A DNA stretch of 64,000 bases from Siphonodentalium dalli (taxonomy: Eukaryota; Mollusca; Scaphopoda; Gadilida; Siphonodentaliidae), in contig CP136063.1 of the NCBI GenBank assembly GCA_032622095.1, positions 68,859,980-68,923,979 on the forward strand, read 5' to 3'. Of the stretch, positions 1 through 64,000 are shown piece after piece. How positions within the stretch are numbered: position 1 is the stretch's first letter; each line of letters begins with the position of its first letter. A program made the translations under genes and the position numbers. The notes beneath the pieces are model-generated. The model saw only the letters and a program-made list of their open reading frames with translations, was not told where the DNA came from and ran no database searches.

Positions 1-2193
1 TATTTTCTTGCAGACCTTCATGATTTCAGTTTGTAAACTGATCGCATAACCTAGCTAGGTTCATAAGTTAAATAATGGAGCACGACTGTTGCAAATAGTT
101 CCTGTCAAACTCTCCAATGACGAGCCTTGTAATTGCTGTTTTAATTTTGTTTAAACCACATTTTTATGTAACCAGAACGTATCTCTCATTTTGTTAGGGT
201 GGACAGGTGCTGCAATATTACTATAATATACATTGGTTAAAGAGGATAATCATTTTTCAAATTGATTGTTTGAAATTGCGTTTTTTTTTTAAATTCACGA
301 ATGGTATGCAGCATCCTTAAATGGCACTAGCGCCACATAGCACATTGCCTCATTTAAATTACGACTCTGAATCATGGGTGCCACAAATAGGGACGTGGGG
401 ACTTGGAGGGTGTTTGGTGTTATATCAAAACTTTGATAAAAACATTTAAGCCTTGAAAACATTTCGTCCTGATAATTTCAGACTCCAATTTTCAACGAAT
501 ATATAAATAACGAATTTCCAACGAAAATATATAGTGGAAATGCTATCACTTCGGTTCAAGATTCTAAAAAGTTTCTACTTTAAATAGAAAACATGTTGAT
601 CATTGCTGTCATTCGTGACATATTGTGTATATCTATGATATGGGGTCTTAAGCCACATATTTCTTTCCGTATGGATTTGAGAGAGGAACAAACGATTTGT
701 AAATTTTAAGATAAATACCAGTATTCACGAATATTTATTTATATATGCGCCCCAGAGCAAACCAAATAGATGGTATTGGAATGAATTGTTATATATTTCA
801 TTACGTTGGAACTTATTTCAATTTTCACCGATTGACTCAACAAGCATACATCAAGACGCGAATAGTTACCATCACGATTATCTTCTGAAATATGGCATCA
901 ATGTTTCGGCATTTTTGTGAGATTGGTTTCCCGTTTGAGTGAAAACGTCGTAACTTATCTCCCATATTTTGAGACGTCGTGTATTTGAGGTGAAGAATTT
1001 ATTTCACTCAGCATATATCCGCTTTTCTCAAAATAAGAAGCAAATGATACATGTGTGCAGCAGTTTTCACAATTGCAAAGTATATATTATATTATAATGA
1101 GTATCGAAGCAATGACGTAATTATTAAAAAAATGGACTGTCTCAAATTGTTTTGGAAAATCTAAAATATGTATCGCAAATTCGTTGTGCTTAGGTCAATG
1201 ACTCAATGGCTATATAACTATACTAGTATAATTTTCGACTGTCAGTTGGAAATGTGTTCTAATATATTTTAAACCACTCATAAATCGTACTCCCTAAAAA
1301 GTATTTCCTCGCTTTGAGAACGGGGAACAATTAGTTTGATCTAAATATCATCCCTGAATGTTATAATCCCTGTATGTTGCATCGTTTTTCAGACATCACA
1401 ACTTTCTTGTGACAACTATATTTTCGCATCCAAACTAGAATATTGTGTGCCATCTGTGTCATGCGAATAAATTGACACAATAACAAAGACGTGTCTGCCT
1501 ACAAGAATTCGTTGAATTTAATGGGGCACGAGATCAACAGTGTATCACCTTACATAATAATTTACCGAGAAGCGAACAATGCATTATATCTAAGCTGGTC
1601 ACTGGGCCCAAAATCTAGAACTTGAAATGGGTAGGAGAATAAAAGCCGATCGTGTTCCAATTGCAGACCGGTTATGTAATCAATGCAACCATCAAAAGTG
1701 GAAGACGACACACATTTTATATTACAATATTCACATTAAACACCCAGAGGACTGTAGTAACCAATATGACAAAACAAGCAATAATTCGGTTTCACAGAAA
1801 GAATGATGATACAAACATTGGGATGATATTTCGGTCAAAATTATAAAAGTCAACAGTGTCCTAAGTAGTGCATTACAGATATCGAAAAACTGAGAATATA
1901 AACCTAGTCAATATGTATATAGGCAATATTGTCCTATGATATATTGATCTTTAAGTGTTATATTACAAGCTTGTTTATTGTTTTTATGCTTGCCATATCC
2001 TATATGTGTATTGATAGTTAATTAAATATGTCTGGCTATGTCAATGGATATAGCCGTTTTATGTAACATTTGCCTGACTACGCTTTAGTCATTCTAATGT
2101 GCCACGTATCGGGTGCCTTACTTTATCAATTACAGGTTACTTCTCATAGACCCACTTACCGATAATGGTTATAAGGAAACTCTTGGCACTTAC
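1..2193. other. Intronic or downstream DNA of the TRPM-like gene, no exon recognised
   Basis: AT-rich sequence 3' of the last exon I could recognise in the TRPM-like gene on the minus strand. Helices S2 to S6 and the C-terminus should lie here or beyond the left edge. I found no exon with credible splice borders and TRPM-like sequence. Short open stretches on both strands have no recognisable product. No repeat is evident. Confidence 0.4.
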
Positions 2194-2289
2194 ATGATGA
2201 CTCCTTCTTGTTGGTGCTGTTCCACATATGTTGGCATTAAAGTTAATATGCAAGCAGATAAATGGCGGGAAGAAACAACATGCCAGCAA
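2194..2289 (-). CDS. TRPM-like exon j: start of helix S1
   Basis: The 96-bp exon encodes 32 residues beginning LLACCFFPPFICLHINF, a hydrophobic helix matching the first membrane segment of TRPM channels, which typically carries an FFPP-like centre. The acceptor is TTGTAG after a pyrimidine-rich tract and the donor is GTAAGT. Both borders are phase 0, which agrees with the end of exon i. It is the last exon recognised towards the 3' end. Confidence 0.72.
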
Positions 2290-5200
2290 CTACAATGGGA
2301 CAAAGTAATATACATAAAACACACACTATCACACATAACACGAATTTACAAACATATTTTATGTTTATGCCAGTACGACAAAGGGGAGATCGGATATGAT
2401 AACTCAAAACACAAGCTAAACGAACGCCACACCTGCTCCACGGACTGGCAGACACAAACCAGTATAAAGGGAGACCATATTGGATAAATTAAAATGAGGT
2501 ATACACTCTCATCAGGATTAGAACCAGCATCGGCATCGCTGGGTGCATTATGTTAACTTAATGTGCCATGCACATTATCGATAGATGTACCGGAGACTAA
2601 ACACTTGAAGGAAGACCACCAACCTCGATCATACTGTAGTCTTGTGCCATGCTCCCCCGCCATACTTCGGATAGTAGTGCTTGGTATGCTGGCGCAGACA
2701 CAAATTTCTTATTGTCTGCATGTACCGCTATATAAAGGGGGTTAACTATACCCCATTGATTCATCTGTCGTCGCACGAGTTCTTTGGTTTTCTCTTCGTC
2801 CACCGAGTATAGTTCTTCCAGAACATTAACACTCTCATTTTCAAACCACCTTCAATGGATAACAATATTGTGGAGTAAATGTAACAGCAGACTAACGCGC
2901 ATACTATCGCGAATTGTCATACTTCGATAGTACGGCGGACTGAACCGATTTTCGGAAAATTAAAATCTCCCTGAAAATTGAGAATATAATGTGGTTTCAT
3001 CCATTTGTTTGGCAAACTACCTTTGAAAACCTATGTTTTTGCCAGTGGACATCACATTAACCGGTATACAGATCATTTATCAACAGCTTTTACATAATCC
3101 ATTCAACAGGTATCTTTTGTTGGTCTGTATTTCCTTGCATATATTTAGTCTTCATACCAGTGTCAGTGTATAGATTGTCACCTAGTATACATGCATATGC
3201 GTGTGTGTTGACTACACAGCAAACGCACACAATGCCATATAGGGGAAGATGGTAATGTTACAAGAGTACTCGACTATGCATAATCATGTGTAGGGTCCTG
3301 TATATATGTTCCAGTATTAGAGCCTTCTGTAGTTAATGTTCTGTTTAGCGTTGTCAGAACAAATAGAGGCAAATATGCGTTATTTGCTATTTTCTTGCAT
3401 GGGGCTGGTGAATTGCGTCACATGCTATTAGCTGTATGTTTATCATGCTTACATACTGTTTCCCATGCATGTGTGTGTTTTGTCCAAGATTATACTTGTA
3501 TATTACGTGAATACTATCGAATGCAACCTACCAAAACAGACAATGAAACAATATATATAATTGCATGTGTGATTAAACATACATATATTTTATAGAACAA
3601 GATTAAACGTGCAATCTCTAAATTAGGATAATATACAACTCTTTTTGGTGGTAGAGAAAGAAGCATTAGCGAGTCGCGTTGAATGTTCTGGTCATGCCGT
3701 GTATGGTATCATGAGCATGTCTCATTCAAATTCTTCTAATATAGCAGAGGCAAGAATACACAAATATTTTAATTATATCGGAATGAACATGAAATGAGGC
3801 GAATAAGGAGAAACGGGAAATTAAGTAACTTTGGCCTTAGATAAAATAACAGGGTATTCAAATCATGTAAAGTGCAATCACAATGTGAATCATCAGTCCC
3901 ACATTCTAGTATGTCATAATAGTTGATGCTGATAAAGCACTATGGTCACATATATCATTGGTTTGCATCAACCCATTTGCATGTCAATAAAGATGTGTCA
4001 AATGATCACGATATTATAATCTAGCAGTCGGTTCAACATAATACTTGTTGGTATCAGAACATTTTCCTTTTAGCAACAATAATGTTATGACAGGAATCGG
4101 TCGATACGTTTAATATCGGCTTGTTATCATTGTGACGATATGGAACAAAACATTATGCGACCATATTCAGAATGATTACACAATTTTAGGTGCACCTAAA
4201 CGAAGTGATGTCCTATGCGTGCGCTGTATGGTATATTTCCTCTCGCATACCGATGAAAACTAAGAGTTTATGTCGAATATTATTTTGAAGGCGATATTTA
4301 GTTTTATAAAATGTGTTAACAGTTTTTTCCTAATTTCCTTAGTTAAACATATTCTGTGGAACAATACCAGAGTTAATTGTGGTACAAAATACCAGGTTAA
4401 ATTCATATGGGGATAATTATCTCTGGTGGATAACGATGTATTTTATTAAATGTATAGTTTTCTAAGTGACGCCGACCGAAATAGGTGTGGGGCTCAATAA
4501 AAGTTAGGAATACGCGATAATCTCAGTAATTGACTAATTGACAAAGATGCACAGCTTTCAGCCAAATGATTATGTATGTTTCTTAACCATGTAAAATAAA
4601 CATCTAACATGCTGGTGACTTTGTCTTACCTGGGATACGCCGGGCATACTTAGTATGCCATGTATCGAGTCCTTGATTTGTTGGTAATTTGACTGCTTAT
4701 GGATATACACATATTGCTTACTGTCCAAATATTAACTTACTGAGCACTTTCTTTCAACTGTGCTTTGAGCTCAAACTCCTTGTTGTAAACTCATTCAAGG
4801 GTTGCAAGGAATTACAACTCGTGCCGAAAAGCGGCGGTTCCTCGTTTAGAGGATTCGTCACCGAGATATTTGTAACTGATGATGATATCGGTGAAATTCT
4901 GATTTTAACATAATACACCTCTTTTTAACACTACATATGCATACACTATTTCTTACTCTGCTCCCACAACATAAATGTACACTATTTAAATTACTAATTA
5001 AACCCTTTGGCTATAAATTTCATTCGGCAATTTACTTACACTCCAAATTACTTTCTAAATTTATAATAGCCCAACATCAGGTTACGGTCTTTGTACTCCC
5101 ATTTGTTAACTGTGATGACGGCGTTTTTGCTGTGATTTAACTATATTTACTATTTAGACCTGTTGCAAAGCACTCCATTATAGTTATCACATGGTATACA

Positions 5201-8200
5201 CAGCCTTTATGTGAATAACATTTCAAATCTTATATTCCACCGCCAAGCTACCAATTATCGTCTTTACTTTTAGTTGACAAGTATTAGAGATCTTGTATCT
5301 TACTCCACAATATGTATACAGTACATATCATTGCTTGTATTCATACCAACGGTTTAGAACCTACCATCGGTCGAGTGACATTCCTTGCAACCCTTGAATA
5401 AGTTTACAACACCAAATATTGCTTACTGTGCACTTTCTTTCAACTGTGCTTTGAGCTCAAACTCCTTGTATCTCGCTGCCATAGACTTGTAAAGGAAATT
5501 GGCGATCAGACTGAAGCCAAGTGGTTCCTGAAATTGATCACAATATGTCAGCGCCGGGAACCTACTAATAATATAACACCATATATATTATATACTTCAC
5601 TCTGACCCGCTCGTTATTTATAATTGATATGTTTTTGCCATCAGCGATGAGATTGTGGAATGACTAGATTCCTGAACTAAAAAATCCGGAATCCATCGAA
5701 ATGTTCAAATCACGATTTTATGCAGGAAAGTGTCTCAATGCGAGAAGAAAGTAACACAAACTTTTGCTGTGACCAAAAAGAACAACTGATCATACTCACA
5801 TGGATATGCAGCAGTATTAATTAACTCCTCCATAAAAAATTATATAAGAGACAACTGGTGCCCCACGTTCCCCCTATCATAGGAAGGTGCCACAAGTTCC
5901 CCCTAGCGTATGATGGTGTCCCACGTTCCCCCTAGCGTAGAATGGTGCCCCACGTTCCCCCAATCGTAGAATGGTGCCCCACGTTCCTCCTAGCGTAGAA
6001 TGGTGCCCCACGTCCCCCCTAGCGTAGGGTGGTGCCCCACGTTCCCCTATCGTATGACAATTTCCAACTGCTGGTCAGAACAATACTTGTGCCTATCAAA
6101 TCAAACAATGTGATGAATTTCACACTATATCTGGGTAAAGGTTCCAACTAATGTTGTGTGAGGCGTGCAATTTCCAACTGTTTTAACCCAAACTGGGGGC
6201 AATCATATGAATCATCTCTCAGTTTATGTTACGAACTAGTACAAAGATAATAATTCATAACACGCTTTAGTTTCTACTACCTTTGGATACAACATGGACT
6301 GTCGTTATCACAGATGATTATTTGGATTGTTGCCAGCCCGACAACACCAAACAATAAGTTGAACTATGTTTGATATCCAGACCATACTTTATTGTGATAA
6401 CTGTTCGTGCCGATTAAAAGTGGAATATATTCCTAATTGCTGTCAAATTTATATAAATGCCAACAGTCGGAAAGTTTCAGAATCGAATGCAAAATTCTAA
6501 CGTAAATACACGGAGTGTTAATGAATTTCTATGACTAGAAATCCGGTTTGCCAAAAGGGGTCAGCAGTTTGAAATTCCAGGATAAGGTGCAATATCCAAA
6601 GAAGATCATCTGGGCACGGCCCTGAACAGCAGTCAATCCCCGTTCCTCACTTCTAACTGATATAATTTTCAGACCAACATTTTGACCAATAGAGAAATAT
6701 ATGCTAATGTTGGTCTTGGAACAACAAATTTGCCTCTAAAATTAAACAATGTGAAGAATTCCAAACTTCAGCTGGAGTAAAGGTTGCAACTAATGTTGTG
6801 TGAGGCTTGAAATTTCCAACTGTTTTAACCAAAACTGAGGGCATCATATCAAGCATGTTACGCTACAAACGAGTACATCGACAATACTAGTAACACTCTT
6901 TATGTTGTATTACTTTTGGATACAACACGGACTGTCTTTATTACAGACGATTATAGGAATTGCTGCTAGCCCTGCAACGTTCAACAATAGGTTGTATTAT
7001 GTTTTATATTCATACGATATTGTAGTCCCATAACTCTAGTTTTTGCAGATTAAAAGTGGAATATGTTCCTAATTGCTGTCCAATTTATATAATTGCCAAC
7101 AGTTGGAAAGTTTGAGAATCGAATTGCAAAATACAAACGCAAATGAACGAAGTGTAAATGAATTTCTATGACTGGGGAAATCCGATTTGCTAAAAGGGGT
7201 CAGCAGTGTGAAATTTCAGGGTGGCAATGCAACGCCCAAAGAACATCGTGGCACGGCCCTGAACAGCAGTCAATCCCCGCTCCTATGCGTACCTTTATAA
7301 ATGTCCATAAAAGAGAAGCAAGTTCTTGCCTGCACATAAGGACTGACCATATAAACAGCTCCTGTGCTCCGTTCATTTCTACAATAAATTCAATGCAATG
7401 TATTTCTGATTGTAATACGATTGGTCAGTTGTCTCTGTCCACGTTGAAATGACGCCGTTTTGTAGTAAACATATAGAATGGATCACACAAATCTAACGTA
7501 CCACACCAATTATAGTAATTTTGCCACTGTATCAGTTCATAACCTTCAGAATTGTGAATCGGTTATAAATCCTGACATCCTGATGAAAGATACACGATGT
7601 GGCTGCCTATATTCCTATAGTTTGGACGAAAGCATATGCAGTCAATCTGTGACAAAACATAGACATGGCGCACCTGTCGGGGTATAGTCGACTTTGACCG
7701 CATAAACAGATTGTCAGCTCTTTGAGTTCAAATTATACTATGCAGACAGATGCACCATGTGTATACTTTTTAATAATTATATAGGTGCTACATACATTAC
7801 AGCATATACAAATTAACAGCAGTTTGGTAACATGTAACTATTGGTATAGTGCAATTCATAGTGTATATAAATAAGTCTTAAGTCAGAGCGCTCTTAATTG
7901 TTATGGGAAATCGAAAGCATTGCAGCTCTTCAACAGATAATATAATATCGTTGTATGTTTAGGCTGACACATCAAAAAGTGCCACAATTTGAGCATTGGA
8001 AATTAATTTCGAGATCTGATCATCAGAACTTCATAATAGTTGGCTAGTTGCCTCGTTCTGATTATTTTCTTTTATTTAGAAAATTGATACACACATTGTG
8101 GTAGTTTAATGAAAAACTAAAAGGCATGATGAATTATATCAGTAGTATGACCATGTAGTATGACCATGCCGTGTTGAACACAAAAATTCTTTCATTTTTA

Positions 8201-11200
8201 GAATTTTTTCTTAAATTCTTTAACAATTTTATTTTTATCATTTTTCTTACATTTTTTAACGATGGGTGGGTCCCTCGACTCGAATATAAAATATTGTTTA
8301 GGCCATGCATTGTCTTACATATGCGAGACGACCTACGGTGGACTCGCATATATAAGAAAATGCATTGACACAGGGTTTTCACAAAAACTCAGGAAGCTCT
8401 AGTCATGGAAGGGTTAAGGAAATGTTCTGTCTTTGTTGTGTGTGACTACTGTTAGTGCATGTGCCAATTTATTTTCAACACACTTGTTCTTAGTATAAGT
8501 ACATATTTATCAGAAGAATGATCATGTTTAACACGTGCTACACTAAATAATATTTGATGAGTAGCTCTATTAGGAATGTTATAAATGAAATAAGCTGGCG
8601 AAAAAGGTTGCAAAACAAATATTGTCAGGATAATGTTCATTTGCTGCATTAATTGCTAACCCTTTCATGGTGGGAGCTGCGCTGGTGCAACATTAAAGAC
8701 CCTGTAACAATTCATTGTCTTATAGATGCGAGTCGATCATAGGTCTGACTAGCGTTAGTTGTCAGTAGACACATATGAGTATGGTGATACTAGAGATCAT
8801 AGTAATAATCGGCAACCACAAATTCTATCCACCAAATTTCATCAAAATCTGCACCAAAAACATTTTGAGATACATACCCACACGCCATTTCTCACAAACC
8901 GGAAGTGAAATCAGTAAACTGAATATATTATTATACAGCGCAGAGTCTGTTACACATAATGCAAAAAGTCCCAACTCAAAATCTCAAGCCGTTCTGGATT
9001 TCGTATAAAGATTCTTCAACAAGTGGCGAACCTTTTAACCGGAAGTGCGACCCCTATCATTTTTCAGTATTTTATACCACACATACAGGCGCAAATAATG
9101 AAATAAGTCCGAACCCGATATATCAAGCCGTTTCGGAGGAGATACGTTAACAATAATAGAACAGATGAAGAGCGTTCTTTCCTAAGCAAGGTCAGACAAA
9201 ATTCCCTATTAGTGCATCGACTGCATATACTCAATGGCTATGCAGGTACAAAACTTCAAATCAATTGGGCAAGCCGTTTCGACGATATAACAAATAAAAC
9301 CTCGATTTTGCAAGTCATTCTGGTGGCGCGAAAACCCTCCAAAAATCATGTTTTTAAGCAGCCATAACTCCAGAAGTTTAAGTCCGATTAAATAAATTCG
9401 AGTGCAATAGTGATAAGCGGCAACTAAAGATTATATCCACCAAAATCTGCGGCAAATAGTTTTGAGATACATACCCACACGCCAATTCTCCCAACACGGA
9501 AGTTAAATCCGTAACCTATATATATATATCACTAGCCGATGAGCCCGACGATGTCCGGGCTATTCAAAAAACAAATTTCAAGTCGATAGCTCCCCCCGTT
9601 TCCAAGATCTGCTCTGCGCATGCGCGAAGCTGGCGTCGCACGGGCTCGGCGACCCGATAAAATTCGTATCAGAGGCAAGATACATTCACATACCAAATTT
9701 CAAGTCGATAGCTCCACCCGTTTCCGAGATCTCGTCTGCGCATGCGCCTAGCTTGCGTCGCACGGGCTCGGCGACCCGATAAAATTCGTATCCGGGGCAA
9801 GATACATTCACATAGCAAATTTCAAGTCGATAGCTCCACCCTTTCCGAGATCTGGTCTGCGCATGCGCGAAGCTTGCGTCGCACGGGCTCGGCGACCCGA
9901 TAAAATTCGTATCCGGGGCAAGATCCATTCACATAGCAAATTTCAAGTCGATAGCTCCACCCGTTTCCGAGATATCGTCTGCGCATGCGCTGCACGGGCG
10001 TCGCACGGGCTCGCCAATACGACAACGACGACCGCCTGGTCAAACTACACACACGTACCAAGTTTCGTCCCGATCGGTCGAGAATCGTAGATTTGTATAA
10101 ATGACAGACAGACAGACAGACAGACATACAGACAGAGGTCTTCAAAATATATATGAGATTATAGAGCGCAGAGTTTGTCGTGTAAAGATCGCTGTTTCCC
10201 AAGGTCAAGATCAGACGAAATGCATTATTATTGCATCGACTGCGTATACTCAATGGTTATGCAGGTACAAAACTTCAAACCAATTGGCCAAGCTGTTTCG
10301 ACGATATAAGAAATCAAACCTCGATTTTGCAAGTCATTCTGGTGGCGCAAAAACACCCCAAAAATCATGAAAATGGCGAAAGTCAAGGTCGGACGAAATT
10401 ATCAATAGGCTATTTTACTATAACTTCTAATGTTATGTACTGAAACTGAAAACATCAGGTGAATCGGTCCAGTCGTTCCTGGGATATAAGCATGTTATTG
10501 GAATAATAATAATAACTAGAATGAAACTGAAATTGCACAGCAATTTCGATACTTCCATGTTCGCCAATGACGGGAAATTGTGTCATCTGATAAAGTGTAA
10601 GTTGTCAGTAGACACATGTGAGTATGGTGATACTATAGATCATAGTAATAATCGGCAACCACAGATTCTATCCACCAAATTTCATCAAATTCTGCACCCA
10701 AAAATAATTTGAGATACATAACCACACGCCAGTTCTCCCAAACCGGAAGTAAAATCCGTAACATATATATACATATATCATTATACAGCGCAGAATCTGA
10801 TGCACATAATGCAAAAAGTCCCAACTCAATATCTCAAGCCGTTCTGGAATTCGTATAAAGAGCGTGATTTTATCCTTCGACCAGTAGCGAACATTTTAAC
10901 CGGAAGTGCGACCCCTATCACTTGTCAGTATTTTATAACACACATACAGGTGCAAATAATGAGATAAGTCCGAACCCGATATCTCAAGCCGTTTCGGATG
11001 AGATACATTAACAATAATAAAACAGATAAAGGGCGTTGTTTCCTAAGGTCAAGGTCAGACGAAATTCCCTATTAGTCCATCGACTGCGTATGCTCAATGG
11101 TTGTGCAGGTACAAAACTTCAAATCAATTGGCCTAGCCGTTTTGACGATATAAGAAATCAAACCTCGATTTGCAAGTCATTCCGGTGGCGCGAAAACCCC

Positions 11201-14200
11201 CCAAAAATCAGGTTTTTTTAAGCAGCCATAACTCCAGAAGTTTAAGTCCGATTTAAAAAATGCGAGTGGAATAGTGATCAACGGCAAATAAAGATTATAT
11301 CCACCAAATTTGATCAAAATCTGCGCGAAAATGGTTTTGAGATACATACCCATACGTCCGTACTCCCAAACCGAAAGTGAAATCCGTAACTTATATATAT
11401 TATATCACTATAGAGCGCAGAGTTTGATGCACATAATGCAAAAGTCCCAACAATATATTAAGCCGTTCTGGATTTCGTATAAAGAGCGTTATTTTATTCT
11501 TCGACCAGTAGCCAACTTTTTAACCAGAACTGCAACCCCTATCATTGTTTCAATGTTTTACAACACACATAGGCGCAAATAATGAAACAAGTCCGAGTCC
11601 GATATCTCAAATCGTTTTGGAGAACATTCGTTAACAATAATAACACATATAAAGAGTGTTGATTTCTAAGGTCAAGGTCGAACGAAATTCCATATAAGTG
11701 CATCGACTGCATATGCTCAATGGCTATGCCGGTACGAAATTTCAAATTAATTGGCCAAGCCATTTCGAAGATATAAGAATCAAACCTCTATTTTTGCAAG
11801 TCATTTTAGGGGCGCGGATACCCCCAAATATCAGGATTTTAAGCAGCTATAACTCCAGAAGTTTAAGTCCGATTTTAAACATTCGAGTGGAGCAGTGATC
11901 AGCGACCACCAAATTTCATCGAAATCTGCGCCAAAATAGTTTTGAGATACATACCCACACGCTCGTTCTCCCAAACCGGAAGTGAGATCCGTAATCTCTA
12001 TATATCATTGTAGAGCGCAGAATCTGATGCACATAATGCAAAAAGTCCCAACTTAGTATCTCAAGCCGTTCTAGATTTCCTATAAAGAGCGTTGTTTTAT
12101 TCTTCGACCAGTGGCGAACTTTTTGACCGGAAGTGCGACCCCTATCATTTTTTGAATGTTGCATAACACACACAGAGGCGCAAATAAAGAAACTAGTCCA
12201 AATTCGATATCTCAAGCCGTTTTGGAGTATATTCGTTCACAATAATAAAACACATAAAGAGCGTTATGTTCTAAGGTCAAGGTCATACGAAATTCCCTAT
12301 TAGTGCATCGACTGCATATGCTCAATGTAGGTACAAAATTTCAAATCAATTGGCAAGCCGTTTCGACGATATAAGAAATAAAACCTCTATTTTGCAAGTC
12401 ATTTTGGTGGCGCGAAAACCCCCCAAAAATCTGGAAAATGGCGATAACCCCGAAGGTCAAGGTCGGACGAATTTCTCAATATGCTATTTTACTAGATCTC
12501 CCAAAGTTATATACTGAAACCGAAAAGACCATGTGAATCGGTTCAGCCGTTCCTGAGATATAAGCATGTCATTAGAATAATAATAAGAAAAGCCAGAAGA
12601 ATTACAATATACTTCCATGTTAAAACATGGAAGTATAATAAAAGCCAGAAGAATTACAATATACTTCCATGTAAACATGGAAGTATAATAAAAGCCAAAA
12701 GAATTACAATAAACATGGAAGTATAATAATGTACAATTTGTTGGGCCAGTGCATTATCTTAGATATGCGAGGCGACCTATGGTCAGCAGTATGACAATGT
12801 TAACACGTTCTATACTAGATACCTATTGATGAGTAGCTCCATTGGGAACTGTTCAGATAATAATTTCAACAAAAATTCAAATATGAATCCTTCTGCACTT
12901 GTACATTAATTTTGTCATATTGGCGCATGCTCCTTATTTCGTGAATACTCCTCCAAATGAATGGCATGCAATTCCAAATATACATTTACAGTCTGTGCCT
13001 GTGTTTATTTAGAAAAGAAATATGATTAATTTTATAACTAATGAGCATATACTAACTTTGGTCCTCTCGTATGTATTTTTGAATCTCAACTTTGCCCTCG
13101 AAGAACGACGCCAACAGCTTACCAACATCTCCAAGTTCTATGTCAACTCGATCCTATGAATGATACATACGAGTGCTATTACCCATCAAGTTATACCACC
13201 ATCCGACCTCACAACCCGTCCGAGTGATGTTGCCAACCATCAAGTTATATTATCCACTCGACCCTACGCACAATGCATCCGAGTTATAGTACCAACCACA
13301 ACGTTCTATATCCATACGAAGATAACATCCGAGTTATATTTTATCTTATCTATTTCCAAGTGACATTACGTACCTAATGACCTCCATAATATGAAATACG
13401 TTATTAACAGAGCATAGAGAAGATACAATACATCGTATATTCCAACTATTAGCCACGAGAACTATGCTATTTATAATAAATCGTAACAAATATTCATCCG
13501 TTCGATCCACTAGAAGGGGCCAAACATTTAAAAAAGTGTAACATCAACACAGCTGGCAAGACATGAATACTTTATAAATAAGCATGGTGTGTCGTTCATC
13601 CAAGTGTGTGACATTGATTCCGTGATGCGTTTATCTGCACGCCAGGACATGTGGAATGGTGGCTCGCATTTGGCGTATGTACATACATTCTCATCACTAC
13701 TGTGTATATCCGACACAGGAAATTATGCAGGAATTTTACCAATGTTGTCCTCGTGATAGTATACCACTATTAGAATTTGATCAATTTCATTTATAATGCG
13801 TAATAATTGTGACGAAGTCTCTCACTGAATACGTTCGCCATATAATGGTCTTGGTGGGGTATAAACTAATCGTTGAACGGTTCAACGCACACGGAGTACT
13901 GTTCAATGACAGTGCGTTCTTGCAGGAGCAATATCAATAATGAGAGCTAAGATGTCCATTATTCAATAACCCTCTTCAATGTTCTTGAGTCACCAATGTG
14001 TTTCTGAAGAAATTGTACGAAAGAAGAACAGGGTGGTAATTTATATGGCAATTGTCAGCACACACACACACAATCATACTTAAACCTTAAGTTACCCTCA
14101 CACCATAGCGTATGCTGAAACCTATGAGTTGCGTGTAAAAAATATTTGTATACGCACCAAACGCAAGCGAAATCAACAATTTTGTCAATTTGTAACCTAT

Positions 14201-17200
14201 TCGACCTATGGGTTGCGTGTGAGTTGCGTGTGGGTTGCATGTGGGTTGCGTGCGAGTTGCGTGTGAGTTGCGTGCAGAACTTACGAGTTGCGTTTGAGTT
14301 GCGTTCAAAACTTACAAGTTGCGTTTGACCTGCGTGCTAGTTGCGTGGTATTTGCGAATATCTGTCACGTGATAAAAACCTATAAAAATTGCCGATTCAT
14401 TATTTTCTTCAGTACTGATTTAGTCATCGAAGAGTCAACATGTGGAAAGCTACCAAGAAATCAGATAAAAGTGACCCCAAAAGTTTATTTATACCATTTC
14501 TCAACACGCATGTAGTACGCAACTAACACGCAACTCACACGCAACTAATAGGTTGGATACGCAGGGCATAGGTTGGGGATACGCTGCGAATAAGCACAAT
14601 AGGTTGGGGGTACGCTACACACGCAACAGGATCGCAACACGATCGCAAAATGATCGCAACAGGTACGCAACACATTCGCAACATGTACGGTACCAAAACC
14701 TGGCCAGATACCTCAAATTTGGACCTGCGATCACCTGCGTTCATAGCTTATGAGTTGCGTACCTGTTGCGATCGTGTTGCGTGCGTAGCGTACCTGTTGC
14801 GTCCCTGTTGCGTATACATTGATCGCAGGCATTCGCAAAGAATTATTGAACATGTTCAAAATTTCCGAACTTACTCTGCGTGTGTCTGCGTGTGTCTGCG
14901 ATCACATGCGTGCTTGTTGCGTACTTCAAACCTATAAAACTTATTAGTTGCGTGTGAGTTGCGTTCGGAACTTATGATCACTATTTTTTATTCGCAACCA
15001 TACGCAACTGGTGATCGCTATGGTGTGAGGGTAGCTTTAGATGCTTGTGTACGGCAAATTACGAATCACAATATATTTACTGTCGTGAGAATTGGCGCTG
15101 TCGCCTTGCAGAAAGAAACAAATTTGTAGTCCAGAAATCGACAGATACTGTGTTTTGTTTTTCGATAAAGGTCAACAAACGATATATATACTATCGACTG
15201 ACTACATTTAAGATGAACTATAACTTGTAATTCGATCCCCTGGTAGTTATTCGCTACAATGAAATGTGCTGAAACAAAGTCAGGTCAGATTTTATAAGGA
15301 GATCAATTGCTCCAGCTTGACTTGAAATTTATTTGATATCTACAATATACAAAAGGGTTTAGGGCAAATTTTGTTTGCAACTTATTAAACATTTCCTCGA
15401 TGTTCCAGCTGCCCGGAACTTCTATAAAATTCAAATAAGTAGGGTAGTATTTGCTCTACTGCACGGGTTACATATTCGGCTCCTCTCAATTAACTTTTCA
15501 ATGTAAGTAAAAATTTTGCCTTCATATTATAAATGCTGGTCAACGTATAAATGCATCAATACAATATCTTGGTTCACATTTGCTCAAATAATTAAACAAT
15601 ATTGTTGTTTTCCTTTTCCAATAAATATAGTTGTGATCATAAGCTTGTGAGCATGAAAATATTCATCGATACATAATTATTCATCTATATAAATAGTTTA
15701 TTCTATAAATTTTCTTATCATTCCTGGAGATATGGGATGTTTGATTCAATGGGAGTGTTCAGCAATGCGACTCTTTTGCAGTTGTCAAACGGCCAGACGC
15801 GCTGAAGCCTAAACAAATGTCAGTTGTTTAAATTGATATACATGTAGATTAATGGGTTGGTTCTTGAATTTACATGGGGTTATCCTACAAGGACAAGTGA
15901 CATAATTTTGTCATTGCGACACGATTATTCTGGATGGCTGTGAGCATCAACGTTAATAGAATAGTCCAAAATGCTCTACATATGTGGAGCGCTGTGGTGT
16001 TGGCAGGGGATCGGGTCACCAACATCTTTATAAATATTCGCCGCAACAGCATGGTGCATGAACAACGTGCGTAGCTGCCAATAATTCCAATAGCAATGGC
16101 CTTACCACATCATTTGTGTACTGGGGTTTTAATGGCCTTCGTATTTGAAATCCAGGTCAGTAATCAGATAACACCATGTCCACACCGTGATGTTCGTTCA
16201 AAACGATTACATGTAGCGCGTGCATGTTTAAATGGCACAAATTGCGAACGATGTATTAATTATGTCCAAAATGTCATCATTTGAGATCGCTCCCGCAGTA
16301 GAGTTTGCCAAGGGTGGACAACGAAACAACATGTGAGATATGCGGATTTAAAACTAAATGCAAGTATAACCTGTAGATATATAAATCAAGACCCCATGAA
16401 ATCGAAGTGTGCTACAACAACAACAACATGAGACAAACTCAGAAAAACACAATGTGTGTGTGGAATTTGTACATGATGGAATAATAATCGGCAGATTCTA
16501 AGTGGAATCATTTGATATTTATAAAGATCGAAAAAGGGAGATAGCTCCGTCAAAAATCGCAGATCTGAACCACATTCAAACTTGACTTGAACAATGTCAA
16601 GTTTAGCTGGGATTAGTTGATATTAGCTGGAATTATACGGACAACACGAACATTGCAATTTATAGTTCTGAAAATGACTATATAGCTCTAATAAATAGCA
16701 TCTTACAGAACGATATTGGAACTCGTTCCGATCGGATATTATTCACCGGAGTTATTATCCGGACCATATGAAAATAGCAAATTCTAAGTAAAACAAGATA
16801 AGAGCATCGCTAGGGCGCGGCAAAGTAGGCCCTTTAGTCATTTCAAATTGTAATACCGCAAAATAAAATAGTAATCTGAGCTTACAAAGAATATCTGATA
16901 TACCCCTAATTTCAATGCCAAAATGCGGTCAAAAGTCGAAAAAATGTGAAAGTAATTAGACAGAACCCATATTCAAACTTGGCCTGTAGTTTCAAATCAC
17001 ATAGTCCAAACAGGAGTTACTGGTCGGAAACAGAAATGTTATGAAATCGGTCAAATTCTAAGTCGAAAAAGGGCTGTAACTCATGTAAAATAAAAGGACG
17101 GAACCCACATTCGACCTTGGCCTGTATTATTGGCTGGGAAATACACATATTACTTTGGTTCAGATCAAACAACCCAAACTAGAGTTATCGATCGGAAACC

Positions 17201-20200
17201 AAAAATGTTAACGGACGGACGGACAGCTAGATAGACGGCTAGACAGACGGACGGACAGACTGATTACATAATAGGACATTTTTTTTCAAAAGGTTGTACA
17301 AAAGGGCCATAAATAAGAGGAAAAAAATCATCGGACTGGAACCATAATTGAAATTGATCTCAATAATGTAATTTTGATTCCTCTACGGAGGGTCGTTTCG
17401 ATCGAATAAGTTGAACTGACGTTAACAGCCTGACAAGGAATTGGACGGACACACGAACGGACGCGCAAACGAACTGACGCCGCTGAATATATTAGTTCTC
17501 CGAAATTATTAGGGGGGGGCAAAAATAAACTTGAAAGCGAGGTTTTATCACAAATAAATATGTTTAGCATTTTCACTTTTTCTCCCTATGCAGGCAATTT
17601 ATAATTTTAAAATGAACATCGACTTGCTCCTTTATCGCGCTACATGTATAATGCAAATGTTACAATGATGGCATTTATAATGACACCAAGACATATTTCA
17701 CTGTTCCCAGCACATTTTATTTTATATCTATTAAACCACTGTTGGCGTGCAGTTACTAACCAGTGTTGGTGTGTGAAGTCATACTTGGTGTAAACTAAAA
17801 TTGACTACAATCATTTATGCTCATTTCAATGTTTGGCGTTTCGGGGAAATATGTATCATAACCATCGCAAACTATGATAGTTTGTGTTAAATTTCAAAGA
17901 GGACCTTCAAATTTATCATACCAACTAGAATTATATTAGATAGTCCCTCTGATGTGATTTTAAAGCTAAAAAATAAGTCACCATTGAATTGGCATACACG
18001 TGATGTTCCAATGAGCAGGAAAGCAACAAAATGACACAATCGTCACCATAATGTATAATGATATGACTCCCATATTGACCCAATTATTTGCCTACAATTG
18101 GCAGATATTGTTTGGGGCTTGCAATATGCCGTACAGTAACAAAACATGCGAATTGCAATTTGCACGACAGTGCTCCTGCAATTCGCCGTACACCAAATAA
18201 TTATGTATTTCGTCAATAAGTTTTATTAAACAGCCGAAAAACTAATGTTTGGTGCTATGTAAGTCATTGTGGACCTTTCTACGCCATGAACATAGCAAAA
18301 TGTAAACGTACAGGCGTTTTAGATACAAGAAAATCGGTGTTTATCAGACCAAGTTACAGACGATCCGTAGAATTTCACCTAATAATCGTGATTTCTGAGG
18401 ACGTACTTTATATCCAGAATTTATAGATACTGTATTTGAGAAGTATAGTATAATATAATATTATTCAGAGGGATTTATACTTCCTGATGTGTCATGGTTT
18501 TTAACAATCACGAATATTCGGTAAAAATATTCGGCATATTGTGTACAAAAAATGAAATTTTCCTGCATAATATCCGTTGTCGGATATGCACAGTGATGAT
18601 GTAAAGCTTATTTCCGAGCTACAATGTATTACACAAAATTGGTCATGTGTGTAGATTAATCACGTTAAAGTCTGTGTTGTATACGATATGTTAACAGCTT
18701 GACTAAGCAATAGTTTAGAAGGCGTGTATATAATCACGTTTGGTTTTTTAAATTTATTCTTTATGCGTGCGCACATAAACTAATGTTTTGTATATAGCAT
18801 GTTTAAACTATCATGTAGAGAGTAATCAATTGATTTCGATGATTACTTGAAACAGTTCACGAGGGGAGCCCAGGCTGGTTAACCCTTTACCCAACAGAAC
18901 GGTCCTGTGCCAATGCATTCTCTTATATATGCGAGTCGACCATAGGTCGCCTCGCATATATAAGAGAATGCATTGGCTTAACACATATTAAAGAAAAAAT
19001 GGTAAAAAGTGTTAAAAAAAAGTTTTTTTTAGGCCAATGCATTCTCTTATATATGCGAGGCGACCTATGGTCGACTCGCATATATAAGAGAATGCATTGG
19101 CACAGGGTATAACTGTAACTATCACAATGTGGTCAAGGAGCCGGTTCCAATGATATCCATATTTGTATGGTTCTATTGAGACAGTTCGAAGATATTTTAG
19201 GCTGTTGAAGCTTTATTTGGCCGGTTTTGGCCGGTTTGTTGGGTAAAGGGTTATACCCAGTGAGCACAGCGAACGAGGGTTTTACCAATAGATCAGGCTT
19301 ATCGTGTGAATTGTCATCAAACCAATTGATTATTCTTGTTATTACACACTTTCCATCATTAAAAGGCGCTAATTCTAAAGTTAATATGTGACAAAATAGT
19401 CCCGAGCAGCTTATCGCGACATCTTAATCAACAACTTTGCACGACTTATCGACAACAAATGCAAATATGACCATATAACCCAGACGTTGATCAGTGAGCA
19501 TATAATGACTTTTCAGTTTAGAATGGAATACAAATGTGCGGTCACAGTATTCAAATCGAAATCATACGGCTCCTGTGTACATCTCTGACATGTTTGTTAT
19601 GAAAATCGGGGGTGTGACACGATCATGTACCAGTGGGAAAGATATCCGCAGAACGAACAGGAAGCCTAACATCAACTACGGAATTAGGTGCTTCCAAGAG
19701 ACTGCCATTAACAACTGGAATAAACTACCAATGGACATCCGGAAATGTGCTACTCTCACCAACTTCAAGTCAAAACTTAAAACTCACCTGTTCGAGATAT
19801 GTTTCAGTCTGCCAAAAAAGGGTGTTTGCCAACAGGTTAGCGAGTAGCCGTGGTCAGCTAGGGTGTTCCAGGCTATACCAGGTGAAAGCTAACGCCGTGC
19901 GCATTCTTATTCCAATAAGTATTCAATGACCTGTAATTTATCTACTGGAATTACAACCAAAGAAGAAGTCACACAAGCACGTTAGCGAGTAGCCTTGGTC
20001 AGCTAGGGTGTTCCAGGCTATACCAGGTGAAAGCTAACGTCACGCGCATCAACCAAGTAAAACACCAGCTGAACTTGACTCGTGTATATATGTGTCTGAT
20101 AACTGTTATTATTTTTTTATCTTAAAATACCAACAAAAAAAAACAAAAAATAACTAATGCAAATACTCTTTGTTGATATTATTCTATCTTGTATACTGTT

Positions 20201-23200
20201 TGGATCACTAATAAGCAACTTAGTCTCATCAATATTTTTCGTTTCGATTTTACTCGTTCCCGATCTTTCCCATTTTACCCCCTTTTCGTGGTATTTTTAG
20301 CTTGTTACCCGTTCGCCATTTTTCACCCTTTTTTCGCTGTTAGCATTTGTTAGCATGTTACCACCCCCAATTTACCAGTAACTTTTGTTAATTTATTTTC
20401 GATTTGTAATATTATGCGCTTTTATATTTCTTAGTAACGTCTCACTTATAGTTTTACTTTTTTAGTTGAACAATTGTTGTTTACATAACAAAGGTTATAA
20501 CATGCGAAATGTAATCATTGGAGAACTATGAATATAAGAACACAATACAAATATTATCCAATTTCATCTTAAAGATACGGGCGGCGTTGGCGGTGGATAT
20601 GCTGTTAAAATATTCACCTCCGTCAAAAACCGCCAATTAGAAAGAATAGTAAAATATAGACATACCTTGTTCTTATACCAATCAGAAATATGGCATAAAC
20701 AGTATGTTATTATCAATTTTGTTTGCTTTGTTATGTAAACAGAAGCAAAAAACGTTACATTACCTGGCTTTTGTTTAGATCCGGATATGGTAAACATAAA
20801 GAGCGTATTTTGTTACTGTTTTCCTGATATGGAATTAATAAAGAGCGTTTATATAATTTTTGTGTGATTAACAAATGGAATTGCGCTGTGTTATGTAAAC
20901 AGAAACACAACTTCTGTAACACGAGGAGGCTCTTGTTTACGTACACCATCGTACGTCTTGACGCAATATACTATATACGCGCTGATTATGTTTGCCATAT
21001 GAACACAACTATATATATTTTAATATTCCTTCTGTTGGTGGCGATTTGAACAAATAGGAATATTTCTGCAACGAACGCCGTCCGTGCCTTTAATGGTGAT
21101 ATATTTATAGAAGATTTATGTTTTGGCTTACGGGACTTGAAGATCCTCTCTTTGAGTGTTTCTTGAGTAAGCCATACAGGAAACCTCTTTTGCTAATCTG
21201 CAAATGCAAATACCAGGTGTAGCTATTAGAAGAAGAATAGCCGTCTCGTTACTCTCACATCTAAAAATAGAATCTTTGGGTCTAAAATTGGTTGTACTAA
21301 AATATTCCCAAAACTTCCAAAATATCAAAACCCAAAAAAAATTTCAAAACTTCAAAAATTTATTTTTTCCAAAAAATTTCAAAATCCCAAAACTTCAAAA
21401 ATTATCAAAACCCCAAAATTTCCAAACTTCCAAATTATCAAAACCCTCAAAATTATTTCTCCAAAAAAAGTTTAAATAAAAAATTTATAACGAGTTTTCG
21501 GTTTCTGATAATCTCGATATTAAAATGTCGAATGTTAAATTATTTGCGTGTAATATCTTTCGTTATTTTTTTTTTGTTCAAATATTTTTCATGAAATTAT
21601 TAATCGATGTTTAGAAAATAGCTTTATTGGACATTGTGACCATCGATATGAATGCATACATTCCAGTGTTTTATCGGACGCAGTTCATATAATTGTCATA
21701 CCTGAAAATACACACTATTACTTTTACATAAATAATAAAGAGCGTTTATTCTTTACTTCTCTCTATATGAAGTTATTGAGTATATGACAGGCGTGTATTA
21801 TCGTGAATTATTGGAAGTATTGAGACTAACGGTCGAAAATTGTAATGTGAAATTAGAACCCTCCAGAATGAATTGTTCGCTGTACACGCAATCACACGCG
21901 ACATTGGTCGTGTGTCACACCTTTGCTTTACCAAATGAATTATATTATTTCCTCGGTCACAGCTATATGGTATTCAGAAAACATATCGATTTAATGTCTG
22001 AACAAAACGGGGTTAGTATCAATTAAGGTTCATAAACTGTGTCATTCACACGATAATTAGTTAGCCAAAAACATGCATACATATTAAGTCAGGTCGTGAG
22101 ACACTCAATTATAGAAATTGCTTTGATGACATTGTTATAATAACATTACGTAATAACCCCTTATCACTCCAGTCACACTTACGATCATTTTGTATGCCGA
22201 AAACTCCAGGTAGCACCGATGATGTAACATTATATCACTGCTATTGTACCAATGATAGGTTCAGACATGTTCCATGTTTAGAAAAGAAAAGTTACCTATA
22301 ATTCTGCTGTGGTTAAGCAGTCCATTATTTAGGGCATACCTGTATGTAGGCCTACCAGTGGATGAATAGTCTGCCGGAGAAGTACTGTGTAGACAGGTCT
22401 TGTCGGTAAGAGAGTCAGACGAGTAGTGAAGGCTCGGCTATTAAAACATAGTAATGCGATAGCGAACATCAAACGAGTCTGCGCACGCATATCTGTCAAA
22501 GGATACAAGGGCAGTCATTGGTCAATTTATCCCCGGTGTCAGCTCAGTACCCAATCGGGACGAAGCCGAAGGTCAACTCATTTTTTTGTGCTCATTATAG
22601 TACGTCACTTGGACATTTTATCAGTTTATCACGTCATCACTAAATGTGGCAATCGGGTATCCACCGATGCCTGCAATTTATTATTTATAATAATTGGACT
22701 CATTGATCTCACGTAAATAATACTCTTAGTTGTTCCAATAAAATAGTTATCAAATTCGATCACCAATAGATTTGACTGTGGAATATAATGACCTTTAACT
22801 TATTTATCGATCTATGTTAGAACATGGTCTTAACAAAAAACTTGACCATAACAAAAATTACCTTACATTTATGCATGAATCTAATTAGACCATGCGTAAA
22901 TATTGTCAGCTTATCGTCTGATGAGCAAATCCGATGTTTATCAAAAATAGTACAACTTCCAGTTGGTAATTACTCTTACGAATGAAGAGCGTTGAACATA
23001 TACGAAATTACTACACGAATGAACTGAAATTTATATTTCACATCTTACCAACAACAGATACAGACATAGTCATAGTGTTATACTATCTTACATGTACACA
23101 CGCTATGACATCATTCGAAGGGGCAATACACTCAAGGAGTTAAAGTGACACGAAACAAGGGACGTGATGCAATATTGGTGTTTGAATATTAAAAGGAACA

Positions 23201-25776
23201 CAAGACACTCTAAAGGGACACTCATTATGAATGAATGTTAACAATACAAGCGCAGTGGTTGAAAGTTAAAATGACAGATCAATATTTAAGGGTCAAATTT
23301 TCGGGGCACTTAATGCACCTTTTATCATTACGTATCGTTTCTCACTCTACAATTCCCAATAATCCACACACTCTCTCCCTCCCCCAGCTTATAGATATAT
23401 AACGAAAACGAGAATATCATGTTGATGAAGTTTATTGAAATTTAATCGTCCGAATTGTCATCACTTTCGCCAGAAGTGTCATATGTTACGTCCATGAATT
23501 TTTCTAGCATCGGTTTGTACTTTAATATTGACATTTTCACTGCATCATATTCTCCATAACCATTATTCAAATATTTGTCGACTTTATCCATGACTCTGTT
23601 GTGCAGAGTCCCATTGCGCAGCTGCAGATACGATACTATTGTCCAAGCATAATCAGTCATAAAGTGTATCATATCTTTACTTTTAAGGTCCTTGTCAGCT
23701 TGTTCTTTTGCTTCTGCGTCTTTCGAGCCATTTTCCTTATACGTGTCCACTTTATCACTCCATTCCTCACGTGTTTTATCTCTACTTTCATCACGCAAAC
23801 TTTTGAAGTATTCATCTTCATTCAATTTAATTTCCTTATTCTGACTATCATCCGGGTCCTCAGTTAATTTTCGTTTTAACTTATTTTCTTGACACCAGTT
23901 TTTTACGTGTCTCTGAACATCATAATGATCTGCGAACAAAAGCCCGCATTCATTACAAGGGTACGACATGTCTTCTTGAATGTCTCTGTTTTGATGGTTC
24001 TTCTTATTAATTTCATCGAGCTCACCAGGTGGCCGTATGTCGTTAGTATAGTCATTATGTTGACCCTGGGGCACAATATAATTATATGTTATGCCCTTCT
24101 GTTGACCGGGGAGTTCTCTGTCATCGTATTTCATCGCATTCTGTTGACCCTGGGTCTCAGTGTCTTTTGTATGTTTTATCATCCCATTCTGTTCATCTGG
24201 GTGTTCTCTGTCTTTTTGGAGATTATATTTCATGCCATTCCATTCACCCCTATGTTGGTTCGTGTCCTCTTTTAGTACATTCTGTCGCAGACGTAATGTG
24301 TCCGGTGTTGCGGCTTTTAAATCCACCAGTAGGTAACCGTACGGTTCACTCGTCGCTTCCGAAAACTCTCGAACCATACGCTGAGGACATTCAGGATACA
24401 TCTGTCTTGATAATGTTGAAATTAATCCCTTGTCGATTGGGTTATTGAACAATACCAAATATTGACAATTTCGTCGTTGCGTTGGATCTTTGTTGTAGTA
24501 GAAATTCTGGTTCAAACTTATCAAAGATAAGTTCAAATGGTGACTTCCTTCGGAATGCAAATCATTAACTCTCTGGTCTTTTGATGAAGTTTGCATCAAG
24601 TCATCGAGTATAACTAGATTTTTATACCGGGGGTTGATAAGCGAATCCAAGTTTGCTGGTATTCCTCGTATAAAGTTGACCTGAGGGGTGACGGTATACT
24701 TTAATTCGTCATATAGGGGCTGCCAATATTTATAAAACCATATTATTCTGTCAGGTGCGGGTGATATTTTTGAGGCAGACTTTTGTAGTAAGGTTTTCAC
24801 GAAGTATGTCTTACCACAAGATGTCGGTCCACTTACACATGCCGTGAATGGATGCTTGAAAATAAAATCTTCATGGACATTGGCCATTGGATCATCAAAG
24901 CAGGATGTTATGTCGCTTTGTTGCTGTGTCCCCTGCTGGTGTTGTAGTATCTGGTGTGGCTGTAATGGCTGTTGTTGTGGCTGATGATACTGCTGCCTGT
25001 TGCTGCTACGGTCTGTTGCTGTTGCTTGGTGCTGCTGCTGTGGGTGTCGGTTAACAAACTCAGTGTGCTTAGATTGTACATGTCTTATCAAATCATGGTT
25101 CCGCACATACCCCCTAGAGCAAATTGAACACTGGTGCTTCATTTATACTTGACTAAAATGTCTCGGTATATGGATTTCCTTTATACAAATGTTCCTTATA
25201 ACCTAAAAATATGTCATGTCCGTATGTTTGATAACTTTATGTAGATGAAATAGTCTGCCGGAGAAGCACTGTGTATACGGGGAATCAACAGGTCTTGTCG
25301 GTAAGAGAGTCAGACGAGAAGTGAAGTATCGACTATTAAAACATAGTAATGCGATAGCGAACATCAAACGAGTCTGGACACGCATATCTGTCAAAAGATA
25401 CAAATAGCCGTCATTGGTCAATCTATCCTCGGTATCACTTTTCGTTTTACAAAATCAATTTCACCGAGAGGTTCCCTCGTCATTTGTAGTGACGTAATTG
25501 TGGCACCGCCGCCGGCGGCGGCGGCGGCATTGCGGTATTTGCCGGCGGCGGCGGCGGCGGCGGCATTGCGGTATTTGCCGCCGGCGGCGGCGGCGGCGGC
25601 ATTGCGGTATTTGCCGCCGGCGGCGGCGGCATTGCAGTATTTTACTGCGGGGTCCGCCGGCGGCGGACCCCGGCGGCGGTGGCTGCACCGCCGCCGCAGT
25701 AAAATACCGCAATGCCGCCGCCGCCGGCGGCAAATACCGCAATGCCGCCGCCGCCGCCGCCGGCAAATACCGCAAT

Positions 25777-25807
<31 letters not shown>

Positions 25808-28800
25808 GCGGTGCCACAATTACGTCACTACAAATGACGAGGGAACCTCTCGGTGAAATTGATTTTGTAAAACGAAAAGTGATACCGAGGATAGATTGAC
25901 CAATGACGGCTATTTGTATCTTTTGACAGATATGCGTGTCCAGACTCGTTTGATGTTCGCTATCGCATTACTATGTTTTAATAGTCGATACTTCACTTCT
26001 CGTCTGACTCTCTTACCGACAAGACCTGTTGATTCCCCGTATACACAGTGCTTCTCCGGCAGACTATTTCATCTACATAAAGTTATCAAACATACGGACA
26101 TGACATATTTTTAGGTTATAAGGAACATTTGTATAAAGGAAATCCATATACCGAGACATTTTAGTCAAGTATAAATGAAGCACCAGTGTTCAATTTGCTC
26201 TAGGGGGTATGTGCGGAACCATGATTTGATAAGACATGTACAATCTAAGCACACTGAGTTTGTTAACCGACACCCACAGCAGCAGCACCAAGCAACAGCA
26301 ACAGACCGTAGCAGCAACAGGCAGCAGTATCATCAGCCACAACAACAGCCATTACAGCCACACCAGATACTACAACACCAGCAGGGGACACAGCAACAAA
26401 GCGACATAACATCCTGCTTTGATGATCCAATGGCCAATGTCCATGAAGATTTTATTTTCAAGCATCCATTCACGGCATGTGTAAGTGGACCGACATCTTG
26501 TGGTAAGACATACTTCGTGAAAACCTTACTACAAAAGTCTGCCTCAAAAATATCACCCGCACCTGACAGAATAATATGGTTTAATAAATATTGGCAGCCC
26601 CTATATGACGAATTAAAGTATACCGTCACCCCTCAGGTCAACTTTATACGAGGAATACCAGCAAACTTGGATTCGCTTATCAACCCCCGGTATAAAAATC
26701 TAGTTATACTCGATGACTTGATGCAAACTTCATCAAAAGACCAGAGAGTTAATGATTTGCATTCCGAAGGAAGTCACCATTTGAACTTATCTTTGATAAG
26801 TTTGAACCAGAATTTCTACTACAACAAAGATCCAACGCAACGACGAAATTGTCAATATTTGGTATTGTTCAATAACCCAATCGACAAGGGATTAATTTCA
26901 ACATTATCAAGACAGATGTATCCTGAATGTCCTCAGCGTATGGTTCGAGAGTTTTCGGAAGCGACGAGTGAACCGTACGGTTACCTACTGGTGGATTTAA
27001 AAGCCGCAACACCGGACACATTACGTCTGCGACAGAATGTACTAAAAGAGGACACGAACCAACATAGGGGTGAATGGAATGGCATGAAATATAATCTCCA
27101 AAAAGACAGAGAACACCCACATGAACAGAATGGGATGATAAAACATACAAAAGACACTGAGACCCAGGGTCAACAGAATGCGATGAAATACGATGACAGA
27201 GAACTCCCCGGTCAACAGAAGGGCATAACATATAATTATATTGTGCCCCAGGGTCAACATAATGACTATACTAACGACATACGGCCACCTGGTGAGCTCG
27301 ATGAAATTAATAAGAAGAACCATCAAAACAGAGACATTCAAGAAGACATGTCGTACCCTTGTAATGAATGCGGGCTTTTGTTCGCAGATCATTATGATGT
27401 TCAGAGACACGTAAAAAACTGGTGTCAAGAAAATAAGTTAAAACGAAAATTAACTGAGGACCCGGATGATAGTCAGAATAAGGAAATTAAATTGAATGAA
27501 GATGAATACTTCAAAAGTTTGCGTGATGAAAGTAGAGATAAAACACGTGAGGAATGGAGTGATAAAGTGGACACGTATAAGGAAAATGGCTCGAAAGACG
27601 CAGAAGCAAAAGAACAAGCTGACAAGGACCTTAAAAGTAAAGATATGATACACTTTATGACTGATTATGCTTGGACAATAGTATCGTATCTGCAGCTGCG
27701 CAATGGGACTCTGCACAACAGAGTCATGGATAAAGTCGACAAATATTTGAATAATGGTTATGGAGAATATGATGCAGTGAAAATGTCAATATTAAAGTAC
27801 AAACCGATGCTAGAAAAATTCATGGACGTAACATATGACACTTCTGGCGAAAGTGATGACAATTCGGACGATTAAATTTCAATAAACTTCATCAACATGA
27901 TATTCTCGTTTTCGTTATATATCTATAAGCTGGGGGAGGGAGAGAGTGTGTGGATTATTGGGAATTGTAGAGTGAGAAACGATACGTAATGATAAAAGGT
28001 GCATTAAGTGCCCCGAAAATTTGACCCTTAAATATTGATCTGTCATTTTAACTTTCAACCACTGCGCTTGTATTGTTAACATTCATTCATAATGAGTGTC
28101 CCTTTAGAGTGTCTTGTGTTCCTTTTAATATTCAAACACCAATATTGCATCACGTCCCTTGTTTCGTGTCACTTTAACTCCTTGAGTGTATTGCCCCTTC
28201 GAATGATGTCATAGCGTGTGTACATGTAAGATAGTATAACACTATGACTATGTCTGTATCTGTTGTTGGTAAGATGTGAAATATAAATTTCAGTTCATTC
28301 GTGTAGTAATTTCGTATATGTTCAACGCTCTTCATTCGTAAGAGTAATTACCAACTGGAAGTTGTACTATTTTTGATAAACATCGGATTTGCTCATCAGA
28401 CGATAAGCTGACAATATTTACGCATGGTCTAATTAGATTCATGCATAAATGTAAGGTAATTTTTGTTATGGTCAAGTTTTTTGTTAAGACCATGTTCTAA
28501 CATAGATCGATAAATAAGTTAAAGGTCATTATATTCCACAGTCAAATCTATTGGTGATCGAATTTGATAACTATTTTATTGGAACAACTAAGAGTATTAT
28601 TTACGTGAGATCAATGAGTCCAATTATTATAAATAATAAATTGCAGGCATCGGTGGATACCCGATTGCCACATTTAGTGATGACGTGATAAACTGATAAA
28701 ATGTCCAAGTGACGTACTATAATGAGCAAAAAAAAATGAGTTGACCTTCGGCTTCGTCCCGATTGGGTACTGAGCTGACACCGGGGATAAATTGACCAAT

Positions 28801-31800
28801 GACTGCCCTTGTATCCTTTGACAGATATGCATGCGCAGACTCGTTTGATGTTCGCTATCGCATTACTATGTTTTAATAGCCGAGCCTTCACTACTCGTCT
28901 GACTCTCTTACCGACAAGACCTGTCTACACAGTACTTCTCCGGCAGACTATTCATCCACTGGTAGGCCTACATACAGGTATGCCCTAAATAATGGACTGC
29001 TTAACCACAGCAGAATTATAGGTAACTTTTCTTTTCTAAACATGGAACATGTCTGAACCTATCATTGGTACAATAGCAGTGATATAATGTTACATCATCG
29101 GTGCTACCTGGAGTTTTCGGCATACAAAATGATCGTAAGTGTGACTGGAGTGATAAGGGGTTATTACGTAATGTTATTATAACAATGTCATCAAAGCAAT
29201 TTCTATAATTGAGTGTCTCACGACCTGACTTAATATGTATGCATGTTTTTGGCTAACTAATTATCGTGTGAATGACACAGTTTATGAACCTTAATTGATA
29301 CTAACCCCGTTTTGTTCAGACATTAAATCGATATGTTTTCTGAATACCATATAGCTGTGACCGAGGAAATAATATAATTCATTTGGTAAAGCAAAGGTGT
29401 GACACACGACCAATGTCGCGTGTGATTGCGTGTACAGCGAACAATTCATTCTGGAGGGTTCTAATTTCACATTACAATTTTCGACCGTTAGTCTCAATAC
29501 TTCCAATAATTCACGATAATACACGCCTGTCATATACTCAATAACTTCATATAGAGAGAAGTAAAGAATAAACGCTCTTTATTATTTATGTAAAAGTAAT
29601 AGTGTGTATTTTCAGGTATGACAATTATATGAACTGCGTCCGATAAAACACTGGAATGTATGCATTCATATCGATGGTCACAATGTCCAATAAAGCTATT
29701 TTCTAAACATCGATTAATAATTTCATGAAAAATATTTGAACAAAAAAAAAATAACGAAAGATATTACACGCAAATAATTTAACATTCGACATTTTAATAT
29801 CGAGATTATCAGAAACCGAAAACTCGTTATAAATTTTTTGTTTAAACTTTTTTTGGAGAAATAATTTTGAGGGTTTTGATAATTTGGAAGTTTGGAAATT
29901 TTGGGGTTTTGATAATTTTTGAAGTTTTGGGATTTTGAAATTTTTTGGAAAAAATAAATTTTTGAAGTTTTGAAATTTTTTTTGGGTTTTGATATTTTGG
30001 AAGTTTTGGGAATATTTTAGTACAACCAATTTTAGACCCAAATATTCTATTTTTAGATGTGAGAGTAACGAGACGGCTATTCTTCTATTAGAAACACGAC
30101 GCAAAAAAAACGAAATTACTTAAAGATGCTCTGTCAGATTTGACAATATATTTGACAAAATTTACTAAGCCAGTGTTCAACATATACCACACACGAAACG
30201 TACCTGGTATACACACAATACTATAATATGAACTTGTCATTAAATGTGAAAAAAATTAAAAGTGTCAAACAACACGAAATACATTGGTATAGTGATGAAC
30301 ACAGTTCCAACATCATTGTACATATAACAGGTTCCGTCAATTATAGTTTGACAGCAAACAGATTGTTTAAAAATAGCCGATTTAACATGGAATGTATGCA
30401 CGGATATCACAATTAGAGTTAAAAAGAGGGCATCAGTACTTTTTTTGTGCAACAAACGATCGGCTCAGTCGCTGTTTGGTAGAACATAAATATATCAATG
30501 AGGACAAATCAATTCATGGATTGTTTTAAGTTCGCATATTGGCTTTCAACTGGTAACAGTTGCCCGTTGTTTAACTTGCGCGTTAGTGCAACAGAACGAT
30601 GTTGGCATACTCCATGTCACATACGTGACACAGTTTTGCATTATATTTGAATCAACAATGCACTACCTTATATGAATTACACTTGAGTAGGCTCTCAGGG
30701 CTGTGTGAATGGATGCGATGTTTCAATAAACATTCAAATAATAATGCTATGCAAGTCCATTTTCATCTTTCCCTTGATATTGAGTTCGCCGTCTGGTACC
30801 CACAATCTCTTCAAATTTCAAACAAAGAACCCACATACAAGAAAGCATCAATTTTTTTTATTGTCAACCATTTCTCGCATGTGAGAAAACATTCAACCCT
30901 TGATTTACACAAACCGTAGGTTTGAACATCAATATATAATCATGGTGATGAATCACGTGGTTTCCATGTGATGAGTACCAGGCATTCAAAATGGTCGAAG
31001 CATTGGCAAACTCGACCAGAAACGAGGAAAAAAAGTAATAAACTAAGATAGTGATATATTGCATATTATTTTGGCAGCTGTGAGCATAATTATGCTATAC
31101 GATATTTCAACAAGCTCATTTGTGTCCAAACTCACAGTTGATTGCTTTAACATTCTGACCAAACTTGTCAGTCGAAGGATTCTTCTTGATGTATGGACTG
31201 GTGTATTTCACGAGCCGCCGACTGACAACTTTGGTCAGAATGTTATAGAAAACTACTGAGTATTTCTGAACAAATAAGGATTCTACTTATTTTACAAATA
31301 AACTAGCATATGCTCGTTACACCAGTCGACATGCTTTGTTTTGTGTCAGTTCCTCATATATTTTGTTTTTGTGCGTCTATACATTTTGAATACGTGGTAC
31401 TCACCAATCTCGAAACCACGTGATTCCCACCGTGATAAGGAACAATAAGGCATCATGTAACATTTGTATATTGTTATGGTGAAATAGTTAAATTCTACCG
31501 TGATAATAGTGCTGATAATGAGGGTGATATCGCGTGTACACTACATCTATTTGGGAACTACTATGGATAACATGGATATTGGTCAATATCAAGAAAATAA
31601 ATTCACAAACAAAGTCTCCTTTTACAAATTAGTATTGAATTCGCCAATGAATTTGAGTTACTTCTGTACAGAATATCCACGAATCAGACGCCATTGGTAA
31701 ATCACCTCCCGTGGTGGCTGATGCATACATATTATGTAATATTATATCTCACGTGACTTTCTCGCATTCTGATTGGTTGCAAACTGCTATACTATTTTAC

Positions 31801-34800
31801 GATAGTACTCCAGTACAATTCATTTTCTATATTTATAGTAACAAACTCATTTCGCGAAATCGGGTTGCCGCCGGAAGATACGGCCAACTTTAAACTATAC
31901 CTTGTACGATAACTGTTGCAATATCGGTATATCATTAGATTTATTGGTGAATTGTAGTGATCTTACAACTGTCCAATCATTACTATTCAGTGTATTTAAT
32001 AGTTTGTCTGTTTAGTTGTTAAGCGGCATTTCTGCAAGTCCCAATTTTGTAATGCCAGTGGACGTTATTTCCGTTTTAATCGAAGTTAAGAATTTCGCCA
32101 AACTGTCTTTGCTAATAATGTATTTATAGAAATAAGCCGTACAATACCTACACTCCGCATAACCCCGAGACTACGTGTAATACCAGCCAATACGTCAAGG
32201 ATTTGATAGCAAACAATATGTAATCGGGGTTCACGATTGGATGGCTAGTGGCATCTAATCGCGGGCACGGGTGGCACGTGATGTTCGATTGAATATCAGA
32301 ATATAGGGTATCATATAATCCCATATCCCATAATAGTCAAATATAGCGAATTATCGAAATGCAGCGAAATAGAGCGAAATATAGAAATAGGAATATATAC
32401 ATTTTTATTAACTAAATAACGGAGATATTTGAAGAAGTGATTTTGACGAAATAACGGAAATATTTGAAGAAGTGTTTTAAAGAGCGTAACCCAAACCTCC
32501 CCAAGCCCACACACCCTATAGAAGAATTTGACTTATATTTCACCAGCGTTGATCTATTGTGGTGTCAATGTCTCATACAAATCGCCGTTATTTCGTAAAG
32601 GTACATTCTTTATAGAGTTATTACCCTTCAGATTAAATATGATAGTCAATCGAAACCACGCGTGCCTCCCGTGGTCGCGATTGTATGCCAATAGCCATCA
32701 TATCGTGAACCCCGATATGTTATCTTTTGGTAGTCAAGCGTGTGCGTATTATGTGGTAATACATACACTTCGTACAATCACAACACTCGGTACAATCCCT
32801 ACACTATACGTGCAATCTCTACTCTCCGTAAAACACTCCTTACAATCCTTAACTACTCCTTACTATCCCTACACACAATACAATCCCCACACTCAGTACA
32901 ATCCTTAACTCCGTACAATCCATACAACCCCTACTATACATACAATCAATATACTCCGTACAATCTCTACAATCCGTCAACGCTCTAAAATGGAATATCT
33001 CCACTGATCTCGTTCGTCGCATCTGGTAAGCCACATACATAATTATCTATTATAATGTATTACCTATATGCATTCTTCGAAATCACTGCTACACAATAGG
33101 ATCGTTTGTTTCACCTATTCTGCGGAAAGTTGTTAACAGCTGAAAAATTTCGATGGTTTCTGGTAAATAGTTTAGTATAATATAAAGTCTGCATGTTATT
33201 ATTTCATGCATTTGTCAAATGTAATTGGTCCACGGTGATGTGGCAACAGTGAGAAATTAAGTATAATTTGATGTATGAAGATTAATATCACAAGTGGGAT
33301 CTATACCAGCTAAAACACATACAAACTCGAGCTAGCTCGTGATGAAACAGGTGCATTCTCTGCAACGATTAGATAGATATAAATATTACATACCCATTGT
33401 CCCCGTATCATACAGTTACAACGATAGCTCGACAACAGCCACTGTTACTTTAGTGATCGAAATTAGTGTATTACCAATACATACTCACAATACCACAATA
33501 TAGTATACGGCATGGTACTTTCCAACAAATTGTTTTATGACTGTATTTAGTTTTTCTGTATGATCAAATTGACAGAACTCACAATACATAATCGAGATGC
33601 CCAATGTGTGCAAATTACCATCTGGGTACTTTAATGCGTCTAGGTTTCCCGTACTACAGGAGGCAATGCATGCATAATGAGGTACATGTGGGTGGATTTG
33701 GTGACGTTAGCCCGATGTGCGGGGTAGCGTCATCATGTATACCCTCTGGGAACCTGAGTCTGCATATGTCAGGTACCATACTGTCAGGCCTGAACGTCGC
33801 AATCAGCTACTGGTAATGTGAAAAACGTTATGATTGGGAGTTGGTAGTTAGCTACTGGTAATTCGAAAAACTTTATGATTGGGAGTTGGTAATTAGCTAC
33901 TGGTAATGTGAAAAACGTCATGATTGGGAGTTGGTAATTAGGTACTGGTAATGTGAAAAACGTCATGATTGGGAGTTGGTAAACAGAAATTAAAGGTTCG
34001 TCTAGCAATGGATTTACAATGTGATGTAATTAGCTACTGTTAATGTGAAAAACGTTATGATTGAGAGTTGTTAAATAGAAATTAAAGGTTCGTCTCGCGA
34101 TGGATTTACAATGTGATGTAATTAGCTACTGGTAATGTGAAAAACGTTATGATTGGGAGTTGGTAATTCTAAATTAAAGGTTCGTCTAGCGATGGATTTG
34201 CAATGTGATGTAATTAGCTACTGGTAATGTGAAAAACGTTATGATTGAGAGTTGGTAATTCTAAATTAAAGGTTCGTCTAGCGATGGATTTGCAATGTGA
34301 TGTAATTAGCTACTGGTAATGTGAAAAACGTTATGATTGGGAGTTGGTAATTCTAAATTAAAGGTTCGTCTAGCGATGGATTTGCAATGTGATGTAATTA
34401 GCTACTGGTAATGTGAAAAACGTTATGATTGAGAGTTGGTAATTCTAAATTAAAGGTTCGTCTAGCGATGGATTTGCAATGTGATGTAATTAGCTACTGG
34501 TAATGTGAAAAACGTTATGATTGGGAGTTGGTAATTCTAAATTAAAGGTTCGTCTAGCGATGGATTTGCAATGTGATGTAATTAGCTACTGGTAATGTGA
34601 AAAACGTTATGATTGAGAGTTGGTAATTATAAATTAAAGGTTCGTCTAGCGATGGATTTACAATGTGATGTAATTAGCTACTGGCAATGTGAAAAACGTT
34701 ATGATTGGGAGTTGGTAAATAGAAATTAAAGGTTCGTCTAGCGATGGATTTACAATGTGATGTAATTAGCTACTGGTAATGTGAAAAGCGTTATGATTGA

Positions 34801-37800
34801 GAGTTGGTAAATAGAAATTAAAGGTTTGTCTAGCGATGGATTTACAATGTGATGTAATTAGCTACTGTTAATGTGAAAAACGTTATGATTGAGAGTTGGT
34901 AATTAGAAATTAAAGGTTCGTCTAGCGATGGATTTACAATATGATGTAATTAACTACTGGTAATGTGAAAAACGTTATGATTGAGAGTTGGTAAATAGAA
35001 ATTAAAGGTTCGTCTAGCGATGGATTTACAATGTGATGTAATTAGCTACTGGTAATGTGAAAAACGTTATGATTGAGAGTTGGTAAATAGAAATTAAAGG
35101 TTCGTCTAGCGATGGATTTACAATGTGATGTAATTAGCTACTGGTAATGTGAAAAACGTTATGATTGGGAGTTGGTAATTAGAAATTAAAGGTTTGTCTA
35201 GCGACGGATTTACAATGTGATGTAATTAGCTACTGGTAATGTGAAAAACGTTATGATTGGGAGTTGGTAATTCTAAATTAAAGGTTCGTCTAGCGATGGA
35301 TTTGCAATGTGATGTAATTAGCTACTGGTAATGTGAAAAACGTTATGATTGAGAGTTGGTAATTAGAAATTAAAGGTTCGTCTAGCGATGGATTTACAAT
35401 GTGATGTAATTAGCTACTGGCAATGTGAAAAACGTTATGATTGGGAGTTGGTAAATAGAAATTAAAGGTTCGTCTAGCGATGGATTTACAATGTGATGTA
35501 ATTAGCTACTGGTAATGTGAAAAGCGTTATGATTGAGAGTTGGTAAATAGAAATTAAAGGTTTGTCTAGCGATGGATTTACAATGTGATGTAATTAGCTA
35601 CTGTTAATGTGAAAAACGTTATTATTGAGAGTTGGTAATTAGAAATTAAAGGATCGTCTAGCGATGGATTTACTTTGTGATGTAATTAGCTTCTGGTAAT
35701 GTGAAAAAGGTTATGATTGAGAGTTGGTAAATAGAAATTAAAGGTTCGTCTAGCGATGAATTTACAATATGATGTAATTAGCTACTGGTAATGTGAAAAA
35801 CGTTATGATTGGGAGTTGGTAATTAACTACTGGTAATATGAAAAACGTTATAATTGAGAGTTGGCAAATAGAAATTAAAGGTTCGTCTAGCGATGGATTT
35901 ACAATGTGATGTAATTAGCTACTGGTAATGTGAAAAACGTTATGATTGAGAGTTGGTAAATAGAAATTAAAGGTTTGTCTAGCGATGGATTTACAATGTG
36001 ATGTAATTAGCTACTGGTAATGTGAAAAACGTTATGGTTGAGAGTTGGTAAATAGAAATTAAAGGTTCGTCTAGCGATGGATTTACAATATGATTTAATT
36101 AGCTACTGGTAAAGTGAAAAACGTTATGATTGGGAGTTGGTAAATAGAAATTAAAGGTTCCTCTAGCGATGGATTTACAATGTGATGTAATTAGCTACTG
36201 GTAACGTGAAAAACGTTATGATTGGGAGTTGGTAATTAACTAATGGTAATATGAAAAACGTTATAATTGAGAGTTGGTAATTAGAAATTAAAGATTCGTC
36301 TAGCGATGGATTTACAATGTGATGTAATTAGCTACTGGTAATATGAAAAACGTTATGATTGGGAGTTGGTAATTAACTAATGGTAATGTGAAAAACGTTA
36401 TAATTGAGAGTTGGTAATTAGAAATTAAAGGTTCGTCTAGCGATGGATTTACAATGTGATGTAATTAGCTACTGGTATTATGAAAAACGCTATGATTGGG
36501 AGTTGGTAAATAGAAATTAAAGGTTCGCCTAGCGATGGATTTACAATGTGATGTAATTAGCTACTGGTAATGTGAAAAACGTCATGATTGGGAGTTGGTA
36601 AATAGAAATTAAAGGTTCGTCTAGCGATGGATTTACAATGTGATGTAATTAGATACTGTTAATGTGAAAAACGTTATGATTGAGAGTTGGTAAATGGAAA
36701 TTAAAGGTTCGTCTAGCGATGCATTTACAATGTGAAGTAATTAGCTACTGTTAATGTGAAAAACGTTATGATTGAGAGTTGGTAAATAGAAATTAAAGGT
36801 TCGTCTAGCGATGGATTAACAATGTAATGTAATTAGCTACTGGTAATGTGAAAAGCGTTATGATTGAGAGTTGGTAAATAGAAATTAAAGGTTTGTCTAG
36901 CGATGGATTTACAATGTGATGTAATTAGCTACTGGTAATGTGAAAAACGTTATGTTGGGAGTTGGTAATTAGAAATTAAAGGTTCGTCTAGCGATGGATT
37001 TACAATGTGATGTAATTAGCTACTGGTAATGTGAAAAACGTTATGATTGAGAGTTGGAAAATGGAAATTAAAGGTTCGTCTAGCGATGCATTTACAATGT
37101 GTTGTAATTAGCTACTGGTAATGTGAAAAACGTTATGATTGAGAGTCGGTAAATAGAAATTAAAGGTTCGTCTAGCGATGGATTTACAATGTGATGTAAT
37201 TAGCTACTGGTAATGTGAAAAACGTTATGATTGAGAGTTGGTAAATGGAAATTAAAGGTTCGTCTAGCGATGCATTTACAATTTGATGTAATTAGATACT
37301 GTTAATGTGAAAAACGTTATGATTGAGAGTTGGTAATTATAAATTAAAGGTTCGTCTAGCGATGGATTTACAATGTGATGTAATTAGCTTCTGGTAATGT
37401 GAAAAACGTTATGATTGAGAGTTGGTAAATAGAAATTAAAGGTTCGTCTAGCGATGGATTTACAATGTGATGTAATTAGCTTCTGGTAAAGTGAAAAACG
37501 TTATGATTGAGAGTTGGTAAATAGAAATTAAAGGTTCCTCTAGCGATGGATTTACAATGTGATGTAATTAGCTACTGGCAATGTGAAAAACGTTATGATT
37601 GAGAGTTGGTAAATAGAAATTAAAGGTTCCTCTAGCGATGGATTTACAATGTGATGTAATTAGCTACTGGCAATGTGAAAAACGTTATGATTGAGAGTTG
37701 GTAAATAGAAATTAAAGGTTTGTCTAGCGATGGATTTACAATGTGATGTAATTAGATACTGGTAACGTGAAAAACGTTATGATTGAGAGTTGGCAAATAG

Positions 37801-40800
37801 AAGTTAAAGGTTCGTCTAGCGATGGATTTACAATGTGATGTAATTAGCTACTGGTAACGTGAAAAGCGTTATGATTGAGAGTCGGTAAATATAAATTAAA
37901 GGTTCGTCTAGCGATGGATTTACAATGTGATGTAATTAGCTACTGGCAATGTGAAAAACGTTATGATTGAGAGTTGGTAAATAGAAATTAAAGGTTCGTC
38001 TAGCGATGGATTTACAATGTGATGTAATTAGCTACTGGTAATGTGAAAAACGTTATAATTGAGAGTTGGTAAATAGAAATTAAAGGTTCGGCTAGCGATG
38101 GATTTACAATATGATGCAATTAGCTACTGGTAACGTGAAAAACGTTATGATTGAGAGTTGGTAAATAGAAATTAAAGGTTCGTCTAGCGATGGATTTACA
38201 ATATGATGTAATTAGCTACTGGTAACGTGAAAAACGTTATGATTGAGAGTTGGTAAATAGAAATTAAAGGTTCGTCTAGCGATGGATTTACAATATGATG
38301 TAATTAGCTACTGGTAATGTGAAAAACGTTATGATTGGGAGTTGGTAAATAGAAATTAAAGGTTCGTCTAGCGATGGATTTACAATGTGATGTAATTAGC
38401 TACTGGTAATGTGAAAAACGTTATGATTGGGAGTTGGTAATTAACTAATGGTAATGTGAAAAACGTTATAATTGAGAGTTGGTAATTAGAAATTAAAGGT
38501 TCCTCTAGCGATGGATTTACAATGTGATGTAATTAGATACTGGTAATGTGAAAAACGTTATGATTGGGAGTTGGTAATTAACTAATGGTAATGTGAAAAA
38601 CGTTATAATTGAGAGTTGGTAAATAGAAATAAAAGGTTCGTCTAGCGATGGATTTACAATATGATGTGATTAGCTACTGGTAATGTGAAAAACGTTATGG
38701 TTGAGAGTTGGCAAATAGAAATTAAAGGTTCGGCTAGCGATGGATTTACAATGTGATGTGATAAGCTACTGGCAATGTGGAAAACGTTATGATTGGGAGT
38801 TGGTAAATAGAAATTAAAGGTTCGTCTAGCGATGGATTTACAATATGATGAAATTAGCTACTGGTAATGTGGAAAACGTTATGGTTGAGAGTTGGTAAAT
38901 AGAAATTAAAGGTTCGTCTAGCGATGGATTTACAATGTAATGTAATTAGCTACTGGTAATGTGAAAAACGTTATGATTGGGAGTTTGTAATTAACTAATG
39001 GTATTGTGAAAAACGTTATAATTGAGAGTTGGTAATTAGAAATCAAAGGTTCGTCTAGCGATGGATTTACAATGTGATGTAATTAGCTACTGGTAATGTG
39101 AAAAACGTTATGATTGGGAGTTGGTAAATAGAAATTAAAGGTTCGTCTAGCGATGGATTTACAATGTGGTGTAATTAGCTACTGGTAATGTGAAAAACGT
39201 TATGATTGAGAGTTGGTAAATAGAAATTAAAGGTTCGTCTAGCGATGGATTTACAATGTGATGTAATTAGCTACTGGTAATGTGAAAAACGTTATAATTG
39301 AGAGTTGGTAAATAGAAATTAAAGGTTCATCTAGCGATGGATTTACAATGTGATGTAATTAGCTACTGGTAATGTGAAAAACGTTATGATTGAGAGTTGG
39401 TAAATAGAAATTAAAGGTTCATCTAGCGATGGATTTACAATGTGATGTAATTAGCTACTGGTAATGTGAAAAACGTTATAATTGAGAGTTGGTAAATAGA
39501 AATTAAAGGTTCATCTAGCGATGGATTTACAATGTGATGTAATTAGCTACTGGTAATGTGAAAAACGTTATGATTGGGAGTTGGTAAATAGAAATTAAAG
39601 GTTCATCTAGCGATGGATTTACAATGTGATGTAATTAGCTACTGGTAATGTGAAAAACGTTATGATTGAGAGTTGGTAAATAGAAATTAAAGGTTCGTCT
39701 AGCGATGGATTTACAATGTGATGTAATTAGCTACTGGTAATGTGAAAAACGTTATAATTGAGAGTTGGTAAATAGAAATTAAAGGTTCATCTAGCGATGG
39801 ATTTACAATGTGATGTAATTAGCTACTGGTAATGTGAAAAACGTTATGATTGAGAGTTGGTAAATAGAAATTAAAGGTTCATCTAGCGATGGATTTACAA
39901 TGTGATGTAATTAGCTACTGGTAATGTGAAAAACGTTATGAATGAGAGTCGGTAAATATAAATTAAAGGTTCGTCTAGCGATGGATTTACAATGTGATGT
40001 AATTAGCTACTGGTAATGTGAAAAACGTTATGATTGGGAGTTGGTAATTAACTAATGGTAATATGAAAAACGTTATAATTGAGAGTTGGTAAATAGAAAT
40101 TAAAGGTTCATCTAGCGATGGATTTACAATGTGATGTAATTAGCTACTGGTAATGTGAAAAACGTTATGATTGAGAGTTGGTAAATAGAAATTAAAGGTT
40201 CGTCTAGCGATGGATTTACAATGTGATGTAATTAGCTACTGGTAATGTGAAAAACGTTATGATTGGGAGTTGGTAATTAACTAATGGTAATATGAAAAAC
40301 GTTATAATTGAGAGTTGGTAAATAGAAATTAAAGGTTCATCTAGCGATGGATTTACAATGTGATGTAATTAGCTACTGGTAATGTGAAAAACGTTATGAT
40401 TGAGAGTTGGTAAATAGAAATTAAAGGTTCATCTAGCGATGGATTTACAATGTGATGTAATTAGCTACTGGTAATGTGAAAAACGTTATGATTGAGAGTT
40501 GGTAAATAGAAATTAAAGGTTCATCTAGCGATGGATTTACAATGTGATGTAATTAGCTACTGGTAATGTGAAAAACGTTATGATTGAGAGTTGGTAAATA
40601 GAAATTAAAGGTTCGTCTAGCGATGGATTTACAATGCGATGTAATTAGCTACTGGTAATGTGAAAAACGTTATGATTGGGAGTTGGTAATTAACTACTGG
40701 TAATATGAAAAACGTTATAATTGAGAGTTGGTAATTATAAATTAAAGGTTCGTCTAGCGATGGATTTACAATGTGATGTAATTAGCTACTGGTAATGTGA

Positions 40801-43800
40801 AAAACGTTATGATTGGGAGTTGGTCAATAGAAATTAAAGGTTCGTCTAGTGATGGATTTACAATGTGATGTAACTAGCTACTGGTAATGTGAAAAACGTT
40901 ATGATTGGGAGTTGGTAATTAACTACTGGTAATGTGAAATACGTTATAATTGAGAGTTGGTAATTATAAATTAAAGGTTCGTCTAGCGATGGATTTACAA
41001 TGCGATGTAATTAGCTACTGGTAATGTGAAAAACGTTATGATTGGGAGTTGGTAATTAACTACTGGTAATATGAAAAACGTTATAATTGAGAGTTGGTAA
41101 TTATAAATTAAAGGTTCGTCTAGCGATGGATTTACAATGCGATGTAATTAGCTACTGGTAATGTGAAAAACGTTATGATTGGGAGTTGGTAATTAACTAA
41201 TGGTAATATGAAAAACGTTATAATTGAGAGTTGGTAAATAGAAATTAAAGGTTCATCTAGCGATGGATTTACAATGTGATGTAATTAGCTACTGGTAATG
41301 TGAAAAACGTTATGATTGAGAGTTGGTAAATAGAAATTAAAGGTTCATCTAGCGATGGATTTACAATGTGATGTAATTAGCTACTGGTAATGTGAAAAAC
41401 GTTATGATTGAGAGTTGGTAAATAGAAATTAAAGGTTCGTCTAGCGATGGATTTACAATGTGATGTAACTAGCTACTGGTAATGTGAAAAACGTTATGAT
41501 TGGGAGTTGGTAATTAACTACTGGTAATATGAAAAACGTTATAATTGAGAGTTGGTAATTATAAATTAAAGGTTCGTCTAGCGATGGATTTACAATGTGA
41601 TGTAATTAGCTACTGGTAATGTGAAAAACGTTATGATTGGGAGTTGGTCAATAGAAATTAAAGGTTCGTCTAGTGATGGATTTACAATGTGATGTAACTA
41701 GCTACTGGTAATGTGAAAAACGTTATGATTGGGAGTTGGTAATTAACTACTGGTAATGTGAAAAACGTTATAATTGAGAGTTGGTAATTATAAATTAAAG
41801 GTTCGTCTAGCGATGGATTTACAATGCGATGTAATTAGCTACTGGTAATGTGAAAAACGTTATGATTGGGAGTTGGTAATTAACTACTGGTAATATGAAA
41901 AACGTTATAATTGAGAGTTGGTAATTATAAATTAAAGGTTCGTCTAGCGATGGATTTACAATGTGATGTAATTAGCTACTGGTAATGTGAAAAACGTTAT
42001 GATTGGGAGTTGGTAAATAGAAATTAAAGGTTCGTCTCGCGATGGATTTACAATGTGATGTAATTAGCTACTGGTAACGTGAAAAACGTTATGATTGGGA
42101 GTTGGTAATTAACTACTGGTAATGTGAAAAACGTTATAATTGAGAGTTGGTAATTATAAATTAAAGGTTCATCTAGCGATGGATTTACAATGTGATGTAA
42201 TTAGCTACTGGTAACGTGAAAAACGTTATGATTGAGAGTTGGTAAATAGAAATTAAAGGTTCGTCTCGCGATGGATTTACAATGTGATGTAATAATGACA
42301 TATATATATGGATACCCATCTGCAATGGATGAAGTATACAACTAAGTTGCGGACTGAAGGACCAGAATGATAGGTGATGCTCCGACAGGTATGAGAACAT
42401 CAAGATGAAATGATTACAGTAAAGCATGATGTATCGGGGTGTTGTTGTTACGTATATACTATTTGGTGTGAATATTAGATGAGATATTTGGTAATACACA
42501 TCGGTAACGTTCCTCCGTTATGGTCATTCCTTGTGAGACGTGACCATATTTGGAGGCCGACTTCATTGTGAGCAGGTGTTGGGTGTGATTAAGATGTGTG
42601 TGATTTCTGTAAAGAACCGAGCACTGATATTCAAATTTGGGTTCTACTCTACGTATCACGGGTATAATATGCAATTAGTGCTATACGTCCTTGTCAGGTT
42701 GTGGGCATATAATCGGACATGGATAGTTATGTCACAAACAACAACTCCAATTGCAAAAGTCAATTCAATTCATATACTCGTCGTCAATTAAACATATAGA
42801 GAGGGATATATACAATGTTACAATTTCAAAAGTGTGTACACTATGTTGGATTGTGCGAGCGTGCGGTGCTTTATGTGGATAAAGAGGACGTAAAGCAGCT
42901 AGTGATATCCGTTCTTTTAGGTGTTGGTTTACATCGACTGTCCGTTCCATTAGTAGCATATAGTTGCGTGTCACATCTGAAAAGCCGACGAAAATCCTAT
43001 ATCGGAATTACGTCTCTGGAAGTGTCCATAAAATTTCATTTCAACGACGACGCGGCATTCCCAACATGAGGTAATAAACCGTTCCCAAATATGGTGTGCA
43101 TTCCTGGCTTAGTATTTAGAAATAGTTATAAATACAACTAGATGCGAAATAATAATCAGTCATGAATATCGTTGACTGATAAAAAGAAACTTAACTGACG
43201 TCCGAGATATAAATAGTTAGAAATACTTGTAGATGCGAAATAATAGTTAGCCACGAATATCGATGACTGATAAAAACTCGATGATGTCTCCTATATTGCG
43301 ATGAGTAAACTAAATGATGGATATATCGCCTGTATTCAGTTTTCCAACAATAGTTGAGTTTGACAATGCGTGGGAAAATTGTCAAACGTCATTGACCTCT
43401 GAACTCTGACGTGATCCGCTATGCCATAAACTAATGAAATCGCGCGCAGTCTGCGTCACTCTCCAATGAAATGGAGGGTATTCATTCAAAATGAGAACCT
43501 ACTTTTAATAGAGAGTTTCAGAGATGTAATTCCGATATATCTTCGTCGGATTTTCAAAGAAACTGAGTATAGGGTGTATGCTCGGACAATTAGATGTGAC
43601 GTTTCGTTAATATCCGGCTCTATCCTGCATTTCAACATTCTACATTTAGCGGAAAGACTGATATCTTTCGGCCAACCACACTGTATGGCTATTGCCGAGT
43701 AAACACTACTGCGTAAACAATAACGGATACCAAAACATGTCAACACAGCTGATACATAGCACACTACAATATGTAATGTGAATGATCGATGAAGCATGCA

Positions 43801-46800
43801 TGAATATGGCAGAACTAAATTGAAAGTTAATTGGATATTGGCGATTAAATAAAATAATATTTAGCAATTGTGGTAAATACAATACAATACCATTGCAATA
43901 TGTTATAAGCTGTTATCCTGCAATGTCAACGTTATAAGGATTGTCCGTGACATTCCGGACTCGGATAAAACTAAATGTCTCTAGTTCAATAAAGTGCCAT
44001 ATACGCACTAACAAGTCATTTACCGTACGAAAACATGAACATTTTATTTCAACTTGGAAGTCATTTCGAACTAGAACAACATTGTATTGAGACACAAAAC
44101 AGTTCCACCGGATTTGTTTTTCATTTTGGTCGCCATGTTAGTATCAATCATCGCTTTCACTTAATCGGCTGGCTGATACATATAAATAAACTATATTCAA
44201 CATAACACCATAACTCATAAAGCGCATACATCATTCTGGTCCGGGTTACACACGTCATGTGTACAGAGCGTCAACATCAAATTTGATAGCCATTTTGCAC
44301 GGCTTGTGTTGAATTACTTTCCCTAATCTATAATTTGAACGAAGGAACAGTTGTTTTGTTCGATCGTTAGGTAAAAACTCAAGACATTGTCATCTTCTCT
44401 CTGGAAATGTTTTATGAACAATCTTGCACAAATCCAGAACAACATCATGTCAAAAATTGTATGGGTGGTTTCAGGATGATAAATATATACATGCTTTTAT
44501 AGCACATGAACGAACATCCAATTTAACAACCCGTAGTCTCCTGTATATTCTTGTAGTTTCCCTTACGAAATCTCGATTTCACTGCTTTCAATTTCCTCGA
44601 ATGACATGTTAAATGGAAGGGAATATCGTTGTCAAATTGGATTATTTCGTTAGAACTTACCGAGTTATACAGTGCCTTCATTCTGTCCACCGTCACGAAC
44701 TTCTTTAAACTAGCACCGTGATCAAGAAGAAGGTCAACGAAGTGCGGTTGGTTGGAGTTTAGCGCCGACGCCAACGCATCGTGCAACTCCACAATCTGAG
44801 AAATAGATGAACTAGTGTCAGGGCAATGTCAAGGCGATGTGTTGGTTCTGTCCAACTTAGACTTTCGTTGTAGAAAAGTAGAACATCGAACGTCCAAGCA
44901 CGCACCCTCTTACGGTTGAATATTTCCAACTTATATAGTCGTATTATTTTTTTGTTTTAAAATGACGGATTGAAGGGAAATATTCGACTTTTTGTCTGAA
45001 ACAAATGTCACACCATCGAATGGTGGTAACACCAAACTATCACCACTGTGAGATATGGGATCCATGCACCGAGCCAATTTGTTTACATGTGTCTTTTTGT
45101 GTAAGATAGAGCAACCATATTGTCAATTTATCATATATATTAGAATCGTAACCCGCAAACATATGGGTATCGGGGGTCTATTCGTTTAAAGTGCAAAGCA
45201 CATTAGGCCGACATTTATTCATCCTAAGCGAAGTTGGTTCGATCCCTGATATTCGTGGTCTTTTGACTTACACGTACACACGTGTGTCTGTGTAAGTTTG
45301 TCGATTGATACTCGTTGACTGTGGTTTCTTCGTGCAGTGGAGGGAATGTTTTCTTGCTGAAATTAACTCACAGAACGTTGTTTTCCCCACTGGTGAAACT
45401 GACATTATTATGATAACGGCATAGGGGTGACACGACGATAAACTGCAGTAAACAAAACCAACGCTGTCTAAATTGGCAGGAAACGTCAGTTTATACTAAA
45501 TACCTACTGCCGAGTAGTCTCCTTTAGGAAATGTGTAGATAATAAGTTGTACATATAGTTTGAATTTATAATCAGAACATTTCCCACATTTCTTTAACAA
45601 TTTTATAATTTTTAATATGTTAAGCCAATGCATTCTCTTATATATGCGAGGCGACCTATGGTCGACTCGCATATATAAGAGAATGCATTGGCACAGGGCC
45701 CTTCTGTTGGATAAAGGGTTAATATATGTTCCTTAATCATTAATACTGTATTTCACATTAGGTGATTGTCCCAGCTCGAGATTCTCAAGGAGTTGAAGTA
45801 CCCATTGCACGTTATAATGTTAATATACAGTCAATTTTCACCACGAACCATTTGAAATCTCCAAATATATAGAGTGTATACGCACCATTGGCTGCCCAGT
45901 GGGCTTGACGCTAAGACTTATCATGTCAGGTGTATGGGTTATGTAGCGGGATATTCCCAAATGGTCCGTGGGGTAATAAGGTATACACACCGTTAGTGGT
46001 TTCTCGGCGTCTGCGAACACGTATTCTCGTGTGATATCGATCCTGTTCATGGCCATCGTTAATACTAGTCTGTCACTTGCTCTTTTCGTTGCTGTGGAGG
46101 AAAGAAACGGCTGGATATTTTCTTTTTATATTCGTGTATACGCCTGTTGTTATTATAAGCGTAAAGTGTGAACAGGGGATTTTCTAAAAAAAAGAAAGAA
46201 GATAATAGTTAGGGAGCCCGCATATGTTCTATTTACACTTTTGCGTACAAAAGGTTTGACCCCCTAAAGTTGGTACCAATAATGGAACATTCTGAAAAAC
46301 CGATTTCTTAAGTTGCGCATTCCTGGGGTTTAGGGCCCGCCGAACCCCAAAAAGTGCCAAAAATCACTTCTATTTACACTTCTGCGTACATCGATGAATT
46401 TTGGTTTGATGATACTCCTAAGTGTACTGATTAAGAAAACACAACTTAAGAAAGGGTTTTTCCTGGGGTTTTCAGATAAGAAAGGGGGTCCCATGCTGAA
46501 CCCCAAAACGTGATTTTTCACTTTTTTTTACACTTTCGCGTACAACCCATAATTTTTGGTCTCAAAGTATTTTGATATATACTAATCATAAAAACACAAC
46601 TTAAGAAGCAACTTTTCCTGGGGTTTTAAGATAAGAAGGGGGTCATCGGGTCACCCCTCAAAACGTAAAAAATCACTTTTATTTACATGATTGCATTCGT
46701 CCAACGTGTGTGTATGTGCGCATACCCCTGGAACGTTGCACTATTACAACCAATACATCCCTAAATCGATACGATCAACTTACGAAATATATATTCATGT

Positions 46801-49800
46801 CGTTTTCTGATAAGAACGAGACTTGTAAACCCCCCCCCCCCCCCCCACCACAACCCAATCCATTTTCTAGAACTATAAGGCAGCCAGTTTTATGAAAATT
46901 ATAGCGGGAAAATCTAGTAAAATGTATACAAATGACACTTTTTTGCGCCAAAATTTAAACTCACCATCCAAGATGGCCGCCAAAATGGCCGCCGGAAGTT
47001 GAAAATATGACATTTTTTCACAAATATCTTCTAGATCAATTCATGCTGTTTGGAACTGATTGAGTAATGCAACTTTATTTTATGTTTTGTATATTAACTG
47101 ATTATTGGAGCAATTAAATATGCAATTATTGGGGTCCTAACCCCTTCCGATCCCTCAAAAATTCGATTGTACAGAATGCGGTATAAAATTTCACAAAAAA
47201 TCACAATCGGGATTCTAGTCATATTTCAACAAGAAATGAACAGAACTTTGTAATGTAAATGAGGCATATCATTACCTATGAATATTCCAAATCACTGGAA
47301 CCAAAATTATTCTACCTCTTTCAACCTCTCAAATGTATTAAAATCCATTGTTCATCATACTTGCTCAGATTATATACACAATGAAGATAATGATAAGAGA
47401 AACTCACTATTTTTTGCCAGGTAGATCCAGATTTTGTTGTTAACAATATCTTGTCATTTTGGCTGTATTTATGCAAAACGTGCATCTCCCCATTAAGTCA
47501 GTATAAAGAGTCGTCAGATAAGCAAAAAGTGAGTTTTGGCCATCCGTGTATTAGCACACTATTCGGTAGAGTAGATCGGCTTGATATTATGTTGGTTTGT
47601 TGGTGTTTACCCACGCAAATAAGTGTACAGAATGAAAATGTGTTCCTGGTTGTGTGCACACAGTTGAACGATGTGCAATAACCTGTCACTATACTGATTG
47701 CAAATGTCACGTATATGCAGACTAAAGCTCATGTCAATGAATAAAACTGATAACAATATCCCCATTGACGATTGTACCAATGATTAAGATTGTCGAAAAT
47801 TCTAACCACATCGACGGTAAAATTTCAGGAAAAAAACAATTGTTGAACTACACACAAATGTAAATATTTACTACTTTATTTGGGACGCATTATTGGGCAT
47901 AAATATTACGGCAATGATTCCGCGAATAATAATCACTGCGTGTTCTTCGTTTATAAAAATGACGCTGTTCTCTGACTATATAGATATCAAGTTTATGCAG
48001 ATAACATATAATGGCATTGATATTGCTTTTTGTACACGAAGTGGGGTGTCTCTCATTACTTTAAATATCCAGGTAAACATACTCAATAACATTTTCGCCT
48101 CATGCAATCTACCACCTGGATGGAGTGCAGCAGATTGAAACGCCGTCAGTACTTACAATTATCATAATGTTAGGACAGGAAAATCTCAAATATTTGTTTT
48201 GTTTTCTTTGACTCTATACCTAGTAACATCATACCTATCACCAAAGCCCTGGGTATATGGCGACGTCAATATAAAACGATGTCTCGCTCGAGACAACGAT
48301 ATCAAACACCATGCATCAGTAACTGTAAGTGAGAGATTATATACCCTACCATGCCCATATAATCTACTATATATTTACCATAATTCGGGGTGGACTTTTT
48401 ACAATTTCGGCGATTGTCGGAAGGAATTGCACACATATTTTGTATTCATCCCAAAAAATAATGATAGGCCGCATATATAATTAATTATAATTCAAATAAA
48501 GCTGACCGTGATGTACAGTAATCATGTTAACAACTTTGAGTCAACTCAACACTCTCAGACTACTATTCATATTTTATTTCACTGAAATATGAACAATTGG
48601 GGAATGTACAATTCTTATGTGGGATTATTGGGGATCTTCAGTAAGCTGTTCCAGACATATACCCTAGAACTTCCTAGAAAACGAATGTTCTGGACTTCAT
48701 TATGCAGACCTGATTAGTATGTGTCGTGATATACAAACAAACCTTTCATCAGAGCCCTGAGTACTGCGACGTCGATTTCACATGATGTCTCGCTTGATCC
48801 ACCAAGTTCAAACACCGTCAGCAGATGTAGTTGAGCGATGATGACTTCCACCATGTGCATATGATCGTCGAGTTTAGGATTGCCAAGGTAGTGTACAATG
48901 ATCCGCTCCATATCATGTTTTTGTTCCTTGCTGAATGTTCGGCTGCCACTGAAATAAGCAGTCTCAACATTCTTTATTTCATTTATATACTGAATGAGTT
49001 ATCCCATTCAGTTGTAAAATTATATATTGCTAGGGTATATCATCCATCTGAAGCGGAGTTCAGATATAATCAGACGGCGGGCAGATAATACAGGTGGAGA
49101 AGGATTCCTGGTCATTGTTGGAAGTTTCCAAATGATAATTTCGAGAAAGGGACTAAGTTTAAGTGGCAGCAGAACAACCTGAAACCATATCTCCACAACC
49201 AATACAATTCGCTTCACTGTCACTTAAATGGTAACTGTGGAGCTTAGTACAAATTGACTATATTGGTCAGTTTACATGACCATACACGATCATGTATTGC
49301 TTAAACCAGTCAGGCACACTCTGCTTTCAATTATTGTAGTTATATTTAATTATCATAGTTGCATATGTATACTGCTGATTTATGAATTAAATAAAAAGCA
49401 AAATCATATTTCACAATAATAGTTCAAAATCAGTGTTTTGTACCAATTTGGTACCATACAAGTATATTTGTTTCGTGATCAAATAACACACCTCGATCCA
49501 TGTGAATATCGTAAGGAAGTCAATTATCAAATAACACACCTCGATCCATGCGAATATCGTAAGGAAGTCAATTAACATTAAATTGGCATCACACTTTTTT
49601 CATTATTTAATAAAATAAGCGTAAATTATAACTTGCATTTGGAGACTGTCGACAAATTGTTAAAGGCACGGGGGGCCTTAGTTGTCGAAAATATTCATAT
49701 TTGTTCAGAAAAACATTAAAACGAATACAGTTTCGTCCATATATACCATGACCATCGCGTAAACAGCATGCTATCATAAAGACCTACTACATTTTACCTA

Positions 49801-52800
49801 CGCAAGAGCCTGATTGTGTTACAGAAGACATAACAACGCTACTGGCTAATCACACACAAATGACATACACGCTCTTTATTAGTTCCATATAATGAATTCC
49901 CCAACAAAGAAAAACGCTCTTTGTGTTTACATCATAATATAAACAAACACCAGAAAAGTAACTTTTATGCTTTTGTTTACATAACAATGGTCAAACATCG
50001 GACAATAACATACTGTTTATGAGATATTTCTTATTTATATACGAACAAAGTCTGTCTACATTTTAATGTTCTTTCTGTTTGTGGCGGTTTTTGCCGGGTG
50101 GAAATATTTTCACAGGATACCCACCGCCAAGGCCTCCCGTACATTTAAGAGCACATATTGGGTGCGCTTTGTGATGCGCGATCCAAACGGAAAAACACGT
50201 GGATTTAGAACTGCAATAGTTCAACATATCCTCGCGCAAATGTGAAATAGGTACATAATGTGATTATTTATAGGTACATAATGTGATTATTTATAGGTAC
50301 ATAATGTGATTATTTATAGGTACATAATGTGATTATTTATAGGTACATAATCTGATTATTTATAGGTACATAATGTGATTATTTATAGGTACATAATGTG
50401 ATTATTTATAGGTACATAATGTGATTATTTATAGGTACATAATGTGATTATTTGATTCTAAAAAAGAAGATACTTGAGTCATTGCCGTTATTTCGTTTTA
50501 TGGTGTGGGCCACAGAGAAAACACATGTTAAAGAGCGTACACCTGAACGGTTGTGGGTTGGCTTATTTGTGTAATTGTCCGCACATAATCTGCTTGCTTT
50601 TGAGTCGATAATGTGACTAAAATGCTCCCTTTTCAGCACATTATCGGCTCGGCATGAGACGATTCTAAGCAGGTTATCTACCCATAACAAGTTCTGCTAT
50701 AAGCCGATAATATGCTGGTTTTTGGGAGAACAGGCTGATTAGTTAAATATAGCTATACTATTTTAGTATCTGACCTGTTAATTCAACACGAAATAGATCA
50801 ATGTCAAGGGTAATCAACTTTACAGTTAGAATCATCTAAAAGTGTTTACCAAAATGAGAGGGTGAGATACATAAAACACCTTATCGCCACCTCCCTGACT
50901 GTCGGACTAGTGCAGGTCGATTTCGACATGTACCAACTTGTGAAACTTCCATTGCTCTCACATAGCGGAAGTTATGCCAAATGACCAACTCATTCAAATC
51001 AATAATGTCGTTGACTAACAATCACCATTATTAATAGTATACAACACTATGTGTTCTGCAATATTGGTGACAATACCAAGTTATATAAATGAAATGGGAA
51101 TTTAACAGCAAACATTCAATTTATCACATTCTAAATTGACACGGTAGAATAAGAGTATCACCCCCTCTGTTGGTACATGAGATTCAGACCATTTGCAGAT
51201 AGGACGTGGGAGTCATACCCCCTGTTAACTGTATACTGGGGATGCATAGACCCAATTTAACCGGCTTCATCAACATGACTGCTCCGCATATTTGACAACA
51301 CACAATAAGACAAATTTGCATTAGGTTACACTGGTGTAAATGTTTTCCATAGGCCTCAGTGCTAACGTTTTAGCGTATAGTGTTGGCAATATAAATGTTG
51401 GGTCCAAAATTTTCTTTAAATCTGAAAAATTGACATTTTGGGAAACTTTTTACACAAAAAAAAATCATGTCTGTCTAGCAGGGAATTCGCCTTTAAATCT
51501 TATGTTTTCGTAACTAGTGTCAGAACCGCATAAAAAATAGTCATATTTTAGACCACACCAAAAAATTCAAACTTCACTACAAAGGGTTAATTCCTGTGCC
51601 AATGGTTATTTTACCTATGGGAAATCATAGGGAAGAGGTGTGATGATTTTTTTATGTGAAAAGCACACAAGGCTATTGACCAATCAGGGCCCAGTGTCTA
51701 TTTTATTCTCTCCTATATATTCCTCCCGCATCCGCTAGATGTCACTCGGAACCTTATTTACACCAGTGTAACCATTATTTCCACAACAACAGATTCTGAC
51801 ACAATTTTATATAATTGAGTCCATGCAGTAATCGTGATGTGTTGGTGTCTGGATACTACTTCATCAAATGTGATAAACACTGTGATATTAGTGTAAATAT
51901 ACTAATTATGTAATCCATATTTTATTAAGTGGTAGGCATGAATCGACACGATTCACCCCTCTCTGTTAACATGTGATCAGGATGCATGTGGGTAGCGGCG
52001 ACTCCATCAATAATTCGAGTTATTGAAGCAAACTGTTGTTGGACTTACTGTGAAACTCCTGTGTCCTTTTCGTGTATCTGTGCGGCGTGAGCCAATATAT
52101 CAGCAACTCGTCCAGAACCCTGATGAAGTAGATAACTCGTATAGCGAATCCTAGCGTGACTATGTTAAGGCATCAAATCAAAATGTGCAGTTGTTTCATT
52201 GCGATCAATTTGACTGGCGTCGCACAAAATGAAAGACACATTTATAACAATGGCTAAATTTCAAACACAAGTAGATACATTGCAAAATCTGAATTATGGT
52301 TTGATCAATCAAGCCTTGTTTGAAACAGTCCACTTAACACTGCCATTGTATCTTCCATGGTTGTTGGTTTTAACACTTTACCCAACAGAACGCCCAGAAA
52401 CGCCCAAATGAAGCTTCAACAGCCTAAATTATCTTGGGTCTGTCTCAATAAAACCATACAAATATGGATATCATTGGAACCGGCTCATTGACCACATTGT
52501 GATAGTTACAGTTATGCCCTGTGCCAATGCATTCTTTTATATATGCGAGTCGACCATAGGTCGCCTCGCATATATAAGAGAATGCATTGGCCTAAATAAA
52601 ATCTTTTTTTAACACTTTTTACCATTTTTTCTTACATTCTTTAACAATTTTATAATTTTTAATGTGTTAAGCCAATGCATTCTCTTATATATGCGAGGCG
52701 ACCTATGGTCGACTCGTATATATAAGAGAATGCATTGGCACAGGGCCGTTCTGTTGGGTAAATGGTTAAGCGACCGCGGACTAACCGACACAAACACAAA

Positions 52801-55800
52801 CACAAACTAAATTTTATCGAATCATATAATAGACAAACTACTTATTTATAGTGTTACATGTTATATGTTACATAATAACAGACAAACTACTTATTTATAG
52901 TGTTACATGTATGTTGACGAACTTGTATGTATTGTGATACCTCTTACAGAATTATTTTTATCATAATTTTGGGGTTCGGACAAACCATGTCCGTTAAAAA
53001 TGATCTGAAACACTCCACTGCGGCTCAACACACACATTTCAATAAATTGTTGTTTGTTTTAATATTGTATCCATATCTCAGAAGATATTCAATACAGGGT
53101 GCATGTTAGGTACATATTATATGTCTATGTTGTATACATTTAAATGTATATAAATGTGTATAGTCAATAAGTAAATACGGTATTGTAATTTTTAAGCATC
53201 GCTTGAGCTCAGCGCACGTGATGTCTGTTAATTTTTTATATATGCCTAAACATATATAGGCTCCTTATGCGACCACTACTGCCGTCTAAACGACCAAGGG
53301 GTACGGGACTCAGGGAGAACCATCCCTACAGTCATATTTTGCTCCCTGCTTCCCGGTCGGAGCATTCCAAGCTGTCGGATCTCTCCCAGGCCAAGAGGTA
53401 CCTTCAGCCGCCGACTGAAGAAAGCCCATGACATATGGGGGTCCGGTCAACTGGTCGATACTTCAATATGCAACCGAACTCACAGCAGGTGAGACCACGA
53501 AAAACAGCCCCAATCCAGCAATTGAAGGATGCAGAGTAGCGGTCGCGTTGGGGAAACCAAGCATAATAGGAGATAGATGGCAGTGCTGGATGGAATTTGT
53601 CAAAACCTCACGAAAAACAGCCCCAATCCAGCAATTGAAGGATGCAGAGTAGCGGTCGCGTTGGGGAAACCAAAGATAATAGGAGATAGAGGGCAGTGCT
53701 GGATGGAATTTGTCAAAACCTTATGTCGTGGATGTTCTGAGCTATTTATGCCATTGAAAGATAGTTACAAAATTACATATGTATATTAACCCTTTACCCA
53801 ACAAACCGGCCAAAACCGGCCAAATAAAGCTTCAACGGCCTAAAATATCTTCGGTCTGTCTCAATAGAACCATACAAATATGGGTATCATTGGAACCGGC
53901 TCCTTGACCACATTGTGATAGTTACAGTTATGCCCTGTGCCAATGCATTCTCTTATATATGCGAGTCGACCATAGGTCGCCTCGCATATATAAGAGAATG
54001 CATTGGCCTAAAAAATCTTTTTTTAACACTTTTTACCATTTTTTCTTACATTCTTTAACAATTTTATAATTTTTAATGTGTTAAGCCAATGCATTCTCTT
54101 ATATATGCGAGGCGACCTATGGTCGACTCGCATATATAAGAGAATGCATTGGCACAGGGCCCTTCTGTTGGGTAAAGGGTTAATCAACTTTAGAATAAAT
54201 TTCCACAATTGTCAATGGTAATTATGGAGAGTGATGAAATAATTGAACATATCAGTTCAGTATCAAACAGGATATTGTATGAGAGGTAGCACCTGATATT
54301 CCAAATGAATTATTATGTACACTGTATCTAAATAAATAACTCAACAGATTTCACAAAGATTGTCCTGGAAACCAAAACTTATCTGCATGTTCTATCTTTC
54401 TGACAATATTTGAGATCAATGTTGAACTTGTTGGAAAATAATATCACTTTCCTTCCTATTTGAAAGTTAAAACTATGAGAGAACGTGGGTGCAATATCGT
54501 TGTAGTATTTTATATATTCAATTAGACTAACGATGGTGGATTCAATGTATTTCAATTTGCAAGAGTATATGAATCTATTAAAATAGGTATTTATAAATCA
54601 ATGCATTTGTGGTGAGTTGTCTCAGATGGAGTTAAAAAGTCACCTGTCACAGTTTTCATTCAATATCTGTCGAAATTAAAGTAAGAGAGATATTGATAGT
54701 GTATATTCAAGAAGATAAAAGGACAGTTTATGTTGAATTATTGCTGAAAATGCAGCGTTCGATTCCAATCATGTTACATTTGAAGAGTTTTGTGTTTGTA
54801 AGTGAGGCGTCCTGGAAAAATTGACACAGGAAGGTATAAAGACTGGTGTTGTTTGTTATTTATGGGATTTTGTAGATTGCTCTCCATTCTGTGTCACTCA
54901 GAGTTTTCCCAAGGAGTTTTTCCTATTTGGCCGGATTATGTTGTGGTAAAATTACGACCTTATCCAAATAGATGGGGTGAAAAGTTGTACATGTCTTTTC
55001 TGAATATTGTTCAGCATGTGCAAATATCTTTGTTATCTTATCAAGTTATATGGCCCCTATCTCTCATGTTTTTCAAGCTGGGGCAGTGAACTGAGTACCC
55101 CTTGATATATAGTGAAAGGGGTAAGTAAGTCATATATGAATTATTCATAATTGAGAAAGACTGACTCGTCTAAGTCTCAATTTGATTTATAGCAACATTC
55201 CATTTCTATAAAATGTCTATCAAAATGACCAGCGCAGTGGCACACAACGTAACTCTTTCATATAAATACGATGTTTGTGTGCATGTGTGATGATTGTGCT
55301 AGGATACACGACGGGGTTGTGATAGTACCTCGTTTAAGATTGATCAAGTAGGAAATAACAAAAAGTGTTCAGTCTTGAACATTCTATTTCCAACCCTTCT
55401 TTGTTTAAAACACAAACTTTATTTCCTCCAAATGGTTCTAATTCATATAGCAAAATTGTTTTCCAACGAGTTACTATTGATGGTTCAAGTATGTTTTAAT
55501 CCCAAGAAAATGTGTTCCGGTCGAATGGCGCACTCTCTGTGCAAATTTCTACAGCTCAGATATCGTGTTTTATGAAAGGACACAACAAATGTATTTAAAT
55601 ATTTTGACCATTTTAGTTTAATGACGCTTTCTTCAAATGGGTCTAGCGACCGAATCATAAAATGACATAAAAAATGCACACATCATACATGTACATCGGA
55701 ATGTTTTTTCCCGGAGTGATATCAAACGGAAATGACTCAGATCCTCGTCCGACCATTTCCCAGAAATATCCCTTGTTACAAGTGACCAGGACCCGAAATA

Positions 55801-56528
55801 ATGTTGGTCCCGAATACATCCCAGTAATAATAGCAAAACAAAATAAAGGCAACCAACATACTAGGATGGCCAATCTGGGCACTATACACCATGTCGAAAT
55901 ACGGCTCTACAAAATGTGTAGTTAGTTTAGCCATGTACAATTATTTTTATTTAGAATGGAGGTATGCCAAGAGTTATTACAGGAGTGATTCTTGCCAGAA
56001 AGTTAATCCTTTATTTACTAAATGGATTAACTCACCCGGTTATAATAGTATACATAGGAATAATTAATGGTCTATTGTTCAATTCGATAGGTGTTCATGA
56101 TGAATTAGCAGACTACAGTACATGCAAGTACTGAATGACTCATATTCACTGGGGAAACCTATGGACGTTTGTTGAACTTATTTTCTGAACATTTCCTGAT
56201 TCAGTATAGAATGGATTAAAGGCTAATTTCGTGCGGGCGTTACTTGTATAACTTCAAGAATTACCCATTTTCTCACTACGCTTGTATATTAAATACTGAA
56301 CGGGCGCATGGTAAAAGTTGGTAGTCGTTCATATCGTCGCAAAGTGCGGCCTTCAACGTGAATATCCTGCAATATTGTCAGGCAAATTTTCCACTGTGTG
56401 TGAGCGATCCCTCAGCACTTACATTACCTTTATAACGACGATCGGCGTCCCTCGCTTCGCTGTTTCAAAGACCGTCTCGAGGGTACCAGGACCACCTTCC
56501 ACCACGATCAACACAAGGGGTATGTGGA
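2194..56528 (-). CDS. TRPM-family cation channel gene, partial, ten exons identified
   Basis: Transient receptor potential melastatin channels are plasma-membrane cation channels with a large cytosolic N-terminal homology region before six transmembrane helices. Ten minus-strand exons (56428-56528, 52049-52119, 48743-48948, 45991-46091, 44661-44795, 13057-13153, 7293-7378, 5427-5527, 2624-2849, 2194-2289) give about 406 codons that follow the TRPM order: EGGPGT, GSGRVAD, LLTVF, MNRIDI, HDALASAL, DVGKLL, LFIWSVLM, ANFLYK, FVSAPAYQALL and the S1 start. Every exon is bounded by AG/GT, and phases agree across all neighbouring pairs. A short exon may be missing between 44661 and 13153, where TRPM proteins usually have some 30 more residues and both borders are phase 0. 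The N-terminus and everything after S1 are not seen. An unproven upstream candidate is an open stretch ending at a GTAAGA donor near 63.6 kb. The TRPM subtype cannot be decided from this region. Confidence 0.88.
2624..2849 (-). CDS. TRPM-like exon i: pre-S1 region
   Basis: The 226-bp exon supplies one base to complete a codon from exon h, then 75 codons. The first part (VLEELYSVDEEKTKEL) matches the TRPM segment of form 'FE..A..VL..CY..DE.KA..LL'. It is followed by PLYIAVHADNKKFVSAP and YQALLSEVWRG, equivalent to the conserved 'LA..AD...FV.H...Q.LL..IW.G' that precedes S1. The acceptor is a weak TTGAAG and the donor is GAG/GTTGGT. The open frame runs on 17 codons past the donor, so the exact 3' border is less certain than the coding assignment. 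Confidence 0.82.
2850..4734. other. Intron of the TRPM-like gene, nothing recognised
   Basis: AT-rich intronic sequence between exons i and h. It contains scattered CATATATA-type runs and short open stretches on both strands. I see no exon, element end or tandem repeat. Confidence 0.4.
4741..4782 (-). pseudogene. Partial duplicate of TRPM exon h 3' end
   Basis: These 42 bp repeat the last part of exon h (encoding KEFELKAQLKESA) with one base difference, and are followed on the minus strand by an intact GTAAGT donor. The 5' half of the exon is missing. Upstream on the minus strand lies a 30-bp piece (4781-4810) that in the true copy lies on the other side of the exon, inverted (5379-5408). 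This is a small rearranged duplication. It is probably not spliced because no acceptor or in-frame extension is present. Confidence 0.75.
5427..5527 (-). CDS. TRPM-like exon h
   Basis: The 101-bp exon starts in phase 0 after a TTTCAG acceptor. It encodes EPLGFSLIANFLYKSMAARY and then KEFELKAQLKESA, ending on two bases of a codon before GTAAGC. It matches the TRPM stretch of form 'PL..AL.A..L...MA' that follows the LFLWAVLM motif. Phase agrees with exon g before it and exon i after it. A partial copy of its 3' end sits at 4741-4782. Confidence 0.82.
5599..5754 (+). pseudogene. Decayed non-LTR retrotransposon tail
   Basis: The frame from 5635 reads LPSAMRLWND, then a TAG stop, then IPELKNPESIEMFKSRFYAG, and ends in TAA at 5754. 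The pattern 'LP...R.WN.LP......S...FKSRL' is typical of the extreme C-terminus of non-LTR retrotransposon ORF2. The in-frame stop and the absence of the reverse transcriptase core show a short dead fragment. Confidence 0.6.
5857..6056. repeat. 29-bp minisatellite, 7 copies
   Basis: Seven head-to-tail copies of a 29-bp unit that begins GGTGCCCCACGTTCC and ends CTAGCGTAGAAT. Most differ by one to four bases and the last is shorter. GC content is much higher than the surrounding intron. Confidence 0.9.
6065..7284. repeat. Diverged 0.6-kb tandem duplication
   Basis: Copy 1 (about 6065-6650) and copy 2 (about 6705-7284) align along their whole length with many substitutions and small indels. Shared landmarks include AACTAATGTTGTGTGAGGC, TTTGGATACAACA, AAAAGGGGTCAGCAG and CACGGCCCTGAACAGCAGT. 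Copy 2 ends nine bases short of the last coding base of exon g. Divergence by eye is near 20 percent, so the duplication is old. Confidence 0.85.
7293..7378 (-). CDS. TRPM-like exon g: LFIWSVLM motif
   Basis: The 86-bp exon begins with two bases that complete a lysine codon from exon f, then encodes MNGAQELFIWSVLMCRQ and ELASLLWTFIK, and ends phase 0 at GTACGC. The core matches the highly conserved TRPM 'LFLWAVL..R...A...W' motif. The acceptor is TTATTGTAG. Phase agreement on both sides (1 to f, 0 to h) is strong independent support. Confidence 0.85.
7379..8189. other. Intron of the TRPM-like gene, nothing recognised
   Basis: AT-rich intronic DNA between exon g and a decayed MITE copy. No exon, element end or tandem repeat was seen. 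A 69-codon open stretch on the plus strand (7478-7687) resembles nothing I know. Confidence 0.4.
8190..8390. mobile_element. Decayed, truncated copy of the paired-palindrome MITE
   Basis: The AT-rich spacer (CTTAAATTCTTTAACAATTT) and one mutated palindrome (about 8302-8369, CCATGCATTGTCTTACATAT to AAGAAAATGCATTG) are recognisable relatives of the intact MITE at 53786-54183. A second scrap occurs near 8655-8745 and a third half-palindrome near 12745-12785. No intact TTAA-flanked end is present. Confidence 0.65.
9565..10030. repeat. CpG-rich tandem array, about 121-bp unit, 4 copies
   Basis: Four direct copies of a unit holding CAAATTTCAAGTCGATAGC, a TGCGCATGCGC core and GCGTCGCACGGGCTCGGCGA, repeated every 121-122 bp. 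The last copy is truncated. This is an island of CpG and high GC inside AT-rich DNA. TGCGCATGCGC fits the NRF-1/ewg binding consensus; any regulatory role is inference. Confidence 0.85.
10103..10136. repeat. GACA microsatellite
   Basis: About eight GACA units with one interruption, just downstream of the CpG-rich array. A similar GACA/GACG tract closes the repeats at 17.2 kb. Confidence 0.9.
12588..12729. repeat. Tandem hairpin repeat, 3 copies
   Basis: Three direct copies (about 52, 50 and 41 bp) beginning AAAGCCAGAAGAATTACAAT. Copies 1 and 2 each carry a small hairpin with arms ATACTTCCATGT and ACATGGAAGTAT. The third keeps only the right arm. Confidence 0.85.
12730..13056. other. Intron between exons f and g, mostly unrecognised
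   Basis: Contains a half-palindrome scrap of the MITE family near 12745-12785. Nothing else was recognised before the donor of exon f. Confidence 0.4.
13057..13153 (-). CDS. TRPM-like exon f: DVGKLL segment
   Basis: The 97-bp exon encodes DRVDIELGDVGKLLASFFEG, then KVEIQKYIREDQ and one base of the next codon. The acceptor is TTCATAG and the donor GTTAGT. 'DVG..L..L.G' is the TRPM segment before the LFLWAVL motif. Its phase-1 end is completed exactly by exon g. The upstream neighbour, exon e, is 31.5 kb away and both meet in phase 0, so a short skipped exon between them cannot be excluded. Confidence 0.78.
13154..14090. other. Intron with degenerate short repeats next to exon f
   Basis: From 13154 to about 13345 a degenerate unit of roughly 50-60 bp containing (A/T)TCCGAGT and CAAGTTATA-like words recurs three or four times. 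The rest is AT-rich with no recognised gene. A CA microsatellite lies at 14059-14072. Confidence 0.5.
14091..15035. mobile_element. Fold-back/MITE element filled with GTTGCGT heptamers
   Basis: Terminal inverted repeats of 20 bp (GTTACCCTCACACCATAGCG at 14091-14110 and its near-perfect complement at 15016-15035) bound a 945-bp element without coding capacity. If the ends are taken as CCCTCACACC, both are flanked by TA, as for Tc1/mariner-type insertions (inference). The interior is built of blocks of the heptamer GTTGCGT (about 14205-14350 and 14752-14960) and its complement ACGCAAC (about 14518-14680 and 14994-15007). Transcripts would fold extensively. Confidence 0.85.
15036..16480. other. 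Intronic DNA, nothing recognised
   Basis: AT-rich sequence with a CAA microsatellite at about 16417-16430. Short open stretches (for example 16096-16284 plus) have no recognisable product. No element ends were seen. Confidence 0.4.
16481..17480. repeat. Degenerate tandem repeats ending in a GACG/GACA tract
   Basis: At least three diverged units of about 150 bp carry the phrases GAACCCACATTC(A/G)A, CTTGGCCTGTA, CAAACTAGAGTTA and GATCGGAAACC. The array ends in an ACGG/GACA-rich tract (17212-17262), followed by a related end with GGACGGACACACGAACGGACG (near 17435-17465). Such runs with terminal GACA/GACG tracts resemble dispersed repeats of molluscs (recollection, not a search). Confidence 0.65.
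17481..18878. other. Intronic DNA, nothing recognised
   Basis: AT-rich, no exon or element boundaries recognised. An 8-base G run occurs near 17511-17518. Confidence 0.4.
18879..19254 (-). mobile_element. TTAA-flanked MITE with two 67-bp palindromes, copy 1
   Basis: Ends TTAACCCTTTACCCAACAG (18879-) and GTTGGGTAAAGGGTTAT (-19254) form terminal inverted repeats. The TTAA at the first end and TTAT at the second suggest a TTAA target duplication with one mutation, as for piggyBac-type transposons (inference). Inside are palindromes at 18910-18976 and 19034-19100, each with arms beginning CCAATGCATTCTCTTATATA and a single central mismatch; the second palindrome is the inverse of the first. No coding capacity. 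Orientation is opposite to the copies at 52.4 and 53.8 kb. Confidence 0.88.
19440..19847 (+). pseudogene. Non-LTR retrotransposon ORF2 C-terminal fragment
   Basis: The open stretch 19536-19847 reads SNRNHTAPVYISDMF, later AINNWNKLPMDIRKCAT and NFKSKLKTHLFE. This is the usual C-terminal tail of non-LTR retrotransposon polyproteins. Upstream to about 19440 another frame (MEYKCAVTVFK) seems to continue it, pointing to a frameshift. There is no catalytic core, so this is a 5'-truncated dead copy. It is a different lineage from the LINE at 58.9-62.9 kb. Confidence 0.7.
19836..20040. repeat. Direct duplication of about 60 bp, 145 bp apart
   Basis: GTTAGCGAGTAGCC(G/T)TGGTCAG and the following GTGTTCCAGGCTATACC to GCTAACG occur at about 19836-19894 and again at 19981-20039. 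The first copy overlaps the end of the retrotransposon fragment, so this is probably a duplicated part of its 3' untranslated region. Confidence 0.85.
20050..20570. other. Intronic DNA, nothing recognised
   Basis: Low-complexity A- and T-rich tracts; no exon or element ends seen. Confidence 0.4.
20572..21094. mobile_element. Inverted-repeat element with AAAGAGCG boxes
   Basis: The left end (about 20572-20600, GGGCGGCGTTGGCGGTGGATA) and the right end (about 21065-21094, reading towards CGAACGCCGTCCGTGCC) are imperfect inverted copies. The inverted similarity extends inward over some 200 bp (GGCGGTTTTTGACGG against GGTGGCGATTTGAAC, and CAGTATGTTATT against a diverged partner). The centre has two ATAAAGAGCG boxes (near 20798 and 20838). 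A half copy in opposite orientation is at 49863-50150. No coding capacity. It lies 137 bp outside the giant palindrome. Confidence 0.65.
21299..21475. repeat. Low-complexity CAAAA/TTTC tract, outer left arm
   Basis: Degenerate repetition of CAAAA(C/A)TTCCAAAA-like words on the plus strand, mirrored at 29842-30018. It gives an accidental open frame rich in Lys, Phe, Gln and Asn that I do not regard as a gene. Confidence 0.75.
21784..22026 (+). CDS. Hypothetical 80-aa open frame, left arm
   Basis: The frame starts MTGVYYRELLEVLRLTVEN and ends GVSIN, pointing towards the centre and convergent with the ATPase gene. It is preserved intact in both arms, but the arms are nearly identical, so this is not evidence of selection. 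No domain is recognised. An upstream ATAAAGAGCG box (about 21737) could be a TATA-like element (inference). Confidence 0.25.
   Translation: MTGVYYRELLEVLRLTVENCNVKLEPSRMNCSLYTQSHATLVVCHTFALPNELYYFLGHSYMVFRKHIDLMSEQNGVSIN
22361..22541. repeat. 180-bp block, outer copy, left arm
   Basis: From GATGAATAGTCTGCCGGAG to CCCCGGTGTCAG. It is a direct repeat of 25243-25438, with about 85-90 percent identity by eye plus a short insertion in the inner copy. It is mirrored at 28776-28956. Both copies carry TCTTGTCGGTAAGAGAGTC and ATAGCGAACATCAAACGAG. The inner copy is immediately upstream of the ATPase gene, so the block may be a shared promoter or terminal region. Confidence 0.85.
23442..25142 (-). CDS. 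C2H2 zinc finger / P-loop ATPase fusion protein, left arm
   Basis: Intact 566-codon frame. An N-terminal C2H2 finger has C5, C8, H21 and H26. Residues 34-75 are Gln/His-rich. A P-loop domain follows with Walker A GPTSCGKT (105-112), Walker B NLVILDDLM (175-183, acidic pair 180-181), a polar motif LISLNQNFY (207-215) and a PYGYLLVDL strand (267-275). Then comes a degenerate repeat linker of about 18 residues per unit (GQQN.MKY type, about 296-380), a second finger of C2HC type (C396, C399, H412, C417) and a highly charged C-terminus. The start ATG follows the 180-bp block and hairpin. Walker A/B spacing and LDDLM recall packaging-type P-loop ATPases of DNA viruses and Polinton-like elements (inference). 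From memory, similar unannotated proteins recur in aquatic invertebrate genomes. Function unknown; likely to act on element DNA. Confidence 0.85.
   Translation of the reverse strand: MKHQCSICSRGYVRNHDLIRHVQSKHTEFVNRHPQQQHQATATDRSSNRQQYHQPQQQPLQPHQILQHQQGTQQQSDITSCFDDPMANVHEDFIFKHPFTACVSGPTSCGKTYFVKTLLQKSASKISPAPDRIIWFYKYWQPLYDELKYTVTPQVNFIRGIPANLDSLINPRYKNLVILDDLMQTSSKDQRVNDLHSEGSHHLNLSLISLNQNFYYNKDPTQRRNCQYLVLFNNPIDKGLISTLSRQMYPECPQRMVREFSEATSEPYGYLLVDLKAATPDTLRLRQNVLKEDTNQHRGEWNGMKYNLQKDREHPDEQNGMIKHTKDTETQGQQNAMKYDDRELPGQQKGITYNYIVPQGQHNDYTNDIRPPGELDEINKKNHQNRDIQEDMSYPCNECGLLFADHYDVQRHVKNWCQENKLKRKLTEDPDDSQNKEIKLNEDEYFKSLRDESRDKTREEWSDKVDTYKENGSKDAEAKEQADKDLKSKDMIHFMTDYAWTIVSYLQLRNGTLHNRVMDKVDKYLNNGYGEYDAVKMSILKYKPMLEKFMDVTYDTSGESDDNSDD
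25243..25438. repeat. 180-bp block, inner copy, left arm
   Basis: Direct repeat of 22361-22541, placed between the ATPase start codon and the central hairpin and mirrored at 25879-26074. An open frame of 72 codons on the minus strand overlaps it (25203-25421) but looks like leader sequence rather than a gene. It probably contains the promoter for the ATPase gene (inference from position). Confidence 0.8.
25489..25828. repeat. Central CGG-rich hairpin with T-shaped tip
   Basis: The stem opens with GTGACGTAATTGTGGCACC and continues as CGG/CCG arrays interrupted by ATTGCGGTATTTGCC spacers, about four per side. Array lengths differ between sides, though the outer borders remain symmetric (25501 with 25816). 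At the tip, stem bases ending at 25648 pair with bases starting at 25696. Between them sit two perfect hairpins with no spacer: 25649-25671 (10-bp stem, 3-base loop) and 25672-25695 (10-bp stem, 4-base loop). This is an exact three-way junction. TGACGTAA at the stem base is CRE-like. Open frames here encode only Arg or Ala runs and are not genes. Confidence 0.88.
25879..26074. repeat. 180-bp block, inner copy, right arm
   Basis: Mirror image of 25243-25438, lying between the central hairpin and the start codon of the right-arm ATPase gene. Confidence 0.8.
26175..27875 (+). CDS. C2H2 zinc finger / P-loop ATPase fusion protein, right arm
   Basis: Mirror copy of the gene at 23442-25142, also intact at 566 codons with the same fingers, Walker A (105-112), Walker B (175-183) and C2HC finger (396-417). 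Two residue differences are seen: Asn instead of Tyr at 137 and His instead of Asp at 316. Neither lies in a catalytic motif. The two genes diverge from the central hairpin, so a shared bidirectional promoter region is likely. An AATAAA-like signal (TTTCAATAAACTTC) follows the stop at about 27880-27892, consistent with transcription by RNA polymerase II. Confidence 0.85.
   Translation: MKHQCSICSRGYVRNHDLIRHVQSKHTEFVNRHPQQQHQATATDRSSNRQQYHQPQQQPLQPHQILQHQQGTQQQSDITSCFDDPMANVHEDFIFKHPFTACVSGPTSCGKTYFVKTLLQKSASKISPAPDRIIWFNKYWQPLYDELKYTVTPQVNFIRGIPANLDSLINPRYKNLVILDDLMQTSSKDQRVNDLHSEGSHHLNLSLISLNQNFYYNKDPTQRRNCQYLVLFNNPIDKGLISTLSRQMYPECPQRMVREFSEATSEPYGYLLVDLKAATPDTLRLRQNVLKEDTNQHRGEWNGMKYNLQKDREHPHEQNGMIKHTKDTETQGQQNAMKYDDRELPGQQKGITYNYIVPQGQHNDYTNDIRPPGELDEINKKNHQNRDIQEDMSYPCNECGLLFADHYDVQRHVKNWCQENKLKRKLTEDPDDSQNKEIKLNEDEYFKSLRDESRDKTREEWSDKVDTYKENGSKDAEAKEQADKDLKSKDMIHFMTDYAWTIVSYLQLRNGTLHNRVMDKVDKYLNNGYGEYDAVKMSILKYKPMLEKFMDVTYDTSGESDDNSDD
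28776..28956. repeat. 180-bp block, outer copy, right arm
   Basis: Mirror of 22361-22541. A few base changes separate it from the left-arm copy, altering for example one Arg/Cys codon in an accidental open frame. Confidence 0.8.
29291..29533 (-). CDS. Hypothetical 80-aa open frame, right arm
   Basis: Mirror copy of the frame at 21784-22026, with identical translation. No recognised domain; coding status unproven. Confidence 0.25.
   Translation of the reverse strand: MTGVYYRELLEVLRLTVENCNVKLEPSRMNCSLYTQSHATLVVCHTFALPNELYYFLGHSYMVFRKHIDLMSEQNGVSIN
29842..30018. repeat. Low-complexity tract, outer right arm
   Basis: Mirror of 21299-21475. TTTTGGAAG/TTTTGAAATTT-like words on the plus strand. 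Confidence 0.7.
30087..33805. other. Intronic DNA between palindrome and satellite
   Basis: No gene recognised. Just outside the arm, 30228-30420 contains words (TGGAATGTATGCA, GATATCACAAT) that resemble the arm interior near 29640-29690, suggesting an older relative. A 27-bp imperfect inverted repeat (31148-31174 with 31219-31245, TAACATTCTGACCAAAC arms) forms a hairpin. From 32750 to 32985 a degenerate short repeat (TCCGTACAATCCCTACAC-like) recurs a dozen times. An AAAGAGCG box lies at about 32478. Confidence 0.5.
33806..42292. repeat. 8.5-kb satellite array, 92-bp unit with 45-bp submodules
   Basis: The unit joins module A (45 bp, starts ATTAGCTACTGGTAATGTG) and module B (47 bp, contains AAAGGTTCGTCTAGCGATGG). 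Longer A-A'-B units of about 137 bp are frequent, where A' reads ATTAACTAMTGGTAAT and carries TTATAATTGAGAG. The left edge (33806-33975) has four A-type modules in a row before the first B. Higher-order structure is visible: A-GATTGGG and A-GATTGAG types alternate at 34140-34620, and a block at about 34680 recurs at about 35415, 736 bp or exactly eight units away. No coding potential. Confidence 0.95.
42293..44660. other. Intronic DNA between satellite and exon e
   Basis: No gene recognised. It holds a 91-bp-period tandem duplication (43120-43276, AGATGCGAAATAATA) and an imperfect inverted repeat (42977-43042 with about 43485-43548, centred on CCTATATCGGAATTACGTC). Open frames across these repeats are not convincing genes. 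Confidence 0.5.
44661..44795 (-). CDS. TRPM-like exon e: HDALASAL segment
   Basis: The 135-bp exon, phase 0 at both ends, reads IVELHDALASALNSNQPHF, then VDLLLDHGASLKKFVTV and DRMKALYNS. It matches the strongly conserved TRPM ankyrin-like segment 'L...M..AL..N...FV.LLL..G..L..FLT...L..LY'. The acceptor is TATTTCTCAG and the donor GTAAGT. It is one of the clearest exons of the gene. Confidence 0.92.
45236..45248 (+). promoter_or_regulatory. Possible Pol III B-box (tRNA-type SINE remnant)
   Basis: GGTTCGATCCCTG fits the B-box GGTTCGANTCC with one change, and the preceding AAGCGAAGTT resembles a T-arm flank. I could not identify an A-box or a tRNA body, so this is at most a SINE remnant. Confidence 0.2.
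45575..45722. mobile_element. Half copy of the paired-palindrome MITE
   Basis: Contains the AT-rich spacer, one intact 67-bp palindrome (45625-45691) and the right terminal repeat ending GGATAAAGGGTTAA. The left half is missing. It lies in the short intron between exons d and e. Confidence 0.85.
45991..46091 (-). CDS. TRPM-like exon d: MNRIDI segment
   Basis: The 101-bp exon starts with two bases completing the codon begun in exon c and encodes TKRASDRLVLTMAMNRIDI, then TREYVFADAEKPLT, ending phase 0 at GTGTGT. It matches TRPM 'L.LA..WNR.DIA...IF'. The usual Trp-Asn is Met-Asn here. Acceptor TCCACAG. Confidence 0.86.
46220..46690. repeat. Tandem repeat of about 150 bp, three to four copies
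   Basis: ATTTACACTT(T/C)(T/C)GCGTAC recurs near 46230, 46373 and 46527, with a partial copy near 46680, accompanied by CTTTTCCTGGGGTTTT and AACACAACTTAAGAA. Units are diverged. An open frame on the minus strand across the array is accidental. Confidence 0.8.
46691..48239. other. Intron between exons c and d, mostly unrecognised
   Basis: A 17-base C run lies at 46830-46846. A GC-rich patch near 46970-47000 reads AAGATGGCCGCC, AATGGCCGCC and CCGGAAGT, similar to YY1- and ETS-type sites. The remainder is AT-rich with no gene or element recognised. Confidence 0.45.
48237..48335 (-). pseudogene. Decayed duplicate of TRPM exon c
   Basis: The plus-strand words AGCCCTG(G/A)GTA, CGACGTC, GATGTCTCGCT and AAACACCATGCATCAG parallel those of the true exon (48750-48830) over about 90 bp. 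The translated duplicate contains stop codons (for example TGA after LLMHGV), so it is dead. It lies about 0.5 kb downstream of exon c in the gene's orientation. Confidence 0.7.
48743..48948 (-). CDS. TRPM-like exon c: LLTVF segment
   Basis: The 206-bp exon supplies one base to exon b's last codon, then reads GSRTFSKEQKHDMERIIVH, later IIAQLHLLTVFELGGS and IDVAVLRALMKG. It matches TRPM 'LLTVF......DID.AIL.ALL'. The acceptor is TATTTCAG; the donor is GTTTGT, completed in phase by exon d. The longest unambiguous exon of the cytosolic homology region. Confidence 0.92.
48949..49477. other. Intron between exons b and c, nothing recognised
   Basis: No element or exon recognised in this stretch. 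Confidence 0.4.
49478..49573. repeat. 48-bp tandem duplication
   Basis: Two adjacent copies of a 48-bp unit starting ATCAAATAACACACCTCGAT, differing at one base, so the duplication is young. Confidence 0.95.
49863..50150. mobile_element. Half copy of the AAAGAGCG inverted-repeat element
   Basis: It aligns, in opposite orientation, with 20572-20860. It has two CGCTCTTT boxes (about 49870 and 49914), TTTGTTTACATAACAA, AACATACTGTTTATG, GGCGGTTTTTGCCGGG and the end ACCCACCGCCAAGG. The other half is absent. Confidence 0.7.
50247..50453. repeat. 23-bp tandem repeat, nine copies
   Basis: Nine exact-length copies of ATAGGTACATAATGTGATTA plus TTT, with one base change in the fifth. The low divergence implies recent expansion and likely length polymorphism. 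Confidence 0.97.
50454..51323. other. Intronic DNA, nothing recognised
   Basis: One AAAGAGCG box at about 50530. No gene or element recognised. Confidence 0.4.
51324..51773. mobile_element. 450-bp non-coding element with 18-bp perfect terminal inverted repeats
   Basis: GGTTACACTGGTGTAAAT at 51324-51341 is matched by its perfect complement at 51756-51773. Both ends are flanked by ATTA (51320-51323 and 51774-51777), a plausible 4-bp target duplication. No coding capacity. Superfamily not assigned. Confidence 0.75.
51774..52048. other. Intron downstream of exon b, nothing recognised
   Basis: No element or exon recognised between the inverted-repeat element and exon b. Confidence 0.4.
52049..52119 (-). 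CDS. TRPM-like exon b: GSGRVAD segment
   Basis: The 71-bp exon starts in phase 0 after CTTCATCAG, encodes GSGRVADILAHAAQIHEKD and TGVS plus two bases, and ends at GTAAGT. GSGR.AD.IA matches the invariant TRPM GSGRAAD motif. Phase fits exons a and c. Confidence 0.9.
52370..52768 (+). mobile_element. TTAA-flanked MITE with two 67-bp palindromes, copy 2
   Basis: Ends TTAACACTTTACCCAACAG and CTGTTGGGTAAATGGTTAA, with TTAA at both borders. Palindromes at 52524-52590 and 52672-52738 carry a base change or two relative to the other copies (for example TCTTTTATA). Same family as 18879-19254 and 53786-54183. No gene. Confidence 0.9.
52830..52912. repeat. Direct duplication of about 33 bp
   Basis: AGACAAACTACTTATTTATA followed by GTGTTACATGT occurs twice, 45 bp apart. 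Confidence 0.85.
53270..53721. repeat. Unclassified dispersed repeat with a 113-bp tandem duplication
   Basis: A GC-richer block unlike the surrounding intron. From 53496 a 113-bp unit starting CACGAAAAACAGCCCCAATC occurs twice with four or so differences. The preceding 53275-53430 (CGGTCGGAGCATTCCAAGC) appears to belong to the same element. Open frames pass through the duplication but end quickly. It may be untranslated sequence of a retroelement; not identified. Confidence 0.6.
53786..54183 (+). mobile_element. TTAA-flanked MITE with two 67-bp palindromes, copy 3
   Basis: The cleanest copy. TTAACCCTTTACCCAACA at the left end and TGTTGGGTAAAGGGTTAA at the right, TTAA on both sides, palindromes at 53940-54006 and 54086-54152. 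The interior shares CAAATATGG(A/G)TATCATTGGA and TTGACCACATTGTGATAG with copies 1 and 2. Confidence 0.92.
54184..56427. other. Intron between exons a and b, nothing recognised
   Basis: AT-rich with several 70-95 codon open stretches on both strands (for example 54802-55089 plus) that show no known motif and no credible splice context. Confidence 0.4.
56428..56528 (-). CDS. TRPM-like exon a: EGGPGT segment
   Basis: The 101-bp exon starts with two bases of a split codon and encodes HIPLVLIVVEGGPGTLETV, then FETAKRGTPIVVIK, ending phase 0 at GTAATG. It matches the invariant TRPM 'P.V.VV.EGGPGT...I......TP.VVV' motif of the N-terminal homology region. Acceptor ATTTTACAG. It is the most 5' exon firmly identified, so the N-terminal part of the protein is missing. 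Confidence 0.9.
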
Positions 56529-56689
56529 CTGTAAAATTTATTAAATATCATGGAATAGATTACCAATATAAGGGATATGTGAAATGTGAAGTCATTGTGG
56601 CATCAGATTGCTTCATGTGCATGCCCGAAACAAAGGGGGGCTGTGAACTTTACATGAAGATTAATAGCGGATGGTGTGAGCTGTAATAT

Positions 56690-57395
56690 TTTTGTGGAAT
56701 TAGATGGGGTCGCATGACAAAAACATGTGGTATACGTGTACAATAAAATGAATGGCGCATCATCTAGTTGTGGATGGGATCATCTGACCAACATAAGATG
56801 TATGTGAGCTTTGGAATAATTCGATGATAGGTTACAGTTATCGTAGAGGGACGTATGGGGTGTAAAACAATGAATTAGCCATTAGCATTCATGCAATAAA
56901 TCATAAAACACATGGGGGTATGCGAACTGTAATATGAACGTGGAATGAACGAAAGAATGAATGGTGCATAAGCATTCATGATGCATTACCAACACCAGGG
57001 GTGGTATGAACACTGTAAATGTATATGGAATCAAATTAAGTCGAATGGCCAAAATGACCAAAATGAGAATGTTGACTGTGAAATTAATTAAATACCAGGG
57101 ATTACATGGATTACGCGGATTAATGTGGCACCATATGGGGGTCACATGATCGATACTAAAGTGGCATGTGTAGTCTAAAAATGAATATGGTATCGGTTGG
57201 GGTCACATGACCGATACAAGTTTGTATGAACTGCGAGATTATTATGGCATCATATGGGGATCACATGATCGCTACTAGTTGTATGTGTAGTCTAAAATGA
57301 ATGTGGTATTGGTTGTGGCCACGTGACCGATACAATGAGTGTGCACATGCAAACTTGATAGTGGGTGTGGTCGCGTGACCAATAGGAGGGTATAT
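56690..57395. repeat. Degenerate repeat of about 70 bp with CACATG/CACGTG boxes
   Basis: GGTCACATGACCGATAC-like words recur near 57131, 57203, 57255, 57318 and 57370, with weaker ones at 56708 and 56778, each 50-70 bp apart and followed by ATGAATATGGTAT-like sequence. Several are near-palindromes around CACATG or CACGTG, resembling E-box/CLEAR-type sites. It lies upstream of the first exon identified. Confidence 0.65.
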
Positions 57396-58258
57396 TAGCT
57401 CCTTTGTCTAGTGGTTTGCGCTACCGAATATATTTGGCGGTCAACACATCTAGGTGAGTTGGAAGTCAGTCGATGTGTTATGTGTTTCTCGCAGTGGGCT
57501 GGTCCTATTAAGCGAAGTATTGCTGTCGGGTCGTACAATGTCCAAAGCTCGCGCCAAGTTGTGAAAATGGACCATTGGATCATTTTCCCAGTACATTGTT
57601 ACTTATACTATGGTCGCGTCGTCGTATCTAGACGAACAACAGGGAACTGGTTTATTGGGTATGCATCATAGGAATCAGGGCGCTAAATGTGTTCTAGAGT
57701 CGGGGAGCGAGTACACCGTGGAATTACTAAAGGTGAAGGTAACTGAAGAATGACCTTCACCTGATAAATGCGACACGTTGTTAAAGGATCACATCGCGTT
57801 TATTTGATGTGTACGTCATATCTAAATAATTTAAACTGGTGAATGAATGGGTGAATGGATTTTTGTGAGCGGGAAATTTATTTAACAAGCTGCTGTAGTT
57901 CTGGGTTTTTCCAAATTTGGCTGTGGGATAGCCCTGTCGTACACTTGGAGATTTATTTTAAAAAGTAAACACATGACCTATGATTTTTCTTGAATTTTCG
58001 TGATCAAATTGTGTCAATCTAGCTGGATAAACATCACTGGTATGGCCTGCGGGCTTCAATTCAGTGAATTTGGCCGAAACGTTAACACTGTCGCCTATGG
58101 GAAACCATTTAGTTCAGTGATTCCATCAGCCACACTCGCTGAATGCCTGTACAATGGCGTCAGGTATAATATTCGGCATTGTTCAAAATAAAGTCAAGCG
58201 CTTAGGGACCCTTATATTAGAGAGTTGAGCGCTTTATCGGCCTGGTTAACACAACAAT
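57396..58258. other. Upstream DNA, nothing firmly recognised
   Basis: TRPM N-terminal exons are expected hereabouts or beyond but none was recognised. A plus-strand open stretch 58000-58191 ending near a GTATAA donor-like site resembles nothing I know. Confidence 0.35.
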
Positions 58259-58435
58259 AAATGTGGCATCAAGTAGTACGTTACCAAACACAAGCCATAT
58301 GCTCCGCCGTAGCCCACTGTATTTGTCACAGGTACAGGGCGAATATACTGTGGCAAATTTAGTTAATGGGCGACGGCGGAGCCGGGGCCCATTGACGGGT
58401 ATTCAAAGTTTGCCACAGTATATTCGCCCTGTACC
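58259..58435. repeat. 27-bp inverted repeat hairpin beside a dispersed 40-bp word
   Basis: GGTACAGGGCGAATATACTG and seven more bases (58331-58357) are matched perfectly by the complement at 58409-58435, with an inner AATGGGC/GCCCATT pair and a GC-rich loop. Just upstream, 58259-58300 (AAGTAGTACGTTACCAAACA) is repeated with changes at 63098-63139, on the other side of the LINE. Confidence 0.75.
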
Positions 58436-58973
58436 TTTCCGAAATTACAAAACACCACACAGTTATCCACATTCTAATTCTCTTCTAACTTAAAACGTTA
58501 TTTCGACACACACAAGCCTTGTAAATATCGATGAAATGTGCAGAAATAGAAAACACTCTACGCGACTTTTTGTTTTTAATTTAATGCGCTGGATAAAATA
58601 TAGTCCCACAATTAGCATTGCTCTTATCGTTAAAAATGCTGATAAAGATAAAATTGCCACCTCGAATAGAAATAAATATGCACACCAATTAGTTTCTACA
58701 TGTACCTGATGTCTTTTTCAGATGTTTACCACTTACGAATTGCGGTTTTTATTTTACCGCGAACTTGAAGTTGAATTGAAACATTGGGAAATTGTTACTC
58801 ATTGAGATCTGTTTCATGCCGTATCTGTCACAGTTTCATGTCAAGAAATTTGGTCAAATTATATCGAGACAATGATACTGATGGGATATAACCGTGGGGT
58901 GATTTGTGATTTCTAAAAGTACATGTATACAAGGCGAATGTACTGACTGTCAAATTTCGACAAAAGCGACGAT

Positions 58974-60473
58974 GTGGACCGGGCGCCAACTCTATGCATT
59001 TACTATGTAACGTCGTCGACATGTAACCAATTTGAATATCTGGTAGAGGAGGTTGAAACATTTTACAAATTGGGCCACCTTATGTTGTGTGGTGATGTTA
59101 ATGCTCGGTGTGCCAACCGCCCAGACTACACATCAGAAATATCAAATTTGGATTACCTTCCTGATTTCCCAGATAATGATAGAAACACTTATTCCTCGAC
59201 TCCCCGAGTCTCACAAGATAATTCAGTGTGTGCTAGGGGATCTCAACTACTTGAACTCTGTGTAAGTGCCAAACTTCGTATTCTAAATGGAAGACTGTTT
59301 GTGGACATGTTAGGTAAACTCACTTCACACTGTTCATTAGGCAGTAGTGTTATTGATTATTTCATTGTTAGTGAAGATATTTACAACAAATTTCTGTATA
59401 TGAAAGTTCACACATTTAAACGCTCTTTATCAAACCACTGTCAAATTTCAACAGCCATTGCAACTATACCCAATACCACTAATAACTTATGTAGCAAAAG
59501 ACAGCTGGTAAGTAATTCAGAGTCTTTATGTTTGAGACCTAAATTCTTATGGAAAGAAAACTCAATTCAAGATTTTCAGAAAGCTTTGCAATCCCAATCT
59601 ATTTGTCAATCAATAACTGAATTTCTTAGTAATCCATATGAGGCTAACCATACAAACTGTATAGTGAATGAGTTTACCTCGACCATCACCCAAGCAGCAG
59701 AGTTGTCTCTACCTAATAGAGTACATAGACCCAATGATAATAATGAGCTGATTTCAAAACCTAAACACAAAAAGTGGTTTGACACTTCATTGAGAGAACT
59801 ACGTAGAAGTCTTGATCATTGTAGTAAACAACTTGGTTTACACCCTTTCGATAGACAGTTGCGTAATAAATGTTTTCAAATGAGTAAACTATATAATAAG
59901 TCTCGGAAACAAAAGCGGCGTAAATATTATTGCGGTGTATATGACGAGTTGGACGCTATCCCCCATGGACATCAAAAAGACTTCTGGTCAGCCATTAACA
60001 AAATAAAGAAGGTTGAGCATGGCAGCGTCACATCTCCTATTGAAGCAGATAATTGGCTTAACTACTTCAAAACTCTTAATACTGTATCCCCGGAAAAAGA
60101 GGAAATAGCACAGGGCTTAGATGTAAAGTTTTCCAATTTAGCCAAACCAGATTCTGATTCCATTCTTGATCAAACTATATCATGCAAAGAAATATCGCAG
60201 GCATGTCTGAAACTAAAAAATAACAAGAGTAGTGGCAAGGATCGAATTATCAATGAAATGCGCAAATACGGTCAATTTGCGCTTCTGTCGTGTCTTGAGA
60301 AACTTTTTAACACAATTTTAAATACAGGTCATTATCCAAAATGCTGGGCAGAGGGACTAATCACACCTATCTTCAAAACTGGTAATCCTTTAGAGCCCAC
60401 TAATTATCGTGGCATAGCAATAACAAGTTGTCTATCAAAGCTATTTAACCATATACTGAATAAACGTTTGTAA
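58974..60473 (+). pseudogene. LINE ORF2 part 1: endonuclease C-terminal half and RT start
   Basis: The open stretch of 499 codons is not a complete protein. It includes the endonuclease motifs LCGDVNARC, SSVIDYFIVSED and SLSNHCQI, then the start of the reverse transcriptase (SSGKDRIINEMRKYG, CWAEGLITPIFKTG, NYRGIAITSCLSKLFN). The catalytic block normally reads S-D-H; Asn replaces Asp here. The frame ends at a TAA at 60471 caused by a single-base loss; the continuation is in another frame. The first Met shown is not a genuine start. Confidence 0.85.
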
Positions 60474-62133
60474 ACTACCTAGAGAATAAAAACATCATGC
60501 ATTGGTTTCAATTGGTTTCAAAGCAGGATGTCGCACATCTGACCACATATTTAAATTGAAGACAATTATTGACAAATACCTTAATAAGTCACAATATGTA
60601 TATTCTTGTTTTATTGATCTGCGTAAAGCATTTGATTCTATACTTCATCCTGGTTTATTTCTAAAGCTTAGAACGGCTGGTATTGGTGGTAAGTTCAGCC
60701 ATATCATTGAGTCAATGTACTCTAAGATAAATCTTAATGTCCTTTTAACAGGGAATGCCATTACGGAAAGTTTCCCATCCAGCGTTGGTGTATTCCAGGG
60801 CGATTGTTTGAGTCCTAGTTTATTTTCACTCTATATGAATGATATTGTTGACTGTTTTGATTATTCTTGCAGCCCAGTTTCATTGGGCGGGAAATATATC
60901 AACTGTTTATTATATGCAGATGACCTTATTCTGTTGTCAGAAACTTCAAGTGGACTGCAAAATTGCTTAGATAAATGTTGCTCATACTTTCAGGAATGGG
61001 GTCTAGATATTAATTATTCTAAATCAAAAACAATGATTTTTAATAAGGCAAGCTGTTTAATTAAAAGCCAGTTCACTATGAATACCCAAATTATTGAATC
61101 TGTTAGAAATTATCGATATCTTGGAATATTATTGTGCCTGAATGGCAATTGCAACCAAGCTCTCAATGATCTTTATCAAAGAGCATCTAAAGCCTTTTTC
61201 AAAATTAAAAGTACCTTCAATGACATGTCGTTCAATCCGAGAAAATTTATGCATGTATTCGATCAAACAGTGAAACCGATTCTATTGTACTCATCTGAGA
61301 TTACTGGAATGCTTTCAATTAAGAGCCTTAAAAAGGACTTGAGTATAATGTTTGAAAACAACCCCATTGAGAAATTAAATAGAAGCATGTGTAGATATCT
61401 ATTGGGGGTTCACAAAAACTCAACACTACTTGCAATTTATGGTGATCTCGGCAGATATCCACTTTACACAGATATAATATTGAATATGGTCAAATATTGG
61501 AAAAGACTGCATGATGGTTCCCTTAAAGGCCATCTGCTGAGAGAAGCCCTCACTGATAATGTTAACATGGTAGGTTGTAACCAACAATGTTGGCTCCAGT
61601 CTATCTATAATTTCCTTAAGAAGTTGGGATTTGAACACCTTATCCAGAAACCTGATTATATTACCCCGAAAGTCATACGCTCTATTCAGATCACTCTGAA
61701 AAAAAAGTTCAATTATAAATGGAAACTGGATTTGGAGAAAAGTTCAAAATTAAGAACATATAGACTATTCAAAAATGATTTCAAATATGAAGAGTACCTT
61801 GATCAAATAAAGGACATTAATGACAGAAAATGTTTGTCTAGATTTCGTATCAGTGCGCATAGATTACAAATAGAAATAGGCAGATACTCATCGAAAGAGA
61901 ATGATGTCAAGGACCGAGTTTGTACAAAGTGCAATCTTGGAGTAACTGAGGATGAGGCCCACTTCCTATTACAATGTCCCAAACATGATATGGTACGTAA
62001 TAATTTAATTGTCCCACTTCTTTCACAAAGTATCCAAACTGAAGCTTACTACACACAACTCATTTGGTTAATGAACAAAACAGAGCCCAAATATATAAAA
62101 CAGATAGCCAGGTTTTGTTCTCTTTGCTTTTAG
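60474..62133 (+). pseudogene. LINE ORF2 part 2: reverse transcriptase and C-terminus
   Basis: About 35 bp after the first break a second single-base loss (60500-60512, in a TTGGTTTCAATTGGTTTCAA repeat) restores a long frame of over 540 codons. It carries RT motif A (FIDLRKAFDS), motif B (GVFQGDCLSPSLFSLY), the catalytic YADD (138-141 counted from 60502), motif D (WGLDINYSKSKTMIF) and the terminal CTKCNLGVTEDEAHFLL with a C-x2-C...H...C arrangement. All catalytic Asp residues are kept. Only two shifts and no other stops point to a fairly recent insertion. Confidence 0.88.
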
Positions 62134-62871
62134 CAGGGCTCTCTCAAGCATGATGGTCTTCTTATGCCCATGGGAGTAACCCTAGTAATGCCTCTACTAC
62201 TGCTCACAGTCACTGCATATACACTTCTGATTTACATGTATGATACACCAATCATACAACTTAAGGCTCACCACTACTATTCCGCTGATTTAATTATTTT
62301 CACACATGTTAATACTTAAACATGTGGTCAGAGTTTCAGACCAAATTTTACAAAACCTATTTTACATTTCATCTAAATTCTTCTTATGTCGTAAATTAAG
62401 ATGTTTGGAATATTATGTGCCATTTCGTATTCATATCTTAAACTTATATTTAAATGCTGTTGCAACTGGAGCTCTGAAACCATGATTACATCTTTAAGAA
62501 ATCACAGTATATTATAAATCTGATATTAACTTCAAGTACCTAGCTCCATGTAAGGGTAATACCATAACATAACCCTAGTGTAAAACTAACTTTATTCAAT
62601 GATGAAATTAACTAATTTTAAGGAATCTACTCATTTAGAATTTCATACTGTACTAGTGTAATCAGCACATAGCATAGCCATTGGAAATACACATTGAGGC
62701 ATTATTAGAGTTACTCCCCATTATACAGAAAACTGGTGCTCGTTATTATTATAGTTATATTATTTATTATTTATTGTTATATTTTCTTCTCTTCTGCTAT
62801 TTACAAAATTTGATGTTCCGACATTGAGCTTTCGTTATCGAATAAAATCTTGAATCTTGAATCTTGTACTG

Positions 62872-64000
62872 CGTTGGCAAGGGTGACGTCATGGAACGAA
62901 ACGGAACAGTGAGCGGAGCTGGATTGGCCATGGACGAGAGGAAGAATTCAGCGGACGTCTATATTGGCACGTAGGAACATCTAGCATTGAAGCGGTGAAC
63001 ATGACTACACTTTGCGACAGTTTATCGGTAATTAACCCCCCGAAATATGTGATGTTTCAGGGTTTATATTGACATAAGTGCATTAGAATATAAAACAAAT
63101 GTGGAACCAAGTAGTACATTACCGAACACAAGCCACGTGTGAACTAATAACGAATTGATTCACACGACCTGCACATGTCATATATTACTAAAAGGATCGG
63201 ATAACTTATCAGCTGAAGAATATGATAACATATGTCTAGCAGTTTGACTGTATATTGACAGAACCGGTAGATTTCATAAATACTGCCACTGACTAAACGC
63301 CAGCTTGATTAACTCTGATGTCTAAATGTATATTACACATTGCCAACTTCACTGTTGACAAATTCAATTCAATTATTTACATATATGCACCATTTATTAT
63401 ATACATAAACGTAGCACAGCACAAGTGGGATTTTCAATTGTCCTTTTTTTTCTTTATTAATATTAAATTATTCTCGTTTCTCTTTAAAACATCCTAGTCA
63501 TACACTATTGACTGATAAGATTATCGTATAGATAGAGTTCATGCCTATACTTGCGCCCATCACACATTTGGTTTTTCTTGTGGTGTCTTACCAACAACAG
63601 TTTGAACCACGGGTGCTGGCCCCTCGTTTGAGAGATCGATAACAAGACTCTAGATATCAAATCTCAGTTCATCCATCGCTGAAATAGTTGTGTGTAAGGA
63701 CAGAATATCTCTGTTATCTCAAGTTGATGCTATATTATATACCAGTTGGGTTAAATTACTAGTTTGACTAGAATGACATCAAGTGTGTATGCCATTGCAC
63801 TTCAGTGGCAAAAACCATCAAAGTAAATTACAAATACCGACACAATTAAATAAAAGACACACGACCATTGGCTAGTCTTTGACTAACAGTGTGTCAATGA
63901 GAACATTCCCTCTTTAGCAACTGATCTACAATCTTCGGGAATATATCATCAAAATGTCTATTGCGTTGAGAATGAGAAAGCTTGTTTTCCCAGTTAATTA
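62872..64000. other. Upstream DNA to window end, nothing firmly recognised
   Basis: Holds the repeated word at 63098-63139. An open minus-strand stretch near 63,590-63,650 ends at GTAAGA in phase 1, which would suit exon a, but its translation does not clearly match TRPM, so it is not called. No other features. Confidence 0.35.

Follow-up and report, generated by a model that had tools for sequence, protein, structure and literature searches.

The palindrome at positions 21231-30086 of the window, that is, of the whole 64,000-nucleotide stretch of Siphonodentalium dalli DNA that was analysed, probably belongs to a recently active family of Polinton/Maverick-type elements that are self-complementary and non-autonomous; they would depend on a Polinton helper and replicate by snapping back on themselves. 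At least 46 related copies, this one included, were present in the genome. A palindromic unit of 8.2-9.1 kb with 6-bp duplications recurred at many sites, and dozens of palindromic copies were found, with all 9 contigs represented. Its distinct flanks, the duplication outside it and the dozens of copies on 9 contigs show that what moves is the palindrome as a whole; the 46 loci rule out the single relic left in an intron that the original prediction had proposed, and leave a single origin unaffected.

Palindrome, ends and copies in the genome

The features of the palindrome and its ends were as follows (window coordinates; strand where there is one):

21225..21230, target-site duplication ATTAGA, left copy (6 bp)
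21231..25528, palindrome left arm
21231..21236, plus strand, left end motif (AGA)2, putative protein-priming/jumping-back terminus
21309..21456 (mirror about 29861-30008), A+T-rich short repeats near the terminus
22358..22541 (mirror about 28776-28959), imperfect direct repeat, outer copy
25241..25437 (mirror about 25880-26076), imperfect direct repeat, inner copy, upstream of the ATPase start
25789..30086, palindrome right arm
30081..30086, minus strand, right end motif, (TCT)2 on the plus strand
30087..30092, target-site duplication ATTAGA, right copy (6 bp)

Recomputation of the axis (x + y = 51317) and arms bore out the mirror image of the original prediction, and its few substitutions without indels outside the centre became six substitutions (21274, 21477, 22486, 22588, 24197 and 24734) and no indels. 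The arms were mirrored as claimed, but their predicted length of 4,428 bp had counted the GGC-rich centre of about 260 bp, which has indels between its two sides; the arms measure 4298 bp. The edges were abrupt, with 12 bp as the best inverted match of the adjoining 1-kb flanks. TRPM2-like domain matches lay on both sides (44523-44828 and 2597-2851, both minus strand), and the sequence is consistent with a palindrome inside a TRPM intron. Rfam gave no matches over 20500-31000.

The ATTAGA duplication, absent from the original prediction, was exact and lay directly outside both ends; abutting 6-mers were shared by chance at the same spacing of 8856 bp at 15 of 54,944 positions in the window. 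The 6-bp duplication was present in 29/29 resolved loci of the family (paired loci only; 2 of 31 pairs, C1:113160554 and C4:15971755, were dropped for an end beyond the sampled pieces). An 8-bp duplication (TATTAGAA, boundary one base further in) was possible at the window locus, but in only 5/29 loci vs 29/29 for 6 bp, and was rejected. The ends AGAAGA...TCTTCT were constant in all 29 resolved loci, and the first 20 nt were equal between the two arms of each of the 29 copies despite 10 versions across copies.

An assembly or sequencing fold-back artefact, raised in the original prediction, was rejected as extremely improbable: near-perfect palindromes are familiar as artefacts and the reading was made from an assembly alone, but the flanks were unrelated, the 6-bp duplication lay outside the palindrome, six sites differed between arms, and the same architecture occurred at dozens of places, with duplications in 29/29.

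Arms were near-identical within copies and mostly differed more between copies (terminal pieces, median of 21 differing positions); for 10 of 58 arms their own partner was not strictly the nearest, in a comparison of 58 pieces of which 3 begin 3 bases early, where the preceding sequence reads AGA. The search for single-arm copies proposed with the original prediction returned no intended single-arm element among the 46 loci. At C7:79401336 (L106) the second arm amounted to only 56 bp within the 5.2 kb examined, and this locus was read as a truncated copy. No relatives were confirmed in viral_contigs and genome_contigs, and two DNA patterns searched in viral_contigs had no match.

Packaging ATPase, absent genes and Polinton affinity

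Each arm had one long ORF, the ATPase, confirming the predicted intact 566-codon gene reading outward:

23431..23436, minus strand (mirror 27881-27886, plus strand), AATAAA poly(A)-type hexamer, 5 nt past the ATPase stop codon
23442-25142, minus strand, 566-aa protein, left copy: C2H2 / A32-like packaging ATPase / C2H2 / helical C-terminal part
26175-27875, plus strand, 566-aa C2H2/ATPase protein, right copy, with 2 residues different from the left copy

Domain and structure analyses were run on the right-arm copy, the structure comparison on the ATPase part of the protein. A packaging ATPase of the A32/FtsK-HerA class, a membership feature of Polintons/Mavericks, was encoded in each arm. In a PDB sequence search with the 566-aa protein, zinc fingers matched best and no packaging ATPase was among the best 60; PHROGs gave a single weak match (E 0.096) and NCBIfam a single weak match far under its cut-off. 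Among relatives of the ATPase picked for scanning largely since their listed domains or names hinted at fusions, some were gene models that join it to an rve domain, a chromo domain or an adenain-like protease. The nearest named relatives of the ATPase pointed to a bivalve or another mollusc as host. Intactness of the ORF was assessed over 77 copies, a selected sample of best-scoring candidates. Among 12 copies, ATPase codons with single-base differences were nonsynonymous in 198 cases vs synonymous in 98, so that the comparison does not show the ATPase to have been under strong purifying selection recently.

The 16 further stop-to-stop ORFs of at least 80 codons in the element had no Pfam match to a protein-primed family-B polymerase or a retroviral-type integrase, and neither these nor the ATPase ORF had one to a Rep/NS1 initiator. 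For jelly-roll capsid genes there was no other long ORF and no Pfam match, very divergent short remnants being possible. Integrase or protease remnants in the arms were sought by tblastn with the non-ATPase parts of five fused relatives, with no significant match (best E 0.55). A GGC-rich frame gave one weak match, to MgtE_N (E 0.042), which was taken as chance. The element is thus non-autonomous, one of the two options in the original prediction, since it has no recognisable polymerase and integrase of its own. At least 69 scored loci of the same genome matched the family-B polymerase model PF03175, the protein-primed polymerase type found in Polintons; none of the 69 scored loci lay within 318 kb of any of the 46 palindromes. 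Apparently, the family lives off larger virus-like Polintons.

The recognisable relatives of the element are Polintons, a known kind. With animal (adintovirus-like) Polintons/Mavericks it has in common the 6-bp duplications, a repeated short end motif starting with AG and the A32/FtsK-HerA packaging ATPase. A 6-bp target duplication is given for these elements in PMC10045372, PMC12220804 and PMC8097293. AGAAGA..TCTTCT forms a terminal inverted repeat as in Polintons; the AGA triplet is not among the end motifs listed for vertebrate Mavericks in PMC8097293, (AGT)2 and (AG)3. The element differs from Polintons in its length (8.2-9.1 kb vs a mean of about 17 kb for vertebrate Mavericks in PMC8097293), in being wholly palindromic with a T-shaped hairpin at the axis, in lacking recognisable genes for polymerase, integrase, protease and capsid, and in the C2H2 fingers that flank its ATPase. 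No palindromic Polinton was found in the literature listings and partial texts surveyed.

Foldback and other long-TIR non-autonomous transposons resemble the element in their large inverted repeats, target duplications and mobilisation in trans. They differ from it in the intact viral-type packaging gene of each arm and the Polinton-like ends; foldback/MITE-like elements are defined by having no coding capacity, whereas intact ATPase ORFs were found in both arms.

Central hairpin and replication

Folding with shuffled controls identified a T-shaped double hairpin at the axis, which the original prediction had not described:

25502..25648, plus strand, central GGC-rich stem of about 36-bp units, left side
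25649..25671, plus strand, tip hairpin B, 10-bp stem and 3-nt loop
25672..25695, plus strand, tip hairpin C, 10-bp stem and 4-nt loop, forming the T-shape together with B
25696..25815, plus strand, central GGC-rich stem, right side, one unit fewer

Fold energies of the whole axis were very low (z -24.4 and -10.8), scores that largely restate palindromy, the tip only being the specific test. The 47-nt B+C tip was identical in 18/46 loci, read either directly or as its reverse complement, two orientations indistinguishable from insertion of the element in either direction. The tip was strictly intact in 19/46 loci; in the remaining 27/46 it was absent, shortened, altered or unparsed (15 of the 46 centres were not parseable between conserved stem ends); inserted copies therefore persist without it. 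Loss of the palindrome centre after insertion is plausible.

The axis is like the terminal repeats of AAV and other parvoviruses, a stem with two small tip hairpins in a T-shape. It differs in that the tip is mid-element and not at the integrated ends, no Rep/NS1 was found, and integration makes 6-bp duplications. The likeness bears on an unlikely reading in which the true genome is a 4.4-kb linear rolling-hairpin replicon, with a parvovirus-like T-shaped hairpin telomere at one end and a Polinton-like open terminus at the other; the palindrome would be its unresolved dimer, and the tip would normally be resolved by a nicking enzyme acting in trans. The AAV-like fold suits this reading, as does PMC8195378, in which AAV replication is primed by self-annealing double hairpins and omission of tip nicking is expected to give alternating concatemers. 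Against it, no ORF of the element had a replication-initiator domain (Pfam), none of the 46 loci was an intended single-arm insertion, and the AGAAGA ends were used in 29/29 resolved insertions, the tip end in none. Of the head-to-head dimer of a hairpin-ended element originally predicted, the palindrome joined at a hairpin-forming centre held; a separate monomer is only one possible reading, with no intended single-arm locus among the 46.

In the preferred reading, a resident Polinton would supply the integrase, terminal-protein polymerase and capsid. Protein priming at one AGAAGA end would start replication, and one strand would be displaced; with no partner needed, this strand would fold over at the T-tip to give a hairpin duplex of 4.4 kb. 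The sole open end of this hairpin would again be the AGAAGA origin, and copying around the tip would restore the 8.8-kb palindrome. Equality of the arms would be kept by mismatch repair or re-templating at the hairpin stage; gene conversion in the inserted copies could alternatively maintain arm identity. The satellite would be helped in its packaging or spread by the ATPase that it encodes, and the integrase would join the two AGAAGA ends to a target, preferably one with a YR step at its centre.

Self-complementary AAV has a palindromic genome that folds back into a half-length duplex, as proposed for the element. Defective adenovirus genomes carry palindromic left-end duplications and are like the element in being shortened derivatives of one end plus packaging region of a protein-primed linear genome. 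We know of no such genomes that form an integrated, multiplying family, nor of any with a T-hairpin axis. The closest precedent found for the proposed life cycle was a fungal mitochondrial plasmid derivative that, by a title cited in PMC11071308, is shortened and occurs as hairpin and duplex; its parent plasmid is treated as terminal-protein bearing in that source. It differs in being a mitochondrial plasmid, and the title names no chromosomal family with target duplications.

A palindrome of the defective-genome type could also have arisen once, by accident, from a larger Polinton and then multiplied like any ordinary long-TIR non-autonomous element, with the tip a functionless relic and gene conversion keeping the arms identical. 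A single origin fits the one architecture common to all loci, the tip was lost or altered in many inserted copies, and left-end DNA is enriched in incomplete adenovirus particles (PMC5033970, PMC12090768). We consider this course of events improbable: the 47-nt tip was identical in 18 loci vs the median of 21 differences in the terminal pieces, and conversion would be needed right up to the end, where the first 20 nt were arm-equal in 29/29 with 10 versions.

That the family represents a new class of mobile DNA is proposed tentatively, as a serious possibility. Such self-complementary satellites would parasitise Polintons. Away from the chromosome they would take the form of a 4.4-kb hairpin whose closed end is an AAV-like T-shape and whose only open end is protein-primed; they would be helped in packaging by their own ATPase, and be re-inserted as an 8.8-kb palindrome. 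This makes a simple physical prediction, half-length hairpin DNA, and, if true, would bring together in one replicon protein priming, as in adenoviruses, and hairpin priming, as in parvoviruses. The family bears on the open question of whether Polintons are true replicating, DNA-packaging viruses in animals. The satellite carries marks of a replication cycle in the within-copy equality of its arms, its repeated end motif and its T-shaped axis. Numerous, recent and palindromic, and reduced to its ends, a hairpin and a packaging ATPase, it suggests which sequences are minimally required in cis.

The inserted palindrome

The original prediction of a near-perfect palindrome was borne out, with 4298-bp arms differing by six substitutions:

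21231-30086, palindrome (both arms plus axis)

The edges were sharp, the longest inverted match between the adjoining 1-kb flanks being 12 bp, and minus-strand matches to the TRPM2-like domain flanked the palindrome at either end. ATTAGA abutted it left and right (chance 6-bp agreement at equal spacing: 15 of 54,944 window positions). The palindrome is an insertion. Because ATTAGA is duplicated directly outside it, the element starts with AGAAGA and finishes with TCTTCT. Outside the element, a short hairpin repeat at 18904-19101 (arms 19033-19065 and 19069-19101) had inverted matches near 45668 and 54129 and is perhaps a dispersed MITE-like repeat, and 58947-62133 held non-LTR retrotransposon-like ORFs (reverse transcriptase match above cut-off, endonuclease match sub-threshold).

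Each arm encoded one identical-type 566-aa packaging ATPase reading outward, with AATAAA five bases past the stop codon. An imperfect direct repeat (22358-22541 and 25241-25437; 93-94% identity across an ungapped 116-bp core) bracketed the gene in each arm; its inner copy, just upstream of the ATPase start, may be a promoter region. One ATPase relative, P0017, was filed under a Sedimenticola MAG, probably a bacterial bin contaminated by host DNA.

A genomic family with defined ends

A search of the same genome (2.23 Gb, nine contigs) with the ATPase protein gave at least 77 stop-free matches of 98-100% identity; 77 of 5348 candidates were scored, therefore the locus count is a lower bound and the sample is selected. 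Grouping by position gave 31 divergent pairs plus 15 hits left unpaired, at least 46 loci in all, with every one of the nine contigs represented. Single-arm copies had been proposed as something to seek, and at these 46 loci none appeared to be an intended single-arm element. A second arm with an ATPase gene was present at 12 of the 15 unpaired loci (one gene with a 69-bp deletion, one slightly shortened), and in 10 of the 12 the second terminus was visible from its first base. At two others the second arm kept its terminus and the gene was wholly or mostly deleted, and at the last just 56 bp of it was visible within the 5.2 kb fetched. A subfamily of the palindromes (L095, L096, L100, L102, L103 and L105) had an internal duplication of ~276 bp and without the outer direct-repeat copy.

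For the 31 pairs the check covered genes, ends and centres; junction pieces located both ends in 29, with element lengths of 8201-9127 bp. An exact 6-bp duplication lay next to AGAAGA..TCTTCT at all 29 loci, and the duplications were distinct in 28. At the window locus an 8-bp duplication also fitted if both ends were shifted inward by one base; this reading was compatible with only 5 of the 29 loci. The central step of the 6-bp duplication was YR in 21 of 29 (p = 2.6e-7), a symmetric preference that would fit an integrase with cuts 6 bp apart. Vertebrate Mavericks likewise have 6-bp duplications and repeated end motifs, e.g., (AGT)2//(ACT)2 and (AG)3//(CT)3, thought to permit jumping back during protein-primed replication (PMC8097293); PMC12220804 and PMC10045372 also give 6 bp for the Polinton/Maverick kind.

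Arm equality and the axis

Across terminal pieces of 59-380 bp, the arms within one copy differed by a mean of 1.3 positions (29 copies); between left arms of separate copies the median difference was 21 (minimum 0). For 48 of 58 arms the strictly closest arm was the partner in the same copy, and for 10 it was not. The first 20 bases occurred in 10 versions, on which the two arms agreed in 29 of 29 copies; terminal variation was concentrated at bases 11-14 from the end (21241-21244 and mirror; AGAAGAATAG-NNNN-CTCGTT). In the ATPase gene (1698 positions), compared for 12 pairs drawn from the best-scoring loci, the mean difference was 2.7 positions between arms and 5.9 between copies. Given this within-copy likeness against between-copy difference, the arms were alike when inserted or have been equalised since. 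Conversion after insertion is a possible cause; equality already at insertion, via a folded intermediate, is favoured.

In L094-L108, pieces from the unpaired loci, divergence from the window stepped at 22357/22358, the outer 1.1 kb being ~79-98% identical and the mid, gene and inner parts mostly 94-100%. In full-length-form copies the step coincided with the start of the outer direct-repeat copy (~184 bp), which suggests that end and core modules have been exchanged.

The axis was GGC-rich (~260 bp), with one more ~36-bp unit on the left than on the right. Its predicted single-strand fold was a long stem capped by two adjoining 10-bp hairpins (loops of 3 and 4 bases), resembling the T-shaped AAV terminus. 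Whole-axis stability follows from the axis being a palindrome, so the specific test was the tip hairpin pair, which arose in 0 of 20,000 shuffles of the tip and in 1 of 2,000 and 0 of 2,000 of the core. The tip was parsed in 31 of 46 loci, with both hairpins intact in 19; one and the same 47-nt tip, in direct or reverse-complement form, occurred in 18 of 46, and the other loci had tips that were shortened, altered or not parsed. Tips were seen in both orientations; insertion in either direction accounts for this, so it is no proof of flip-flop. In AAV, rolling-hairpin replication is primed by double hairpins, and leaving out tip nicking is expected to yield alternating concatemers (PMC8195378). 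At three loci (C4:15971755, C2:145875541 and C8:47183905) the axis was only 110-226 nt and the T-tip was missing or shortened, in line with what would be expected if palindromes lose their centres once inserted.

Candidate helpers and a proposed cycle

As originally predicted, neither polymerase nor integrase was recognisable in the element. The same genome held at least 69 loci matching PF03175 (DNA_pol_B_2; 69 scored of 1596 candidates), the best match being stop-free in 68 of 69 and the frames mostly ~950 or 1310-1330 aa. These loci make up a large, apparently recent Polinton-type population in the host; the closest scored PF03175 locus lay 318 kb from any of the 46 palindromes.

In the proposed cycle, replication would start by protein priming at the AGAAGA end and displace one strand, which would snap back at the T-tip into a half-length hairpin with a single open origin. 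The hairpin would be copied around the tip, packaging would be aided by the encoded ATPase, and integration would be supplied in trans. An adenovirus-like displaced strand normally needs panhandle formation; the proposed advantage of the element is that its self-complementary displaced strand, unlike a panhandle-forming one, would refold immediately over its full length.
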